NCBI GenBank assembly: GCA_036262055.1
Contig: DATAJP010000001.1
Coordinates: 186,001 to 250,000, forward strand
Reading direction: 5' to 3'
From: Ignavibacteria bacterium
GTDB lineage: Bacteria; Bacteroidota; Ignavibacteria; Tepidaquicellales; Tepidaquicellaceae
DNA: 64,000 bases
Positions 1 through 64,000 of the stretch are shown here, piece after piece. A model generated the notes under the pieces. It was given only the letters and a program-made list of their open reading frames with translations, made no database searches and was not told where the DNA came from. Within the stretch, counting starts at the first letter, position 1, and every line of letters begins with the position of its first letter. A program made the translations under genes and the position numbers.

Positions 1-1
1 A

Positions 2-553
2 TTAAAAGACTATTTAGACGAGAATGCAGGAGTCGGGGCTGTTGCTCCGCAATTATTGAACGATAATGGAAGTATTCAATATTCATGCAGGACTTTTCCC
101 AGATATTGGGATATGTTTTGCGAACTAAAGCTGCTCAGTACAATTTTCCCGAAAAGCAAAACGTTTGCGAGATGGAAGATGAGGTATTTTAATCATAATG
201 AGCTTAAAGAAGTTGACCAGCCGATGGCTGCGGCATTGATGATAAGAAAAAATGTTTTAGATAAAGTTGATAATATGGATGAAAGGTTTCAGATGTTTTT
301 TAATGATGTTGATTTATGTAAAAAAATTAAGGATAATAATTATAAAATAATTTTTAATCCACATGCGAAAGTTAAACACGCAAAGGGAATCAGCATATAT
401 AAAGACAGAGCAAGAATGATTGAAGTCTGGAATAACGATTGCATAAAATATTTTGAAAAATATTACAACTCACCTGTAAAATCAGGGCTTTTAAAATTAG
501 GTTTAAGGTTAAGCGGATTTTTCAGAACTTTGTTTATAAAAAATAAAAATTAA
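2..553 (+). CDS. Glycosyltransferase family 2, C-terminal part (5' truncated by window)
   Basis: The frame is open from base 2, so the gene begins before the window; 183 residues are visible. The stretch AAALMIRKNVLDKVDNMDE, then FNDVDLCKKI and a NPHAKVKHAKG segment, match the acceptor-side part of rhamnosyltransferase-like GT-A family 2 enzymes, where the ED/DVDLC motif carries the catalytic-base region and a late His helps bind metal or substrate. The nucleotide-sugar-binding half lies outside the window. It probably adds a sugar to a surface polysaccharide at the cytoplasmic face of the inner membrane; the sugar cannot be told. It ends one base before the next gene, so the two are likely cotranscribed. 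Confidence 0.85.
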   Translation, partial: LKDYLDENAGVGAVAPQLLNDNGSIQYSCRTFPRYWDMFCELKLLSTIFPKSKTFARWKMRYFNHNELKEVDQPMAAALMIRKNVLDKVDNMDERFQMFFNDVDLCKKIKDNNYKIIFNPHAKVKHAKGISIYKDRARMIEVWNNDCIKYFEKYYNSPVKSGLLKLGLRLSGFFRTLFIKNKN

Positions 554-554
554 C

Positions 555-1394
555 ATGAAAATTGCACTTGCGCAGATAAGCTCGGTACTTGGCGACCTTG
601 AAAAGAACATTGAAAAGCATGTTGAGTATTGCAGCAAAGCAATTGCAGACGGTGCGAATGTAATTGTATTTCCAGAGCTTTCGTTGACAGGGTATTCATT
701 GAAGGATTTGAATTTTGCTATCGCGGTAAATCCATTTAAAACGGATAAATTCAATGCGCTTCTCGAAACAAGTAAAAAAATTTCCATCGTGTGCGGGTTT
801 GCAGAGTTGAATGACGAATTTGGAATTTATAATTCAGCGCTATATATCGAAGACGGGATGATAAAAAATGTTCATCAAAAAGTTTATCCTCCGACTTATG
901 GTTTGTTTGAAGAATTCAGGTATTTTTCACGCGGACGGGATTGCAAAGCATTTGAAACTAAATACGGAAAGAGCGGAGTATTAATCTGTGAGGACTTATG
1001 GCATATGTCATTGCCATATCTTCTTGCGCTTGACGAAGCAAAAATAATTTACGGCATTGCGGCATCACCGACACGGCTTGGAACCGATACAGATACTTTC
1101 AGAAATTATGAAATAAATTCCGAACAGCATAAAGTTTTTGCGAGACTGCTTTCGATTTATGTTGTATTTGTGAACAGGGTAGGGTTTGAAGATGGAATAA
1201 ATTTCTGGGGCGGAAGTGAAATCGTCGACCCGTTCGGAAATGTTCTTTGTAAAGCAAAAATTTTTGAAGAAGATATGATTTATGGTGATATTGATTTAGA
1301 AGAAGTGAAACGCGCCAGACATCAGGCACGGCATTTCTTAGATGAAGACTCTGATTTAACTTTAAAAATGCTTCAGCGTATTTATAATAAATAA
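555..1394 (+). CDS. Carbon-nitrogen hydrolase (nitrilase superfamily)
   Basis: A 279-residue cytoplasmic amidase/nitrilase-fold protein. The catalytic triad is visible: Glu41 in FPELSLTGY, Lys109 in HQKVYPPTYG and Cys145 in GVLICEDLWH. The family hydrolyses non-peptide C-N bonds. The sequence resembles the glutaminase half of NAD+ synthetases, but no synthetase domain follows, so it is a stand-alone amidase of unknown substrate. It starts one base after the glycosyltransferase stop, which implies translational coupling. No terminator is evident before hrcA. The family call is firm and the substrate is open. Confidence 0.88.
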   Translation: MKIALAQISSVLGDLEKNIEKHVEYCSKAIADGANVIVFPELSLTGYSLKDLNFAIAVNPFKTDKFNALLETSKKISIVCGFAELNDEFGIYNSALYIEDGMIKNVHQKVYPPTYGLFEEFRYFSRGRDCKAFETKYGKSGVLICEDLWHMSLPYLLALDEAKIIYGIAASPTRLGTDTDTFRNYEINSEQHKVFARLLSIYVVFVNRVGFEDGINFWGGSEIVDPFGNVLCKAKIFEEDMIYGDIDLEEVKRARHQARHFLDEDSDLTLKMLQRIYNK

Positions 1395-1515
1395 TATTAC
1401 CGATAATTTTGCCATAAATGTCAAAATTCTGACTTACATAAAAATTGATTTTTCAATTGTTTATATAAGGCATTAGATTTGTAATTATTGATTTTGTAAT
1501 AGTTTAATAAAATTA

Positions 1516-1552
1516 TTGGCATTTAAAATAGACGGCTGATTAGCTATATTTG
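1516..1552 (+). promoter_or_regulatory. Possible hrcA promoter, short or no leader
   Basis: TTGGCA at 1516-1521 and TATATTTG at 1545-1552 lie just before the hrcA ATG at 1559. The spacing between the two is too long for a standard sigma-70 pair, so the exact hexamers are uncertain. If TATATT is the -10, the transcript starts at or within a base or two of the start codon, giving a leaderless mRNA. No CIRCE (TTAGCACTC-N9-GAGTGCTAA) is present between 1395 and 1558. Confidence 0.3.
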
Positions 1553-1558
1553 TATATA

Positions 1559-2602
1559 ATGAGTATAGAATTAACAAATTTATCCCCACGCGAGCAGAAA
1601 GTATTAAAATACATAGTTTTTAACTTCATCAAAAACGCATCACCGGTTGGTTCCAGATTGGTTTCAAAGCAAATGGAACCGGGTTTATCTTCAGCTACAA
1701 TCAGAAACGTAATGAGTGACCTTGAGGAGATGGAGCTCATAAAAACTCCCTATTCTTCATCGGGAAGAATCCCAACAGACAAAGGTTACAGATTTTATGT
1801 CGATATGCTGATGAACAGCGAGGATTTAACAGAAGATGAAAAATCTTTTTTGAGAAGCAAGATTGAAGAAAAGAAATCTTCACTCATAAACAGCGAAGAA
1901 GTATATAACGAGATTTCAAAAATTCTCGGAAAGATTTCACACCAGCTTGCAATCATAACACAACCGTTTTTAAGCACGGGTGTTTTTGAGAAGCTTGAAA
2001 TCATAAGTTTATCTTCAAGCAAAATTCTTGTAATCATAAATATTACTTCAGGATTTGTAAAGACTGTGATAATGGAAATGGATTTGGAGATTTCTAAAAG
2101 CAAACTTGATAAGCTGACAATATTTTTAAATGAAAGATTGCAAGGGTTAACTCTTCAAGAAATAAGAGATACATTTGATATACGGGTGAGTGATTATAAG
2201 AATCATGAACCGGAATTAATCCAGCTTTTCATAAATTCTGCTGACAAGCTTTACAGCGATGAAATGAATATTAACAAGATTCATATCGGAGGCACAGGTG
2301 AGATTATCATGCAGCCGGAATTTGATGACCCGAAGAGTTTCAAGAACATCATCGATATCACTGAAGATAAAAATTTGGTTGTGCATATTTTGCAGAATAC
2401 AAAAATTCAGTCGAATGGAATTTCAATAGGGATTGGTGAAGAAAACATCGATGAAAAGCTGAAGGATTACAGTATATTGTGTTCGACATACAATATCGGC
2501 GACACTAAAGGAAATATTGGAATTATAGGTCCAAAACGCATAAATTATGCGAAAATGGTATCGTTATTAAATTATACATCGAAATTAATAAGCGAATTAT
2601 AA
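1559..2602 (+). CDS. hrcA: Heat-inducible transcription repressor HrcA
   Basis: A 347-residue protein with an N-terminal winged helix (SSATIRNVMSDLEEMELI, then SSGRIPTDKGYRFYVD), which is diagnostic of HrcA, followed by the GAF-like and dimerisation regions. HrcA represses chaperone operons by binding CIRCE elements and needs GroEL to fold. I take ATG 1559 as the start; the in-frame TTG at 1550 lies inside a TATATTTG box and gives a non-homologous extension. No Shine-Dalgarno sequence precedes 1559. It is the first gene of an hrcA-grpE-dnaJ operon, but no CIRCE inverted repeat is seen upstream. Confidence 0.95.
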   Translation: MSIELTNLSPREQKVLKYIVFNFIKNASPVGSRLVSKQMEPGLSSATIRNVMSDLEEMELIKTPYSSSGRIPTDKGYRFYVDMLMNSEDLTEDEKSFLRSKIEEKKSSLINSEEVYNEISKILGKISHQLAIITQPFLSTGVFEKLEIISLSSSKILVIINITSGFVKTVIMEMDLEISKSKLDKLTIFLNERLQGLTLQEIRDTFDIRVSDYKNHEPELIQLFINSADKLYSDEMNINKIHIGGTGEIIMQPEFDDPKSFKNIIDITEDKNLVVHILQNTKIQSNGISIGIGEENIDEKLKDYSILCSTYNIGDTKGNIGIIGPKRINYAKMVSLLNYTSKLISEL

Positions 2603-2615
2603 GGAGAATTAAAAG

Positions 2616-3188
2616 ATGAGCAAAAAAAATAAAAACGAACACGAAGAAGTAGTAGATACAGGGAGAGAGATAAATGAAGAAATCGAATCTCCTGAACAAA
2701 TTGAAGATGAAGCAAAAGCAGAACATCTTGATGAACTTTCGACATTTAAGCTTGAAGTCGAAAAATTAAAAGATGCTCTTGCGCGTAAAGCAGCAGAGTT
2801 TGAGAATTTTAAAAGACGCCGTTCAGAGGAAATGACTGATTTTTATAAGTATGCATCAGAAGGAGTTATCAAAAAAATCATTCCTATTTATGATGATATA
2901 TCAAGATCGGTTGACTCAATTAACAAAGGCGAAACAAAAGATTTTGAAACATTGAAAAAAGGCGTTGAGCTGATTTATGATAAATTCAAAAAAGCTCTCG
3001 AAGAAGAGGGGGTAACTGAAATTAATTCACTCGGCAAAGAATTTGATGTTGATGTGAATGAAGCGTTGCTTCAAGTTCCGAAAAACGATGTTCCTCCGAA
3101 TACCGTTGTTGAAATTATTGAGAAAGGTTATAAGTTAAAAGATAAAGTTATTAAACACGAGAAAGTTCTCGTATCAAAGCAGGATTAG
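2616..3188 (+). CDS. grpE: Nucleotide exchange factor GrpE
   Basis: A 190-residue GrpE. The N-terminal third is acidic and helical (coiled coil), followed by the characteristic AAEFENFKRRRSEEM segment and a C-terminal beta domain. GrpE releases ADP from DnaK and so resets the chaperone cycle. A strong Shine-Dalgarno AAGGAG at 2601-2606 overlaps the hrcA stop codon and lies 9 bases before the ATG, which shows coupling to hrcA. dnaK itself is not in this operon or window. Confidence 0.96.
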   Translation: MSKKNKNEHEEVVDTGREINEEIESPEQIEDEAKAEHLDELSTFKLEVEKLKDALARKAAEFENFKRRRSEEMTDFYKYASEGVIKKIIPIYDDISRSVDSINKGETKDFETLKKGVELIYDKFKKALEEEGVTEINSLGKEFDVDVNEALLQVPKNDVPPNTVVEIIEKGYKLKDKVIKHEKVLVSKQD

Positions 3189-3194
3189 TATTAA

Positions 3195-4388
3195 ATGGCA
3201 AAAAGAGATTATTACGAAATATTAGAAGTTTCAAAGAGCGCTTCAGTCGAAGAAATAAAGACGGCTTACAGAAAAAAAGCAATGATGTATCATCCCGATA
3301 GAAATCCGGGAAATGCGGAAGCGGAAGAAATGTTTAAAGAATGTGCAGAAGCTTATGAAGTTTTATCAGATGATAATAAACGCAGAAGATATGACCAGTT
3401 CGGGCATCAGGGAGTAAGCGGACCGGGTGGCGGCGCAGGATTTCAGGATATCAACGACATATTCTCGCATTTTGGTGATATATTTGGAGGTTTTGCAGGA
3501 GGCAGAGGCGGCGGCGGAAGCATATTCGATGAATTTTTCGGAGGCGGTTCTTCATCAGGCAGAAGACGTGCATCGCGCGGTATTGATGGAGCGGATTTAA
3601 AAGTTGATTTAACTTTATCACTCGAAGAAGTTGCTGAAGGAGTTACAAAAACCCTTAAAGTTAAAAAATATAAAGAGTGTAAAGTTTGTAATGGCAGCGG
3701 TGCAAAATCAAGTTCAGGATTTGATAAATGTCCCGACTGCAAAGGAGCGGGCGAAGTAAGGCATGTTACCAAATCCGTATTCGGACAATTCATAAATGTT
3801 TCTGTTTGCCACAGATGTAATGGGGAAGGCAGAATAATAAAAGATAAATGTTCTTCATGCAGAGGTGAAGGCAGAACGATGGATGAATCTACGATTAAAG
3901 TGAACATTCCTGCGGGTGTATCGGAAGGAAATTATATTCCTCTCAGAGGGCAGGGACATTCAGGTGTTCGAGGCGGTGCGACGGGTGATTTATATGTTTA
4001 TATTCTGGAAGCAAAGCATAAACATTTCGTTAGAAACGGTGATGACGTTATATTTAATTTGAAGCTCAGCATAGTTGATTTAATAATGGGGACGGAAGTT
4101 ATTGTTCCGACTCTTGACGGTAAAGCAAAAGTAAAAATTGAAGGCGGAACGCAAATCGGTGATATGCTTAAGCTCAGGGATAAAGGCATAAAACGTTTAA
4201 ACAACTACGGCAGGGGCGACCAGCTAATAAAAATTCATGTTAACATTCCCAAAAAGTTAACAGCAAAAGAAAAACAGCTCCTTAAAGAGCTTGCAAAAAC
4301 CGATAATTTTCAATCAAAAACGGATTTTACTGCAACAGCACATGAAGCAAAAAAGGAAAAAAGCTACTTCAAATCGATGTTTGAGTAA
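3195..4388 (+). CDS. dnaJ: Chaperone protein DnaJ (type I)
   Basis: A 397-residue Hsp40 with all type I parts in order: J domain with HPD at residues 33-35, a Gly/Phe-rich linker (about 75-125), four zinc-finger repeats [24 protein letters not shown] and CSSCRGEG, then the two substrate-binding beta domains. It delivers unfolded clients to DnaK and stimulates ATP hydrolysis. It starts 6 bases after the grpE stop. A long spacer with a repeat array, not a further chaperone gene, follows. Confidence 0.97.
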
Positions 4389-4412
4389 GTTAGTAATAAT
4401 TTTTTAATTTTA

Positions 4413-4516
4413 GTTACTCTTCCGTTACATCCGTAAACTCTTCTTAACAATTCCTTAACATTCCTTACATTAACGTTACATTGGGTTAATACTGTCTTAA
4501 CCCTTTTTCGTTAACT
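4413..4516 (+). promoter_or_regulatory. Helically phased direct-repeat array (Pho-box-like) upstream of TonB receptor
   Basis: Ten imperfect copies of a (C/G)TTA(A)CA(T) unit begin at 4413, 4424, 4433, 4443, 4454, 4464, 4475, 4485, 4496 and 4510. The steps are 11, 9, 10, 11, 10, 11, 10, 11 and 14 bases. The first nine average 10.4 bases, one DNA turn, so they face the same side of the helix. This geometry is that of response-regulator sites such as Pho boxes (PhoB 7+4; cyanobacterial YTTAAYYW 8+3). A -10-like TTTAAT at 4532-4537 lies 16 bases after the last unit. The regulator's identity is inferred only. Confidence 0.55.
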
Positions 4517-4576
4517 TTACATATCAAATCTTTTAATAAATCACATATTAAACAAATTTTTATCAAAAAATTTACT

Positions 4577-7354
4577 ATGAAAAACTATATCCTGTTGGCA
4601 GGCTGTATTATTTTATTTTTGTCTTCGTTCAGCACTGCTTATTCTCAATCAGTTTCGGGAAAAATAACCGATGCACAAACTTCAGAACCGCTTATTGACG
4701 CAATTGTAAAAATTAAAAGTATTAATGCCGGTACGTCAACCGATCTTGACGGAAATTATATTATGGAAGGAGTTCCTCCCGGAACGTATGACCTTGAGTT
4801 TTCATATATCGGATATAATACAAAAACCATAACAGGAGTAATAGTTCAGGCAGGACAAAATATAAAAGTTGATGTCTCACTTCAGATGGAAGGGGTAACA
4901 ACCGAAGAAATAGTTGTCGAAGCAACTACTTCAATGGCAAACGAACAGGCATTGCTTGTAGAGCAAAAAAATTCAAACAAAATTCAGGATGGAATCAGTG
5001 AACAGCAAATTAAACGCGCCCCCGATGCAGCAGCTTCCGAAGTTTTAAAACGTGTAACAGGCGTGAGCATTGTTAATGATAAATTTGTTTTTATAAGGGG
5101 AACTACCGATAGATACAGCTTAACAACACTTAACGGAGTTCAGTTGCCAAGCTCAGAACCTGATAAGAAAGCATTTTCATTTGACTTATTTCCATCAAAT
5201 CTACTTGAAAATATAATCATAGCAAAATCATTCACACCTGACTTGCCGGGAAGTTTTTCCGGGGGATTAGTTCAGGTTATGACAAAAGAATTTCCTGAAG
5301 CATTATCATATGGATTTAACATAACGGGTTCATATTTATCGGGTTCTACCGGAAAATCTTTCAGGTCTTACGATGCAGGTGAAACAAAATGGTTGTTTTT
5401 AAATTCCGGTCTTGATAACGGAGGAAGGCAGCTTCCTTCAAATTTTCCCGGCACACAGATTACAAATGTTAATTTTACTCCCGAACAGTTAAAAGAATTC
5501 GGACGAGAATTTAAAAACAACTGGGCACAGACAACAAATAATGCTCCCATGAATACGTCGTTTCAACTTTCATTCGGAAATAAATGGAGTTTAGCTAAAA
5601 ATCCTTTGGGAGTTTTTGCAGCATATTCATACCGAAACAGTTTTATAAATTCCGATATTGAAAGAATAACCTATAATACAGATTTTACTATTCTCGACAG
5701 CCTGAAAGGTCCAAGCTCAAGCTACAGTGTTTTGCAAGGAGGGTTGCTGAATTTAAATTATAAAATAGGTGACAATAACAAAATTGCTTCAAAAAGCACA
5801 TTCTCAATATCTTCGGATGATGATACATATAATCTTGACGGACTTATCAGAAGAGTATCGGAAGATGCATTTGAATCTGATTTGTATTATTACAGATTCA
5901 GTGAAAGAACATTATACTCTACAACATTAAGCGGAGAACATTATTTTCCGGCATTGGGAAAAGTTAATTTGTCATGGGTCGGCTCATATTCGGAATCAAT
6001 GAGAAATGAACCCGATACAAAATCAATGACATACCAGCGTCTTGAAGGTTCAACCGATCCGTTTTATGCAAGAGTAGGAAGCGTAGCTGCGCTTGACGGT
6101 GGCGGAAGATTTTTTGCAAAGCTTAAAGATTTTAACAGAAATCTGGCATTAAATTTTGATGTGCCTTTCATAAAAATAGGAGAAAACTCTAAATCCAAAA
6201 TAAAGACCGGCTTAAATGCAAATACAACTTCGAGAAGCTATAGCGGAAGATTTTTTGTACCTACTATACAGGGTAACTTTTTCTTATTGTATTACGGATT
6301 AGATTCAATATTCAAACCGGAGCATATCGACATAAATAAATTCCAGTATTCTGAAATTACAAAAGAAGAGGATAGTTACGGTGCATCTGAAGAAAACTAT
6401 GCGGGTTATGTGATGTTCGATGTTCCTTATGAAAGATTCAGATTTGTCGGCGGCGCAAGATATGAATATAACAGACAGCGCGTGAACACATACGGCAGAT
6501 TAAATCAGCCGGTTAATGCTGATTTAAAAAACATAGACATATTGCCGTCATTAAATGTAACTTATGCAATTAATGAAATGTCAAATATGCGTGCTACGGT
6601 ATCTCAAACTATATCAAGACCTGAACTTAGAGAAATTTCACCGGCGCCATTTTATGACTTTTTTCAGGGGCTTAATACAGTTGGAAATCCTGATTTAGAA
6701 AGAACCTTGATTCAAAATTATGATTTGAGATATGAAATTTATCCTGCAGCGGGTGAAATATTTTCTGTGAGCTTGTTTTATAAGCACTTCGACCAACCAA
6801 TTGAAGAAGTGTTTGCGCCGGGCACAAATAATCCTGAAAAAACTTTTGAAAACTTTAAAGGCGGTGCAGATAATTATGGTGTCGAATTTGAAGCACGAAA
6901 AAACCTTGGCTTTCTGTCAAAAATTTTAAAAAATCTTTCACTTAACACGAACATTACTCTTGTAAACTCAAAAGTGAATCACGAAGGTGTTCAGTCGGGT
7001 GCAACTGTAAATGAGCGAAGAATGCAGGGGCAGGCACCTTATACAATCAATCTTGGATTATTTTATGATGATTATGAATCAGGAATGAGCGCAAATATTT
7101 TATTCAATAAATTCGGAAGAAGAGTATCTGAAGTCGGAAGAAACGGCTACAATGACATTGAGGAAGACGGACAGAATTTAATTGATTTAAGCGTATCTCA
7201 AAAATTCCTGAAAATGTTTGAAGCAAAAGTTACCGTAAAGAATTTACTAGGAGAAGAAAAAAGATTTTATCAGGATGTATCGGGAGTTGAAAAGCTTGTG
7301 AGAAAATATACAACCGGAACCGGCTATTCGCTTACTTTATCTTACAAGTTTTAA
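4577..7354 (+). CDS. TonB-dependent receptor with N-terminal carboxypeptidase-regulatory-like domain
   Basis: A 925-residue outer-membrane receptor. It has a signal peptide (cleavage after AYSQ, about residue 24), a CarboxypepD_reg-like beta-sandwich (about 25-110, with DGNYIMEGVPPGTYDLEFSY), a plug domain (about 130-235, with FIRGTTDRYSLTTLNG) and a 22-strand-type barrel ending in the aromatic C terminus LSYKF. Such receptors import a scarce ligand using TonB-ExbBD energy. No SusD partner follows; instead an exported T9SS protein lies 87 bases downstream. The repeat array upstream suggests tight regulation. Phosphate or organophosphate uptake is a guess from that array; the ligand is not shown by the sequence. 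Confidence 0.9.
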   Translation: MKNYILLAGCIILFLSSFSTAYSQSVSGKITDAQTSEPLIDAIVKIKSINAGTSTDLDGNYIMEGVPPGTYDLEFSYIGYNTKTITGVIVQAGQNIKVDVSLQMEGVTTEEIVVEATTSMANEQALLVEQKNSNKIQDGISEQQIKRAPDAAASEVLKRVTGVSIVNDKFVFIRGTTDRYSLTTLNGVQLPSSEPDKKAFSFDLFPSNLLENIIIAKSFTPDLPGSFSGGLVQVMTKEFPEALSYGFNITGSYLSGSTGKSFRSYDAGETKWLFLNSGLDNGGRQLPSNFPGTQITNVNFTPEQLKEFGREFKNNWAQTTNNAPMNTSFQLSFGNKWSLAKNPLGVFAAYSYRNSFINSDIERITYNTDFTILDSLKGPSSSYSVLQGGLLNLNYKIGDNNKIASKSTFSISSDDDTYNLDGLIRRVSEDAFESDLYYYRFSERTLYSTTLSGEHYFPALGKVNLSWVGSYSESMRNEPDTKSMTYQRLEGSTDPFYARVGSVAALDGGGRFFAKLKDFNRNLALNFDVPFIKIGENSKSKIKTGLNANTTSRSYSGRFFVPTIQGNFFLLYYGLDSIFKPEHIDINKFQYSEITKEEDSYGASEENYAGYVMFDVPYERFRFVGGARYEYNRQRVNTYGRLNQPVNADLKNIDILPSLNVTYAINEMSNMRATVSQTISRPELREISPAPFYDFFQGLNTVGNPDLERTLIQNYDLRYEIYPAAGEIFSVSLFYKHFDQPIEEVFAPGTNNPEKTFENFKGGADNYGVEFEARKNLGFLSKILKNLSLNTNITLVNSKVNHEGVQSGATVNERRMQGQAPYTINLGLFYDDYESGMSANILFNKFGRRVSEVGRNGYNDIEEDGQNLIDLSVSQKFLKMFEAKVTVKNLLGEEKRFYQDVSGVEKLVRKYTTGTGYSLTLSYKF

Positions 7355-7441
7355 TTTGTTAAAGATTAGGTAACAAATTCTTAACACGATTGATATAACT
7401 TGAAGAATAAATCTAACTTAAAATTCAAATCACAAGCTAAA

Positions 7442-9127
7442 ATGAAAAAATTATTAACAATTTTATTTTTTGTACTTTTAGTTGCTTCAGGAAGTGCATC
7501 AGCACAACCGGTTGATTCAACTACGCTAAACGCGGCTTCTATTACGGGAACAGTAACATTAAGCAATAGCACTGTCTATATTATGAAAGGTTTTAATTAT
7601 GTAAGAAATGGAGGAAAGATAGTGATAGAGCCGGGAACATTAATTAAAGGTGATAAAGCTACAACAGGAACATTAATAATTGAAAGAGGCGGAAAAATCC
7701 ATGCTAACGGAACTGCAAACCGACCTATTATTTTTACTTCAAGATTCAATCCGGGGCAAAGAAATCCTCAGGATTGGGGTGGAGTCCTTATTTTGGGACG
7801 TTCGGGAATAAATACCTCTTCAGGTGCTGACTCTGCACAGATTGAAGGTTTTCCGGCAGGAACTGCACCATGGTATGGCGGACAACCAAGAATTGATGAC
7901 GATTCATCGGGTGTTTTCAGATATGTAAGAATTGAGTTTGCAGGATACCCGCTTACTCCGGGTAATGAAATCAATGGATTAACCTGCGGTGGTGTCGGAA
8001 GCAAAACACTAATTGAATATGTTCAGATTTCATATTGCGGAGATGATTCATTCGAGTTTTTTGGCGGAACATTAAGTGCAAGATATTTGGTTGCTTTTGG
8101 AACGGTTGATGATGACTTTGATATGGATAACGGTCATAGAGGACATTTGCAATTTGGATTGGCTGTGAGAGACTCAAATCAATCAGACGTATCAGGTTCG
8201 CACTTCTTTGAAATTGATAATAATAATAATAGCCCTGCAAATTTTAATGCACCAAGAACAAAAACAATTTTTTCAAACTTCACCTGCATTGGACCGAAGA
8301 CTGCAAATTCAACTTCAGTTAATCCAAATTTCGTGCGAGGCGCGCACTTAAGAAGAAATATGTTAGCTTCTATTTATAACTCTGTTATGACAGGATATAA
8401 TGTTGGTATCAGATTTGACGGAAGCGGTGTTTTTAATGCGGCAACAGGAGATACAATTCAGGTAAGAAATACTATTTTCTCAGGATTCTCAAACAGATTG
8501 GCGGATACAGCAGGTTCTACTTCATTCTCGCCCTCAGTATGGCTTATGACAGGTTCATATGCTAATCGTGTTTTAACACAACCGACTGATGTTAATTTAA
8601 CTTCACCATATAGTTTCTACGGTATTGCGCCTTCAGACTCTAATGTTTATGGAAATGTTAATTGGTATGTTCCTCAGGCCGGTTCACAGGCATTATCAGG
8701 TTCTGATTTCACAAATCCAAACCTTTCAGGATTTACATCTACCACATATGTTGGAGCATTTGGTTCAGGCAGCACAAGCTGGTTAACAGGTTGGACAAAC
8801 TTCAACCCGAAGGGATATAATCCAAGACCAAATTCCGTTCAACAAATTTCTTCAGTTGTTCCGGGAACGTTTAAGCTTACACAGAACTATCCGAATCCGT
8901 TCAACCCTATAACAACAATTAATTTCTCGGTTCCTGTAAAGGGATTTGTGAGCTTAAAAATATATGATGTAACAGGCAGAATGGTTGCCGATTTGGTTAA
9001 TCAGGAAATGATTGCGGGTGAATATAAATATGATTTCAATGCTTCAAATCTTAATTCTGGAGTTTACTTCTATACATTAAGAGGAAATAACTTCTCAGAG
9101 ACAAAGAAAATGATGCTTATTAAGTAA
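7442..9127 (+). CDS. T9SS-exported protein, partner of the TonB receptor
   Basis: A 561-residue secreted protein. I choose ATG 7442, which gives a clean signal peptide (MKKLLTILFF... cleaved after SASAQ); the upstream in-frame TTG 7400 adds a charged, non-signal extension. The body is Gly/Asn-rich with repeated short beta segments (IEPGTLIKGDK, IIERGGKIHANG, WGGVLILGRSG) suggesting a right-handed beta-helix. The last 80 residues are a T9SS sorting domain (QNYPNPFNP ... GVYFYTLRG ... TKKMMLIK). Proteins of this kind are often encoded next to a TonB receptor in this phylum, which suggests surface binding or processing of the receptor's ligand. Function is unproven. Confidence 0.8.
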   Translation: MKKLLTILFFVLLVASGSASAQPVDSTTLNAASITGTVTLSNSTVYIMKGFNYVRNGGKIVIEPGTLIKGDKATTGTLIIERGGKIHANGTANRPIIFTSRFNPGQRNPQDWGGVLILGRSGINTSSGADSAQIEGFPAGTAPWYGGQPRIDDDSSGVFRYVRIEFAGYPLTPGNEINGLTCGGVGSKTLIEYVQISYCGDDSFEFFGGTLSARYLVAFGTVDDDFDMDNGHRGHLQFGLAVRDSNQSDVSGSHFFEIDNNNNSPANFNAPRTKTIFSNFTCIGPKTANSTSVNPNFVRGAHLRRNMLASIYNSVMTGYNVGIRFDGSGVFNAATGDTIQVRNTIFSGFSNRLADTAGSTSFSPSVWLMTGSYANRVLTQPTDVNLTSPYSFYGIAPSDSNVYGNVNWYVPQAGSQALSGSDFTNPNLSGFTSTTYVGAFGSGSTSWLTGWTNFNPKGYNPRPNSVQQISSVVPGTFKLTQNYPNPFNPITTINFSVPVKGFVSLKIYDVTGRMVADLVNQEMIAGEYKYDFNASNLNSGVYFYTLRGNNFSETKKMMLIK

Positions 9128-9138
9128 GAACCTATTCC

Positions 9139-9169
9139 GAACGCCGGCATCCGCCGGCGTTCTTGTTTT
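9139..9169 (+). terminator. Rho-independent terminator after the T9SS gene
   Basis: A ten-base-pair perfect hairpin (9139-9148 with 9153-9162, four-base loop ATCC) very rich in G+C is followed by TTGTTTT. It lies 11 bases after the stop of the T9SS gene and separates that operon from the RNA gene at 9238. Confidence 0.9.
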
Positions 9170-9203
9170 CACCAAAATTTTAGTAGAACCTTTTAAAACT
9201 CGA

Positions 9204-9232
9204 TTCTGTTAAGTTCTTTGTAGTTTTATAAT
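9204..9232 (+). promoter_or_regulatory. Promoter of the tRNA-Ala-like gene
   Basis: A perfect TATAAT at 9227-9232 is preceded, after 17 bases, by a weak -35 TTCTGT at 9204-9209. The first base of the tRNA-like sequence (G 9238) is six bases past the -10, where transcription would be expected to start, so the transcript may begin at the mature 5' end. Confidence 0.6.
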
Positions 9233-9237
9233 CATAT

Positions 9238-9319
9238 GGGGCTATAGCTCAGCAGGTAGAGCGTCCATGCAAACTATATAATTGCAGGAAGGGCAACGGT
9301 TCAATTCCGTTTAGCTCCA
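9238..9319 (+). tRNA. tRNA-Ala-like RNA with enlarged anticodon arm (no assignable anticodon)
   Basis: The sequence folds as a tRNA: acceptor GGGGCTA/TAGCTCC containing the G3-U70 pair that marks alanine tRNAs, discriminator A, T8-A9, D arm GCTC-AGCAGGTA-GAGC with G18G19, five-base variable loop AGGGC, T arm AACGG-TTCAATT-CCGTT. Only the anticodon arm is abnormal: 26 bases instead of 17. It can form TCC-A-TGCAA paired with TTGCA-GGA, eight base pairs with one bulged A, closed by the nine-base loop ACTATATAA. No standard seven-base loop with a sensible anticodon fits. No CCA is encoded, as in the normal tRNA-Ala(GGC) at 24687. It has its own promoter and terminator. It could be a functional tRNA-like RNA or a pseudogene; the intact pairing favours the former. 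Confidence 0.7.
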
Positions 9320-9341
9320 CAAAAATATCATTTCTTTCTTC

Positions 9342-9382
9342 AAAAGCTGTTTCTTAAGATTTTAAGAAACGGCTTTTGTTTA
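9342..9382 (+). terminator. Terminator of the tRNA-Ala-like gene
   Basis: A 16-base-pair stem (9342-9357 with 9362-9377, all pairs formed with one G-T, loop GATT) ends in TTTT and a T-rich tail. It lies 22 bases after the tRNA-like sequence. A-rich flanks let it act on both strands. Confidence 0.8.
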
Positions 9383-9463
9383 TGATTTTTCCTATCTATG
9401 TAATGTATTGTTTACATTTCCTTTACAATTCCATAATGCCATTGTTTTATTTTGAAGTAATTA

Positions 9464-10186
9464 ATGAGTGAAAAACATACAAGCGACGAACAGCATAAAG
9501 AAGAAGTAAGCACAATAATTATTTCTGACATTCACCTTGGTTCCGCAGTAGCGCGTCCTAAAAAAGTAAAAGAAACTTTAGAGAAATATAAGTTTGACAG
9601 GTTAATTTTGCTTGGAGATATTTTTGACGATTTGAATTTCACACGCCTCAAGAAAGACCATTGGAACCTGCTATCATACATCAGAAAATTATCAAATCCC
9701 GGAAAAAACATTGATGTAATTTGGGTTGAAGGAAACCACGACGAGGGACTTTCTGAAATCATGTCTCATTTAATCGGTATCGAGGTTTATGATGAATATG
9801 TATGGTTTGAACATGACAAGGCATATTTAGCAATTCACGGGCATCAGTTCGACAGATTTCTAAACGAGAACATTGTTATAAGCAACATGGCATCATTTGT
9901 TTATGACAGGATGCAACGAATGAGTTCGGAAAAACAAAAACTACCGAGATTTGTTAAGCGTATGAGCAAAGGATGGCTGCGCCTGGCTAATAAGGTCGCG
10001 GATGGTGCTATTGACTACGGCAAACATAAAGAAGCGGACATCGTTTTTTGCGGGCATACGCATCAGATTTTAACTAAGGAAAATCAGGGAGTTACGTATT
10101 ATAATTCAGGATGCTGGACGGATGTGCCTTCATCATATATTTCTATTGGTAAAGACGGGCAAATTAGGATACTCGAAGTGGAGTGA
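9464..10186 (+). CDS. Metallophosphoesterase, UDP-2,3-diacylglucosamine diphosphatase-like
   Basis: A 240-residue cytoplasmic calcineurin-like phosphoesterase. All five metal motifs are present: SDIHLGS (Asp22, His24), GDIFDD, EGNHDE, HGHQFD and CGHTHQ. The spacing and the long helical insert between HGHQFD and GHTHQ match the LpxH-like branch, which removes UMP from UDP-2,3-diacylglucosamine in lipid A synthesis. No other lipid A genes are nearby, so the substrate is inferred from family resemblance only. It has no clear Shine-Dalgarno sequence, and a terminator follows. Confidence 0.75.
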   Translation: MSEKHTSDEQHKEEVSTIIISDIHLGSAVARPKKVKETLEKYKFDRLILLGDIFDDLNFTRLKKDHWNLLSYIRKLSNPGKNIDVIWVEGNHDEGLSEIMSHLIGIEVYDEYVWFEHDKAYLAIHGHQFDRFLNENIVISNMASFVYDRMQRMSSEKQKLPRFVKRMSKGWLRLANKVADGAIDYGKHKEADIVFCGHTHQILTKENQGVTYYNSGCWTDVPSSYISIGKDGQIRILEVE

Positions 10187-10294
10187 TTTTTTTGAAAAAT
10201 TATGGTGTAACTTTTGATTTAGTGAAGCGTAAGAATATATATAATTATTTCATATCGTTCTTTACTTTCTCATTTCCCTTTGTTTTTAATTAGG

Positions 10295-10328
10295 AATCCG
10301 TCCCGTTCTTCGTGACGGATTTTTTTTA
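10295..10328 (+). terminator. Terminator after the phosphoesterase
   Basis: AATCCGTC at 10295-10302 pairs with GACGGATT at 10314-10321, followed by a run of T into the stop codon of the opposing ppa gene. It ends the plus-strand unit. Confidence 0.8.
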
Positions 10329-11012
10329 TTCAAAATTATTTTTGAGAAGATTATCGAGCGACTGATATTTTTTTAAATAGTCCTGATGACTTCGTTCAAT
10401 TACGTCATAAGCTTCATCCCTTCCGTAAACATGTGTGATTTCAACTTTTGATTTTCCTTCCGAGCCGGGAGCTTCTTTGTATGTAAGGAAGTAATGGCGC
10501 ATTCTGTCAACAAGTGCTTTCGGGCAGTCTTCAATCTCATCCCAGTTTCCTGAAATGTCATCCTGATGCATTACTGCAATTATTTTATCATCGGCTTCAT
10601 CACCGTCAATCATCCTGAACCCGCCTATGGGACTTGCTATAAGAAATATATCGCCGTGAGGTATTACACGCTCGGTAAGAACACAGATATCAAGCGGGTC
10701 ACCGTCACCCTTGATGTTTTGTTTGCCTGTTTTTTGCATGCATAATTCTGCAACTAAATCACCGCAGTAAGTTTGCGGAATGAAACCGTAAGGGGTAGGG
10801 CACACGTTAGAATATTTTTGCGGGCGGTCAACTTTTAGATAACCGCTTGCTTTGTCAATTTCATATTTCACAGTATCTGTCGGAACGATTTCTATGAATG
10901 TATTTACAATTGCCGGGCTGCGCCTGCCTATTTCTACGCCGTGCCAGGGATGCGATTTTAAAATTAATCTTATAGTTTTCCAAATCTCTTCGAGATTGTT
11001 AGAATCTTTCAT
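10326..11012 (-). CDS. ppa: Inorganic pyrophosphatase (family I)
   Basis: A 228-residue soluble pyrophosphatase hydrolysing PPi to two phosphates and so pulling biosynthetic reactions forward. The signature DGDPLDICVL holds the metal-binding aspartates, and FIEIVPTDTVKYEIDK gives the N-terminal Glu and Lys ligands. A 35-residue N-terminal extension (SHPWHGVEIG) makes it longer than the about 175-residue bacterial norm and nearer to eukaryote-like or Bacteroidota forms. It lies downstream of yebC-ruvC-ruvA on the same strand with a 21-base gap and may share the transcript. Confidence 0.93.
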   Translation of the reverse strand: MKDSNNLEEIWKTIRLILKSHPWHGVEIGRRSPAIVNTFIEIVPTDTVKYEIDKASGYLKVDRPQKYSNVCPTPYGFIPQTYCGDLVAELCMQKTGKQNIKGDGDPLDICVLTERVIPHGDIFLIASPIGGFRMIDGDEADDKIIAVMHQDDISGNWDEIEDCPKALVDRMRHYFLTYKEAPGSEGKSKVEITHVYGRDEAYDVIERSHQDYLKKYQSLDNLLKNNFE

Positions 11013-11033
11013 TATTATTTTTTATAAATATAT

Positions 11034-11642
11034 TTAAGAAATAACTTCGAGTGCTTTTTTTATAAGTTCTTCGGTTGAAAAATCAGCGCCATTGCTTTGC
11101 TTGATTGCCTCGCGAATGATTCGCTCAGCTTCGCTTCGCTGATAACCAAGATTCATAAGCGCGTTAAGAGCTTCAAGACGTGACTGGTCTTTTTGATTCA
11201 ATCCCGGTTGTGAAATGCTGTCATAATCATCAGCTTTGAGCTTAAATATTTTATCTTTCAGGTTCATCGAAATCAAATCAAGTTTTTTAGGTCCGATGCC
11301 GGGAATTTTGAAGGATGAAGTGCTTGCTCTGCCTGTGATAAGATTCATAATTTCTTCAAATGATACATAAGAAAGAATTGTATGAGCAAGTTTTGGTCCG
11401 ATGCCGCTTACGCTTAGAAGCATTTTGAAAATCTCTTTTTCTTTTTCATCTATAAACCCGAACATCGTTAGAGAATTTTCTTTTACATCTAAATGAATAA
11501 ACACTGAAATATCATCACCCTGTTTTAAATCCTGCTCCGATATTTTTTTTGAGGTATAAACCTGATAACCTACGCCGTTAACGTCGATTACAAGTTCATT
11601 GGATTTTTTAAATAATATTTTTCCTTTTAAAAATGAAATCAT
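11034..11642 (-). CDS. ruvA: Holliday junction DNA helicase subunit RuvA
   Basis: A 202-residue protein. It has an N-terminal OB fold (MISFLKGKILFK), two helix-hairpin-helix motifs (VSGIGPKLAHTIL and IPGIGPKKLDLIS) and a C-terminal helical domain III (LEALNALMNLGYQRSEAERII) that contacts RuvB. RuvA tetramers hold the four-way junction open for RuvB-driven branch migration. Its ATG overlaps the ruvC stop by four bases. ruvB is not in the window. Confidence 0.96.
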   Translation of the reverse strand: MISFLKGKILFKKSNELVIDVNGVGYQVYTSKKISEQDLKQGDDISVFIHLDVKENSLTMFGFIDEKEKEIFKMLLSVSGIGPKLAHTILSYVSFEEIMNLITGRASTSSFKIPGIGPKKLDLISMNLKDKIFKLKADDYDSISQPGLNQKDQSRLEALNALMNLGYQRSEAERIIREAIKQSNGADFSTEELIKKALEVIS

Positions 11643-12208
11643 CGGTTTAAAATTTTATCGGGATTTTCTTCAACAAATTTTTTCCAGCCATTTTTGTTTG
11701 AAACGCCGTTTCGTTTGGTTTTGAATTCTTTGAATATGTTTCCAAAAGAATAATAATGACAAAGAGCCACGGCAAGAGCATCTGTAGTGTCAATGAACTG
11801 AGGGTTCTCACGAATGTTTAAAATGCGTTTAACAATCTGGCGGACAACCTCTTTTGATGAAGCACCGTTGCCTGTGACGGATTTTTTTACTTCACGCGGG
11901 GAGTATTCAGTTATTTTCAACTTGGCATTTGCTGCTGAAATAATTGCCACACCGCGAGCCTGACCGAGTTTCAAAGTTGACTGCACATTTTTACTGTAAA
12001 AAGCTGTTTCGATCGCAAACTCATCGGGCTCAAACTCGTCAATTTTTTTGCAGCAAATATCGTAAATTTTTTTTAAGCGGTCTGAAAGATGCTCGGTGCT
12101 TTTACTGTTGATGGTATCGAAATTAATAACGGTAATTTTACCGTTCTTGCATTCGATGATGCCTATTCCGGTTATGATTGTTCCGGGGTCTATGCCTATA
12201 ATGCGCAT
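11639..12208 (-). CDS. ruvC: Crossover junction endodeoxyribonuclease RuvC
   Basis: A 189-residue RNase H-fold resolvase that cuts Holliday junctions symmetrically. Catalytic acids are visible: Asp7 in IGIDPGT, Glu in FAIETAFYSKN and the paired Asp in DTTDALAVALCH. I start it at ATG 12208 (MRIIGIDPG); the longer frame from 12250 reads through a GC-rich dispersed repeat and gives an implausible extension. The C terminus carries about 35 extra residues after the last catalytic motif. It overlaps ruvA by four bases, so the two are cotranslated. Confidence 0.95.
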   Translation of the reverse strand: MRIIGIDPGTIITGIGIIECKNGKITVINFDTINSKSTEHLSDRLKKIYDICCKKIDEFEPDEFAIETAFYSKNVQSTLKLGQARGVAIISAANAKLKITEYSPREVKKSVTGNGASSKEVVRQIVKRILNIRENPQFIDTTDALAVALCHYYSFGNIFKEFKTKRNGVSNKNGWKKFVEENPDKILNR

Positions 12209-12210
12209 TA

Positions 12211-12258
12211 GGTTAATCCCTCCCGCCACGACGGGACGTTCCGCCTCCAAAGGGGGAA
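12211..12258. repeat. GC-rich dispersed palindromic repeat between yebC and ruvC
   Basis: A stretch much richer in G+C than its surroundings holds CCCG-CCACGA-CGGG and a CCGCCTCCAAAGGGGG segment. It resembles the C-run/G-run element at 17826-17858. It fills the yebC-ruvC gap. Confidence 0.5.
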
Positions 12259-12268
12259 CAAAAAAAGT

Positions 12269-12997
12269 TTAATCTTCAACTTCAATGTCAGCGTTGGTAT
12301 AAACATTCTGAACGTCATCATAATCTTCAGCAGCTTCTATGCACCGGATAACATCGGCTGAATCTTTTTCAACAATCGTAATCAAATCTTTTGCAATGTA
12401 CTGCAACGAGGCATTTTTAATATTAACACTTTTATCTTCAAGACCTTTTCTTACCTGTTCGAAATTTTCCATAGCGCAGATAATTTCAAATGCATCATCA
12501 TCTTCTTTTAAGTCATCGGCTCCCGCATCAAGGATAATTTCCATTAGTTCATCCTCTGTTTTTGTTTTATCAACAATAAAAACTCCTTTACGCTCAAACA
12601 TCCATGCAACCGAACCGCTCTCACCAAGATTACCTCCTGCTTTTGAAATCAAATGACGTAAGTCAGCAACAGTCCTGTTCCGGTTATCAGTCACGCACTC
12701 GATAATCATCGCAATGCCCTTTGGTGCATAAGCTTCGTAAGTAACTTCCTCGTATGTAACTCCCTCAAGCTCACCGGTTCCTTTTTTTATTGCGCGTGTG
12801 ATGTTATCAGCAGGCATATTGACTGCTTTTGCATTCTGAACAGCCAAGCGCAATCGGGGATTAGCTCCGGCATCACCACCGCCGTGTTTTGCAGCTAACG
12901 TGATTTCTTTGGAAATTCTTGTAAAGACTTTTCCTCTTGCTGCATCAAGCGCGCCTTTTTTACGTTTAATCGTTGACCACTTACTATGTCCTGACAT
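12269..12997 (-). CDS. yebC: YebC/PmpR family DNA-binding regulator
   Basis: A 242-residue protein starting MSGHSKWSTIKRKKGALDA, the invariant YebC N terminus, with three domains of the TACO1/YebC fold (KHGGGDAGANPRLRLAV, then PADNITRAIKKGTGEL). Members act as transcription regulators, and in several bacteria as a translation factor easing stalling at proline runs. The order yebC-ruvC-ruvA is conserved widely, which suggests a shared operon here despite the inserted repeat. Its upstream gap carries TTCGAATTTTAAAT repeats. Confidence 0.95.
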   Translation of the reverse strand: MSGHSKWSTIKRKKGALDAARGKVFTRISKEITLAAKHGGGDAGANPRLRLAVQNAKAVNMPADNITRAIKKGTGELEGVTYEEVTYEAYAPKGIAMIIECVTDNRNRTVADLRHLISKAGGNLGESGSVAWMFERKGVFIVDKTKTEDELMEIILDAGADDLKEDDDAFEIICAMENFEQVRKGLEDKSVNIKNASLQYIAKDLITIVEKDSADVIRCIEAAEDYDDVQNVYTNADIEVED

Positions 12998-13006
12998 AAT
13001 TTAATT

Positions 13007-13099
13007 TTCGAATTTTAAATTTATAGATTTAAAGGTAGTCTCGAATTTCGAATTTTAAATCTCGAATTTTTTCAATTCGAAATTCTAGATTCGATATTC
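13007..13099. repeat. TTCGAATTTTAAAT direct and inverted repeats
   Basis: The 14-mer TTCGAATTTTAAAT occurs at 13007-13020 and, exactly, at 13047-13060. Further TCGAA/TTCGAAATT variants follow to 13099, some inverted. They lie between recJ and yebC on the minus strand, and could be a low-complexity expansion or a regulator site. Confidence 0.6.
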
Positions 13100-13103
13100 G
13101 AAA

Positions 13104-14846
13104 TTAATAAAACTTCATTTCTTTTATTTTCATGCGAATGGACTTATGTCCGTTCCATTCATTCCAGTCAAGAGAGTAACAAACATCGCACCTGTTGCCC
13201 GGCTTTATGTAACATGAATATTCAGCAGAATTAAAAAACACTGCATCAAAAACATTCTCAAATTCGTCATCAGCTAATTTAAAGATATGCGTATCTACCT
13301 TTCCGGTTTTCACGTCTCCAACTATGCGGACGTTCTTAGTGCAGAACACCGGGGTTACGTTTGACGGACCGTAAGGTTCAAAATACTGCAAAATGCTCAG
13401 TAAATAATTGTTTATTTCACTGAACTTAAGCTCGGCATCTATTTCAATTTCCGGAATTTTATCCTCGTCAGAAATCTGAGCTGAGGCAATTTCATTTAAC
13501 GCATTTTTAAACTCTTCAATTTTATCAACTTCAATCTCAAGTCCCGCAGCATGATAATGCCCGCCGTATTTTACAAGAAGGTTATCGCATTTTTTTAATG
13601 CCTCATAAACATTAAAGCCGTTTATGCTTCTTGCGCTTCCTTTTGCAACACCATTGACAGTTGTCAGCACGATTGACGGCAGATGATATTTTTCGACAAG
13701 ACGCGCAGCAACAATTCCCACAACACCGGGATGCCACGAATCATTATGCAGAATTATAACATTAAATTTTTCATTGAAATGATTTTCCTCACATATCGAG
13801 TAAGCAGTTTCGGTAATTTCTTTATCAAGCTTTCTTCTTTCGAGATTTTCCTTGTTCAGAATGCTTACAAGCTCATCAAGCTCTTCCTCTTTTTCGCTCG
13901 TGAGAAGTTCAACAGCCCGTTTTGCGTCGCCAAGACGTCCGACAGCATTGATTCTCGGAGCAATTGTGAATACAATGTTAGTTGTATTCATTGCGCCGAT
14001 TTTCATGTTGCTGCTTTCAATCAGGACGCGAAATGCCGGACGCGGATTTTTGTTGATAAGCTCAAGACCTTCATTAACAAGAATGCGGTTTTCATCGGTA
14101 ACGGAAACAATATCCGAAGCTGTAGCTATTGCGACAAAATCATATAATGTATGTGTAAAATTTGACTCACCGATCTTTTCACAAACTGCCTGAATAAGTT
14201 TGAATGCAACTCCTGTCCCGCAAAGATGCTTGAAAGTGTAAGAGCAATCTTTTCGCAAAGGATTAATTACGGCAAATGCATCGGGTAATTCATCCGGCGG
14301 TTGATGATGGTCGCAGATTATGAAATCAACTCCCAGCTCATTGGCATACTTAACCTGTTCTGCGGCAGTAATGCCGCAATCGATTGAAACTATGAGCTTT
14401 ATGCCTTGTTCTTTTGCAAGATTGATTGCTTTGTTGGAGATTCCGTAACCTTCGGTGATTCTGTCGGGAATATAGACAAGCGGTTCAGCTCCGAATTTTT
14501 TCAGGAAAAGATAAAACATCGAAACACCGCAGGTACCGTCAACGTCATAGTCACCAAGCACCATAATGCGTTCTTTGTTTTTGATTATTTCAACAAGACG
14601 GTCAGCAGCTTTTTCGCAGTCTTTCAATAAGAAAGGACTATAAAGTTTTTCTTTTGTTGGCTTGAAAAACTTTATGACTTTTGCGTAGTTAGTTATTCCA
14701 CGCTGATATAAAAGCTGGATTATTAAATCGGGAAGCCGGACGTTGGACTTTAAAGACTCAATTTCTTTTTTAAATTCATCTAAACTTTCACTGTTGGATA
14801 AAGCATTCTCCGGTAATAAGTTTTTTAATTTCCAATTTCGTTTCAA
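13104..14846 (-). CDS. recJ: Single-stranded-DNA-specific exonuclease RecJ
   Basis: A 580-residue DHH-family 5'-3' exonuclease. The DHH domain motifs are LGDYDVDGTCG, SIDCGIT and ICDHHQPP, with the family's LCGTGVAFKL; the DHHA1 domain has GGHYHAAGLEIE; the C-terminal OB fold is present. RecJ degrades 5' ends in RecFOR recombination and mismatch or base-excision repair. Together with ruvC-ruvA it makes this minus-strand block a recombination cluster. It lies just downstream of tRNA-Leu. Confidence 0.96.
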   Translation of the reverse strand: MKRNWKLKNLLPENALSNSESLDEFKKEIESLKSNVRLPDLIIQLLYQRGITNYAKVIKFFKPTKEKLYSPFLLKDCEKAADRLVEIIKNKERIMVLGDYDVDGTCGVSMFYLFLKKFGAEPLVYIPDRITEGYGISNKAINLAKEQGIKLIVSIDCGITAAEQVKYANELGVDFIICDHHQPPDELPDAFAVINPLRKDCSYTFKHLCGTGVAFKLIQAVCEKIGESNFTHTLYDFVAIATASDIVSVTDENRILVNEGLELINKNPRPAFRVLIESSNMKIGAMNTTNIVFTIAPRINAVGRLGDAKRAVELLTSEKEEELDELVSILNKENLERRKLDKEITETAYSICEENHFNEKFNVIILHNDSWHPGVVGIVAARLVEKYHLPSIVLTTVNGVAKGSARSINGFNVYEALKKCDNLLVKYGGHYHAAGLEIEVDKIEEFKNALNEIASAQISDEDKIPEIEIDAELKFSEINNYLLSILQYFEPYGPSNVTPVFCTKNVRIVGDVKTGKVDTHIFKLADDEFENVFDAVFFNSAEYSCYIKPGNRCDVCYSLDWNEWNGHKSIRMKIKEMKFY

Positions 14847-14864
14847 TTTTCATGTTATTAATTT

Positions 14865-14952
14865 TGGTGCTCAAAGAGAGACTCGAACTCTCACCCGTAT
14901 GACCCGGACTGCACCCTGAATGCAGCGCGTCTACCAATTTCGCCATTTGAGC
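14865..14952 (-). tRNA. tRNA-Leu(CAG)
   Basis: The reverse complement folds as a class II tRNA: acceptor GCTCAAA paired with TTTGAGC, D arm with GGTAGACGC, anticodon stem CTGCA/TGCAG around loop TTCAGGG with anticodon CAG (reads CUG), long variable arm, T arm GAGAG-TTCGAGT-CTCTC, discriminator A. CCA is encoded, unlike the two alanine-type tRNAs in this window. Confidence 0.95.
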
Positions 14953-14982
14953 AAGTTAAGAAATCATAAACTAACTACTATT

Positions 14983-15011
14983 AAATTAAATGTTTAAATG
15001 AGCATTTTCAA
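14983..15011 (-). promoter_or_regulatory. Probable tRNA-Leu promoter
   Basis: On the minus strand TTGAAA (15006-15011) is followed after exactly 17 bases by TAATTT (14983-14988). The start would fall about 24 bases before the tRNA. The same TTGAAA-17-TAATTT pair precedes the str operon. The -10 is weak. Confidence 0.45.
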
Positions 15012-15093
15012 TTTGAAAATAAAGGGATTAAATAAGGTATATTAGCATTTTTAGTTATTAAATTTGACGTGGGATTGTTAATTTGATGAAACT

Positions 15094-15849
15094 ATGATTA
15101 CAGTAAAAAACTTAATAAAAAAATACGAAAATACGCTTGCTGTAGACGGCATTTCATTTGAGATTCCCGATGGAGAAATATGCGGTTACATTGGCACCAA
15201 CGGAGCAGGCAAAAGCACGACTGTAAAAATTCTCATCGGAGCGCTTGATTTCGACAGCGGGGAAGTTCACGTGAACGGAATAAATGTAAAAGATAATCCA
15301 TTTGAGGTAAAAAAAATAATCGGGTATGTCCCCGAGAATGCAAATCTGTTTAATTCTCTTACAGTTACTGAGTTTTTGAATTTCATCGGTGAGGTATATG
15401 ACATTGATAAAGCTGTGCTAAGAAAACGAATAGACATTTTTGCTGAAATACTGAGTTTCACGGAATACCTGAATGAATCTATCGGTATTATATCAAAAGG
15501 CAACAGGCAGAAAACTTTGATTACTTCGGCGCTACTTCATAATCCGGATGTAATTTTTTTTGATGAGCCGCTGAACGGACTTGATGCAAATGCCATTTTT
15601 GCGTTTCAGGATTTGGTAAATGAGCTTTCTCAGAACAAAAAAACAATTTTTTATTGCTCGCATTTGTTGGACGTGATTGAAAAAATTTCGGACAGAATAA
15701 TTTTGCTTGATAAAGGAAAGATAGTTGTAAATTCACCGACTTCTGAATTAAAAAAAGGAGAAGGTTATTCAAATCTTGAATCATTATTCAAAAGCTTGCG
15801 TCCTGAGGAAAATACTAAAAAATTTAACTTCTCGGATATATACGGTTAA
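15094..15849 (+). CDS. ABC transporter ATP-binding protein (ABC-2 export type)
   Basis: A 251-residue nucleotide-binding subunit. It has Walker A GTNGAGKST, a Q-loop region (YVPENANLFNSLTV), signature SKGNRQK, Walker B PDVIFFDEPLNGLD and the switch His in YCSHLL. It resembles DrrA/NatA-type export ATPases. There is no permease gene on either side; the next gene, whose Shine-Dalgarno overlaps this stop codon, encodes an outer-membrane barrel. The ATPase must pair with a membrane subunit encoded elsewhere, or act otherwise. Confidence 0.9.
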   Translation: MITVKNLIKKYENTLAVDGISFEIPDGEICGYIGTNGAGKSTTVKILIGALDFDSGEVHVNGINVKDNPFEVKKIIGYVPENANLFNSLTVTEFLNFIGEVYDIDKAVLRKRIDIFAEILSFTEYLNESIGIISKGNRQKTLITSALLHNPDVIFFDEPLNGLDANAIFAFQDLVNELSQNKKTIFYCSHLLDVIEKISDRIILLDKGKIVVNSPTSELKKGEGYSNLESLFKSLRPEENTKKFNFSDIYG

Positions 15850-15858
15850 GGAGACTTC

Positions 15859-17763
15859 TTGCCCTTTCGGTTAATAATATTTTTGTTTTTGCTTCCTCTG
15901 AATTTTCTTTCTGCCCAGACTCTTTTGGTTCAGGAAGATACTTTATCTGTGAACAATACCATTAAAACGGATTTCAATAACGATATTAATTCTTCCAATC
16001 TTTTTAATTACATAAATTATCAGAACATATTCCAGAAATTCCGTGTAACGATAAATAATAAATTTAATTCCAACGTTTCAAAGCTTCAGCAAAAATTTTT
16101 CAGAGATTATAACGAAACTAAAGCGACAATTAATTACATGCTCAGCGATAAATTTGAAAGCGGGGCGGGAATTACTTATTCGACATTCTCCGATAACAGA
16201 AATATCGGAATAAACGAGAACAAAAGTATATTTTTATTTTCTAATACAGACTATAAACCGTTTCAGGAACTTGATTTAAATTTTAAAGCAGGTTTTGTTT
16301 CGGATAATCAGGTTGGCGAGGAAAATACCGGCATTAAGGGTGTGCTGAATTCAAATTTGAAATCTTATGCATTCGATAGTTACATATCCAACGGCAGAAT
16401 GCAATTGATGTATGAAAATCTTACCGAGAAGTTGAATTATAATGCTGAGATATCAGGAGAATTGTTCAGGCAGTTTGAGGGATTTGCAGATAATGCGGGG
16501 TATATAAAAATTTTTAACAGACGGACAGATTTATATTTTCCTGCAACGAGTGATGTCAGAACGCTTTATAACGTGAATAATAATACAGAATCCAGGATAG
16601 AAACGTTTATGGGACTCGAAGACAAATTGAATTATTTATTAAACAGCAATTTATTGTTCTCTGTTTCAGGACTATATTATACCAGACAGGTGAATAGAGA
16701 TATAAAATATAAAACCTTTTCTAATGTTGTTATCATAGATAACAGCTATGATTCAAAAATAAACGAAAGTAATCTTGGAGTTAACCCGGAGCTTCAGTAT
16801 TTTACCGATAAGTTTTTAACAAGATTAAAACTTCAATACACGGAACGCTCAGAAACACACGTGCCTGAAGGACTTGAAAACTACACGCAGGCGCAGGCAA
16901 GAGAGCTGACCCGAATAGAAAGAAATAAAAATAATCTCGGCAAACGAACTTCGCTTTTTCTTGACTCATATTATCAATTGACTAATACGCATTATTTCAA
17001 ATTTATGAGCTCGTATTCGCTCTTCAAGTATGACACTGACAGCGATGAAAATTTCGATGATAGGGATGAAGTTTACTTTGTCGGGTCTGTTGCTCATAAG
17101 TATTCCAATCTAAATAATTTCGAAATTGAAACTACTTTTGATTTGAGCAGGTCACATCTGAAATATATTTTTCAGGAAAGAAGCTCCAATAACAACGTCA
17201 ATAATATCTATAAGCTGACCTCTACGAGTTATTTTGCGCCATCAAAAAATTTCATAACCAAAAATATTGTTTCGGTTCTTGCAAATTATACCGTTTATGA
17301 TTTCGAGGATTTGCTTTCGCAGGTTCAGAGCTTTTCATACAGGCAGCTTTATGCAAAGGATTCGACATCATATAATTTCATAAAACCGATGTATTTAAAT
17401 CTGATAGGCGAAATTAAATATTCCGAACAGGGTGAGTTTTTTAATGACGAATTTTCAGTAAACCCATTGACTTATTATGAAGATAAAAATTTCACCGCTG
17501 AGATTTTTTATAAAATTTTTGAAAATTTAATCATATCGGGCGGATATAAATATTTTGAACAGAAGAGATTTGATTATGAATCGGGCATAAAAACTCTGAA
17601 AAATACCATCATCAATGCAGGTCCGTTGGCAAATTTAAGATTATATTTAAAAAATTATTCTTTTGTTAAATTCACATATAGTTTAGACAGCTATAGATAC
17701 TCGGAGAGTTCATTGAATAACTCTTCGAGTTCAGTCATTTTAAATGTGGAATGGAATCTTTAA
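15859..17763 (+). CDS. Predicted outer-membrane beta-barrel protein, TTG start
   Basis: A 634-residue protein with a signal peptide (MPFRLIIFLFLLPLNFLSAQ) and then alternating hydrophobic/polar strands rich in Tyr, Asn and Phe, ending in VILNVEWNL, as expected for a barrel recognised by the BAM complex. I recognise no named family. The TTG start at 15859 is supported by AAGGAG at 15848-15853, five bases away, which overlaps the ABC ATPase stop. The two genes therefore form an operon. A channel or assembly role for an exported substrate is inference. Confidence 0.75.
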   Translation: MPFRLIIFLFLLPLNFLSAQTLLVQEDTLSVNNTIKTDFNNDINSSNLFNYINYQNIFQKFRVTINNKFNSNVSKLQQKFFRDYNETKATINYMLSDKFESGAGITYSTFSDNRNIGINENKSIFLFSNTDYKPFQELDLNFKAGFVSDNQVGEENTGIKGVLNSNLKSYAFDSYISNGRMQLMYENLTEKLNYNAEISGELFRQFEGFADNAGYIKIFNRRTDLYFPATSDVRTLYNVNNNTESRIETFMGLEDKLNYLLNSNLLFSVSGLYYTRQVNRDIKYKTFSNVVIIDNSYDSKINESNLGVNPELQYFTDKFLTRLKLQYTERSETHVPEGLENYTQAQARELTRIERNKNNLGKRTSLFLDSYYQLTNTHYFKFMSSYSLFKYDTDSDENFDDRDEVYFVGSVAHKYSNLNNFEIETTFDLSRSHLKYIFQERSSNNNVNNIYKLTSTSYFAPSKNFITKNIVSVLANYTVYDFEDLLSQVQSFSYRQLYAKDSTSYNFIKPMYLNLIGEIKYSEQGEFFNDEFSVNPLTYYEDKNFTAEIFYKIFENLIISGGYKYFEQKRFDYESGIKTLKNTIINAGPLANLRLYLKNYSFVKFTYSLDSYRYSESSLNNSSSSVILNVEWNL

Positions 17764-17825
17764 GTGAAAAGTAAAAAGGCAAAAGTGAAAAATCCATTGA
17801 GATTATTTAAAATGTTCAGAGATTA

Positions 17826-17858
17826 TTCCCCCTTATTAAAGGGGGTTAGGGGGTTGTT
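17826..17858. repeat. C-run/G-run dispersed repeat
   Basis: CCCCC at 17828-17832 pairs with GGGGG at 17841-17845 around TTATTAAA, followed by a second G run. It sits in the spacer before the RsbW-like gene and resembles the element at 12211-12258. Confidence 0.55.
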
Positions 17859-17869
17859 CCAAAAATAGA

Positions 17870-18277
17870 ATGAAAACCTATAATCTTGTTTTAGAAAGTA
17901 AACGGTCTGAAGTTTTTAAAATTGAAAGCTTGCTGCTTGAGCTGAACAATTCTTTTGAGCTTGAGATGGAAAAATTCATTAATTTTCAGATTGCCGTTTC
18001 GGAAGCTTTGGTAAATGCAATTGTTCACGGAAATGAAGAAAATCCGGATAAGCATGTATATGTTGATATCGATTGTGATAAAAAGAAACTTCAAGTAAAG
18101 ATACGTGATGAAGGAACAGGGTTTGATATTACAGAACTTCCCGACCCGACAAATAAAGAAAACATTTTAAAAGAAAGCGGACGCGGAATTTATATAATAA
18201 GAACGTTAGTGGATGAATTTGATTGCTCATCAGGTGACAAGGGGACGGTGATGATTTTAAAGGTGTTTAAGAAGTAA
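17870..18277 (+). CDS. ATP-binding anti-sigma-factor-like kinase (RsbW/SpoIIAB type)
   Basis: A 135-residue GHKL-fold protein. The N box SEALVNAIVHGNE, G1 box IRDEGTGFDI and G2 region SGRGIYIIRTLVDEF are complete. Such small HATPase_c_2 proteins bind sigma factors or phosphorylate an STAS-domain antagonist in partner-switching stress pathways. No STAS antagonist, sigma factor or PP2C phosphatase gene is next to it, so its partner is unknown. It is monocistronic, bounded by repeats and a hairpin terminator. Confidence 0.88.
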   Translation: MKTYNLVLESKRSEVFKIESLLLELNNSFELEMEKFINFQIAVSEALVNAIVHGNEENPDKHVYVDIDCDKKKLQVKIRDEGTGFDITELPDPTNKENILKESGRGIYIIRTLVDEFDCSSGDKGTVMILKVFKK

Positions 18278-18280
18278 CAC

Positions 18281-18359
18281 ACCCCGTCTTCGACTTCGTC
18301 GAATCCACCCCTCTCAAGAGGGGATTTTCAGGGATTCTTCGCTGCGCTCAGAATGACAC
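18281..18359. repeat. Dispersed repeats incl. the ATTCTTCGC..CTCAGAATGACA element
   Basis: Two GC-rich segments lie here: CCCCTCTCAAGAGGGG (18309-18324) and ATTCTTCGCTGCGCTCAGAAT (within 18334-18354) followed by GACAC. The second recurs in inverse orientation, with a different middle, at 60018-60065. Confidence 0.6.
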
Positions 18360-18378
18360 TTAGAAGATTTAGCATAAA

Positions 18379-18409
18379 AAAAGCACCTTAGTCAGACTAA
18401 GGTGCTTTT
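18379..18409. terminator. Bidirectional terminator between RsbW-like gene and mdh
   Basis: A perfect 13-base-pair stem (18379-18391 with 18397-18409, loop TCAGA) has an A run before it and a T run in the right arm. It can end the plus-strand gene at 18277 and the minus-strand mdh. Confidence 0.9.
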
Positions 18410-18444
18410 CGTTTTATAATATATATTGCGTAATCTTTGGGACT

Positions 18445-18472
18445 GGGATCCCCGCCTTCGCGGAAATGGCTT
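18445..18472. repeat. Degenerate CCCGC-TTC-GCGG repeat
   Basis: GGATCCCCGCCTTCGCGGAA is a damaged copy of the TTCCCGC-TTAC-GCGGGAA palindrome at 24952-24969. It adjoins the end of mdh. Confidence 0.4.
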
Positions 18473-18476
18473 CCTG

Positions 18477-19409
18477 TTACTTTTTCATATTGTCATAAAC
18501 ATCCATAACTTCTTTTACTGCTTTTGCTGAATCGGTAAGAAGCTTTTTCTCGTCTGCGTTTAAGTCGAGTTCGATGATTCTTTCAATACCGCCTTTGCCT
18601 AAAATGACAGGAACGCCTAAGTAAATATCTTTCAATCCGTATTCACCATCAAGCCATGCGCAGACAGGGAAAACTCTTTTTTGGTCGCGGACGATTGCTT
18701 CAGCCATTTGAGCTGCAGCTGCACCCGGCGCATACCATGCCGAAGTTCCCATTAAATTTACTAATTCACCGCCGCCTTTTTTGGTTCTTTCAATGATTGC
18801 GTTAAGCTTTTCGGAATCGATAAGCTCGGTTACAGGAATACCGCTGACGTTTGTATATCTCGGAAGCGGAACCATTGTATCGCCGTGTCCGCCGAGAAGC
18901 ATTCCCTGAATGTCCTTTGGAGAAATATTTAAAGCTTCAGCAAGAAAAGCTCTATAACGTGCAGTATCGAGAATTCCTGCCATACCCATTACTTTGTTTG
19001 ACGGAAGCTGTGATTTCAAATATGCAACGTATGTCATTACGTCGAGCGGATTAGAAACGATAATCAAAATCGTATCAGGCGAGTGTTTCATTATGTTCTC
19101 GGTAACCGTATTCACAATACCTGCGTTAACGGAAATCAAATCATCACGGCTCATTCCGGGTTTTCTCGGAAGACCTGAGGTAATTACAACAACATCCGAA
19201 CCCGCAGTTGGAGCATAGTCATCGGTCGAGCCGATTATTCTTGAATCATAAAGATTGATTGGGGCAGTCTGCCACATATCAAGTGATTTTCCTTCAGCGA
19301 TACCTTTTTTGATATCAAGAAGAACAATTTCGTTAGCAAGCTCTTTATGAGCAATGACATCTGCGCAGGTTGCACCAACATTGCCTGCTCCGACAACGGT
19401 AATTTTCAT
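18477..19409 (-). CDS. mdh: Malate dehydrogenase (LDH-like type)
   Basis: A 310-residue NAD-dependent enzyme interconverting malate and oxaloacetate in the TCA cycle. It has the Rossmann motif VVGAGNVGAT, the substrate loop GLPRKPGMSRDDL whose first Arg marks malate rather than lactate specificity, and the active-site GGHGDTMVPLPRYT. Its length and motifs match the tetrameric Chlorobi/Chloroflexi-type MDH. It stands alone between two terminators. Confidence 0.95.
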   Translation of the reverse strand: MKITVVGAGNVGATCADVIAHKELANEIVLLDIKKGIAEGKSLDMWQTAPINLYDSRIIGSTDDYAPTAGSDVVVITSGLPRKPGMSRDDLISVNAGIVNTVTENIMKHSPDTILIIVSNPLDVMTYVAYLKSQLPSNKVMGMAGILDTARYRAFLAEALNISPKDIQGMLLGGHGDTMVPLPRYTNVSGIPVTELIDSEKLNAIIERTKKGGGELVNLMGTSAWYAPGAAAAQMAEAIVRDQKRVFPVCAWLDGEYGLKDIYLGVPVILGKGGIERIIELDLNADEKKLLTDSAKAVKEVMDVYDNMKK

Positions 19410-19436
19410 TTCTTAGTTATGTTTAAATTTTATGTT

Positions 19437-19467
19437 GAAAAAAAAATCCCCGCGTGTGCGGGGATTT
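19437..19467 (-). terminator. Terminator of the rplU-rpmA operon
   Basis: AAATCCCCGC at 19444-19453 pairs with GCGGGGATTT at 19458-19467 around GTGT. On the minus strand it is followed by a run of T (A run 19437-19446). It lies six bases after the rpmA stop. Confidence 0.92.
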
Positions 19468-19472
19468 AGAAT

Positions 19473-19736
19473 TTATGCAGTTTGTTCGGCCGGTGTAACG
19501 TTAACAACAGTTTTGCCGCTTTTGTTTGTGAACTGGACTTTGCCGTTCATCATTGCAAAAATGGTATGGTCTTTACCTAATCCGACATTTTTTCCAACAC
19601 CATATTTTGTGCCGCGCTGTCTGACGATTATATTTCCGATTTTAACGACTTCGCCTCCGAATTTTTTTACTCCGAGTCGCTGGGCATTTGAATCCCGTCC
19701 GTTTTTAGTTGAGCCAAGCCCTTTCTTGTGAGCCAT
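19473..19736 (-). CDS. rpmA: 50S ribosomal protein L27
   Basis: An 87-residue L27 starting [20 protein letters not shown], with the conserved [20 protein letters not shown] core. L27's N terminus reaches the peptidyl transferase centre. There is no Firmicutes-type cleavable N-terminal extension. It follows rplU, as in most bacteria. Confidence 0.97.
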
Positions 19737-19768
19737 TACTTATTCCTTTATATTAAAATTTTTAATGT

Positions 19769-19826
19769 AGTCAGGAATTTCTTCCTGACTGTTATAATTT
19801 TCTCGTCAGGACGGAAGTCCCGACAA
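19769..19826. repeat. Two palindromes in the rplU-rpmA spacer
   Basis: AGTCAGGAA-TTTC-TTCCTGACT (19769-19790) is a perfect nine-pair stem. A second element, GTCAGGAC-GGAA-GTCCCGAC, lies at 19805-19824. Both share the GTCAGGA/CCCGAC core seen in other dispersed repeats here and would form hairpins in the rplU-rpmA mRNA. Confidence 0.55.
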
Positions 19827-19831
19827 CACAC

Positions 19832-20140
19832 TTATTTTATTTTATCTATTGAAAGCTTTGTGTACTGCTGTCTGTGACCTCTTTTAACTCTGTATCCTTT
19901 TCTTCTTTTCTTTTTGAAGACGGTTACTTTGTCGTCTTTTACCGTCTCAAGCACGGTAGCTTCAATTGTTTTTTTCAAAACCGGAGCTCCGATTTCGAAT
20001 GTTTTGTCATCAGGAGAAAAAAGCAAAACTTTATCAAAAGTTACTTTTGCACCTGATTCTTCTTTCAATTTGGGGACGAACAACTTTGAGTTTTCGCTGA
20101 CCTTGTATTGAACGCCTTTTATGTCTACTATCGCGTACAT
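19832..20140 (-). CDS. rplU: 50S ribosomal protein L21
   Basis: A 102-residue L21: MYAIVDIKGVQYKVSENSKLFVPKL is cut here to its hallmark parts YAIVDIKGVQYKV and, near the C terminus, KKRRKGYRVKRGHRQQYTKL. It binds 23S rRNA in the large subunit. It heads an rplU-rpmA operon with a recognisable promoter and a structured leader upstream. Confidence 0.97.
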   Translation of the reverse strand: MYAIVDIKGVQYKVSENSKLFVPKLKEESGAKVTFDKVLLFSPDDKTFEIGAPVLKKTIEATVLETVKDDKVTVFKKKRRKGYRVKRGHRQQYTKLSIDKIK

Positions 20141-20181
20141 GGTGAATTTTTGTAGGTTTAACTGATTATTATTACTATGAT

Positions 20182-20219
20182 TTAGCTTAATTCCTTGAAA
20201 TTTTCAAGAATTGAGCTAA
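20182..20219 (-). promoter_or_regulatory. Hairpin in the rplU leader
   Basis: TTAGCTTAATTC (20182-20193) and GAATTGAGCTAA (20208-20219) pair, and the stem continues inward past a single bulged C to about 17 pairs. It lies between the predicted rplU start of transcription and its ATG. There is no T run after it, so it is not a terminator for the upstream gene. It could be an autoregulatory leader. Confidence 0.45.
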
Positions 20220-20239
20220 CCCATAGAAGACAAACCATA

Positions 20240-20268
20240 AATATATCTAAAAAGAACCTTATAAACAA
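20240..20268 (-). promoter_or_regulatory. rplU promoter
   Basis: On the minus strand TTGTTT (20263-20268), 17 bases and TATATT (20240-20245) form a good sigma-70 site. Transcription would start near 20233, giving a leader of about 90 bases that contains the hairpin. Confidence 0.6.
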
Positions 20269-20301
20269 TGGATTTATAACGTATTTTTACAGATTTGGAT
20301 A

Positions 20302-21543
20302 TTAATTATTCAAAATATCTATTGCATCCAGAGCAAGACGTGTCATTGAGCCGCCCTGTTTCATCATGCTGTTCATATTATCACTTAAATCCCAGAAATT
20401 TGATGCTATAAAAACACATACACCCGTATCGGGATTATATCTTAACGTATTCAAATAACCGGCATGCGCACCATCATGACCATAACCCAAACCATCCGTA
20501 TAAGTCAGACCCAATCCGTAAACTCCGTGTCTTTCATCTGCAGCTTTCATCATCATCATCTTATTAACGCTGCCTTGAGAAACTCCGGCTTGCCCTGTTA
20601 TTAAAAGCTTCATCCAGGTTGCAAGATTGTAAGGGTTAGCAATAATATTCCCTTCAGATACATTTCCTGACATGTTATCCACAGTTGCATTGATGCTTTG
20701 ATTTCCAACAAATACATATCCTTCGATATGAGGGTCGGGCATATTCATGTCATCACCTTTCCAAACTGACTCAGATGAAAACACAAGGGGTTTAAAAAAA
20801 TGATTACTGATATAATCCGAATATGTTTCTCCCGATGCGCGCTCAATTATTTTGCCGAGAATGTTATAACCCGTGTTTGAGTAATGAAACGAATCCTGTT
20901 GAGGTGTAAAATAATAAAGCTGGGTTTTAGCCACAACGCCTACTAACTCATCAAATGTAAATGTATGCGTATCATTATTCGGCATCTCTCTGACATATTC
21001 AAGATACCTTTTTCCTGCATAGGGTTGTTTGATTGTATCGGGTATCGCATCATTTGTCACATCGAAAACGCCTGCTCGGTGCTCGAGAAGCATTTTAATT
21101 GTGATTTCATTTTTGAAAGGGATATTATAATTCTCATCTTCAGGAACATAAGGAGTATTTGTGTTCGGAAAATTATCCGTAATCTCATCATTAATATTCA
21201 ATTTTCCCTCGTCATGAAGTTTCATAATTGCGGCTGCAGTAAAAGTTTTTGTTATGCTTGCAACTCTCAAATTTGAATATTGTGTTGCGGCAGGGTTAAC
21301 ACCGCCTGAAAACATAAAATTACCATTCGGAGCCATTATATATAAATAAAATCCGCCGTTGGGAATATTTTTTGAAACTCTGTAATAATTTGCCAGACTG
21401 TCAATCAGTCCTTGTATTTTTCCCTGAGGAGAAATTTCTGATTGAGCTTGTGTTTTGCCGATAAATGAAAAAATAATAATAAAGCTGAACAGTAATATAA
21501 AGTATTTTCTTATTATAAAATTATTAGTGTTGAATTTTAGCAT
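20302..21543 (-). CDS. Exported serine hydrolase (class C beta-lactamase family)
   Basis: A 413-residue protein with an N-terminal signal anchor or peptide (cleavage near GKTQAQS) and the serine beta-lactamase/DD-peptidase fold. The nucleophile motif is SITK (in ASITKTFTAAAI), the Tyr motif YSNTGYN and the third motif HDGAHAG. Family members include esterases, D-aminopeptidases and PBP4*-like peptidases, so the substrate is open. It faces away from the propeller gene at 21824 across an A+T-rich spacer. Confidence 0.88.
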   Translation of the reverse strand: MLKFNTNNFIIRKYFILLFSFIIIFSFIGKTQAQSEISPQGKIQGLIDSLANYYRVSKNIPNGGFYLYIMAPNGNFMFSGGVNPAATQYSNLRVASITKTFTAAAIMKLHDEGKLNINDEITDNFPNTNTPYVPEDENYNIPFKNEITIKMLLEHRAGVFDVTNDAIPDTIKQPYAGKRYLEYVREMPNNDTHTFTFDELVGVVAKTQLYYFTPQQDSFHYSNTGYNILGKIIERASGETYSDYISNHFFKPLVFSSESVWKGDDMNMPDPHIEGYVFVGNQSINATVDNMSGNVSEGNIIANPYNLATWMKLLITGQAGVSQGSVNKMMMMKAADERHGVYGLGLTYTDGLGYGHDGAHAGYLNTLRYNPDTGVCVFIASNFWDLSDNMNSMMKQGGSMTRLALDAIDILNN

Positions 21544-21611
21544 ATATTAGTTGAATAATGTAAGATAAGATTTTAAAAAAATATTGTATATATAAAACGA
21601 CCTTTGCACAA

Positions 21612-21649
21612 TAAAAAGAAAAAAAAGTATTAAAAAGAAAAAAAAGTAT
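21612..21649. repeat. 19-bp perfect tandem duplication
   Basis: TAAAAAGAAAAAAAAGTAT occurs twice head-to-tail (21612-21630, 21631-21649), immediately upstream of the promoter at 21657. A-tracts in phase could act as an UP-like or bent element, or simply be replication slippage. Confidence 0.8.
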
Positions 21650-21656
21650 TTTAGAA

Positions 21657-21685
21657 TTGAATAAATAAATAATAATCAATATAAT
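21657..21685 (+). promoter_or_regulatory. Strong sigma-70-like promoter of the secreted propeller gene
   Basis: TTGAAT (21657-21662), 17 bases and a perfect TATAAT (21680-21685). Predicted start near 21692, leaving a leader of about 130 bases that contains a terminator-like hairpin. Confidence 0.65.
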
Positions 21686-21768
21686 AATAAAACAGTTCTT
21701 AGTCGTAAAAACCGCACACAAAAGCTCGCAAAACACATCCTTTAACTACAACAATGTGAGTTAAGCAG

Positions 21769-21798
21769 AAAAATCCGCATTTTTCGGATTTTTATTTA
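21769..21798 (+). terminator. Terminator-like hairpin inside the 21824 leader
   Basis: AAAAATCCG (21769-21777) pairs with CGGATTTTT (21785-21793) around CATTTTT, followed by ATTTATTT. It precedes the Shine-Dalgarno AGGAGA and start codon by about 20-30 bases. An upstream stem TTAACT/AGTTAA (21742-21747 with 21759-21764) is also possible. The arrangement suggests attenuation or a small RNA. Confidence 0.55.
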
Positions 21799-21823
21799 TT
21801 TAACTAAATCAGGAGATAGAATT

Positions 21824-24529
21824 ATGAGAAAGTATTCTCTTACTTTTTTATTCTTTTTTTCAGTTTCCCTGATGGCGGCTTCGGCTTGGGCGCAATTAGG
21901 GACGCAGTATAAATGGCTTCATCCGTTTCCGCAAGGGAATGAATTGAGGTGGATTAAGATGTGGAACGCTAACAATTGGTATGCCATCGGCTTTGGCGGA
22001 ACCTTCATGAAATCTACAAATGGAGGCACCACCTGGGAGGTAAAAACACTTGTTAACGGTATAACAGAAACAGGCACAAACAACACATGTTATGATGCCT
22101 ATTTTTTTAATCAAAACACAGGATATGTCTGCGGAGGTTCGGGGTTAGTAATCAAAACAACAAACGGGGGTAATACATGGGATTCCGTTACGGCGGTAAG
22201 TTCAGCGGTTACATGGTACGACATAGATTTTATTAATCCTAATACAGGATTTGTATCAGGAACGACCTCCGGCAGAGCAGCTGTAACAACAGACGGAGGT
22301 GCAACATGGTTGCAAATGGGAACAATACCTACAGGTACTTATTACAGCATTTATGCAAAAGATGTTAACAACGTTATTGTTACCACAACGACAGGCAATA
22401 TAAGAAAGACAACAAACGGGGGAGCAAACTGGACACAAATCAGCACAGGCACAAGCGCTACTCTTTATTGTGTTGAGTTTTTAGATAACAATACGGGATA
22501 TGTTTGCGGAAGCAGTTCGGCAATAAGATATACAACTAATTTCGGGGATAACTGGACAAGCACAAACACAGGAGTTGCAAGCTCAACGTTTTATGATATT
22601 GATTTTGTGAATACTGCTCTTCCTCCGGCAACATTGAATGAAGGCTTTGAATCTGTGACCTTTCCTCCAACCGGCTGGACAAGAGAAAGTTTGCTCGGAA
22701 CAGTCCAGTGGGTGCGTTCAACAACTTCACCTTTTGCCGGAACAGCAGATGCATGGAGTAATTTTCAAGGGACAGGAGGAATTGACTGGTTAATAACCAA
22801 TTCTAACACTGTATATTCAGGTGATTCTCTTTCATTCTGGGTGAGAAGAAGCTATACCGGCGCATCGTTTGACTGGGATTCACTTCAGGTTTATGCAGGA
22901 ATATCAACCGATACAACGGCAATGACATCTCTTCTAAGAATTGGTGTTAATGATGTTGATACATCAGGAAGTACATACCCCCCAAGACTTGGTGCCTATC
23001 AGAGATTCGCAATCAGCTTAAATTCATTTGCAGGACAAAATGTCTATGTTGGTTTTAGACATTCAAACTTTGACGGAACAGGTATCCGTTTAGATGAAGT
23101 TAAACTTGGTGAAAATCGTGCGGGTTCTTCTGCAAATGTTTATATCATCGGAAATAGTTCCAATGTATATAAATCTACTGTAGGACAAGATGCATTTGAT
23201 ACTTTACAGGTTTTGAATAACTCGCAACCGTGGACAACGACATTTTATTCCGGTGATGTAAGCCCTTCAGGGGATACAATAACTGTTTCGGGTGGTTACG
23301 GACTTATTAACACGCGTTATAGTGCATCCAATAGAGTAGCAAAGACTAATTGGATTAAAGCCGGAATTTTTTATGATATATGGGCTGAAAGCACCACGGG
23401 AAGAGTAATAGCGGTCGGCTCTCCTGGCATCGCTGGAAGTGTTTATGATCAGGTAATGTATTCTACTAACGGGGGACAAAACTGGGCAATCGGAAATTAT
23501 TCCGCAAGCGATGACCAGGATTTAAACAGCATAAGTATGATAAATGCTACAACGGGATTTGTAGCGGGAGATGAAGGGGTTGTTTCAAAAACAACAAATG
23601 GCGGAGCTGCGTGGACGCCGACTGCAGTTAACCCTACCACAACCGAACTGAATAAAATAATATTCTTCGATGCAAATACAGGATATGTATTCGGTGCTTC
23701 AGGACAAGGTTATAAAACTATTAACGGCGGCGGCGCATGGAATACGCTTACAACTGAAATGGGAACAAGCGTAATTAATGGCGCTAATTTTGTTAATGCA
23801 AGTACGGGCTGGATAGTAGGTGCAAGCGGTAAAGTTTACAAAACTACAAACGGAGGAGATAACTTCGTTGCTCAAACGTCAAATTACAGCGGAACGCTTT
23901 ACAGTATTTACATGATTAATGCAAACACCGGTTGGATTTCAGCAGCCGGCGGTCACGTTAGAAGAACAACTGACGGCGGAGCAAATTGGGATTCAGTAAA
24001 CGTTCCTTTTAACACTATAGGTTACTCGGTCTTTTTCAGAGATGCATACAACGGAATGGTAACCGGCTCAAGCGGAAGAATATTCAGAACACGTGACGGT
24101 GGAGATACATGGGAGTTTGATAACACATCAGGAACAACTCTTTATCAGGTATATATGACAGCAACAAACAGAGCTTTTGTATGCGCAACTAATGCAGCAG
24201 TATGGCAATATCAGGAAACTTTAACTGGCATTGAAGGGAACTTCAGCAATAATATTCCTGATAAGTATTTCCTTAACCAGAATTATCCAAATCCATTTAA
24301 TCCGGCTACTACAATTAGGTTTGGCTTACCCAGAGAAGGAGTAGTTTCTTTAAGAATTTATGACATAGCAGGCAGAGAAGTTGCAAATATATTTAACAAT
24401 GAAAAGATGAACGCAGGTATTATAGAGTATAACTTTGATGCAAGTAATCTGGCGTCGGGAGTATATTTTTATTCTCTGCAGGTAAAAAATGATTTTGTTG
24501 CTACCAAGAAAATGGTTCTTGTGAAATAA
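21824..24529 (+). CDS. T9SS-exported Ycf48/BNR-type propeller with inserted choice-of-anchor J domain
   Basis: A 901-residue secreted protein with a signal peptide (cleavage after ASAWAQ). Repeated blades carry TTNGGxTW and NTGYVCG-like motifs on both sides of an insert at about residues 270-435 (LNEGFESVTFPPTGWTRE ... GFRHSNFDGTGIRLDEVKLG) that matches a cleaved-adhesin/choice-of-anchor J beta-sandwich. The last 80 residues are a T9SS sorting domain (QNYPNPFNP ... GVYFYSLQ ... KKMVLVK). The Shine-Dalgarno AGGAGA is good. A surface adhesin or binding protein is likely; no catalytic motif is seen. Confidence 0.85.
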   Translation: MRKYSLTFLFFFSVSLMAASAWAQLGTQYKWLHPFPQGNELRWIKMWNANNWYAIGFGGTFMKSTNGGTTWEVKTLVNGITETGTNNTCYDAYFFNQNTGYVCGGSGLVIKTTNGGNTWDSVTAVSSAVTWYDIDFINPNTGFVSGTTSGRAAVTTDGGATWLQMGTIPTGTYYSIYAKDVNNVIVTTTTGNIRKTTNGGANWTQISTGTSATLYCVEFLDNNTGYVCGSSSAIRYTTNFGDNWTSTNTGVASSTFYDIDFVNTALPPATLNEGFESVTFPPTGWTRESLLGTVQWVRSTTSPFAGTADAWSNFQGTGGIDWLITNSNTVYSGDSLSFWVRRSYTGASFDWDSLQVYAGISTDTTAMTSLLRIGVNDVDTSGSTYPPRLGAYQRFAISLNSFAGQNVYVGFRHSNFDGTGIRLDEVKLGENRAGSSANVYIIGNSSNVYKSTVGQDAFDTLQVLNNSQPWTTTFYSGDVSPSGDTITVSGGYGLINTRYSASNRVAKTNWIKAGIFYDIWAESTTGRVIAVGSPGIAGSVYDQVMYSTNGGQNWAIGNYSASDDQDLNSISMINATTGFVAGDEGVVSKTTNGGAAWTPTAVNPTTTELNKIIFFDANTGYVFGASGQGYKTINGGGAWNTLTTEMGTSVINGANFVNASTGWIVGASGKVYKTTNGGDNFVAQTSNYSGTLYSIYMINANTGWISAAGGHVRRTTDGGANWDSVNVPFNTIGYSVFFRDAYNGMVTGSSGRIFRTRDGGDTWEFDNTSGTTLYQVYMTATNRAFVCATNAAVWQYQETLTGIEGNFSNNIPDKYFLNQNYPNPFNPATTIRFGLPREGVVSLRIYDIAGREVANIFNNEKMNAGIIEYNFDASNLASGVYFYSLQVKNDFVATKKMVLVK

Positions 24530-24588
24530 TTTTAATGATTGTGAGCTGACTCTTCCGGTTTAGTTTCCGGTTGATTCTTCTCAATACG

Positions 24589-24628
24589 AAAAGCATCCCG
24601 AGTGTGCGGCGGGGTGCTTTTTTTTATT
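24589..24628 (+). terminator. Terminator of the propeller gene
   Basis: AAAAGCATCCCG (24589-24600) pairs with CGGGGTGCTTTT (24610-24621), 12 pairs with one G-T, followed by a long T run. Confidence 0.92.
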
Positions 24629-24636
24629 TTACAAAC

Positions 24637-24667
24637 AAAAAAGGTTAGCTTTTAGCTAACCTTTTTT
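24637..24667 (-). terminator. Bidirectional terminator after tRNA-Ala
   Basis: AAAAAAGGTTAGCT (24637-24650) pairs perfectly with AGCTAACCTTTTTT (24654-24667). On the minus strand it lies 20 bases after the tRNA-Ala 3' end and finishes in a T run. Confidence 0.88.
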
Positions 24668-24686
24668 ATCGAAATATTCGATTTCG

Positions 24687-24759
24687 TGGAGCTAAGCGGG
24701 GTCGAACCGCTGACCTTCTGAATGCCATTCAGACGCTCTACCAACTGAGCTATAGCCCC
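24687..24759 (-). tRNA. tRNA-Ala(GGC)
   Basis: A canonical 73-base cloverleaf: acceptor GGGGCTA/TAGCTCC with the G3-U70 alanine identity pair, D arm GCTC-AGTTGGTA-GAGC, anticodon arm TCTGA-ATGGCAT-TCAGA (anticodon GGC), T arm AGCGG-TTCGACC-CCGCT, discriminator A. CCA is not encoded. It is the normal counterpart of the odd RNA at 9238, with an identical acceptor stem. Confidence 0.96.
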
Positions 24760-24773
24760 GCAAATAAACCTTT

Positions 24774-24802
24774 AAAATAGCGATTACACCAAAGAATTTC
24801 AA
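24774..24802 (-). promoter_or_regulatory. tRNA-Ala promoter
   Basis: Minus strand TTGAAA (24797-24802), 17 bases, TATTTT (24774-24779). Start near 24767, eight bases before the tRNA. Confidence 0.6.
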
Positions 24803-24949
24803 ACCAATTTTTAGCTAAATAACACGGATTTTCATAATTCTTACGGTGATTAATAGGTTTTTGTTGTGAGGGTTAGATAAGCTTAATTATTTTAGAATTA
24901 GTATTCAATCGGAATTTTAAAAAGTGGTGGAAGGAATTTACCCGAAGAG

Positions 24950-24972
24950 GGTTCCCGCTTACGCGGGAATGA
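24950..24972. repeat. TTCCCGC-TTAC-GCGGGAA palindrome
   Basis: A seven-pair GC-rich palindrome followed by TGACTTCAGG, just downstream of msrBA. A degenerate copy is at 18445-18472. The rest of 24760-24994 is A+T-rich with no gene that I can see. Confidence 0.55.
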
Positions 24973-24994
24973 CTTCAGGTTATGTGTTTAAGTC

Positions 24995-26038
24995 TTAATC
25001 GAATTTCTTTTTATAGACGTGGCAGTATGGTGTGCCGCCTGTGTTGTTATAGTAATCTTGATGATATTTTTCAGCAGACCAGAATGTGCCGGCTTTGGTT
25101 ACTTTTGTGGCAACGTTGTAGCCCTTATCCTGTAACTGTTTTATAAGTTTTTCAGCAGTTTCCTTTTGTGTATCATCATTATAAAATACTTCGGTTCTGT
25201 ATTGCTCGCCGATATCGGGTCCCTGTCTGTTCACCTGAGTCGGGTCATGTGTTTCAAAAAATAATTTTGCAAGGTCTTCATAACTAATAAGCTTAGGGTC
25301 GTAAGTAATCTTAACTGCTTCCGCATGACCTGTATTTCCTGAGCATACTTCTTTATAGGTCGGATTTTCCTTCCATCCGCCGATATATCCGACTTCAGTC
25401 GAAATAACACCTTTTGCTCTTTGCATATAATATTCAGTTCCCCAGAAACATCCCGATGCAAAGATTGCAGTTTGGTATCCGTCTTGTGTAGCGGCACTGT
25501 TTTTTGTATCTGATGACGTTTCCGATGCCGGAACAAACTTCATTGAAATAGAATTAACGCAATGTCTTGTGTTTTTATCCGTAAAACCTTCTCCAATAAA
25601 AAAGTGTCCGAGGTGCGCTCCGCAGTTGTTGCAGATTATTTCCGTTCTCATTCCGTCTTTGTCCGGAACTCTTTTTACAGCTCCCTGAATCTCATCATCA
25701 AAGCTTGGCCATCCGCAGTGAGAATCGAATTTATCTTTTGATTCATACAAAGGAGCGTTACATCTTTTGCAAATATATGTTCCTGCAGATTTGTTATCTG
25801 TGTATTCGCCGGTGAAGGGCATTTCCGTGCCTTTGTGTAAAATCACTCTTTCTTCTTCAGGCGTTAATTTATTATATTTGGTTGAATCTGATATTACGTC
25901 TTTTGTGTTCATAGTTTCGGTTTTAATAGTTGAAAAATTTTGAGTTCCCGGTTCTTTATAAAATGAAGCTTTTTTTGAGCATCCGTAAGAATTAAAATTG
26001 ACCAGTGCAATAAATAATATTAAAAATAATGTTTTCAT
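24995..26038 (-). CDS. msrBA: Exported MsrB-MsrA fusion methionine sulfoxide reductase
   Basis: A 347-residue bifunctional repair enzyme. After an N-terminal signal (possible lipoprotein Cys20) comes MsrB (about 55-170) with zinc cysteines 90, 93, 136 and 139 and catalytic Cys160 in RHCVNS, then MsrA (about 188-347) with catalytic Cys197 in GCFWG. Together they reduce the R and S epimers of methionine sulfoxide. The signal sequence places it in the periplasm or on a membrane, where it would repair envelope proteins; it would then need an exported thiol electron donor. Confidence 0.93.
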   Translation of the reverse strand: MKTLFLILFIALVNFNSYGCSKKASFYKEPGTQNFSTIKTETMNTKDVISDSTKYNKLTPEEERVILHKGTEMPFTGEYTDNKSAGTYICKRCNAPLYESKDKFDSHCGWPSFDDEIQGAVKRVPDKDGMRTEIICNNCGAHLGHFFIGEGFTDKNTRHCVNSISMKFVPASETSSDTKNSAATQDGYQTAIFASGCFWGTEYYMQRAKGVISTEVGYIGGWKENPTYKEVCSGNTGHAEAVKITYDPKLISYEDLAKLFFETHDPTQVNRQGPDIGEQYRTEVFYNDDTQKETAEKLIKQLQDKGYNVATKVTKAGTFWSAEKYHQDYYNNTGGTPYCHVYKKKFD

Positions 26039-26164
26039 ATCTTATTTAACATTTATAAAATGGTTAATGTTTCTGAAAATTTCACTTACTTTTTCACTTA
26101 CTATTGTAATTACGAAAACTTATAATTACTGGATTTAATCACAAAATTTATCCTAATTGCTCAG

Positions 26165-26944
26165 ATGAGGATTTTAATTCCGGTAATATTTTTGACATTA
26201 TCTGGATTTTTTTTTAGTTCCTGTATTCACGATGATAATGTCAAAGTAGAAGCAACTGCTCAGACAACTTACATTTATTCCGACCTTATTGCAACAATTA
26301 ACATATCACCTTACTCAACCAATTACGAGGACGGTGAATATGAAATTATAGTTGACACCTCAAAATTAGGAACGATAACCCCAAAAATAGTATCTGTTAA
26401 AAATAACGGAATTGGCTATTTTAAGTATTATCCTGAAAAAGTAACATTTCAGAAGAAAGATACTATTATTTTCGGATTAAGAAATTCACATAGAGTTACG
26501 GATACTTTAATACTCACGATTTTGCCTCCCAGAGGGATATACAAATTACCTGATTCTGTAAGCAAAACAGGTTCTATTTATGTTTCGCCCGATGTTTATA
26601 AAGTGAACGGAGGATGGGTTTGGAATTATAATATAAATTTAAACGGTTTTGATACCGTTAGGAATCTATATATAAAAGAATTAAGGATACAAAATGATGT
26701 TCCTTGCAATTATAAGACAGGGACAGGTGAAAATAGAAATATTTTTGACAGCATTTTAGTAGGCAACGGAAATAAAATATGCACCATTTTTCCTCGAAAT
26801 TTTGATTTAACAAAAGATACTTTGAGAAAGAATATGGAAGTAGCGCTTTATTCGGATTATCAACCCGGCGGTAATACAAAGATTTCGGTTTTATATAACA
26901 AAGGCATAAATACAGGGGAAATAAACATCACTGGACCGCGGTAA
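26165..26944 (+). CDS. Predicted lipoprotein, function unknown
   Basis: A 259-residue protein with a lipoprotein signal: hydrophobic core then FFFSSC with the acceptor Cys at residue 20, followed by IHDDN. The rest is predicted beta-rich (VKVEATAQTTYIYSDLIATI and similar), possibly immunoglobulin-like sandwiches. I recognise no domain. It is monocistronic, between msrBA (divergent) and the T9SS protein at 27116. No Shine-Dalgarno sequence is evident. Confidence 0.65.
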   Translation: MRILIPVIFLTLSGFFFSSCIHDDNVKVEATAQTTYIYSDLIATINISPYSTNYEDGEYEIIVDTSKLGTITPKIVSVKNNGIGYFKYYPEKVTFQKKDTIIFGLRNSHRVTDTLILTILPPRGIYKLPDSVSKTGSIYVSPDVYKVNGGWVWNYNINLNGFDTVRNLYIKELRIQNDVPCNYKTGTGENRNIFDSILVGNGNKICTIFPRNFDLTKDTLRKNMEVALYSDYQPGGNTKISVLYNKGINTGEINITGPR

Positions 26945-27115
26945 TTACGGTTATTTAGCAATATATGAATAAGTCGAGTTTTTTATCTTTTATTTGTATC
27001 ATTTTTATGTTTTGTTCGTAGAAAATTATTAACATATTTAATCTTATTTATATTTTATATACCCTCAATTATAAAATAATTTCAATTAAAAACATAAACT
27101 CTAAGGAGAACGAAA

Positions 27116-28933
27116 ATGAAACAATTGCTTACATTTTTATTAGCAATCTTATTTACTGTTCCTGCGGTAGCTAATGACAGAAAAGCATGGCAGGTGAGTG
27201 ATATAAGAGACGATGGTCAACAGATGAATTCTTCAGTTATTGTTTACGGTAATGGTCTTTTACGTGAGACTTATCCGGGAGCAATACCTGGCGCAGATAA
27301 TTTCTGGGACTATCAAACAAACGGTGCAAGCCTGAATTCAATCTATGCATTTGGGGATACCATTATAGTTGCATATCCGGCAGTGGATTCTATTGACCCC
27401 AGAGGTGCCACAACCCGTGTTATGTATTATTTAGTAAGCTATGATGGCGGAACTACCTGGACACTACCGCTTAATGCTACAACACTTCCAAACAGAAGCG
27501 GTTATCCTGATATTGCCACTTACATACAAAACGGCGGTAGAAATATCTCTTTATTAGGAAGAAGATATAATGGTGGAAATTCAAGAGGTGGTGCATTTGC
27601 CGAAGCATTTCTCGGATTAGGTTCTTTCTCTACGTCGTTTGCGCCATGGGATGGTAGAGATTATTTCGGATATTATCAAAGCGGGGATTTAGTTTCGGGT
27701 GTTTATTCAAAACCATCAGGAACAGGCGCTGCGACTGACCCCGATACTTTAAAATATGCAAGATATAATTTTGCAACAAATACTTTTGAAAATCCGACAC
27801 AAATTGCAGTTCATGGTGACGGAACAATTGAATTGAACGTTCGATACAGATTTGTTGCAAGTCATGACGGGCAAACACAGTTTGTAATGTACTGGTGTCC
27901 GACACCAAACGCGCCTACTGATAGTTTGGACAAAATGACCGCTAAAGTTTCAACCAACAGTGGAACATCATGGGGTGCACCAATTACATTGCAGCAGTCA
28001 TTGACTACAAACAGCATTATGGGCGGCGACACAGCAGGACCTTGGTTTGGAATGGATGCTGCGTTTAAACCGAATACTCAGGAGTATGCAGCTGTATGGA
28101 GCACGTTAGCTCCGGCACTTCCAACCGGCGGCGGCTTAAATACAGCACGCAACGGCGGATGTAAAATTATGTATTGGAATCCGACAGTAAACGGCGGAGT
28201 TCCTACAATTGTTGCAGGCAAAAACAATATGCCTCAGATTGCCGACACAGCTTTATTCTTTAACAGGCAGGCATTGCAGGTTGGTGTTACACCAGTATCT
28301 CATCCATCCATTGCATATTCGCAGGACGGAAATATGATTGTTGTTGCATTCTCTGCATTCCAGCCGGGTGATTCACTCGATGGATTTACAATGAATGATA
28401 TTTATACATCATATTCAACAAATAACGGAGCAACATGGTCAACACCGGAAAACAGAACACAAACTCCTGACTGGGATGAGTTGTATCCTATTTTATCACC
28501 GACAGGAAATTCTTCCAATAAGTTCCATATGAAATTCCAATCAACAAGAGGTCCCGGAAGCCAAAGCTTTACGGACGTTGTTCCGACTTATAGAGTCTAT
28601 ACTGTTTATAGAACATTCAACCCGACAACAGGCATAGAAATAAATCCTATAGGAACAGTTGTTCCATCAAAGTTTGACCTTAAACAAAACTATCCGAATC
28701 CGTTTAACCCGACAACAAACATCAGATTTGATTTATCAAAGAATGCTAATGTAACATTGAAGGTTTATAACGTTCTCGGAAAGGAAGTTGCAACATTATT
28801 AAATAATGATTTTGTAACTGCGGGAATTAAAGAAATAACTTTTGATGCGACAAATCTTTCAAGCGGTGTTTATTTCTATACATTAACTGCAGGAAGCTTT
28901 ACAAGCACAAAGAAAATGATGTTGATGAAGTAA
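27116..28933 (+). CDS. T9SS-exported sialidase-fold (BNR/Asp-box) protein
   Basis: A 605-residue secreted protein: signal peptide cleaved after PAVAN, then a propeller-like region with Asp-box motifs SYDGGTTW, STNSGTSW and STNNGATW, and a T9SS sorting domain from about residue 520 (QNYPNPFNP ... GVYFYTLTAG ... TKKMMLMK). Asp boxes mark sialidase-type propellers, but the Arg triad and Asp/Tyr of true sialidases are not obvious, so binding rather than catalysis may be its role. AAGGAG about nine bases upstream fixes the start. Confidence 0.8.
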   Translation: MKQLLTFLLAILFTVPAVANDRKAWQVSDIRDDGQQMNSSVIVYGNGLLRETYPGAIPGADNFWDYQTNGASLNSIYAFGDTIIVAYPAVDSIDPRGATTRVMYYLVSYDGGTTWTLPLNATTLPNRSGYPDIATYIQNGGRNISLLGRRYNGGNSRGGAFAEAFLGLGSFSTSFAPWDGRDYFGYYQSGDLVSGVYSKPSGTGAATDPDTLKYARYNFATNTFENPTQIAVHGDGTIELNVRYRFVASHDGQTQFVMYWCPTPNAPTDSLDKMTAKVSTNSGTSWGAPITLQQSLTTNSIMGGDTAGPWFGMDAAFKPNTQEYAAVWSTLAPALPTGGGLNTARNGGCKIMYWNPTVNGGVPTIVAGKNNMPQIADTALFFNRQALQVGVTPVSHPSIAYSQDGNMIVVAFSAFQPGDSLDGFTMNDIYTSYSTNNGATWSTPENRTQTPDWDELYPILSPTGNSSNKFHMKFQSTRGPGSQSFTDVVPTYRVYTVYRTFNPTTGIEINPIGTVVPSKFDLKQNYPNPFNPTTNIRFDLSKNANVTLKVYNVLGKEVATLLNNDFVTAGIKEITFDATNLSSGVYFYTLTAGSFTSTKKMMLMK

Positions 28934-28973
28934 CCTTAAAAACATAATTCATTTCTCATTTGTTTTTTTATTG

Positions 28974-29011
28974 AAAGGTTCTTTCCTGAAAAGGGAAGAA
29001 CCTTTTTTTAT
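28974..29011 (+). terminator. Terminator after the Asp-box protein
   Basis: AAAGGTTCTTTCC (28974-28986) pairs with GGGAAGAACCTTT (28993-29005), 13 pairs, followed by a T run. Confidence 0.92.
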
Positions 29012-29081
29012 TTTACAAATCCGTAAACATTTATTCTCCGTATTTTAAATATCTCAAAAAAAACAAAGGAGAATAAAAATA

Positions 29082-29567
29082 ATGAAGAAATTATTTATAG
29101 GAATTTTGTTTCTTGTTGCGTGCAGTTCTGCATTTTCACAAACCACAATGACCGAAAGTTCATCAGAAACTCAAATGATGACTACAGGTTCCAAAACCGA
29201 GGAATCTTTGTATAAAAGGGTAGGTGGTTATGATGCAATTTGTGCCGTTGTTGATGATTTCATAGTTCGTCTTGCTACGGATAAAGAACTTGGAAAATTT
29301 TTCGGCGGACAAAGTACTGATTCACAAATGAAGCTGAGACAAAAAGTAGTTGATTTTCTTTGCAATGCAACCGGAGGTCCATGTTATTATACAGGAAGGA
29401 GTATGAAAGAGTCTCATAAAGGACTGGGTATAACAGAAAAGGATTGGGATGCATCAGTTGTTCATCTTGTTGCATCATTTGATAAATTCAGTGTTCCTGA
29501 AAAAGAGAAAGGTGAGTTGCTTACTGCGGTATCACCGCTGAAAGCTGAAATTGTTGAAATGAAATAA
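29082..29567 (+). CDS. Exported group 1 truncated haemoglobin
   Basis: A 161-residue protein whose residues 43-160 match TrHbN-type 2-on-2 globins: YKRVGGYDAICAVVDDF, GGPCYYTGRSM and ESHKGL with proximal His at residue 112. At B10, usually Tyr after the Phe at B9, there is Ile61 (VDDFIVRL), so ligand stabilisation would differ from NO-dioxygenating TrHbN. A signal sequence leads it; it contains both a possible lipobox (LVAC, Cys14) and a later SFSQ-like cleavage site. Truncated globins are usually cytoplasmic, so export is unusual. Good Shine-Dalgarno (AAAGGAGAA). Confidence 0.88.
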   Translation: MKKLFIGILFLVACSSAFSQTTMTESSSETQMMTTGSKTEESLYKRVGGYDAICAVVDDFIVRLATDKELGKFFGGQSTDSQMKLRQKVVDFLCNATGGPCYYTGRSMKESHKGLGITEKDWDASVVHLVASFDKFSVPEKEKGELLTAVSPLKAEIVEMK

Positions 29568-29583
29568 AGTTCTTATTACAAAT

Positions 29584-29620
29584 AAAATGCCTGTTCCGGT
29601 TAATCAGAACAGGCATTTTT
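29584..29620. terminator. Bidirectional terminator, globin / desaturase
   Basis: AAAATGCCTGTTC (29584-29596) pairs perfectly with GAACAGGCATTTT (29607-29619), with T and A runs on both sides. It serves the two convergent genes. Confidence 0.92.
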
Positions 29621-29629
29621 ATTTAAATC

Positions 29630-30532
29630 TTATCCCGGTTGAACGTCTATTGAAGAATGCTGAATAGAAGTACTCTCCAATCTTTCCAACCTCATTGAAT
29701 TTGTTCTATATTTTTTGATGAATAATCCTAAAAAATAAGACCTGAAAATATACCACCAAAAACTTCTTTCTTGTAAAGAAGGGTCAATAAGGTGAGCGAT
29801 TTTTTTATGCTCTTGAGGAACCACACTCCAATGAAGACCTGCTTTATCATGATGTATCGTGTGATAGCCATTATTAAAAAGAAAGAAATTAAGTAAACCT
29901 GTAAAATTTCGTGAATGGTTATATTCAGACTCTTCATTTGCATGAACGTGCTGAACATAATTAAAAATCAGAACACTGAAAAGCGATACCTGCTGAGGAA
30001 TGAAAACATAAAGCAGAGCTTTTTTCCAATCAAGAATAAATGCAGCAGCGAGCCATATTGCAAGTATTGCATATTGAGATATGCACAGCCAAAATCTTGT
30101 TCTATCCTTTTGATATTGTTCTCTAAGGTAAAGCTTAATTGCTTTCTGTTGATAAAACCCGCTGATAGAGGGGTAAGTCAATAAGGTTACAAGGTTGTTT
30201 TTTTCGCTGAATCTATATGTAATTGTATAATCACCTTCACGATTATTTAATCTGTGATGATTTTTGTTGTGTGTCGGAATCCACGCGAATATGGGGAATC
30301 CGTAAAATACAGTCAGCCACCAATCCGTTAAAGTATTCATTAATTTATTTTTCCAGATCGGAAGATGGTTATGATTATGGATTATAACTGCTACAGCAAC
30401 AGATAAGAATAAATAAATGATGTATGTGAAGACATTGAATCCAATAACAGCCCATTGGAGTATGAATAAAGCTGTGGTGATAAAAATATAGATAAGTGTT
30501 TTCTTATCTGCTGAAAATCTTAATTTGAACAT
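29630..30532 (-). CDS. Membrane fatty acid desaturase
   Basis: A 300-residue integral membrane di-iron enzyme. The histidine clusters are HNHNH (near residue 52), THNKNHHRLNN and, near the C terminus, GYHTIHHDKAG, in the order and spacing of acyl-lipid/acyl-CoA desaturases. At least four hydrophobic spans are visible. It probably introduces a double bond into membrane fatty acids with O2 and an electron donor; regiospecificity cannot be told. A hydroxylase of the same superfamily is possible. Confidence 0.88.
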   Translation of the reverse strand: MFKLRFSADKKTLIYIFITTALFILQWAVIGFNVFTYIIYLFLSVAVAVIIHNHNHLPIWKNKLMNTLTDWWLTVFYGFPIFAWIPTHNKNHHRLNNREGDYTITYRFSEKNNLVTLLTYPSISGFYQQKAIKLYLREQYQKDRTRFWLCISQYAILAIWLAAAFILDWKKALLYVFIPQQVSLFSVLIFNYVQHVHANEESEYNHSRNFTGLLNFFLFNNGYHTIHHDKAGLHWSVVPQEHKKIAHLIDPSLQERSFWWYIFRSYFLGLFIKKYRTNSMRLERLESTSIQHSSIDVQPG

Positions 30533-30784
30533 AGATATAATTATAAATTTGTAAATATGAATAAATAAAATGGTAATATGTTGGTGGGGTAATAAGTGAG
30601 CAGTTATTAATAGATGCCAGCTATATCACCAAAGCGTAAATATTCTTTATTAGTTTAACTTTAATATAGGCTAATTCATAGGCATTAATTTATGTTTAAC
30701 ATTAACTTAACTATGAATTATTATCGAAATATAATTTTATTTAAAATTTTAATTAAGTAAATTTGCATTAATAAAACCCACAGT

Positions 30785-33556
30785 ATGAAAAGACTCATCT
30801 TAAGTTTATTCCTTCTTTCATTAGTTTTATGCACGACGGAAATCAATGCTCAATGGACATACGGGCAGAATCCTTTTTCGACAAGTGTTCCATATTTATA
30901 TAAGCAGGGAAGTGCAGTTCAAAACAAAGTCCCTACAACTTTTATGATGGATTCAATGCCGGGTCCAATTCCAACAAATAAATGGTTCCAGAATTTAATT
31001 ATTAAAGAAGGAACGTTCCCAAGCTTTAATTATAATCCGTCAAGAATGGATGTTGGGGCGGAAAGAATATATCCGTTTCCTTATGTAATAAGATTTGCAT
31101 ATACAACTCCTCCGGCTACAAATCCAAAGCTTTTAGGATGGGGATATACAACTACAAACTTTCAGTTTACTCAATACAGCTGGACTCCTTCCGATACAAC
31201 AAATCAGATAACGTGGCTTCCCGATGCATTTTATTTTTTCGGAACAATGGATAGTGCAAGTGTAGGGCTCCCGTTTGTTTCAAAGTTCGACGATTTATCT
31301 GTAACGGTCAAATGGCGGGGAGCGGGTTCAAACTTTATGCAGGCACCGATAGTAAGAGGAATGCCTTATTTTACAATGCAGTATAATAATCTTCGTCCAC
31401 TTATTTCAACACCCGGAAGTGCGATGATAAGTGTGAACGGACAAACAATTCCATCAACTCCTCCGGTTACAATCAGTAATGCAACTAAATTTGTAATTGA
31501 ATTTGCAGGTCAAGGCGCAGGAAATAATCTCATTCTTGTTTTATACGCAACTTCACCCGTAACGATGAATTTTAGTCCCAACTCTGCAAGCTCGCCGAAT
31601 CCGTTTTCAGGTTATTTAAGAATGGCTTATATAACGACAAAAAATTTAGACCCGACTGCATCTGATTCTACTTCCCGCATTCAATTACTTGACAAATATG
31701 CGAACTATGTTCCGCTTGGCGGAAGCGTTTGGGCTCAGGTTGCAGGAGATACAACTGCTTTCAACATGCGATTTAATTTTACAACTAACAGCTCAAGCGA
31801 CTCTCTTTTGATGATGGCAATTCCGCACCAGCAGGATATTTTATCGAACCAGATGACTCAGACAATGAACTATCAGACATTGCGCGGAACGATGAAAGAA
31901 GTTTACGGCAAAACCTGGAATATGTATGAGAATTTAATTCCAAATTATTCATGGAGCTGGACAAGTAATTTGTCAAACGTTCCTAATACAACCGAGAAAT
32001 GGTACGATTCATTATACTCAGTAGTGAAAGCAGACTTTGATACTACGATAGGGGCAAAATATCAGATACCAAACGGAACAAACCAGCCGACGACAAGTCC
32101 GTATGGTTTCGGCAAAAATGTTACGCGGATGGCAAGAGTAATTGTAATAGCTGATGAGCTTGTGGATAGATATAATGCAGTTGATCCGACTAATTTCAGA
32201 AAAGATACTCTTTCAAATCTTGCATCGCTTGCCAGAGATACATTATTCAAATTTATTTCTACTTATATAAGCGGAAATAATTTGTTATGGAATCCTCCTC
32301 CTCCAAGCTGGTCAGGGGGACAAAACAACAAACTTATCTGGGACCATACTTATGACGGAATAATTTCATATCTCGGATGGCTTGGTGAAGATAATCCCGA
32401 CCCTAATGTATATAATTTTGATTTTGGAAATGCAAGATATAACGACCACGCATTTCATTATGGTTATATCATTTATGCGGCGGCAGTTGTTGCAAAGAAA
32501 AAACCTGAGCTGTTTACTGCAAACGGCAACCAGTATGCAAACAGGATTATAGATTTATGCCGTGACATAGGCAACCCGTCTGCAACTGACCCGTATTTCA
32601 CGGAGCATCGTCATAAAGACTGGTATGACGGCAATAGCATGATGAACGGTTTGCAGGCAGCAGGCGCAGGAAGAGACCAGGAAAGCGTCAGCGAAGCTGC
32701 AAATGCATATTATGGAATGTATATGCTGGGACTTGCGCTTGGAAATGAAAATCTGAAAAACACTGGCAAACTTATGCTTGCGGCTGAAATGAGAGCGTTT
32801 AAAAAATATTACAGAGCGCTTCAGCAAACAAATCCAAATTATGGTGCATACACACAGCACCATATAGTTGTCGGGAATTTATGGCATGGGCTTGTAATAA
32901 ATAATACGTATGGAAAGGTGCCTCGATTTATATACGGCGTTCATATGCTTCCTAAGAATCCGTTTATAAATGTTATGTGGGACGGAACGTTTGCAAATGA
33001 AGTATGGAATAAAGTTTACACAAATAATGTTCCATCTACATTGTTTCAGGATTTAACTCTCTTTACCGCTCCGTTCAGCGTTGTAAATACGGGAACTGTT
33101 TCCGTGATGACATATAACATGCCCGTTCAGGCAATTGCAAATCCTATTGGCGCATATAATTACTTCCAGCAGTACCGCGGTTTTGCGGGATATTACGATG
33201 ACGGTACCTGTAAGTCAGATGTTTTTTATTACATTCTCGTAAGAAGATATAATCCGGGAATGGGAATTCAAAATATTTCAAGTAATATCCCTGAACGATA
33301 TGGTTTATCGCAAAACTACCCAAACCCATTTAACCCTTCAACAAATCTTGAATTTAAAATATCTCATCCCGGATTTGTAAAGCTAAGAGTGTTTGATGCG
33401 ACCGGAAGAGAAGTCGCAGATTTAGTCAATCAAAATATGCAGCCCGGTGAATATAAAATTGATTTTAATGCTGTGAACTTTGCAAGTGGCGTTTACTACT
33501 ATCAGCTTAGTGTTAATGACTTTGTAGAAACTAAAAAAATGTTGTTGCTAAAATAA
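30785..33556 (+). CDS. T9SS-exported endo-beta-1,3-glucanase, glycoside hydrolase family 81
   Basis: A 923-residue secreted enzyme with a signal peptide cleaved after EINAQ. GH81 landmarks are visible: PTNKWFQNL near the N terminus, NDHAFHYGY (candidate acid Asp near residue 553), FTEHRHKDWYDGNS and GRDQESVSEAANAYYG (candidate base Glu near 632-635). GH81 enzymes cut laminarin and other beta-1,3-glucans, so the host probably feeds on algal or fungal glucan. The usual GHSWA motif reads GNSMM here. A T9SS domain (QNYPNPFNP ... KKMLLLK) ends it. Confidence 0.9.
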   Translation: MKRLILSLFLLSLVLCTTEINAQWTYGQNPFSTSVPYLYKQGSAVQNKVPTTFMMDSMPGPIPTNKWFQNLIIKEGTFPSFNYNPSRMDVGAERIYPFPYVIRFAYTTPPATNPKLLGWGYTTTNFQFTQYSWTPSDTTNQITWLPDAFYFFGTMDSASVGLPFVSKFDDLSVTVKWRGAGSNFMQAPIVRGMPYFTMQYNNLRPLISTPGSAMISVNGQTIPSTPPVTISNATKFVIEFAGQGAGNNLILVLYATSPVTMNFSPNSASSPNPFSGYLRMAYITTKNLDPTASDSTSRIQLLDKYANYVPLGGSVWAQVAGDTTAFNMRFNFTTNSSSDSLLMMAIPHQQDILSNQMTQTMNYQTLRGTMKEVYGKTWNMYENLIPNYSWSWTSNLSNVPNTTEKWYDSLYSVVKADFDTTIGAKYQIPNGTNQPTTSPYGFGKNVTRMARVIVIADELVDRYNAVDPTNFRKDTLSNLASLARDTLFKFISTYISGNNLLWNPPPPSWSGGQNNKLIWDHTYDGIISYLGWLGEDNPDPNVYNFDFGNARYNDHAFHYGYIIYAAAVVAKKKPELFTANGNQYANRIIDLCRDIGNPSATDPYFTEHRHKDWYDGNSMMNGLQAAGAGRDQESVSEAANAYYGMYMLGLALGNENLKNTGKLMLAAEMRAFKKYYRALQQTNPNYGAYTQHHIVVGNLWHGLVINNTYGKVPRFIYGVHMLPKNPFINVMWDGTFANEVWNKVYTNNVPSTLFQDLTLFTAPFSVVNTGTVSVMTYNMPVQAIANPIGAYNYFQQYRGFAGYYDDGTCKSDVFYYILVRRYNPGMGIQNISSNIPERYGLSQNYPNPFNPSTNLEFKISHPGFVKLRVFDATGREVADLVNQNMQPGEYKIDFNAVNFASGVYYYQLSVNDFVETKKMLLLK

Positions 33557-33569
33557 CTTTGTTATTTAG

Positions 33570-33590
33570 CGGAAATCCCGACTTGTCGGG
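33570..33590. repeat. TCCCGAC-TTGT-CGGGA palindrome
   Basis: AATCCCGACTTGTCGGGAAT follows the GH81 gene. It belongs to the same loose set of GC-rich palindromes as 19805-19824. Confidence 0.5.
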
Positions 33591-33643
33591 AATGTTAGTA
33601 AAAGAGTTTTGAAGTTTCTAACATTTGTAAAGTTTATAATAAG

Positions 33644-33668
33644 AACCCCGCAACTGCGGGGTTTTTTA
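33644..33668 (+). terminator. Terminator after the GH81 gene
   Basis: AACCCCGC (33644-33651) pairs with GCGGGGTT (33656-33663) around AACT, followed by six T. Confidence 0.92.
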
Positions 33669-33762
33669 TTTCGTGTCACAATTTCAAAAAAATTTCTTCG
33701 CTCATTTCGGATTTTTTAAATTAATTTAATGGAGTATTTAACTAATTAATGGAGAATCTGAA

Positions 33763-35412
33763 ATGAAATCTGTTTTACAAATAATATTTTTATTGGTCTT
33801 TTTTGTAAATCTCGCAAATGCAAGTGACAATCCTCTTTGGATTTCGAGATATAACGGAACATCGAACGGCATTGATGAAATAAGCTCAATGACTGTGGAC
33901 AATTCCGGCAATGTATATGTAACCGGCAGGTCGCAGGGTGGTTCCAGCAATTATGATTATCTCACCATTAAATATAACACAAACGGAGATACCCTCTGGG
34001 CAAAAAGATATAATGGTCCCGGCAACAGCATTGATGAAGCTAATGACATTACACTTGATAATCAGGGCAATGTATATGTAACCGGCAGAAGCGTTGATGT
34101 CAGCTTAAATACGGATTATGCTACAATAAAATATAATTCAAACGGTGATGTTGTATGGCTTCAAAGATATAACGGTCCGGGAAATCAGGATGACAATGCA
34201 TATTCGCTTGCAGTAGATGAATTTTATAATGTTTATGTTACGGGCAGAAGCATAGGTATAACCTCTGGCGCAGATTATGCTACGGTACGCTATAATTCAT
34301 CGGGAATTCTTCAATGGGTTTCAAGATACAATGGCATCGGGAATTTTACCGACAATGCTTATTCAATATGCTATTACGGTGGCAGTTTATTTGTTACGGG
34401 AATGAGCATGAATACTTTTAATTCATCAATAAGCGCGGACTATGTTACAATCAAATATAATTTAGCGGGTGATTCCGTCTGGGTAAAGCGTTATAACGGT
34501 CCGGGTAATAATTATGATGAACCGAAAAAAATGCTTCTTGATAATTCGGGAAATGTTTATGTAACAGGCTTAAGCAGAAATACATCAGCTCCTGAAAGCG
34601 CTGATTTTCTTACAATAAAATACAGCAATGCGGCAGGTGATTCGCTTTGGGTAAAAAGATACAATGGTCCGGGAAATAATCTTGACGAAGCTAACTCTCT
34701 TGCAATTGATATTTTGGGAAATGTTTATGTGGTTGGAGTGAGTGTTGCCTCGCTTACAGGGTACGATTTTACAACAGTGAAGTATGATATTTCAGGGGCA
34801 GAACAATGGGTAGCAAGATATAATTTTGCTCCGCCTAACGGTTATGATGAAGCCACGGATGTTGCGCTTGATAATGTTGGGAATGTCTATGTAACCGGTT
34901 TCAGTGCGGTTATTACCGGAACGGGTGACTTTGTAACAATCAAATATAATCCCTCGGGTACACAGCAATGGTCGCATAGATATAATGGTCCGGGTAATAA
35001 CAGTGATGCTGCATGGCGCATTGCAAGAGACAGCGCAGGCTTCATTTATGTTGCAGGCAACAGCAATAATGCAGGACTGAATGTTGATTACACAACAATT
35101 AAATATGATAAAACTACCGGAATTAAAAATATTTCATCCATAATTCCTGAGCGTTATTCACTATCTCAGAATTATCCTAATCCGTTTAACCCTGTTACAA
35201 ATCTTGAATTTTTGATTGCAAATTCGGGTTTTGCATCGCTCAAAATATTTGATATAAAAGGAAATGAAGTTGCTCATTTGGTTAATCAAAATTTAACTGC
35301 AGGAAAATATAAAATTACCTTTGACGGTTCAAACTTATCAAGCGGAATTTATTATTATCAGTTGAATGTAAATGATTTTTCTGAAACTAAAAAAATGATT
35401 TTAATTAAATAA
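33763..35412 (+). CDS. T9SS-exported SBBP beta-propeller protein
   Basis: A 549-residue secreted protein: signal peptide cleaved after NLANA, then eight or more SBBP-type repeats of about 53 residues, each with a RYNGPGN segment, a DNxGNVYVTGxS strand and YxTIKYN. A T9SS sorting domain closes it (QNYPNPFNP ... GIYYYQLN ... KKMILIK). The repeats are also very similar at DNA level, which invites slippage. It is followed after ten bases by another SBBP gene without a sorting domain. Surface binding is likely; no enzyme motif is seen. Confidence 0.85.
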   Translation: MKSVLQIIFLLVFFVNLANASDNPLWISRYNGTSNGIDEISSMTVDNSGNVYVTGRSQGGSSNYDYLTIKYNTNGDTLWAKRYNGPGNSIDEANDITLDNQGNVYVTGRSVDVSLNTDYATIKYNSNGDVVWLQRYNGPGNQDDNAYSLAVDEFYNVYVTGRSIGITSGADYATVRYNSSGILQWVSRYNGIGNFTDNAYSICYYGGSLFVTGMSMNTFNSSISADYVTIKYNLAGDSVWVKRYNGPGNNYDEPKKMLLDNSGNVYVTGLSRNTSAPESADFLTIKYSNAAGDSLWVKRYNGPGNNLDEANSLAIDILGNVYVVGVSVASLTGYDFTTVKYDISGAEQWVARYNFAPPNGYDEATDVALDNVGNVYVTGFSAVITGTGDFVTIKYNPSGTQQWSHRYNGPGNNSDAAWRIARDSAGFIYVAGNSNNAGLNVDYTTIKYDKTTGIKNISSIIPERYSLSQNYPNPFNPVTNLEFLIANSGFASLKIFDIKGNEVAHLVNQNLTAGKYKITFDGSNLSSGIYYYQLNVNDFSETKKMILIK

Positions 35413-35422
35413 AATTTTAAGA

Positions 35423-36853
35423 ATGAAAAAATTATTAATAATTATTTTCGTTTTAAGTTATGCTACATTAAATGCTCAGACATTTGAATGGGGCAAAGTG
35501 TTTACAGGGAAAGTTGTTGAAACGGCTTATTCAATTACAAGTGATAATAACGGGAATGTATACTTTACAGGGGGATTTACGAGCGGAAAGCTAAATTTTG
35601 AGAATGTATCACTCACAAATGCCGGCATGGAATACGCTTCGGAAGATGTATTTGTTGCAAAGATGAATTCAACGGGAAATATTGAATGGGCGATATCAGG
35701 AGGCGGAGCAGATAAAGAACAAGGAAAGAAAATCGGTGTGGATAAAAACGGAAATGTTTATGTAACCGGGGAGTATAAAGGCGATATTGTATTCGGGGAT
35801 AAGAAAATTTCGTCAGCGTCAAAAGGATCTCCTGATATTTTTTTATTGAAGCTTGATAAGGACGGAAAAATTTTATGGCTGAAAAGTTATGGAGGGAAGC
35901 AGAGTGACGAGGTAGGTGATATGTCGGTTGACCCTGACGGGAATATTTATTTAACGGGACATTTCGGAAAGGTTGCAACGTTCGGAGGTTATGAATACAA
36001 AGCGTTCAGTGAAATTAACGGGGATGCTTTTATTGTAAAGCTTGATGAGGGAGGTGAAGTAAAATGGCTTAAACAAATCGGCGGTAAAGGACGGGGAGGT
36101 CAGAACAGTCTGCAATTCGGAAATACGATCTCTGTCTCAAAATCAAAATATATTTATGCCGGAGGATGGTTTTTAGGACATGTAAGATTTACCGATACGG
36201 TTATAACAAGTTATGATTTTGATAATAATAATAGAAGGAAGAGCATATACATAGTTAAATATGACAGTGAGGGAAATCGTTACTGGATAAAAGAACACGC
36301 CAACAAAAATGTGAACAACAGTTCGGACGGTAAAATTACTGCTATGGATACGGATTATTCGGGCAACATAATTGCAGGCGGATATTTCCCAGGAGCAATT
36401 CTTAACGGCACCAATGTTATAAATTCTTTTGAAGTGCCTAATTCATATAATGAAGATATTTGGATAACAAAATATGATTCACTTGGAAATAATCTTTGGT
36501 TTAATACATTTGGAAATAAAGGAGCGGATAGATTGACTTCGATAAAAGTTGCACAAAATGATAATGTGTTTCTTACGGGAAATACATCGGGAATATATGA
36601 TTTTGGTGCAGTAAAAATTAACACAGGTTTTAACAATTTCTTCTTTGTAAAAATGAATTCAGGAGGTATTCCTCTTTCAGGAGTTTATGCAACAGGCATG
36701 GGAAGCGACGGAGTAGGGATAGCACTTCAGCAACCGGGAAAGGCGGTTCTGCTTGGGAATTATCTTGGAAATATTTTTAAGTTTGAATCCGTCAATGTAA
36801 CGGGACAGGGAGCGGCGCAGAGCATTTTTCTTTTAGGTTTCGACGTGAATTAA
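35423..36853 (+). CDS. Exported SBBP propeller protein lacking a sorting domain
   Basis: A 476-residue protein with a signal peptide (cleaved after TLNAQ) and SBBP-like repeats (DKNGNVYVTGEYKG, DPDGNIYLTGHFGK, FVKMNSGG) each about 50-60 residues. It ends FLLGFDVN with no T9SS domain, so it should stay periplasmic or be an outer-membrane partner of the SBBP protein encoded ten bases upstream. Its last four bases overlap the end of the convergent gene at 36850. Function unknown. Confidence 0.75.
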   Translation: MKKLLIIIFVLSYATLNAQTFEWGKVFTGKVVETAYSITSDNNGNVYFTGGFTSGKLNFENVSLTNAGMEYASEDVFVAKMNSTGNIEWAISGGGADKEQGKKIGVDKNGNVYVTGEYKGDIVFGDKKISSASKGSPDIFLLKLDKDGKILWLKSYGGKQSDEVGDMSVDPDGNIYLTGHFGKVATFGGYEYKAFSEINGDAFIVKLDEGGEVKWLKQIGGKGRGGQNSLQFGNTISVSKSKYIYAGGWFLGHVRFTDTVITSYDFDNNNRRKSIYIVKYDSEGNRYWIKEHANKNVNNSSDGKITAMDTDYSGNIIAGGYFPGAILNGTNVINSFEVPNSYNEDIWITKYDSLGNNLWFNTFGNKGADRLTSIKVAQNDNVFLTGNTSGIYDFGAVKINTGFNNFFFVKMNSGGIPLSGVYATGMGSDGVGIALQQPGKAVLLGNYLGNIFKFESVNVTGQGAAQSIFLLGFDVN

Positions 36854-38304
36854 AAAGCAGAAACTTTTTCATACAGCCATTTTTTGTTGAAAACATCATT
36901 GAAAGAATCGAGAGATTTTCTGAGCTTGTGAAATTTGAATTTATCGTTTTTCATTTTTGCTGAAACAAGTGTTTTTGCAAGTTCAAGAAATTTTTTAATT
37001 TTTTCGCGCGACCGTTCGGATAAGACCCGGTCGTTTTTTAAAAAATGCCTGTAAGTATCTATTAAGGATAATGCCTGTTCGAAATATCCGAGTTCATAAA
37101 ACAATTTCAGCTGTAAATTTTTTAAATCGATTTTGAAATAAAACATTTCGTAATCAATTTTGGAAAGCAGTTCAAGTGACTTCTCAAATTCTTTTTTTTC
37201 GAAAGCCACAACGGCTTTGCTTAAGTTATGCATACTTTCTTTTGCACCGGCAGGAAGCTTAGATGAATATTTTTTTAAAAAGCTTTCGAGCCACTTTATT
37301 TCCCCTAAATAAGCAGATAAAATTAAAATGTTTCTAAAAATTTTAAGAACGAATGAGCCGTCTTTTGTAAATGAATAAAGTTTTTTATTAAGCATTTCCT
37401 TATACGCTGAAAATAATTCATCAAGATAATTCAAATTTCCCGACTCTACTTTCAGCATGCACACTCCTTCAAGCATCGTATAAAAATTCAGTCTTTCGAT
37501 TTGGGAAAACTTACCTGCAGTTTTACTAATAAGCTCGCGGAATTTTTTATAATAAATCTCATTTTTTGGATGTTTGAAAGCCATAACCTCATAAAAATGA
37601 ATCGCAATTATTGGGTAATATTTATGTTTAATTTCTTCAAGGTACAGAATAAATTTTTCTATTGCATTCAGGTCCACTAACTTGGTAAAAAGCGCATTTG
37701 AATAATCAATCTTAAAATTTTTTTCATTTACATAAAGCGTTCGCAGGTTAAGTAATGTCAAAATAAGGTCATTAAGCTTTGAATTATTAATTCTTTCTAT
37801 TGCAAGTTCAGGAAGAAGATGGTCATCATGATTCATCATGTGATTGCTCATTTTATCCTGCGTATAGTGATACTTCATCAGAAAAAAAGTGTCTATGCCG
37901 TCTGAAAAAGTTTCATATTCTTTATCGATTTTTGCAACCTTTTTTTCAAACAGTGAATTTAATCTTCTGTTTAATAATTCAGTCGTAAAAAATTTATTGT
38001 AATAATGGGTATTATTTTCAAATGCTTTATATAATACAAACTTTTCCGAAAGTTCATTTAAAAAGGAAGACAAACGTCTTATAACGGAATCTTTGAACTT
38101 CTTGCGTGGATACAAAAACTTAAAGGCATTTTCATTTTTGATTTTTTCTTTTGGGAAATCAGGATGGTACCGGAGGAGAAAGTCGTAATATTTTATAACT
38201 GCTGTGCGGTTATTAAAGTACGGGGAAGCAATGAATTTTTTAAATTCTTTGGTTTCCCCGGTTGTGAAAGTTTTTAAAATTTTTATCAGGTCGTTATCCG
38301 ACAT
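36850..38304 (-). CDS. Uncharacterised all-helical protein
   Basis: A 484-residue cytoplasmic protein without signal peptide. It begins MSDNDLIKILKTFTTGETKEF followed by KKFIASPYFNN, then an almost continuous series of amphipathic helices of roughly 34-40 residues, suggestive of a TPR-like solenoid. I recall similar openings (KEFKKFxASPYFN) in uncharacterised proteins of this phylum, but no function. It overlaps the convergent SBBP gene by four bases and lies ten bases downstream of the FG-GAP gene's stop on the opposite side of its start. Confidence 0.6.
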   Translation of the reverse strand: MSDNDLIKILKTFTTGETKEFKKFIASPYFNNRTAVIKYYDFLLRYHPDFPKEKIKNENAFKFLYPRKKFKDSVIRRLSSFLNELSEKFVLYKAFENNTHYYNKFFTTELLNRRLNSLFEKKVAKIDKEYETFSDGIDTFFLMKYHYTQDKMSNHMMNHDDHLLPELAIERINNSKLNDLILTLLNLRTLYVNEKNFKIDYSNALFTKLVDLNAIEKFILYLEEIKHKYYPIIAIHFYEVMAFKHPKNEIYYKKFRELISKTAGKFSQIERLNFYTMLEGVCMLKVESGNLNYLDELFSAYKEMLNKKLYSFTKDGSFVLKIFRNILILSAYLGEIKWLESFLKKYSSKLPAGAKESMHNLSKAVVAFEKKEFEKSLELLSKIDYEMFYFKIDLKNLQLKLFYELGYFEQALSLIDTYRHFLKNDRVLSERSREKIKKFLELAKTLVSAKMKNDKFKFHKLRKSLDSFNDVFNKKWLYEKVSAF

Positions 38305-38314
38305 TACGATAAAC

Positions 38315-40051
38315 TTATTTCAGCAAAATCATTTTTTTCGTCTGGGAAAAATCGGTTGTAATGAGCTTATAAAAATAAACTCCGCTTGAAAGATTCTCTG
38401 CATTCAAAGTAACATTATAGCTTCCTTGATTTAAGTTTTGATTAACTAAATCAGCAATTATTCTTCCGGACATATCAAAGACTTTCAGCGAAACAAATCC
38501 TGTTTTAGGGATTTCAAATTTTATTTCTGTCGAAGGATTGAATGGGTTAGGATAATTTTGATGAAGTTTATAATCGGAAACAAATGACGGTTCGTTTTTA
38601 ATATTTACTAATGTCGGAGTATTATATACTCCCGTATGCTGAATATTGTATTGAAAAACAGGAAGAATGATTTTCGATGTATTGTAAGCTTTGGTTGTAT
38701 TCCATAAGTAAACATATGTGGTTCCATTTGGACCTCCCACTGTTCCTGCCCCAATAATATCCAGAAGTCCGTCACGGTTAATGTCGGTTGCACAGGGCAC
38801 ATTAAAAAATGTTGTACCTGTTAATGTAATAGGCCATCCTGTCACGGGTGTGCCGTCATGATTATATGCGAGATATTGTCCTGTATTACCATCGATTGTA
38901 TTATCATCAACAATGATTTCTATATTGTTGTCACCATCAATGTCAGCCAGGATTGGCTGAGTATTAATTGCATTAAGGTTGCTCACAGGAAATCCTGCAA
39001 GAGAATTTCCGTTTGCATCCCAGCAATATAATTTATCAATCGGTGTTCCGCTTAATACCTGGTCACCGACAGCGATATCAAGAATGTTGTCGCCGTTTAT
39101 TAAGCCGACAGCAGGAGGAGTGTAAACCCAGTTATCGGTGAATTTTGGCCAGCCGGTTTGAACTGTTCCATCTTTTTTAAGTATATGAACACATCCCGGA
39201 CCGGATTGCGATTGTGAGCCGAAAATAATTTCTCTAAAATTATCTCCGTTAACATCAGCAAGCACAGGAGATGAATACGAATTTTTATAATCTCCCGGAA
39301 GTATAAAAGGAAACCCTGCAATTATATTTCCGTCTCTATCCCATGCGTATAATGAAGTGTAGGACTCAGAAATAATTTCCGGAATGCCGTCACCGGTAAT
39401 GTCACCGACAGCAGAGCTTGATGCCGGAACATGATTTATTGGTTTTGGCCAGCCCGTATAGATAGTAGCATCTCCTCTATATACATAGACTTCACCGGCA
39501 CCTGAAAGACGTTTGTTGACAATAATTTCCATCTTGCCATCATTATTTAAATCAGCAAGTACCGGTGTGCGTGATGAGTAACCATGATTGATAGGGAAAC
39601 CTGTAACAGCAGTTCCGTTTGTTTTATATGCATGAATAAAACCTGAGCTTGCGCCAAGAGTAGTTACGCAAACGATTTCATTTTGTCCATCTCCGTCAAT
39701 ATCACCGTATGCCGGCGCACCCTGAAGAGGTTGAGAAACTGTTTTGGGCCAGCCCGGAACATTTGAGGCATCTTTATTAAATGCCTGAATTGTAAAACCA
39801 ACATTCTGGACTATTTCTAGATCGCTGTCAGAATCCATATTGCAAAAAATTGCGCCTTCAAAAGAACTGCTTGTTATAATTTTTGGAAAACCGGGAAACA
39901 CAGGTAAAGTATCTCTTATTGTAATAACATCAAATGGCGCTCCAATGGAATTGTTTGGGTTTGATACTCCCATTACATCAGGAATATTTACGTATTGCGA
40001 ATACGAAGTTGAGCATAGGGAAATAAAAATTAGGAACAGAAATTTCTTCAT
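38315..40051 (-). CDS. T9SS-exported FG-GAP/VCBS propeller protein
   Basis: A 578-residue secreted protein with a signal peptide (STSYSQ) and FG-GAP/VCBS blades carrying calcium-binding-like DxDGDGxxEI motifs (DIDGDGQNEIVC, DLNNDGKMEIIV, DVNGDNFREIIFG, DIDGDNNIEIIV). These form integrin-alpha-like propellers that bind ligands or surfaces. The C-terminal T9SS domain has QNYPNPFNP and ends KKMILLK. It is cotranscribed at most with the helical protein downstream. Confidence 0.85.
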   Translation of the reverse strand: MKKFLFLIFISLCSTSYSQYVNIPDVMGVSNPNNSIGAPFDVITIRDTLPVFPGFPKIITSSSFEGAIFCNMDSDSDLEIVQNVGFTIQAFNKDASNVPGWPKTVSQPLQGAPAYGDIDGDGQNEIVCVTTLGASSGFIHAYKTNGTAVTGFPINHGYSSRTPVLADLNNDGKMEIIVNKRLSGAGEVYVYRGDATIYTGWPKPINHVPASSSAVGDITGDGIPEIISESYTSLYAWDRDGNIIAGFPFILPGDYKNSYSSPVLADVNGDNFREIIFGSQSQSGPGCVHILKKDGTVQTGWPKFTDNWVYTPPAVGLINGDNILDIAVGDQVLSGTPIDKLYCWDANGNSLAGFPVSNLNAINTQPILADIDGDNNIEIIVDDNTIDGNTGQYLAYNHDGTPVTGWPITLTGTTFFNVPCATDINRDGLLDIIGAGTVGGPNGTTYVYLWNTTKAYNTSKIILPVFQYNIQHTGVYNTPTLVNIKNEPSFVSDYKLHQNYPNPFNPSTEIKFEIPKTGFVSLKVFDMSGRIIADLVNQNLNQGSYNVTLNAENLSSGVYFYKLITTDFSQTKKMILLK

Positions 40052-40151
40052 GTGTAAAAATGATTGTATTAATTTAAAAATGATTCAGAATAATAATACA
40101 CCATTTTTAAACTGCATTCAAGCACTTCTGAATTCCATTTATATCAACATA

Positions 40152-40463
40152 CTATTTCTTAGAAGATTTTTTACGGGTAGATTTTCTACCTGACGATTTT
40201 TTTGGTGTATTTTTGGAAGAAGATTTTTTTGATGTTGATTTCTTTTTCGGCACTTTTGCGCCCTTTTCTCTTGCTTCAGAAAGCCCGATTGCAATTGCCT
40301 GTTTGCGGCTCTTGACAGTTTTGCCTGAACGTCCGCTTTTGAGTGTTCCTTTTTTTTCTCGACGAACTGCGCTTTCAACATATTTGCTTGCAGCTTTTCC
40401 GTATTTTCGTTTTGAATTTTTTTTTTGTCGGCATAATTTTGAATTTAATTTTTTATTCAACAA
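40152..40463 (-). CDS. DUF6496-type lysine-rich small protein
   Basis: A 103-residue, very basic protein. The central part KYGKAASKYVESAVRREKKG then GTLKSGRSGKTVKSRKQ and AIAIGLSEAREKGAKVPKK matches the DUF6496 family. The tail is a Lys/Ser-rich run with repeated KKSS units like a histone H1 tail. This suggests DNA or RNA binding, which is inference. A frame-shifted reading of the same DNA (40139-40381) is a shadow. It is monocistronic. Confidence 0.75.
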   Translation of the reverse strand: MLNKKLNSKLCRQKKNSKRKYGKAASKYVESAVRREKKGTLKSGRSGKTVKSRKQAIAIGLSEAREKGAKVPKKKSTSKKSSSKNTPKKSSGRKSTRKKSSKK

Positions 40464-40521
40464 TTATAACAAGTAAATAAGTTAAAAAAGTTCAGAAATG
40501 GATTTTTGAAAAAGGAAATTA

Positions 40522-41352
40522 TTAGAAGTTATATTGGAAACTTAATCCGTTTGACGAAGTAGTGAATGAAGCAGAGCGAATAACTTTGCTTGAGGACTTT
40601 GAAATGAAATGATTTAATAAATCGGCAGCAATTATTCCTCCAAACAAAACTGCAGTGTTAACGCTTTTTTCCTGTGAGTCCTGTTTGCTTTCTCCGAATA
40701 AATTATTTTTTGCTTTAAAAATTTCTTTTCGAAGTGAATATATCAATGCAGCGCTTCCGCTTCCGACTAACATTCCCGTTAAAACGTCCGATGGAAAATG
40801 AACTCCAAGGTACATTCTGCTAAAGGCAATTGTGGAAGCATAAGTAAACACCCCGACTATCAATAACGGATTATCCGGATACCTTAAAGTGAGAGATGTT
40901 GCCATTGAAAATGCCATAGCTGTATGTCCCGAAGGAAAAGAATTCGGATCGCCTAATGTTGATGGAATATCAGAATAAACATCATTAAGGTATTCGTAAG
41001 GTCTTTTTCTCTGAAGTGCAAGCTTTAATCCCGTAGTTAAACCAAATGCGGATGCTTCTGATAATCCAAGCAGCACTGCGGAATTTTCATCGTAATTACT
41101 GTTGCTTGAGCGTGAAAGAAAAAACATTAAAGGTGGAGTGACAATTGCTGTTGGTAAAACTGACCTGTCAACTATAGGTACGGTATTGTCGAGGAAAGCA
41201 CTTCTGTTATTATTTATTTCGCGAAAAATAGAAATATCAATTTTCTCAATGAAAGAGTATTCATCGGCTTTCTTATTTCCACTTGAGTTTTCGCTTTGTT
41301 GGGCATAAAGTGAGGAAAACGAAAAAAGAAATATTAATAAAAATTTCTTCAA
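40522..41352 (-). CDS. PAP2-family phosphatase
   Basis: A 276-residue protein with a signal peptide (SSLYAQ) and the three phosphatase motifs KLALQRKRP, PSGHTAMAF and SRMYLGVHFPSD. The family dephosphorylates lipid phosphates such as undecaprenyl pyrophosphate, phosphatidic acid or lipid A precursors on the periplasmic side. The extra N-terminal region and C-terminal strand ending FQYNF hint that it may be periplasmic or outer-membrane associated. Substrate unknown. Confidence 0.88.
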   Translation of the reverse strand: MKKFLLIFLFSFSSLYAQQSENSSGNKKADEYSFIEKIDISIFREINNNRSAFLDNTVPIVDRSVLPTAIVTPPLMFFLSRSSNSNYDENSAVLLGLSEASAFGLTTGLKLALQRKRPYEYLNDVYSDIPSTLGDPNSFPSGHTAMAFSMATSLTLRYPDNPLLIVGVFTYASTIAFSRMYLGVHFPSDVLTGMLVGSGSAALIYSLRKEIFKAKNNLFGESKQDSQEKSVNTAVLFGGIIAADLLNHFISKSSSKVIRSASFTTSSNGLSFQYNF

Positions 41353-41381
41353 AATAACTTAACTTTAAAAATAAAACAAAT

Positions 41382-42521
41382 TTACAGAGCTTTTAGTGCC
41401 GTTTCAATGTCTTCTATAAGGTCTTCTTTATCTTCAATTCCGACCGATAAACGCACTAAACCATCGGTTAAGCCGATTTTTTTGCGTATTTCAACCGGCA
41501 CACTGCCGTGAGTCATTGAGACCGGATGACAAACGAGGGATTCGACACCGCCGAGCGATTCAGCAATCTGAAAAATTTTGAGGGCATTACAGAATCTTTT
41601 AGCAGTTTCTATATCGCCAAGCTCGATGGAAATTATACCACCAAAACCGCGCATTTGTTCTGTCGCAAGTTTATATTGAGGGTGGGTCTTTAAGCCGGGG
41701 TAATAAATCTTTTCTATTTTTTTATTTTTACTTAAAGATTCAACGATCGCCATTGCGTTTTCATTATGTGCACGCATTCTGTGTGATAAAGTTTTAGTAG
41801 CACGAAGAATAAGAAAGCAATCCATTGGAGCAGGAACAGAACCGATTGAATTTTGCAGAAACTTAAATTTTGCAGCAATGTCATCGTCATTTGTAACGAG
41901 ACATCCGCTGATTACATCGCTATGACCGTTAATATATTTTGTTGTGCTGTGAAGAACTACGTCAATGCCGAAGTCAATCGGGTTTTGAAAATAAGGACTC
42001 ATAAATGTATTATCAACACAGGTAATAATATTTTTTTCTTTTGCAATTTTACTGACAGATGTAAGGTCAGTAATTTTCAGCATCGGGTTAGTCGGCGTCT
42101 CTATATATATAAGCTTTGTGTTTGGCTTGATTGCATTTTTAATGTCGTCCAAGCTTGAGGTATCAACATAAGAAAATTCCAAACCGAAATCTTTTATGAT
42201 TTGTTCGTAAAGTCTTATTGTTCCGCCGTAAACATTATCAGAGCAAATTACGTGGTCGCCCGGTTTAAACATCATTATAACGGTTTGCACCGCAGCCATA
42301 CCGGATGAAAAGCAAAATCCATGTTTTCCGTTTTCAAGTGCAGCAAGGTTTTGTTCAAGCGCAGCTCTTGTTGGATTAATTGTTCTTCCGTAATCATATC
42401 CTTTTGTCTCACCCAGCTTATCGTTTGCATAAGTCGAAGTCTGGTAAATAGGAACCATGACGGCACCTGTTTCTTTGTCAGGATGCTGCCCTGCGTGTAT
42501 TTGTTTTGTGCTGAATCTCAT
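41382..42521 (-). CDS. Cystathionine gamma-lyase / gamma-synthase (PLP-dependent)
   Basis: A 379-residue Cys/Met-metabolism PLP enzyme. Motifs are YDYGRTINPTR, the SSGMAA phosphate-binding turn, and the Schiff-base Lys in HSTTKYINGHSD. The upstream gene is a cystathionine beta-synthase, so gamma-lyase in reverse transsulfuration (homocysteine to cysteine) is the likely direction, though MetB/MetC activity is not excluded by sequence. A GxxExxY cassette bounded by inverted repeats separates it from that gene. Confidence 0.88.
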   Translation of the reverse strand: MRFSTKQIHAGQHPDKETGAVMVPIYQTSTYANDKLGETKGYDYGRTINPTRAALEQNLAALENGKHGFCFSSGMAAVQTVIMMFKPGDHVICSDNVYGGTIRLYEQIIKDFGLEFSYVDTSSLDDIKNAIKPNTKLIYIETPTNPMLKITDLTSVSKIAKEKNIITCVDNTFMSPYFQNPIDFGIDVVLHSTTKYINGHSDVISGCLVTNDDDIAAKFKFLQNSIGSVPAPMDCFLILRATKTLSHRMRAHNENAMAIVESLSKNKKIEKIYYPGLKTHPQYKLATEQMRGFGGIISIELGDIETAKRFCNALKIFQIAESLGGVESLVCHPVSMTHGSVPVEIRKKIGLTDGLVRLSVGIEDKEDLIEDIETALKAL

Positions 42522-42533
42522 TTAAAATATCTC

Positions 42534-42550
42534 CTCGCAAAGACGCAAAG
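42534..42550 (+). repeat. Left inverted repeat of the GxxExxY cassette
   Basis: CTCGCAAAGACGCAAAG, itself containing two GCAAAG half-units eight bases apart. I saw no third copy in the window. Confidence 0.9.
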
Positions 42551-42558
42551 AATTATAA

Positions 42559-42936
42559 TTACAAATTATTAGCAATTCTTGTGATGCCGTCTTTTAGCAA
42601 TGCTTCATTAAAATTTATTAAAAGTCCTAATTTAAGATTTGTTAATTTCAAATATGTTAGTAATTGCTTTTTGTGAACACTCCTAATTTCTTCAACTGAT
42701 TTTAATTCTAATATTAATTTGTTCTCTAAAATAAGGTCTGCTCTGAATCCGATTCCAAAATTTATATTCTGATAAATCGTTGATACTTCTTTTTGTCTTT
42801 CATAATTTAAGCCAGTGCGAGTTAATTCATAACATAGAATTTCTTCGTAAATTGATTCCAATAAGCCAGGACCTAATTCAGAATGAATTTTAAAACAACA
42901 ATCCAATGTTATTTTTGACAATTCATTTTCGCTCAT
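42559..42936 (-). CDS. GxxExxY protein (PD-(D/E)XK-like fold)
   Basis: A 125-residue protein with the naming motif G24-LL-E27-SI-Y30, then a nuclease-like core: Asp67 in FRADLIL and E77-L-K79 in LILELKSVEE, the D...ExK pattern of PD-(D/E)XK enzymes. The family (PDDEXK_3) is widespread and of unknown function. No Shine-Dalgarno sequence precedes it; the inverted repeat occupies that place. It is inserted in a transsulfuration operon with no metabolic link. Activity is not established. Confidence 0.85.
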   Translation of the reverse strand: MSENELSKITLDCCFKIHSELGPGLLESIYEEILCYELTRTGLNYERQKEVSTIYQNINFGIGFRADLILENKLILELKSVEEIRSVHKKQLLTYLKLTNLKLGLLINFNEALLKDGITRIANNL

Positions 42937-42946
42937 TGTTTTTATG

Positions 42947-42963
42947 CTTTGCGTCTTTGCGAG
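42947..42963 (-). repeat. Right inverted repeat of the GxxExxY cassette
   Basis: CTTTGCGTCTTTGCGAG, the perfect reverse complement of 42534-42550. It ends three bases before the cystathionine beta-synthase stop codon. Confidence 0.9.
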
Positions 42964-42966
42964 AAA

Positions 42967-44325
42967 TTAAACAAAGTCTATTACATCATATTTAGTTATC
43001 ACTCCGGCGAGTTTGCCGTATTCACTTACAAGCACTGCAGGTTTTTCTTTTAATGCCTCGATTGCTTTTGTGATGTTATCATTTGTGTTAAGCATAGGAA
43101 GCTTATCTTCCATCACTTCACTGATTTTTTTACTTGCAGTATTTCTGTCTTCGACAAGCTTGTTGAGAATATTAGTTTCATTTATTGAACCGACACATTT
43201 TTCTCCTTCAAGAACCGGTAATGTCGAGAGATTGTATTGATTCATTAAATAAAGAATGTCCGAAACCGTTTCATCAGGTGAAGCAACAACCAGCTGAGGT
43301 GTATCTTCAAGCTTGCGTGTGCGAAGAACCGTTCCAACTGATGTATATCGCGGATCGAGCATCCTTTTTTCACGCATCCATTCATCTGAATGATACTTCG
43401 ATAAATATCTTTCCCCTGTGTCGCAGACGATGAACACCATAATATCATTTTCCGAAAGTTTCTTTGCGTAATTTAATGCTGCAAATGCAATCGTTCCGGA
43501 TGATGCACCGCAGAAAATTCCTTCTTCTTTTGCCATACGGCGTGCCATGTTTATTGAATCTATATCACTCACATTAATTACTTCATCTATATATTGAAGC
43601 CAGACATTTGCAGGAAGAACATCCTGACCTATACCTTCGACAAGATAGGGAACTGCTTCGGGAGTTTTTCCTGTCTCTTTTAAAGTTTTGAAAATCGAAC
43701 CGTAGGGATCAGCTCCGATAATTTTTATATTTGGATTTTTTTCTTTTAAAAATTTTGAAGTGCCGCTGATTGTTCCGCCTGTTCCGATGCCTGAAACGAA
43801 ATGAGTAATTTTTCCGTCAGTATCTCTCCAGATTTCAGGTCCGGTTGTCCGGTAGTGGCTTCCTGGATTTTCGGGATTAGCGTATTGATAAATGAAAATC
43901 GAGTTTGGAGTTTCTTCGTGAATTCTTCGTGCTGTGTTCACATAATGTTCGGGTGAATCTGCTTTTGCCGAAAGCGGTTTTACGATAACTTCAGCTCCAA
44001 GCGCGCGAAGATAATTTCTTTTTTCTGGAGCAGCTTTATCGGTCATCACGAAAACTGTTTTATAACCTTTTATTGCGGCAACAAGCGCAACACCTATGCC
44101 TGTATTGCCGCTTGTTCCTTCGACAATTGTCCCGCCGGGCTTTAGCTGTCCTTCACGTTCGGCAGCTTCAATCATTGCAAGACCTATTCTGTCTTTTACG
44201 CTTCCGCCCGGATTCAAGGATTCTATTTTTGCGAATACCTGCGCTTTAACTCCTTTTGCAAGATGGTTGATTTTTACAAGCGGCGTATTGCCGACAAGCT
44301 CAAGAATGTTATTATAATATTTCAT
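42967..44325 (-). CDS. Cystathionine beta-synthase with C-terminal CBS pair
   Basis: A 452-residue PLP enzyme joining serine and homocysteine. It has the Schiff-base Lys in [11 protein letters not shown], the substrate loop [10 protein letters not shown] and the PLP-phosphate loop [10 protein letters not shown]. Residues about 335-452 form two CBS domains ([16 protein letters not shown] and [14 protein letters not shown]), the regulatory Bateman module. No haem-binding N-terminal extension is present. With the gamma-lyase downstream it makes a reverse transsulfuration unit. Confidence 0.93.
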
Positions 44326-44382
44326 TTAATCTTTTCCCGACAGACAAGAACGCCTGCCGTACTAATTTTTTAAAATTATTAA

Positions 44383-45957
44383 TTATTCGTTACTAATTGG
44401 TTTCATTAAAGGAAAGAAAATTACATCTCTAATTGTATGCGAATCTGTCAAAAGCATAACAAGACGGTCAACACCCATCCCGACACCGGTAGTCGGAGGC
44501 ATACCGACTTCAATGGCTTTAAGAAAATCTTCATCGAGAGGATGAGTTTCTTCCTCACCTCCTCGACCGCGCTCGACCTGCTCTTCAAGAAGCTTTCGTT
44601 GAAGCACAGGGTCGTTAAGCTCTGTGTAGGAATTTCCAAGTTCCCATTTGAATATATAAGGCTCAAATCTTTCGACAAAAATAATCTGTTCAGGATCATT
44701 TTTCATTTCTTCGAGTTGCTGCATCGAATATTCGCGAAGCGGTTTACATAATGGAGTTGTATCCATAGGGAAGTCATAAACAAAAGTCGGTTGAACCAAA
44801 TCTTCTTCGCAAGTTTCTTCGAATAAGTTTGCAATAACAAGTCCCTTGCTGTGCATAATTTTCGGGTCACAGTTGATATTGTTCTTATTCATGTAATCGA
44901 TGATTTCGGATTTTTTCATATTCAAAATATCGAGTCCTGTTTTTTCTTTAATGGCATCGACCATTCTTACTCTCTTCCACGGACGGGCAAAATTCAATTC
45001 AACTCCCTGATAAGATACCTTTGTAGTTTCATTAACTGCGAGACAAGCTTTTTCGACAACTTCTTCGAATAAATTCATACTGTCATTGTAATCACCGTAT
45101 GCCTGGTACCATTCAACCTGTGTGAACTCAGGATTATGAGTTCTGTCAATGCCTTCATTTCTGAAATCACGGACAAATTCATAGATGCGGTTGAACCCGC
45201 CAACGATAAGCCGTTTCAGATAAAGCTCGTTTGAAATTCTTAAATAAAGAGGAATATCGAGTGCGTTATGATGCGTAATGAACGGCTTTGCGTTCGCTCC
45301 TCCATAAACTGACTGTAATGTCGGTGTTTCAACTTCAAAGAAATTATATTCTTCAAGAGTTCTTTTTATAGACTGAATAATCTTTGTTCTTTTTATGAAT
45401 GTTTCTTTAACGTGTTCGTTGACAATCAAATCAATATAACGCTGTCTGTAGCGAAGTTCAACGTCTGCAAAAGCATCGTGAATAATTTTCTCACCTGTTT
45501 CGGAAACTTCTTCTTTAACAACAGGAAGCGGCTGTAAAGATTTTGTAAGAAGCTCAAAGTTTGTCGCGTGAATTGAAACTTCTCCTGTTTTTGTTCTGAA
45601 AACATATCCTGTTACGCCGATAATATCGCCGATATCGAGAAGCTTTAATAAATTATATTTGTCATCACCGATTTCATCTTTCTTAATGTAAATCTGGATT
45701 TTGCCTTTGTCGTCTTTTATGTGGCAAAAAGTTGCTTTGCCCATTTTGCGCACAGCCATAATTCTGCCTGCAATAGAAACGACGTTTTCTTTTTGCTTTT
45801 CCTTTTCCTCATCGTTTGCAGCATCAACGTATGCCTCGATAATATCTTTTGAGTTTGCTGTAACGTCGAACCTATGGGGATAAGGATTTATACCCAGCTT
45901 TTTTATTTCTTCAAGCTCTTCTAAGCGTCTTTTTACAAGGTCATTAACTTCTATCAT
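44383..45957 (-). CDS. lysS: Lysyl-tRNA synthetase, class II
   Basis: A 524-residue enzyme with an N-terminal OB-fold anticodon domain (SIAGRIMAVRKMGKATF) and the class II core: motif 2 FVRDFRNEGIDRTHNPEFTQ and motif 3 GVGMGVDRLVMLLTDSHTIRD in part. It charges tRNA-Lys. The start overlaps the stop codon of the pseudouridine synthase by four bases, which makes it the last gene of the scpA-scpB-rluB-lysS run on this strand. Confidence 0.97.
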   Translation of the reverse strand: MIEVNDLVKRRLEELEEIKKLGINPYPHRFDVTANSKDIIEAYVDAANDEEKEKQKENVVSIAGRIMAVRKMGKATFCHIKDDKGKIQIYIKKDEIGDDKYNLLKLLDIGDIIGVTGYVFRTKTGEVSIHATNFELLTKSLQPLPVVKEEVSETGEKIIHDAFADVELRYRQRYIDLIVNEHVKETFIKRTKIIQSIKRTLEEYNFFEVETPTLQSVYGGANAKPFITHHNALDIPLYLRISNELYLKRLIVGGFNRIYEFVRDFRNEGIDRTHNPEFTQVEWYQAYGDYNDSMNLFEEVVEKACLAVNETTKVSYQGVELNFARPWKRVRMVDAIKEKTGLDILNMKKSEIIDYMNKNNINCDPKIMHSKGLVIANLFEETCEEDLVQPTFVYDFPMDTTPLCKPLREYSMQQLEEMKNDPEQIIFVERFEPYIFKWELGNSYTELNDPVLQRKLLEEQVERGRGGEEETHPLDEDFLKAIEVGMPPTTGVGMGVDRLVMLLTDSHTIRDVIFFPLMKPISNE

Positions 45958-46724
45958 TTTTTGTTTTTAGCTTTTGTTTTACTCTTTGTGTTATCGGTGT
46001 TAATGTTGTTTTCTAATTTTTGTATATCTGCAGGAGAAAGTTTTTTCGATTCACCCGGTTTCAAATCACCGAGTTTTAATCCGCCGTATTCGCTTCTGTG
46101 AAGCTTGTTCACGAAGTATCCGAACCTCTCAAACATTTTCCGCACCTGTCTGTTTCGTCCTTCGCGGATTGAAATTGTAACATATCTATGGTCGCGCGGA
46201 TTTGTCAGCTTTACAATTGCAGGTTCGGTTTTTTTTCTGTCGATTAAAATTCCTTTTTCAAGAAGGGCTTTTATCTTCTCATCAAGAGGTTTTGACAACT
46301 TAACTTCGTATGTCTTATAAACTTTATAGCGCGGGTGCATCAGCTCATTCGCAAATTCACCATCGTTAGTTAAAAGAAGAAGTCCCGTCGAGTCATAATC
46401 AAGACGTCCGATGGGATAAATCTTATCTTTAAGCTTTATTAAATCAACAACTGTCGTTCTGTGTTTGTCATCAGTAACTGCTGAGATAACCCGCGTGGGT
46501 TTGTTCAGCATTATGTAAATCTTTTTATCGGAGACTTTTATAAGCTCGCCGTCAACCCTGATTTTATCTTTTGCAGGATTAATTATGAATCCCGGTTCCG
46601 ATATTGTAATGTTGTTAAGTGTTACGCGTCCCTGCAAAATGTATTCATCAGCATCACGGCGTGAAATGTTATAGTTATTGGCTATAAACTTATTAATTCG
46701 TGTCGTTCCGTTCTTTTCTGTCAT
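45954..46724 (-). CDS. rluB: RsuA/RluB-family 23S/16S rRNA pseudouridine synthase
   Basis: A 256-residue enzyme: N-terminal S4 RNA-binding domain (RINKFIANNYNISRRDADEY) and a catalytic domain with the nucleophile Asp in GRLDYDSTGLLLLT and the EGRNRQVRKMFE loop. The C-terminal tail is Lys-rich. RluB is chosen because the gene follows scpA-scpB, its common setting; RluE/F or RsuA cannot be fully excluded. Its start lies 32 bases inside scpB. Confidence 0.88.
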   Translation of the reverse strand: MTEKNGTTRINKFIANNYNISRRDADEYILQGRVTLNNITISEPGFIINPAKDKIRVDGELIKVSDKKIYIMLNKPTRVISAVTDDKHRTTVVDLIKLKDKIYPIGRLDYDSTGLLLLTNDGEFANELMHPRYKVYKTYEVKLSKPLDEKIKALLEKGILIDRKKTEPAIVKLTNPRDHRYVTISIREGRNRQVRKMFERFGYFVNKLHRSEYGGLKLGDLKPGESKKLSPADIQKLENNINTDNTKSKTKAKNKK

Positions 46725-47514
46725 TGTCGCTTTCGTTGTCTTTTTCTTCCGGCAAATCTTCTTCTATGTAGTTAATTGCATTAATTTCGTATTCGGAATT
46801 TTGAACTTCAATTTCATTAATTTCATTGTTGTTTATTTCAGTACTAGGTATCTCTGTAATCTCTCCCTCTTTTAACTCATTAGCGGTAAATTCAATCTTT
46901 TCCGAGAAGCCAAGATTTGAAGTCATTGAGTTAAATAAATCAATGTCGGCTTCAGTTATGCCTTCTACTTTTTCGTATTTTAAAATATCGTTAATCTCTT
47001 TTAATTTCGGTAAATCTTCGATTGCATTGATGCCGAGAACTTTCAGAAAGTTTTTTGTCGTCGAATATAAAATTGGTCGCCCGGGTGAGTTTGCGCGTCC
47101 TGAAATCGTAATTAAATCTCTTTCTAAAAGCGAATTTACGATGTAATCAACGTTCACACCCCGTATAAATTCCATATCAGCTCGTGTTATCGGCTGTTTG
47201 TATGCAATGATTGCTAGCGTTTCGATTGCAGACGGTGAAAGTTTCTTCTTCTGACGTTCACTGAAAAGTTTGCCGATGTATAATGCAAATTGTTTCTTTG
47301 TTGAATACTGATATCCGCCTGCGACCTGAATTATCTCAAAAGAACATCCCGCATCAATGTATGTTTTATTAAGGTCGGCAATATTTGCTTCAATTTCTTT
47401 GACGCTTAATTTAATATTAAAGCCGTCAAGAATTTCTTTTATCTGCTTTGAAGAAATTTCTTCCTCTGAAGCAAAGATGAGCGATTCGATTGTATTTCTA
47501 TAATCTAAATTCAT
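46693..47514 (-). CDS. scpB: Segregation and condensation protein B
   Basis: A 273-residue winged-helix kleisin-binding protein. The first 185 residues match ScpB (IESLIFASEEEISSKQI, SAIETLAIIAYKQPITRADME, RPILYSTTKNFL). The remaining 90 residues are a long Glu/Asn-rich acidic tail, longer than usual. It works with ScpA and SMC in chromosome compaction. It overlaps scpA by four bases and rluB by 32. Confidence 0.95.
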   Translation of the reverse strand: MNLDYRNTIESLIFASEEEISSKQIKEILDGFNIKLSVKEIEANIADLNKTYIDAGCSFEIIQVAGGYQYSTKKQFALYIGKLFSERQKKKLSPSAIETLAIIAYKQPITRADMEFIRGVNVDYIVNSLLERDLITISGRANSPGRPILYSTTKNFLKVLGINAIEDLPKLKEINDILKYEKVEGITEADIDLFNSMTSNLGFSEKIEFTANELKEGEITEIPSTEINNNEINEIEVQNSEYEINAINYIEEDLPEEKDNESDNDRKERNDTN

Positions 47515-48323
47515 ACGATTGCAGGCAGTAAGGATTTTTTTCTCACAACAAATCTGGAATAATCATTCGGGTCAACGATAAGCTCGACATATTTATCAAG
47601 CGCAAGCTGAAGCACACTCAGAAATGTGCAGATTACTTCAAGCTTCTCCTTCATCTGGCTTATCAATACGCTAAACTCTATTTCGTTTTTTTTATCGAGC
47701 GTCATTAAAAGAAATTCTTTTTGTGTGTCCGTTGTAATGTCGAGAATTTCAATCGGGTGAACTATCTCGGGTCTGAACCCTATAACTGCACTTCGATAAC
47801 CTTTTATTAAATTCAGAATTGTTAAATTTTTCAAGCTCTTATCAAGCATAATGTCGGAATCATATTCACGCGGGTCACTTTCATTATATCCTCTTGTAAA
47901 CATTAATTTTGCGTCCTGTTCAAGTATTGCAAGCTCATCCGCCGCATCTTTGAAGCGCTTATATTCAAGTAGCTTTCTCACAAGCACATAACGCGGGTCT
48001 TCTTCATAACCGTCTTCGACAGCAACTTCCTGTGGAAGTAACATTCGAGCTTTTATCTTCATCAGTTCCGCAGCCATCAAAAGAAACTCGCCTGCAAGCT
48101 CTATGTCAAGATCTTGCAGATATTCAATATAGCCGATATAATCCTTTGTGATTTTTGAAATCGGAATGTCGTGGATGTTCAGCTCTTCTTCTTTTACAAA
48201 GTGAAGAAGAATATCGAGCGGACCTTCAAACTCAGGCAGTCTGGCATAGTAGTCCCTGCTTTTAGGAACGTATGAACTTAAAGTAAGAATATTTGCCTGC
48301 TCGTTTTGAGGGGTGTCTTCCAT
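47511..48323 (-). CDS. scpA: Segregation and condensation protein A (kleisin)
   Basis: A 270-residue kleisin. FEGPLDILLHFVKEEELNIHDI and the following helix are diagnostic, with the middle helical linker (RKLLEYKRFKDAADEL) and a C-terminal winged helix that contacts the SMC head. It bridges the SMC dimer with ScpB. It begins the scpA-scpB-rluB-lysS run. smc itself is not in the window. Confidence 0.95.
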   Translation of the reverse strand: MEDTPQNEQANILTLSSYVPKSRDYYARLPEFEGPLDILLHFVKEEELNIHDIPISKITKDYIGYIEYLQDLDIELAGEFLLMAAELMKIKARMLLPQEVAVEDGYEEDPRYVLVRKLLEYKRFKDAADELAILEQDAKLMFTRGYNESDPREYDSDIMLDKSLKNLTILNLIKGYRSAVIGFRPEIVHPIEILDITTDTQKEFLLMTLDKKNEIEFSVLISQMKEKLEVICTFLSVLQLALDKYVELIVDPNDYSRFVVRKKSLLPAIV

Positions 48324-48378
48324 AAAGTAATAAAATACTTATATTTATGGATTTAATAAATGAAAAACTGAGTAAATA

Positions 48379-48714
48379 TTATGAAATAAAATTGTGAATC
48401 TTTTGTAAAACTAATGCAAGATTGGAGCTTTTTATTGATGATAGTTTTCTATCTATCATAGAAATTTCTAATGTGAAAATTTTATGACATCGGATTTCAC
48501 TTTCATACAATAAAGGATTTGTTAGAATGCTATTTTCTAATTTATAAGAAAATTTATCATTATGTAAATTTGATGTAATCTGAGTGCAAATTATATCCTT
48601 AGTCTTATTTACTTCTGAGTTAGAAATAATCAGTGCAGGTCTTAATTTAAAATTTGATAAATTTGAGAAAGGGAATTTGACAAGAATAATATCACCTTGG
48701 TTGAAATCTGTCAT
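48379..48714 (-). CDS. MazF/PemK-family toxin
   Basis: A 111-residue PemK-like endoribonuclease: it opens FNQGDIILVKFPFSN, with the SNFKLRPALIIS strand typical of the family, then ICTQITSN. Such toxins cut mRNA at short motifs. The preceding gene overlaps it by four bases and is the presumed antitoxin. The pair sits between scpA and ppk2 with no phage or transposase nearby. Confidence 0.82.
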   Translation of the reverse strand: MTDFNQGDIILVKFPFSNLSNFKLRPALIISNSEVNKTKDIICTQITSNLHNDKFSYKLENSILTNPLLYESEIRCHKIFTLEISMIDRKLSSIKSSNLALVLQKIHNFIS

Positions 48715-48935
48715 TTCAAATCATCCCAACGGGAATCATTAACTGTATTCCAATCTTCAGATAAAATTTGTTCGGATAAAAGATAAGTTAGCTTAGTTAG
48801 ACCTTTATCAGATAAAGACCATTCATTCTTAAGCTTTTGAAAAAAGTTAAATAATAAATGAAGCTCGTTGTCATTTAATGAATTTATATAGTTTAATATA
48901 AATTCTTTTTCGGCCAGTAAATTTATGTTACTCAT
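48711..48935 (-). CDS. Putative antitoxin of the MazF-like pair
   Basis: A 74-residue acidic protein (LLAEKEFILNYINSLN, then SLSDKGLTKLTYLL and a Trp-rich tail SEDWNTVNDSRWDDLK). I recognise no AbrB/MazE-type DNA-binding domain. Position and four-base overlap with the toxin suggest an antitoxin; the acidic tail could cover the toxin's active site. Confidence rests on context. Confidence 0.6.
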   Translation of the reverse strand: MSNINLLAEKEFILNYINSLNDNELHLLFNFFQKLKNEWSLSDKGLTKLTYLLSEQILSEDWNTVNDSRWDDLK

Positions 48936-48953
48936 ATTATATAAATTATCAAA

Positions 48954-49835
48954 TTATTTCTCATTTTCCAACATAAATTTTGCATCGTTAAGACGGCGTA
49001 AACCTTCTTTATCAAGTTTTGGATAGGAAAGTTTCAAGTTCTTCATTGTGTGCTTTAAAATATTTGCGACAGCAAGACGTGAATACCATTTGTTGTCGGC
49101 AGGTATGATATACCACGGCGCATATTCAGTCGACGTGTTGCTTATTGCCTCTGCGTAAGCTTTCATATAGTCATCCCAATATTGCCTTTCCGTTACATCG
49201 CTTTCAGAGAATTTCCAGTTCTTATGTTCGTCATCGATGCGCGCGAGAAATCTTTTCTTTTGTTCATCTTTTGATAAGTTCAGATAAAATTTAATTACAA
49301 TTGTCCCATTTTGAAAAAGCGTTCTTTCGAAATTTCTAATTTGTTTATACCGCTCCTGCCAGAAATCATTGTTTACATTATCCATTGAATTAATTCCCGG
49401 GATATTTTGCTTTAAAATATATTCCGGATGAACTTTAGTAACAAGAACTTCCTCATAGTGTGAGCGGTTGAAAATTGTAATCTCTCCCCGTTTAGGAACG
49501 ACCTTCCAGTGTCTCCAGAGAAAATTATGCTCGAGTTCTTCACTTGACGGCTGTTTGAAGCTATGAACTACACAACCTTCAGGATTTAGTCCCCGCATAA
49601 CATGTTTTATTAAGCCGTCTTTGCCTGCAGTATCCATTGCCTGCAAAACAATTAACATCGAATACGAATTATCAGCATAAAACACATCCTGAAGCTCAAA
49701 CATTTCTTCAACATCCTTTTCAAGCTGTTCCTTCGCGCTATCTTTGTCTTTGAAATCGTTGGTATAGCAAGGATCATAATTTTTTAACGATATTTTTTTA
49801 TCGGGAGGAACGAGAAGCGATTTATCTTTATACAT
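48954..49835 (-). CDS. ppk2: Polyphosphate kinase 2 (class III-like)
   Basis: A 293-residue PPK2 enzyme transferring phosphate between polyphosphate and nucleotides. Walker A QAMDTAGKDG is at residues 65-74, the lid/Walker B part is FNRSHYEEVLVT with the class III form NRSHYE rather than DRSWYN, and RFLARIDDEHKNWKF follows. Class III members can phosphorylate AMP and ADP. It lies divergent from cdaA. It is separated from the toxin pair by 18 bases, so may lead that transcript. Confidence 0.9.
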   Translation of the reverse strand: MYKDKSLLVPPDKKISLKNYDPCYTNDFKDKDSAKEQLEKDVEEMFELQDVFYADNSYSMLIVLQAMDTAGKDGLIKHVMRGLNPEGCVVHSFKQPSSEELEHNFLWRHWKVVPKRGEITIFNRSHYEEVLVTKVHPEYILKQNIPGINSMDNVNNDFWQERYKQIRNFERTLFQNGTIVIKFYLNLSKDEQKKRFLARIDDEHKNWKFSESDVTERQYWDDYMKAYAEAISNTSTEYAPWYIIPADNKWYSRLAVANILKHTMKNLKLSYPKLDKEGLRRLNDAKFMLENEK

Positions 49836-49899
49836 TTTAATACATTTAACGTTATTATTTATGTTTTTTAAACTTTAAAAAACATTTATTTTGAAGTCT

Positions 49900-50733
49900 A
49901 TGGAATTGTTCAAGATAGGATTTTTAGAAGTAAAAATAATTGATATAATTGATATTCTGATTGTGGCTTATGTCTTTTATAAGCTGTATACAGTAATGCG
50001 CGGAACAATTGCATCGCAAATTTTCTTTGCGCTGATTTTAATTATCGGTCTTTCATTTATTGCACAGCTGCTGAATATGCAAGCTCTTGGATGGCTGTTA
50101 GGGCGGCTAACGGAAATCTGGGTAATTGCATTTATAATTTTATTTCAGCCGGAGTTAAGAAGATTGCTGTCATTAATAGGTAAGCGCGGCTCGACATCAT
50201 TGTTTGGGAAAATTAATATCAAGGAAAATATAAAAGAAATTACGGGAGCATGTGTTGAATTACAGAACCGCGGATGGGGCGGTCTTATTGTAATTGCACG
50301 CACAACAGGTTTGCAAAATATTATCGAGACCGGAGAAATTATTCAGGCAAAAATAAATCAGGGACTTCTTCTTTCGATATTTAATCCGCGTTCACCGCTT
50401 CATGACGGAGCAGTTGTAATTCAGAACGATAAAATCGAAGCCGCAAGATGTTTGCTGCCTTTATCTGAAATTCATATAATAAGGAACCGTAGTCTCGGCA
50501 CACGCCACCGCGCGGCGCTTGGAATTTCCGAAACATCCGATGCTCTTGCCATAGTTGTTTCGGAAGAAACACAGCAAATATCTCTTGCAGAGAACGGTAA
50601 GCTTTCGAAATGCGAATCTGCCAAGCAACTCGAAGAAAAATTAATCGAGGCACTTTCAACGCAAACAATTGCGAAGTCAATGAAATCAATTTTTGAACAT
50701 CCAAATACGGAAAACGCCGAAAAGAATGAATAG
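49900..50733 (+). CDS. cdaA: Diadenylate cyclase CdaA (DacA)
   Basis: A 277-residue membrane cyclic-di-AMP synthase. Three N-terminal membrane spans (about 15-95) precede a DisA_N domain with the catalytic LHDGAVVI and GTRHRAALG motifs. I prefer ATG 49900 to the in-frame TTG 49891. Its stop is overlapped by the pcm start (eight bases), so cdaA-pcm-yigZ and the next outer-membrane gene form a tightly packed run. No CdaR gene follows, unlike Firmicutes. Confidence 0.93.
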   Translation: MELFKIGFLEVKIIDIIDILIVAYVFYKLYTVMRGTIASQIFFALILIIGLSFIAQLLNMQALGWLLGRLTEIWVIAFIILFQPELRRLLSLIGKRGSTSLFGKINIKENIKEITGACVELQNRGWGGLIVIARTTGLQNIIETGEIIQAKINQGLLLSIFNPRSPLHDGAVVIQNDKIEAARCLLPLSEIHIIRNRSLGTRHRAALGISETSDALAIVVSEETQQISLAENGKLSKCESAKQLEEKLIEALSTQTIAKSMKSIFEHPNTENAEKNE

Positions 50734-51403
50734 TTTTTCTCTAAAGAAAAAAGAATTAATTGAGATTTTAAAGCAGCAGGGTATTACAGATAAAAAAGTT
50801 CTTGATGCTTTCATGAAGGTGAGACGTGAAGAATTTGTTCCCGAAGAATTCAGCAGCAGAGCTTATGATAATAATGCATTGCCTATCGGCGGAAGCCAGA
50901 CAATATCACAGCCATATACCGTTGCATCGATGACTCAGCTTCTCGATGTTCATCCCGGACATAGAGTTCTTGAAATCGGAACAGGTTCGGGATACCAGAC
51001 AGCTATCTTATGTGAAATGGGAGGAAAAGTTTATAGCATTGAACGCATCGATGAGCTTGCGCGAAGCGCAGGGGAGATATTAAGACGAATCGGATGCATT
51101 GCAAAGATTAAAATAGGTGACGGCACTCAGGGCTGGAAAGACTATGCGCCTTATGACAGAATAATTGTAACTGCAGGTAGTCCCAAAGTTCCTATGCCTT
51201 TGCTTGAGCAGTTAGAAATTGACGGCAAGATGGTTATTCCGATTGGCGATAAAGATTCTCAGGTAATGACATTAGTAAAGAAAACCATAAATGAAAAAGG
51301 CGAAGTAAAATTTTTGCAGAAAAAATTTGATGAATACAGGTTCGTTCCGCTTATTGGTCACGAAGGATGGGATGGAACAAGTAGAAAGAATAACGGGCAA
51401 TGA
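50726..51403 (+). CDS. pcm: Protein-L-isoaspartate O-methyltransferase
   Basis: A 225-residue SAM-dependent enzyme that repairs isoaspartyl residues. It has the AdoMet motif VLEIGTGSGYQTAIL, the substrate motif GGSQTISQPYTVA, and the family's late segment RFVPLIGHEGWDG. The ATG at 50726 overlaps the cdaA stop; a longer frame from 50693 reads into cdaA and lacks support. There is a good family match in length. Confidence 0.95.
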   Translation: MNSFSLKKKELIEILKQQGITDKKVLDAFMKVRREEFVPEEFSSRAYDNNALPIGGSQTISQPYTVASMTQLLDVHPGHRVLEIGTGSGYQTAILCEMGGKVYSIERIDELARSAGEILRRIGCIAKIKIGDGTQGWKDYAPYDRIIVTAGSPKVPMPLLEQLEIDGKMVIPIGDKDSQVMTLVKKTINEKGEVKFLQKKFDEYRFVPLIGHEGWDGTSRKNNGQ

Positions 51404-51410
51404 GATTAAA

Positions 51411-52013
51411 ATGATTGATTCGTTTATTACGATTGAATCTGAAATTGTTAATGAAATAAAAGTTCAGAAGTCAAAGTTCATTGCTCAGGCATTTCCTCTT
51501 AAATCGCAGCTGGAAATTCCCAAGCTTCTCGATGAAGTCAGAAAAAAATATTATGATGCATCGCATCATCCTTATGCCTTTAGAGTTGGTATAAGAAAAG
51601 ATAATTTCAGATACTCTGATGATGGCGAACCGTCAGGAACTTCAGGCAAACCGGTCCTTGAAGCAATTGATAAACATGAATTGACAGATGTTCTTTGCGT
51701 GGTGACCAGATATTTTGGAGGGATTTTACTTGGAGCCGGCGGCTTGCGAAGAGCATATTTTGAAGCGGCTGATGAGTGTTTAGAAAAAACAAATAAGGTT
51801 GAAAAACTTTTAACGAAAAACATTAATCTGGAATTCGATTATTCATTAATGAATCAGGTAATGAAGTATTTAACCGACAACAAAATAAAAATTCTTGAAA
51901 ATAATTCAGAGGAAAAAGTAAAATTAATTTGCCAGCCAAGATTATCAGTAATAGAAAAAATGAAATCAGATTTATTTGAAAAATCAAACGGGAAAATTAT
52001 AATAAATGATTAA
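51411..52013 (+). CDS. yigZ: YigZ/IMPACT family protein
   Basis: A 200-residue protein with the IMPACT hallmarks SKFIAQAFPL, DDGEPSGTSGKPVLEAI and VVTRYFGGILLGAGGLRRAY in part, then a C-terminal ferredoxin-like DUF1949 domain. Eukaryotic IMPACT regulates Gcn2; the bacterial role is unknown, with a suggested link to translation stress. I start it at ATG 51411, seven bases after the pcm stop. Confidence 0.93.
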   Translation: MIDSFITIESEIVNEIKVQKSKFIAQAFPLKSQLEIPKLLDEVRKKYYDASHHPYAFRVGIRKDNFRYSDDGEPSGTSGKPVLEAIDKHELTDVLCVVTRYFGGILLGAGGLRRAYFEAADECLEKTNKVEKLLTKNINLEFDYSLMNQVMKYLTDNKIKILENNSEEKVKLICQPRLSVIEKMKSDLFEKSNGKIIIND

Positions 52014-53691
52014 AAGTATATTAATTTTTTTTGTAAGTATGTTTTGTGCTGTTAATATTTGCTTTTCACAAGCAGATAATATTCCGCTTGATAACGGAGT
52101 GTATCAGTTTTTAAAGAACATGAGCGTGAAACATGTCATTGGTTCAATTAATGACCAGGACCCGGTGCTATCAAGAATGCAGGTTGAAGAATATCTTGAT
52201 GAAATTGAAGATAATTATGATGAGCTTTCATATGTAGAAAGGCGATTATTAAAAAAATATCAGGTCGAGCTTATTTTTTACGAGCAGACCGAAAAGAATA
52301 CAACTGTGCTTATTGACGGAGATGGAAAATTTTCTGAAAGAGCAGGGGATATTTTTTCAGACAAACAAAAGTATCTTTACAGGTATGAAAGAGGTAAGAG
52401 TAACTTATCGTTTGATTTGCTTGGACGCGCAGAATACATAAACACAATTAAACCAAATACAAAACTCAACGGAAAAATTCTCGAAGTCGGCTTTCGCGGA
52501 TATGGTACATTCTTCGGGCATCTCGGATACAGCTTAATGGTTCGAGCAGCGGGAGTATGGGGGGACAGGGGTGTTCTCACAAATGCGGAATCGTGGCTAA
52601 GGTATAATTATAAATATAATGAGCTTACAGATGAGTTTGGTTCATATACAATAGTAAACGGATATACTCGTTACCAAACCGAACCCGGAAAAAATATGCT
52701 TCTTGCAATTGAAATTGGCAAGGAAAGAATCAAAACGGGTTACAGCTATGACCAGAGTTTAGTAATTTCCGATAACGGTCCTGAAATGGATTTCATCAAG
52801 TTTAATTACAACTGGGGAATAATGAGATTTAACTCTTATACTGCTTCCACAGTTGGACCATTCGTTCAGGACAGGTCAAAAAATTATACTAAGTTTATTG
52901 CAGCTAACCAGATTGTGTTTTCGATTCCAAAAGTTTTCGATATCGGAATCGGCGAGCAGGAAGTTTATTCAGGCAGAGGACTCGATATTGGATATTTAAC
53001 ACCGTTCGGATTTTATAAATATCTCGAGCAGGATTTGCAGGACAGGGATAACGGAACATTTTATCTTACATTCCAGACAAACTTCATAAAAAATTTACAG
53101 TTCAACGGAACTGCGTATCTCGATGAAAATTTTATAGGAAAGCTTAATGATTTTTCGCTTGCTACAAATAAAGTTGCGTTTCAGGTTGGCGCAATGACTT
53201 ATGCTCCGTTCGGATTAGACAATCTTTCGCTGCAGTTTGCATATACATACATAAGACCGTATGTATACAGCCATATTAATCCGCAAAACAGCATAACAGG
53301 TTTCGGAACTATACTTGGAAATGAAATCGGTCCAAACGGAGACAGAATTTTTACACGGCTTTCATATTATTTCAGTGAAAAAATAAAATTTGATTTAACA
53401 TACGCACATTCGAGAAAAGGAAATAACATTTATGACGCGCAGGGAAATCTTATAAAGAATGTCGGGGGAGATGTTTTCCTGGGATATAATATAGATACCG
53501 ATAACAAATATGCACCGTTCCTTGACGGTGAGCAGGTAAATACCGATAACATAGCTGCAACACTGCGCATCGAACCAATCAGAGGTTTTGTTTTTGATAT
53601 TAATTATACATATAATTACAGTAATAATCTTTACAAGAAAATTAAATCCGATAACTCTTTTGCATTCATGAGACTATTATTGGATTATTAA
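52006..53691 (+). CDS. Outer-membrane barrel, capsule-assembly Wzi-like
   Basis: A 561-residue protein with a signal peptide (NICFSQ), an N-terminal helical pair (IPLDNGVYQFLKNMSVKHV, then SRMQVEEYLDEIEDN) and a long barrel ending RLLLDY. The segment YSGRGLDIGYLTPFGFY and the N-terminal hairpin recall Wzi-type proteins that anchor capsule at the surface. I hold the Wzi assignment as tentative; barrel and export are firmer. It overlaps yigZ by eight bases. Confidence 0.65.
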   Translation: MIKSILIFFVSMFCAVNICFSQADNIPLDNGVYQFLKNMSVKHVIGSINDQDPVLSRMQVEEYLDEIEDNYDELSYVERRLLKKYQVELIFYEQTEKNTTVLIDGDGKFSERAGDIFSDKQKYLYRYERGKSNLSFDLLGRAEYINTIKPNTKLNGKILEVGFRGYGTFFGHLGYSLMVRAAGVWGDRGVLTNAESWLRYNYKYNELTDEFGSYTIVNGYTRYQTEPGKNMLLAIEIGKERIKTGYSYDQSLVISDNGPEMDFIKFNYNWGIMRFNSYTASTVGPFVQDRSKNYTKFIAANQIVFSIPKVFDIGIGEQEVYSGRGLDIGYLTPFGFYKYLEQDLQDRDNGTFYLTFQTNFIKNLQFNGTAYLDENFIGKLNDFSLATNKVAFQVGAMTYAPFGLDNLSLQFAYTYIRPYVYSHINPQNSITGFGTILGNEIGPNGDRIFTRLSYYFSEKIKFDLTYAHSRKGNNIYDAQGNLIKNVGGDVFLGYNIDTDNKYAPFLDGEQVNTDNIAATLRIEPIRGFVFDINYTYNYSNNLYKKIKSDNSFAFMRLLLDY

Positions 53692-53703
53692 AAGGAGGAC
53701 AAA

Positions 53704-54582
53704 ATGTTTAAGCATTTTACTCTACTGGCTCTTCTTGTTTTTATTACACCTCAATTTTTATTTTCACAGGATGATGGAAAATATGTTTTGTATAATAATC
53801 CGGAGATTAAAGATGTAGTTGATTTAAAAACCACAATTATGCTTGTAGTTGATATAAATTCCTCAAAAAAAGTGAATGGAACGTATTATGAATATAGAGG
53901 AAACAGCTGGAATATTATCGGGCACCTATCCGGCGTGATAGAAGGTATAGGAAAATTTAATGGTGAAGCAAAGGTATATGAAAATAAATATAAAGTAACA
54001 GGCACAATTCTTGATGGAAGTGCAGATATTAAACGCGAAGATGAAAACGTAGGTTATATGGGATGGCACGTACCGGACATTGCAGGGATTTATTATAAAA
54101 GCAGTAATGAAAATGATGTGTGCAGAGTTGCTCAGGACGGACCGTTTCTTGAACTAATTGATGAAAACAGTAATACTTCAAAAGGAATTATTATCAGTAA
54201 ATATACTATTTATGCGATTGAATGGAATAAAAGTGGCAAAATTGATTTGAAGGATGAGATTATTTTTTCCGATGGAATCAAGTGGACAAAAGGTACAAGT
54301 AATTCAAAAGATTATACAGGGGAATGGCTTACCGAATGGGGCACGTTAATAATTGTTCAATCAGGCAGCAAAGTTACCGGAAAGTATGAACATAATCCGA
54401 CAACAATTAACGGAACTGTTTCACAAGAAGGAGATTCATTAGTTTGTACGGGAAAATGGAAAGCAGACGAATCTGACGGTGATTTTATTTTTAAGCTAAA
54501 GGGTGAGGGCTTCAGAGGCAGTTATAATTATTCCAGGGAACCGGGAAAATGGTATGATTGGATTGGTTCAAGATGGAAATAA
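53704..54582 (+). CDS. Exported two-module protein of unknown function
   Basis: A 292-residue protein with a signal peptide cleaved after FLFSQ. Residues about 25-195 form a beta-rich module shared with the next gene (both have AQDGPFL/TQDGPFL, a TSKGIIIS/TSKGVIVS strand and a DGIKWTKG/DGVDWIKE end). Residues about 200-292 form a second module (GEWLTEWGTLIIVQSGSKVT, then WYDWIGSRW) resembling avidin- or lipocalin-like small barrels. A strong AAGGAGG precedes the ATG. Function unknown. Confidence 0.7.
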   Translation: MFKHFTLLALLVFITPQFLFSQDDGKYVLYNNPEIKDVVDLKTTIMLVVDINSSKKVNGTYYEYRGNSWNIIGHLSGVIEGIGKFNGEAKVYENKYKVTGTILDGSADIKREDENVGYMGWHVPDIAGIYYKSSNENDVCRVAQDGPFLELIDENSNTSKGIIISKYTIYAIEWNKSGKIDLKDEIIFSDGIKWTKGTSNSKDYTGEWLTEWGTLIIVQSGSKVTGKYEHNPTTINGTVSQEGDSLVCTGKWKADESDGDFIFKLKGEGFRGSYNYSREPGKWYDWIGSRWK

Positions 54583-54620
54583 AAAATATTTTTTGTAAAA
54601 TAATGATAAAAAGAAAAAAA

Positions 54621-55163
54621 ATGTTTAAACCTTTGTTTTTAATTATTGCGTTAGTTTTTTTTGCGCCGCAATTTTCATTTTCACAGGACGGACAATATGT
54701 TGCATTCAATAAAGAGTTCACGACAGTTGAACAAATGGCTTCTGCAGGATTGCTCGTGGTTAATCTTGCTTCCGAAACAAAAGTCACCGGAACATATTAT
54801 GAATGGAAGAATAATAATTGGGAAGCAACAGGAAACTTCACTGCCGAACGCACAAAAAATTCTTTCAAGGGAGAAGGTGTTGAAGGAACTTTCAATGGTG
54901 ATAATGTTACCGTCGGGAGTTACAATGGATTTTTAATTCCTTATGTTGCGGGCACGTATTTTGTTAATGGAAATAAAAATAAAATCGTTAAAATAACTCA
55001 GGACGGACCGTTTCTTGATGTTACCAATGAAAATAATGAAACGTCTAAAGGAGTGATTGTCAGTGAAACAATGTTTTTAATGACAGCCTGGGATAGAATA
55101 GGAATAGTCGGTGACAAAGGACAAATCAGCGTAAAAGACGGAGTAGATTGGATAAAAGAATAA
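54621..55163 (+). CDS. Exported paralogue of the preceding gene, one module
   Basis: A 180-residue protein. I choose ATG 54621 (MFKPLFLIIALVFFAPQFSFSQ), which aligns with the MFKHFTLLALL start of the neighbour; in-frame ATGs at 54558 and 54603 add basic residues. It carries only the first module of the paralogue and lacks the C-terminal barrel. No clear Shine-Dalgarno sequence, so translation may depend on the upstream gene. A tandem duplication with divergence is the simplest explanation. Confidence 0.68.
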   Translation: MFKPLFLIIALVFFAPQFSFSQDGQYVAFNKEFTTVEQMASAGLLVVNLASETKVTGTYYEWKNNNWEATGNFTAERTKNSFKGEGVEGTFNGDNVTVGSYNGFLIPYVAGTYFVNGNKNKIVKITQDGPFLDVTNENNETSKGVIVSETMFLMTAWDRIGIVGDKGQISVKDGVDWIKE

Positions 55164-55248
55164 TTTAAACTTTGCAAATCATAAACTTTAATTGAAATGG
55201 TAAATTGTGCGATTAAGAAAAACTAATTCAAAAATGTACTTTACAAAA

Positions 55249-55285
55249 AAACAGAAGCTGGTTTATTGCTTCTGTTTGTATTTTA
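55249..55285 (+). terminator. Terminator after the tandem exported genes
   Basis: AAACAGAAGC (55249-55258) pairs with GCTTCTGTTT (55268-55277) around TGGTTTATT, followed by GTATTTTAT. The rest of 55164-55408 is A+T-rich with no gene seen. Confidence 0.85.
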
Positions 55286-55408
55286 TAAGCCCACCTATTA
55301 TATTTTTATTTAAATTCCGTTAAATAACTCTCTTAATTACCTCTTTTATTTTGGTATGTTTTTTGCATGATATTTAGACTAACACCCTAAAAATTATATC
55401 CAAACGCT

Positions 55409-57556
55409 ATGAGTAAGAAACTACCAATAGTAATTTTCTTATTTATGATGTTTCCGCCGCTCTTATTTTGCCAATCAGTCTGGCAAAGACAGAATGAGTT
55501 TACCATTGTCGGAAATATGAACGACATAATCCAATTTGATATGCGCAAAGTCATATCGGTCGGTGATTACGGTCAGATATGTATTTCCGAAGACGGCGGA
55601 ACTACTATGAAAAAAATTCAGACAGGGTTTGATAATCATTTCAAGGCATTGTCATTTTTAAATCAGAATACGGGTTATGTATGCGGAGACGGTGGAATTA
55701 TCATAAAAACTACGAACGGTGGATATAACTGGACTGACCTGAGCATCGAGATTGATGAAATATTATATGACATAGAGATAAGAAACGATGATACAATGTT
55801 TACAGTTGGAGAAAAAGGAATGATTTATAAATCAATAAATGGAGGCTTAACGTGGACAAGAAAAAATTTCAGTCATGATTATTATTTGCTGTCCATAAAA
55901 TTTTATAATGCAACAACAGGAAATGCAGTCGGATATCCCGGAATTATTTTGAGAACAACAAACGGCGGAGAGAATTGGTACAATGTATCTTCAAATATTA
56001 ATTTTAATAGACAACTTATAGACATTGATGTAAGGAACAGCAATGGATTTGCCGTAGGAGATTCATTAACGATTTTCAGGACAACTAACTATGGAATAAA
56101 TTGGATAAGAGATACTTCTTCTACTTTTTATCATTGGAATACTCCATTATACCGTGTTAAAATTTTAGATAGTTTAAATATCGTTTGTGCGGGAGCTGAC
56201 ATATTTCATTCAAGTAACGGCGGAGAAAGTTTTGTTTCAGGTTATTTTAATTTATATCCCTTTGCCTCAAATTCTATAAAGGGTATGTCAATTAAATCAA
56301 AAGATTCAGCGTTAATATGCGGATATAGTGCTATAGGCAAGACTATGAGATATAGCAGTGGCACATATATAGGGCGAATTCCTTATGCGGTTTCTAACTT
56401 ACATGACATTTCAATCATCGATGATAAAAATTGCTGGGTGCTGGGTCCCGGGTATTCCGGTTCTCAGCTGCCTCATATTGTATTCAATACGAGTAATCAT
56501 GGGTTGAATTGGCATTATAAACCGGTGTTTAATGATTCCGACATTGTATTTTATCAGATAAAATTTCTTAACAAAGACACAGGATATATTTCAACCGGTA
56601 AAAGATTAATAAAAACTACTAACGCTGGAGCCAGCTGGAATATTGTTTATTATTATAGTTGGAGTACGGGAGGATATGAATTAAATAAATTAAAAATTTA
56701 TGATAATAGATTATATTCCGGCTGGGGTAATATAATATATACAACCAATGATGGTTTAAACTGGACAAAGGTTCCCACTCCTGAATATACAAATGTCCAT
56801 AATTATGCCATAATAGATACAAATATTTATTATACAATAAACTCCAATTATATAAACAATATTCATAAAACTACAAACGGGGGATTAAACTGGACAATAG
56901 AAAGACATTATGCTTACGGTGAAATAAAAGACCTTTGTTTCATAGATAAGTTTACAGGAATTTTTGTCGGCAATAATTCCATAATTTTGAAAACAACTGC
57001 ATTTGGTTCATTGATTAAAATCGAAACAGGCAATCCCGACCCGACTATGGTTTTTAATTCCGTTCACATGCCTGATAGCAACAACATTTTTATTGCAGGA
57101 AATGATGGCATAATTTATAACTCAACAAACGGCGGTTATAGCTGGGAGCTGCAGAATAGCGGTGTAACAAGCAATCTTAATAAAGTTGAATTTTATAATG
57201 ATAAAACCGGATGGATTGTTGGAGACTACGGAGTTATTTTATTTACATCCACAGGCGGCAAAAGCTGGTCGCTTGACCCGCCGGACACTCCTGATAAATT
57301 TTCTCTTGCTCAGAATTATCCTAATCCTTTTAATTCAGGAACAACAATTAGCTTCACAGTTCCGGTAAAAAACAGAGTTGCAATCCGGATTTTTGATGCG
57401 GCGGGAAGAAAAATCTCCGAGCTTCTCAATGAAGAAAAAGAGCGGGGAACTTATAAAATAAATTTTGAGCCGAAAGCTTTTGCAAGCGGAGTTTATTTTT
57501 ATTCGATGTCGTCAGGGAATTTCGTCGAAACAAAAAGAATGATTATCATAAAATAA
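55409..57556 (+). CDS. T9SS-exported Ycf48/BNR-type propeller protein
   Basis: A 715-residue secreted protein: signal peptide (PLLFCQ), many blades with TTNGGYNWT, SINGGLTWT and NTGYVCG-like motifs, and a T9SS domain at the end (QNYPNPFNS ... GVYFYSMS ... KRMIIIK). Here the last Pro of the usual YPNPFNP is Ser. It lacks the choice-of-anchor J insert seen in the 21824 protein. It is followed by a PorV-like and another barrel gene, possibly a secretion or attachment set. Confidence 0.85.
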   Translation: MSKKLPIVIFLFMMFPPLLFCQSVWQRQNEFTIVGNMNDIIQFDMRKVISVGDYGQICISEDGGTTMKKIQTGFDNHFKALSFLNQNTGYVCGDGGIIIKTTNGGYNWTDLSIEIDEILYDIEIRNDDTMFTVGEKGMIYKSINGGLTWTRKNFSHDYYLLSIKFYNATTGNAVGYPGIILRTTNGGENWYNVSSNINFNRQLIDIDVRNSNGFAVGDSLTIFRTTNYGINWIRDTSSTFYHWNTPLYRVKILDSLNIVCAGADIFHSSNGGESFVSGYFNLYPFASNSIKGMSIKSKDSALICGYSAIGKTMRYSSGTYIGRIPYAVSNLHDISIIDDKNCWVLGPGYSGSQLPHIVFNTSNHGLNWHYKPVFNDSDIVFYQIKFLNKDTGYISTGKRLIKTTNAGASWNIVYYYSWSTGGYELNKLKIYDNRLYSGWGNIIYTTNDGLNWTKVPTPEYTNVHNYAIIDTNIYYTINSNYINNIHKTTNGGLNWTIERHYAYGEIKDLCFIDKFTGIFVGNNSIILKTTAFGSLIKIETGNPDPTMVFNSVHMPDSNNIFIAGNDGIIYNSTNGGYSWELQNSGVTSNLNKVEFYNDKTGWIVGDYGVILFTSTGGKSWSLDPPDTPDKFSLAQNYPNPFNSGTTISFTVPVKNRVAIRIFDAAGRKISELLNEEKERGTYKINFEPKAFASGVYFYSMSSGNFVETKRMIIIK

Positions 57557-57716
57557 CAGGGGAACAAAAAAAATTCTACCTGGTTACATTGAATAATTTA
57601 ACATTTTAATTTATTTTAAAATGATTAAATTAACTCTGCCGTAAAGCGATTTAACACATATTAAGTTTAGTAAGAATTTTTATAAGCAGTTTTTTCATAA
57701 TTTAATTTTAATTAAA

Positions 57717-58775
57717 ATGAAAAAAGTCCTTATTATCTTTTTCTTTCTGATTTTTTCTTCAAATCTGCCTGCGCAGATTTTGCTTGACCCTTATGATATT
57801 TATTATGGCCGGCAGCCAAGTGCCAGAGCCGAAGCAATGGGAAGAGGAATGGCCGCTAATCCATCCAATGAATTTGCATCTTTTTATAATCCTGCATCAT
57901 CCAGTTTTACTCACGGTATAAATTTCACCTTTTCTCATTCTACCAAATATTATAATGATAAAAATGCAAATTTTAATTATGAAGGTGTAAGCTATGATTT
58001 AAAAAAAGGACGCGGGAATATCGGTTTAAGCAGATATTATATGGGTGCGGGAAATGAATTAAACGGAGATAATTTTAATTATACTTTTTATACAATTAAT
58101 TATTCACGGCATGTCATACATGGGTTTTATGCGGGTGCCAATCTCAATATCATAAACTCACACATACCGGGGTATGAATCACATAGGGGATATATTCTCC
58201 CGGAAAATGTAACAGCAGCATCAGTTGATATAGGAGCTATAAAAACATTTAATTTGACAGGAAAAAGTTTCAGAGGTTTGCTTCACGAAATAACTCTCGG
58301 AGCTTCTGTCACAAATGTTTCTTTTACAGTTTTACAAAGTTTTTTTGGCAGACAAAATCTTCCGGTTCTTCTGAGAGTGGGCGGCGCATATAACGTAAGG
58401 TTTTATAATTTTATGCCGACTGATAATGAAAAAGGAGTTCCTGGTTTTACATATAAATTAAATCTTTTAGTACATCTGGAAATGGAGAAAGAATTAAGGT
58501 ATGATAACCATGATATATATAAGGCAGGGGCTGAAGCGACTATATATGAAATTTTATCTTTGAGAGGCGGATTTTATAGCAATTGGTACAGCGGAGGATA
58601 TAAATATAATTATTTTACTTACGGAGCGGGAATAAATATTCCCATTAATAAATTAACTCACGGCGATTATCCGTTTGGGATTTCAATTGATTATGCAAAT
58701 ATGAAACAACCAGCAACCCGGGATTATGGAAGGTTTAATATATTAAGTATGAAACTGAATTGGATTCCCGATTAA
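57717..58775 (+). CDS. PorV/PorQ-like outer-membrane barrel
   Basis: A 352-residue protein with a signal peptide (NLPAQ) and a FadL/PorV-type opening: QPSARAEAMGRGMA then FASFYNPASSSF, the conserved pattern in which the N-terminal hatch region precedes a 14-strand barrel. PorV and PorQ shuttle or receive T9SS cargo at the outer membrane. Being next to a T9SS cargo gene supports a related role, but true PorV/PorQ versus another FadL-like porin is not settled by sequence. Confidence 0.62.
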   Translation: MKKVLIIFFFLIFSSNLPAQILLDPYDIYYGRQPSARAEAMGRGMAANPSNEFASFYNPASSSFTHGINFTFSHSTKYYNDKNANFNYEGVSYDLKKGRGNIGLSRYYMGAGNELNGDNFNYTFYTINYSRHVIHGFYAGANLNIINSHIPGYESHRGYILPENVTAASVDIGAIKTFNLTGKSFRGLLHEITLGASVTNVSFTVLQSFFGRQNLPVLLRVGGAYNVRFYNFMPTDNEKGVPGFTYKLNLLVHLEMEKELRYDNHDIYKAGAEATIYEILSLRGGFYSNWYSGGYKYNYFTYGAGINIPINKLTHGDYPFGISIDYANMKQPATRDYGRFNILSMKLNWIPD

Positions 58776-58830
58776 TTTTTTAAATTAATTGAACTATCAC
58801 AGATAAAATATAAGAGCATAAAATAAAATT

Positions 58831-60006
58831 ATGAAAAAAATATTTATTCTCACATTTATTCTCGCTGCAAATATTTCTTATGCGCAGATATTTACCTATG
58901 ATAATCTTGAATTAGGATTAAATATAGATGCTTATTATGCAAAAAATTCAATCGGGAAAGAAGTTTCTTCTCAATTTCTTGATGAAGCAAACTCATATTT
59001 AGATTATTACTTGAATAGCTATAATTATACAACGCCAATACAAGATAGAATAAGATTATACAATGCTTCTCTCACTGCACGTTATTCGGATGAGGATATA
59101 AAAGGCGTTGCAACTTTGCAATACGGTGATATTATTGAAGATTATTATTATCCATATTACCCTTATTTTGAGAGAAATGATTACATAAGAGAAGCAAATG
59201 CGGGGTTTTCTCCTGTGGATGATTTATGGATTGAAGGAGGAATTTTCTTTCAGCCGTTTAGTGCTGAACCGGTTTTACCGGGGAAAAATTTCCTGACATC
59301 GACAGCAATTCAAAGCGGAGTTGAACCTTTTAAGATGAATGCCTTAAAAATTTCTTATGAATTCATAAATAATTTATCCGCAGGTTTTATTTTAAGCGAA
59401 GGATATTCCGAAGGTCAGACTGTGGAAAAAAACAAATCTTTCGGATTTATGATTGATTATTCGCCTATGGAAAATTTAAATATTAAAATTAATAATCTCA
59501 CAGGCAATGTTTATCATTTTTATATTGAGTCATGGGACCCTTACATAGATTTTGATTCGAGGAAAGTTTTAAGATTTTTCAACAATGCAATAATCACATA
59601 TGATTTTAATGAAAGATTGCAGTTTATATCTGGCATTGATTTCATAGTTCAGGAGAAAAGTAATTTATATGTTTTTGATAAATCAGTCTCAATGTATTCG
59701 GGATTTATTTCAGGGAGGTATAAAATAAACGATAAGCTCAGCATTTCCGGGCGTATGGAGTACTTAAATGACAAGCATGGAATTTTCACATTTGCAGGGT
59801 ATTTCATAGATTATTTTCCTTACCCCACAGGAATGGAAGCAGGAGCGTTTGCTTTCGGAATTCAATATAGTCCAAAACCTCAATTATATGCGCGGCTTGA
59901 AATGAATTATATGGATATATACCAGAGATTAGGACTTAATTACAGCAGTTATAGAAATGGTTATTCGAAGTTTACCGGCATTGCCTCAATGGGATTGAAT
60001 TTCTAA
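58831..60006 (+). CDS. Predicted outer-membrane beta-barrel (porin-like)
   Basis: A 391-residue protein with a signal peptide (ISYAQ) and repeating amphipathic strands (LYNASLTARYSDEDIKGVAT, LKISYEFINNLSAGFILSEG), ending IASMGLNF with a C-terminal Phe. The layout resembles the BBP2/OmpL-like porin group that takes up small solutes, but no firm family motif is seen. It starts 55 bases after the PorV-like gene; the two are probably cotranscribed. Confidence 0.6.
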   Translation: MKKIFILTFILAANISYAQIFTYDNLELGLNIDAYYAKNSIGKEVSSQFLDEANSYLDYYLNSYNYTTPIQDRIRLYNASLTARYSDEDIKGVATLQYGDIIEDYYYPYYPYFERNDYIREANAGFSPVDDLWIEGGIFFQPFSAEPVLPGKNFLTSTAIQSGVEPFKMNALKISYEFINNLSAGFILSEGYSEGQTVEKNKSFGFMIDYSPMENLNIKINNLTGNVYHFYIESWDPYIDFDSRKVLRFFNNAIITYDFNERLQFISGIDFIVQEKSNLYVFDKSVSMYSGFISGRYKINDKLSISGRMEYLNDKHGIFTFAGYFIDYFPYPTGMEAGAFAFGIQYSPKPQLYARLEMNYMDIYQRLGLNYSSYRNGYSKFTGIASMGLNF

Positions 60007-60017
60007 TTAAATCCTCT

Positions 60018-60065
60018 GTGTCATTCTGAGTCCCGTGAAAATACGGGATAAACTGCGCGAAGAAT
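60018..60065. repeat. Dispersed repeat GTGTCATTCTGAG...GCGAAGAAT
   Basis: GTGTCATTCTGAG at 60018-60030 and CTGCGCGAAGAAT at the end match the inverse of the element at 18334-18359, here with a hairpin TCCCGT-GAAAAT-ACGGGA (60031-60048) in the middle. It lies between convergent genes and may serve as their terminator. Confidence 0.6.
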
Positions 60066-60073
60066 TTTATTTA

Positions 60074-60412
60074 TTAGGGAATTTCGTCAAGCGAGTAATA
60101 AACTTTGAGTCCTTTTGAAAGCACGAGGTCGCGTTCGCGGTTTGCGCCGGGACTTTCACCGATTAATAACAATGCTTCGCATTTATCAATAACCGCAAGT
60201 GAGATTTTCATAATCGCTTCGTATATATCGACTTCTGAATCTGGATTTGTTTTTTGAAGCGCCTGAACTATGGGAAGCGCAGCGTTGACACCGATGAGCG
60301 GTGTGTGACCTTTTTCGAGAAGCTTCGCCGCAGCAATGTTCATTGCATCGAGATTTTTTTGCCGCTGTTCTTCAGTATCAGCCGAATATGGTCCCGCAAC
60401 TCCGATTAGCAT
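60074..60412 (-). CDS. DUF4406 / deoxyribosyltransferase-like small protein
   Basis: A 112-residue protein with an opening LIGVAGPYSADTEEQRQKNL, a Pro-rich middle and a closing DKCEALLLIGESPGANRERD. These match the nucleoside 2-deoxyribosyltransferase-like fold (DUF4406). The family includes enzymes and ligand-binding proteins; function here is unknown. It faces the membrane-protein gene at 60432 divergently with only 19 bases between. Confidence 0.72.
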   Translation of the reverse strand: MLIGVAGPYSADTEEQRQKNLDAMNIAAAKLLEKGHTPLIGVNAALPIVQALQKTNPDSEVDIYEAIMKISLAVIDKCEALLLIGESPGANRERDLVLSKGLKVYYSLDEIP

Positions 60413-60431
60413 TTTTGAGTAGAATTAAGTA

Positions 60432-61166
60432 ATGATAGAAAACGCAAATACAAATATAGTAAGAAAATTATTAAATCAAAAAAGCTTAACTGTAATTCTT
60501 ATTTTATACTTATTTTCTGCGATTATGCCATTTACAGTAACAGTTATTTGGGGTTGGGCTTTTTTATCAAAGATGTGTCTTGTTAACATATTAATTTATT
60601 GCGTATCACTTGCTTTTGGGATAGTTCTAACCTTATCTCTGCTATCTAAGATAAAAAATTTAACAGCACGGTTAGGAATTATAGGAGTTTCGATCGGTAT
60701 TATAATTGTATTTGTATTTTCATATGATTTACAAATAACAATATCAAAAGAGTATTATCTTTGGACAAGGCAGGAAAAGTTAAATGCATTTGTTATTGAA
60801 ATACAAAATTATAAAAAAATATCATACATGGATGGCAATAGAATTGTAACTAATGATAATAAAAATATAAAAATCAAACCTGAATATGAAGATGAACAAT
60901 TTGAAGAAACACTTTCATTGTATGGAATTGAACCTGCAAAATATTTCACATTTAGAGATTATCTTGAAGAATTAGATATTTTAAGTTTCTGTAAATACTA
61001 TAAAAATGATAAACAAATATGTTTCCTGATGAATGGTTTTTTGGATAACTCAGGTGGATTTATATATTCAGAAATAGATGAAATGCCAGAATCGTCCTGC
61101 CGTGGTCCCTTGAAAGTATGGTATAAAATATGGGGCAATTGGTATGCTTTCGCAGGATGGAGTTGA
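60432..61166 (+). CDS. Membrane protein of unknown function
   Basis: A 244-residue protein with three hydrophobic spans in its first 105 residues (about 17-38, 47-72 and 80-105) and a soluble C-terminal region of about 135 residues ending WYKIWGNWYAFAGWS. I recognise no family. Codon use is A+T-richer than its neighbours and it lies alone before the str operon, which may suggest later acquisition. Confidence 0.55.
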   Translation: MIENANTNIVRKLLNQKSLTVILILYLFSAIMPFTVTVIWGWAFLSKMCLVNILIYCVSLAFGIVLTLSLLSKIKNLTARLGIIGVSIGIIIVFVFSYDLQITISKEYYLWTRQEKLNAFVIEIQNYKKISYMDGNRIVTNDNKNIKIKPEYEDEQFEETLSLYGIEPAKYFTFRDYLEELDILSFCKYYKNDKQICFLMNGFLDNSGGFIYSEIDEMPESSCRGPLKVWYKIWGNWYAFAGWS

Positions 61167-61245
61167 TAAAAATTTATGAATTTAAATGGGTTCTTTTTGA
61201 TTAATAAACAAATCGTTTATTCCCTCTTTTCCTCTTATATCCCCC

Positions 61246-61274
61246 TTGAAAAAGTAAGATTTTTTAGTTAATTT
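61246..61274 (+). promoter_or_regulatory. Probable str operon promoter
   Basis: TTGAAA (61246-61251), 17 bases, TAATTT (61269-61274). Start near 61281, leader about 43 bases. The same hexamer pair lies upstream of tRNA-Leu. Confidence 0.45.
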
Positions 61275-61323
61275 GAAGTTTGCTCAAAATCGAATTTAGA
61301 GAAAACCGTAAAAACAGAGAAAT

Positions 61324-61710
61324 TTGCCTACAATTAATCAATTAATCCGTAAGGGAAGACAGGACAAAGTATATAAAAGTAAAGCTCCTGCAATGGATGC
61401 GTGTCCTCAAAAAAGAGGTGTATGCACAAGAGTTTATACAACTACTCCTAAGAAACCAAACTCAGCTTTGAGAAAAGTTGCGAGAGTGCGCTTAACAAAT
61501 CAAATCGAAGTGACAGCATATATTCCGGGTGAAGGTCATAACCTTCAGGAACACTCGATTGTTCTAATAAGAGGTGGGAGAGTAAAAGACCTTCCGGGTG
61601 TAAGATATCACATTATCAGAGGCGCTTTGGATACAGCAGGTGTTGCTAACAGAAAGAAAGGACGTTCTAAGTACGGTGCTAAGAAAGTAAAAGGCGAAGC
61701 CGCTAAGTAA
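61324..61710 (+). CDS. rpsL: 30S ribosomal protein S12
   Basis: A 128-residue S12 that begins with TTG: the universal [12 protein letters not shown] is encoded from 61324 with no ATG near. It holds [16 protein letters not shown], with the Lys whose change gives streptomycin resistance, and [15 protein letters not shown]12 lines the decoding centre. It is the first gene of the str operon. A TTG start on so abundant a protein is notable. Confidence 0.97.
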
Positions 61711-61758
61711 TAACGAACTTTAAGAAACAAAAATCAGTTTAATAATATACACTAATAA

Positions 61759-62226
61759 ATGAGACGTAAACGCGCAGACAAAAGACAAAGATTACCGGAT
61801 TTCAAGCATAATGATTTGCTTGTCGGAAGATTCATTAATATGTTGATGTATGATGGAAAGAAAACAAAATCTTCCAACATACTTTATGAAGCTTTCAGAG
61901 TTATCGAAGAGAAAACCAAAGGTAATCCTCTTGACGTATTTAAACAGGCAGTAAACAATGCTGCTCCAAGCATCGAAGTTCGCTCGAGAAGAGTCGGTGG
62001 TTCAAACTACCAGATTCCGATGGAAGTAAGACCTGACAGAAGAACTTCACTTGCAATCAAATGGCTCATCAGCTATGCAAGAGCAAGAAACGAAAAATCA
62101 ATGGCTTCAAGACTTGCCAATGAATTAATGGCAGCGTCAGTCGGTGAAGGCAGCGCAGTTAAGAAAAAGGAAGACGTTCATAGAATGGCAGAAGCTAACA
62201 AAGCTTTCGCGCATTTTAAGTGGTAA
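61759..62226 (+). CDS. rpsG: 30S ribosomal protein S7
   Basis: A 155-residue S7 beginning [20 protein letters not shown], with [20 protein letters not shown] and [13 protein letters not shown] in the core. It organises the 3' domain of 16S rRNA and is the usual translational regulator of the str operon. It lies 48 bases after rpsL. Confidence 0.97.
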
Positions 62227-62268
62227 GATTTTAAAAACAATTAAAAGTATTTAAGGAAAATATAATAG

Positions 62269-64000
62269 ATGTCAAGGTCATATCCGTTAGAAAAGACAAG
62301 AAATATAGGGATTTCAGCGCACATCGATGCAGGTAAAACTACAACTACCGAAAGAATTCTATATTATACAGGAAGAACCCATCGTCTTGGTGAAGTGCAC
62401 GAAGGTGCTGCAACCATGGACTGGATGGAGCAGGAAAAAGAAAGAGGTATAACAATTACTTCTGCTGCTACTACATGTTTCTGGAGAGATAACAGAATTA
62501 ATATTATCGATACACCGGGACACGTTGACTTTACTGCAGAAGTTGAGCGTTCATTGAGAGTTCTTGATGGTGCAGTTGCATTATTCTGCGCGGTTGGTGG
62601 TGTTGAGCCGCAATCAGAAACCGTCTGGAGACAGATGGATAAGTACAAAGTTCCGAGAATTGCATTCGTGAACAAGATGGACAGAATAGGAGCGGATTTC
62701 TTCAATGTAATCCAGATGATGAAAGACCGTTTGAAAGCTAACGCTGTGCCGATTCAATTACCAATCGGTCAGGGAGATTTATTCGTTGGTCTTATCGATT
62801 TGATTGATATGAAAGCAAGAATGTTCAACGAGGACAGCTTAGGCGCGACATTTGAAGATGCCGAAATTCCTGATGCATATAAAGAGCAGGCAAATGAATA
62901 CAGACAGAAACTGCTTGAAGCTGTTTCTGACGTAGATGATACATTACTTGAAAAATTTCTCGAGGGTAAAGAAATTACCCACGAAGAAGTTATGAACGTA
63001 TTAAGAAAAGCTACTATTGACATAAAGATTATTCCTGTATTATGCGGTTCTTCGTTTAAGAATAAAGGTGTTCAGAACTTGCTTGATGATGTTATCGATT
63101 TATTGCCTTCACCATTAGATGTGAAAGACGGTAAAATCGAAGGGCATCATTTACATACAGATGACCATATATATAGAAGAGTTGCCGATGATGAGAAATT
63201 TACAGCATTGGCGTTTAAGATTATGACAGACCCGTTTGTGGGTAAGCTTACATTCTTCAGAGTTTATTCAGGTGTTGCAGAGGCGGGAAGCTACGTTTAC
63301 AATTCTGTTTCAGGAAAGAAAGAAAGAGTCGGCAGATTGCTTCAGATGCATGCAAACCACAGAGAAGAAATTAAGAAAGTGTATTCTGGTGACATAGCGG
63401 CAGCAGTCGGATTGAAAAGCACAAGAACAGGTGATACTCTTTGTGATGAGTCAGACCCGATTGTTCTTGAGAAAATTACATTCCCTGAGCCGGTTATTCA
63501 GATTGCTATCGAGCCGAAAACAAAAGCTGACCAGGATAAACTTGGTGAGTCTCTTGCAAAGCTTTCAGATGAGGATCCGACTTTCAGAGTAAGTTCAGAT
63601 GAAGAAACAGGACAGACTTTAATTGCAGGTATGGGTGAGCTTCACCTTGAGATCATTGTTGACAGATTAAAAAGAGAATTTAAAGTTGATGCAAACGTTG
63701 GTAAGCCTCAGGTAGCATATAAAGAAACGATTAAGAAGAAAGTTGTTCAGGAAGGTAAATTCATCAGACAGTCAGGCGGTAGAGGTCAATTTGGACACGT
63801 ATGGCTTGAAATCGAACCGAATGAAAAAGGAAAAGGATATATTTTTGAAAATGCGATTGTCGGTGGTGTTATTCCGAAAGAATACATTCCGAAAGTATCT
63901 GAAGGTATTATAGAAGCTATGAAGAACGGTGTTCTTGCAGGTTATCCTGTTGAGGACGTCAAGGTAAAATTATTTGACGGTTCATATCACGATGTTGACT
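62269..64000 (+). CDS. fusA: Elongation factor G (3' truncated by window)
   Basis: 577 residues are visible of about 695. All GTPase motifs are present: [39 protein letters not shown] and the GSS loop. Domain II follows and domain IV begins ([24 protein letters not shown]). EF-G drives translocation and ribosome recycling. ATG 62269 is preceded by AAGGAA. The frame is open to the window end. It is the third gene of the str operon; tuf would be expected next or elsewhere. Confidence 0.97.

Follow-up and report, generated by a model that had tools for sequence, protein, structure and literature searches.

The window, meaning the whole stretch of 64,000 nucleotides that was analysed (part of G000:C1), carries a tRNA-Ala-like RNA gene at 9238-9319. 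Like the upstream gene, the terminators and the possible -10 box described below, it lies on the plus strand. The gene is 82 nt long, ends on A73 at position 9319, encodes no CCA, and reads GGGGCTA TA GCTC AGCAGGTA GAGC G TCCATGCAAACTATATAATTGCAGGA AGGGC AACGG TTCAATT CCGTT TAGCTCC A. Its score against the Rfam tRNA family RF00005 was 52.8 bits (gathering threshold 29), placing it within that family, and two orthologues scored 51.8 and 44.4 bits. The acceptor stem, D arm, variable loop and T arm are of the tRNA-Ala type, with G3-U70 (G3 in the 5′ acceptor strand, 9238-9244), A73, the D-loop G18G19 and the T loop all intact; the anticodon arm alone departs. ARAGORN detected a tRNA but named it Leu(caa), because a normal arm was forced onto the enlarged one. 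The whole RNA folded with z = -3.1, and none of 200 shuffles reached equal stability. The first-pass annotation, which had described a free-standing tRNA-Ala-like RNA with these body elements, was therefore borne out.

The upstream gene (7400-9127) encodes a protein with a T9SS sorting tail (Por_Secre_tail, PF18962) and is the neighbour of the RNA in all three carrier genomes. Its terminator (9139-9162), which has a counterpart at the same place in both relatives (loci L002 and L021), separates this gene from the RNA. The downstream gene differs, encoding a metallophosphatase in the window and a TonB-plug receptor in both relatives, and cis-control of the downstream gene was rejected on this ground. 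The RNA is followed by an intrinsic terminator of 17 pairs (9341-9378), where 0.2 terminators would be expected by chance across the stretch; the RNA's own terminator, previously given as 16 pairs, is thus real. No comparable terminator was found 3′ of the RNA in L002 or L021, and the dedicated terminator is present only in the window genome. A possible -10 box, TATAAT, lies at 9227-9232, with a spacing that puts base 1 at a plausible distance. The placement of the earlier proposed TATAAT promoter was thus plausible, but no -35 partner was found and sequences and scans showed that the exact box is not kept in L002 or L021. As judged from sequence, it is a weak and unconvincing candidate promoter.

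The enlarged anticodon arm and its loop

The anticodon arm (9264-9289) comprises 26 nt instead of the usual 17 (17+9) and forms eight pairs with a bulged A at 9267. Its fold, TCC(A)TGCAA/TTGCAGGA closing the 9-nt loop ACTATATAA (9273-9281), was the same whether the arm was folded by itself or as part of the whole RNA, confirming the arm length, stem and nine-base loop that had been noted before. When the arm was folded alone, 7 of 200 shuffles were as stable. The arms of the two relatives, TCCGGAGT-CATATATAA-ATTCGGGA in G003 and TCCTGAAT-CCTATATAA-ACTCAGGA in G017, are 25 nt each with the same loop length. Eight pairs are possible in all three arms, each with one flaw: the bulged A in the window genome (G000), a G-G mismatch in G003 and an A-C mismatch in G017. 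The energy minimum of the G017 arm has six pairs followed by a 13-nt loop.

In the eight-pair register, the loop is 9 nt in all three copies and follows the pattern nnUAUAUAA, with seven of its nine bases (the last seven, TATATAA) identical across the three genomes. In the three-sequence alignment it is the most constrained part of the arm interior. The RNA does not have the five-pair stem, 7-nt loop and NGC anticodon of an elongator tRNA-Ala. In line with the earlier observation of no usable anticodon, none of the three copies has NGC in the loop.

Distribution, covariation and selection

Copies were searched by BLAST in 59 relatives and then in 29 genomes of the family. Two further copies were found, both in the same second genus of the family, at G003:C8:165349-165429 (L002:1501-1581) and G017:C287:1926-2007 (L021:1501-1582). 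In both genomes the RNA is preceded by the same gene for a T9SS-sorted protein, with that gene's terminator in between, so that the proposed check for the enlarged arm in related genomes returned a conserved arm. The RNA was not found elsewhere among the 29 family genomes. With a covariance model of the three sequences, 44 genomes of the order yielded no further long-arm copy at E 1e-18, and the best matches listed for 391 class genomes held none either. About 85,000 species were covered by a pattern scan, which recovered the RNA only in UBA6667 and UBA9002 contigs; these match the G003 and G017 copies (UBA6667 is placed in Ignavibacteria), and no further carrier appeared. Among 20 loci with orthologues of the upstream gene in an unfiltered scan, the RNA was present at three, the three carriers only. 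Assembly error, sequencing slip or chance was rejected because three genomes agree. A phage or plasmid origin was rejected as well, since no match appeared in phage and plasmid records or virus scans.

Compensating changes in the added stem, another proposed check, were seen at two arm pairs among the three sequences. C-G is replaced by A-U and A-U by U-A with pairing kept, and one other pair becomes G-U. Acceptor pair 7 also changes on both sides together, from A-U to G-C. No variation was seen among the three copies in G3-U70, in acceptor pairs 1-6, in the D stem or at A73. When the partner columns were slid by 1-3 positions, pairing fell from 97% to 26-53%. The covariation score was reached in 52 of 500 shuffles, which, for three sequences with two from one genus, is suggestive but not strong.

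Pairwise identity between carriers is 84-89% for the RNA, against 40%, 41% and 48% for fourfold-degenerate sites in the upstream gene. For the flanks of the RNA, alignment was not clearly above shuffles; the exception was the upstream side in the comparison inside the second genus, where the shared terminator lies. Simple decay is therefore unlikely, as the first reading of the sequence had argued, and selection on the RNA is well supported by these comparisons. On the other hand, the RNA changes faster than ordinary tRNA-Ala. The G017 copy has one extra D-loop base and lacks A14, indicating that tRNA tertiary constraint may be loosening in that genome.

The window also holds an ordinary tRNA-Ala(GGC) at 24686-24759, and the same genome has a tRNA-Ala(UGC), which means that alanine codons can be read without the extra gene. 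The GGC gene shares the acceptor stem, D stem, T-arm plan and G3-U70 with the enlarged-arm RNA, but its arm is 17 nt, in contrast to 25-26 nt without an alanine anticodon. Because the G017 stem TCCTGA/TCAGGA resembles the GGC stem TCTGA/TCAGA plus one C-G pair, the RNA probably arose by duplication of tRNA-Ala(GGC) followed by arm growth.

Expected charging and possible functions

The identity elements read by AlaRS (G3-U70 and A73) are kept in all three copies, as had been noted for the window copy, making the RNA a predicted AlaRS substrate at the sequence level. Given that these elements are untouched and that a single AlaRS is present in G000, at G000:C3:738666, and in G003, charging with alanine is expected. 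Anticodon arms are tightly size-limited in tRNAs; in the parts of a review cited here, the canonical stem has 5 bp and the longest natural stem named has 6 bp (PMC7609411). With eight pairs and nine loop bases, the RNA should not read codons. Since the loop is kept although it is not an alanine anticodon, something presumably reads it.

We tentatively favour, at a probability well short of even, a tRNA paralogue that AlaRS can charge but that does not decode, its loop being recognised by a partner which employs or holds the alanine RNA outside codon-directed translation. A tRNA-Ala(GGC) gene would have been duplicated in the ancestor of two Ignavibacteria genera, and the anticodon arm of the duplicate would have gained one base pair and a longer loop before the copy was retained. 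RNase P/Z would trim the transcript, CCA would be added, and the sole AlaRS would charge it via the unchanged acceptor end. The 8-pair stem and 9-nt loop would misfit codon reading, and the invariant loop nnUAUAUAA would act as an address for the partner. By inference, the likeliest partner is a protein that accepts the alanine, or holds on to the RNA, away from the codon-reading path. A narrower version, in which a dedicated alanine-charged tRNA with an 8-pair stem uses its invariant, possibly self-pairing UAUAUAA loop to address an alanine-using enzyme, is less likely. If the favoured explanation is true, a natural tRNA body has been retained for a role other than codon reading, and the partner should be retrievable together with the RNA.

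A search for users of Ala-tRNA (MprF, RqcH and FemAB) and for a second AlaRS revealed no partner gene restricted to carriers. MprF-type LPG synthase is absent. FemAB-like proteins were found in each of the three carriers, with two of the matches falling below the curated cut-off, and non-carriers have them as well. RqcH (NFACT_N) is present in G000 and G003 with its D-R motif region conserved, which would fit an alanine donor for C-terminal alanine tailing on free 50S, where codon reading is unnecessary. However, RqcH is reported to contact anticodon G35 (PMC8373112) and the loop contains no G, making RqcH a poor candidate. Almost every genome lacking the RNA also has RqcH, and the carrier G017, an incomplete genome, gave no match; this role is accordingly very improbable.

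Other explanations dispense with an alanine-using partner. A regulatory RNA built on a tRNA scaffold, with the loop pairing to another RNA, or copy to copy through the self-complementary UAUAUA, and with charging incidental, is a doubtful but serious candidate. The loop consists of two nucleotides, a perfect six-base palindrome and one A, at the same place in 3/3 copies, and its constraint within the arm interior would fit such pairing; moreover, in Bacillus cereus a pseudo-tRNA works as part of a regulatory RNA (PMC3399842). Yet a seed made only of A and U is weak (duplex about -1 to -3 kcal/mol), many sites would match, and such a palindrome occurs in about 15% of random loops of the same composition, so that sequence support for self-pairing is weak. 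Retention of the AlaRS elements and the tRNA body would be left unexplained. A recognisable but dispensable pseudogene, or by-product of recent tRNA duplication, is unlikely: the confinement of the RNA to two genera, its faster change, the stem flaw in each copy and the G017 D-loop change would suit it, but the identity far above that of the neighbour's fourfold sites, together with compensating changes and the invariant loop, argues against it.

Decoding after all would need a 7-nt loop, [C/A]U-AUA-UA, with A.A or C.A as the closing mismatch; anticodon AUA would then place alanine at UAU. Equivalents of U33 and A38 are present in all three copies, and ARAGORN gave the L002 copy the anticodon ata. 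The stem, however, would have 8-9 pairs against the 5 bp norm (PMC7609411), position 37 would be U and not a purine, and tRNA-Tyr(GTA) is present, so that missense at tyrosine codons would result. We regard decoding as improbable. Removal of a small intron, leaving an ordinary tRNA-Ala, is the most remote of these explanations. The extra bases do lie in the arm, the site of tRNA introns in archaea and eukaryotes, but the middle of the loop is conserved, ordinary tRNA-Ala genes exist, and no common excision gives a 7-nt loop with an alanine anticodon in all three copies.

Comparison with known systems and other tRNA-like genes

One related system is tmRNA, which is an AlaRS-charged tRNA-like RNA with a longer helix in place of the anticodon side. 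The 82-nt RNA differs in having a full D arm and no tag reading frame, and its score against the tmRNA family RF00023, 26.5 bits, fell below the 47-bit cut-off. Replacement of tmRNA was rejected, since the genome has its own tmRNA at G000:C3:417531-417892. Natural stems of unusual length are also known among non-canonical tRNAs (tRNA-Pyl, selC* and allo-tRNAs, mt-tRNA-Ser); anticodon stems of 6 bp are found in tRNA-Pyl and mt-tRNA-Ser, an unpaired A being present in one of them (PMC7609411). Those tRNAs decode with 6 bp and a usable anticodon, in contrast to the eight pairs and 9-nt loop without one found here. tRNA-Other of Bacillus cereus is likewise a tRNA-like gene outside translation, proposed to be recruited elsewhere, but it is part of a longer iron-regulated RNA by a genomic island and has not been presented there as an alanine tRNA whose enlarged arm is conserved (PMC3399842). 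No described counterpart of the enlarged-arm tRNA-Ala-like RNA was found in the literature.

When a wide long-arm pattern was run on 395 genomes of the phylum, most of its matches were tRNA-Met read in the wrong register; it also picked up the window and a small number of unrelated genes. One of the latter is a long-arm tRNA-like gene from a different family of the phylum (L176; G425:C47:1493-1553, minus strand), which has a big extra hairpin inside the anticodon arm, where CCTGT...ACAGG encloses a second stem; ARAGORN called it Asp(gtc), and its arm may have become enlarged independently. In two tRNA-like fragments (L179 and L180; G503:C96 and G409:C3), a GTTAT loop is followed by an extra hairpin, CCCGAC..GTCGGG, and the hairpin motif is present more than once in L179. 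An 85-nt tRNA-like gene of Woesearchaeota (L101:1482-1566) matched the loop pattern and is probably a regular archaeal tRNA gene containing an intron.

Among conventional tRNA genes, tRNA-Ala(CGC) was observed in other genera of the family (L013, L015, L028 and L030), with none seen among the tRNAs of the window genome. In bacteria, AUA is mostly decoded by a tRNA whose CAU anticodon is modified, and a tRNA-Ile with anticodon UAU is unusual; one lies just past the window end, at G000:C1:250581-250654 (L075:81-158).
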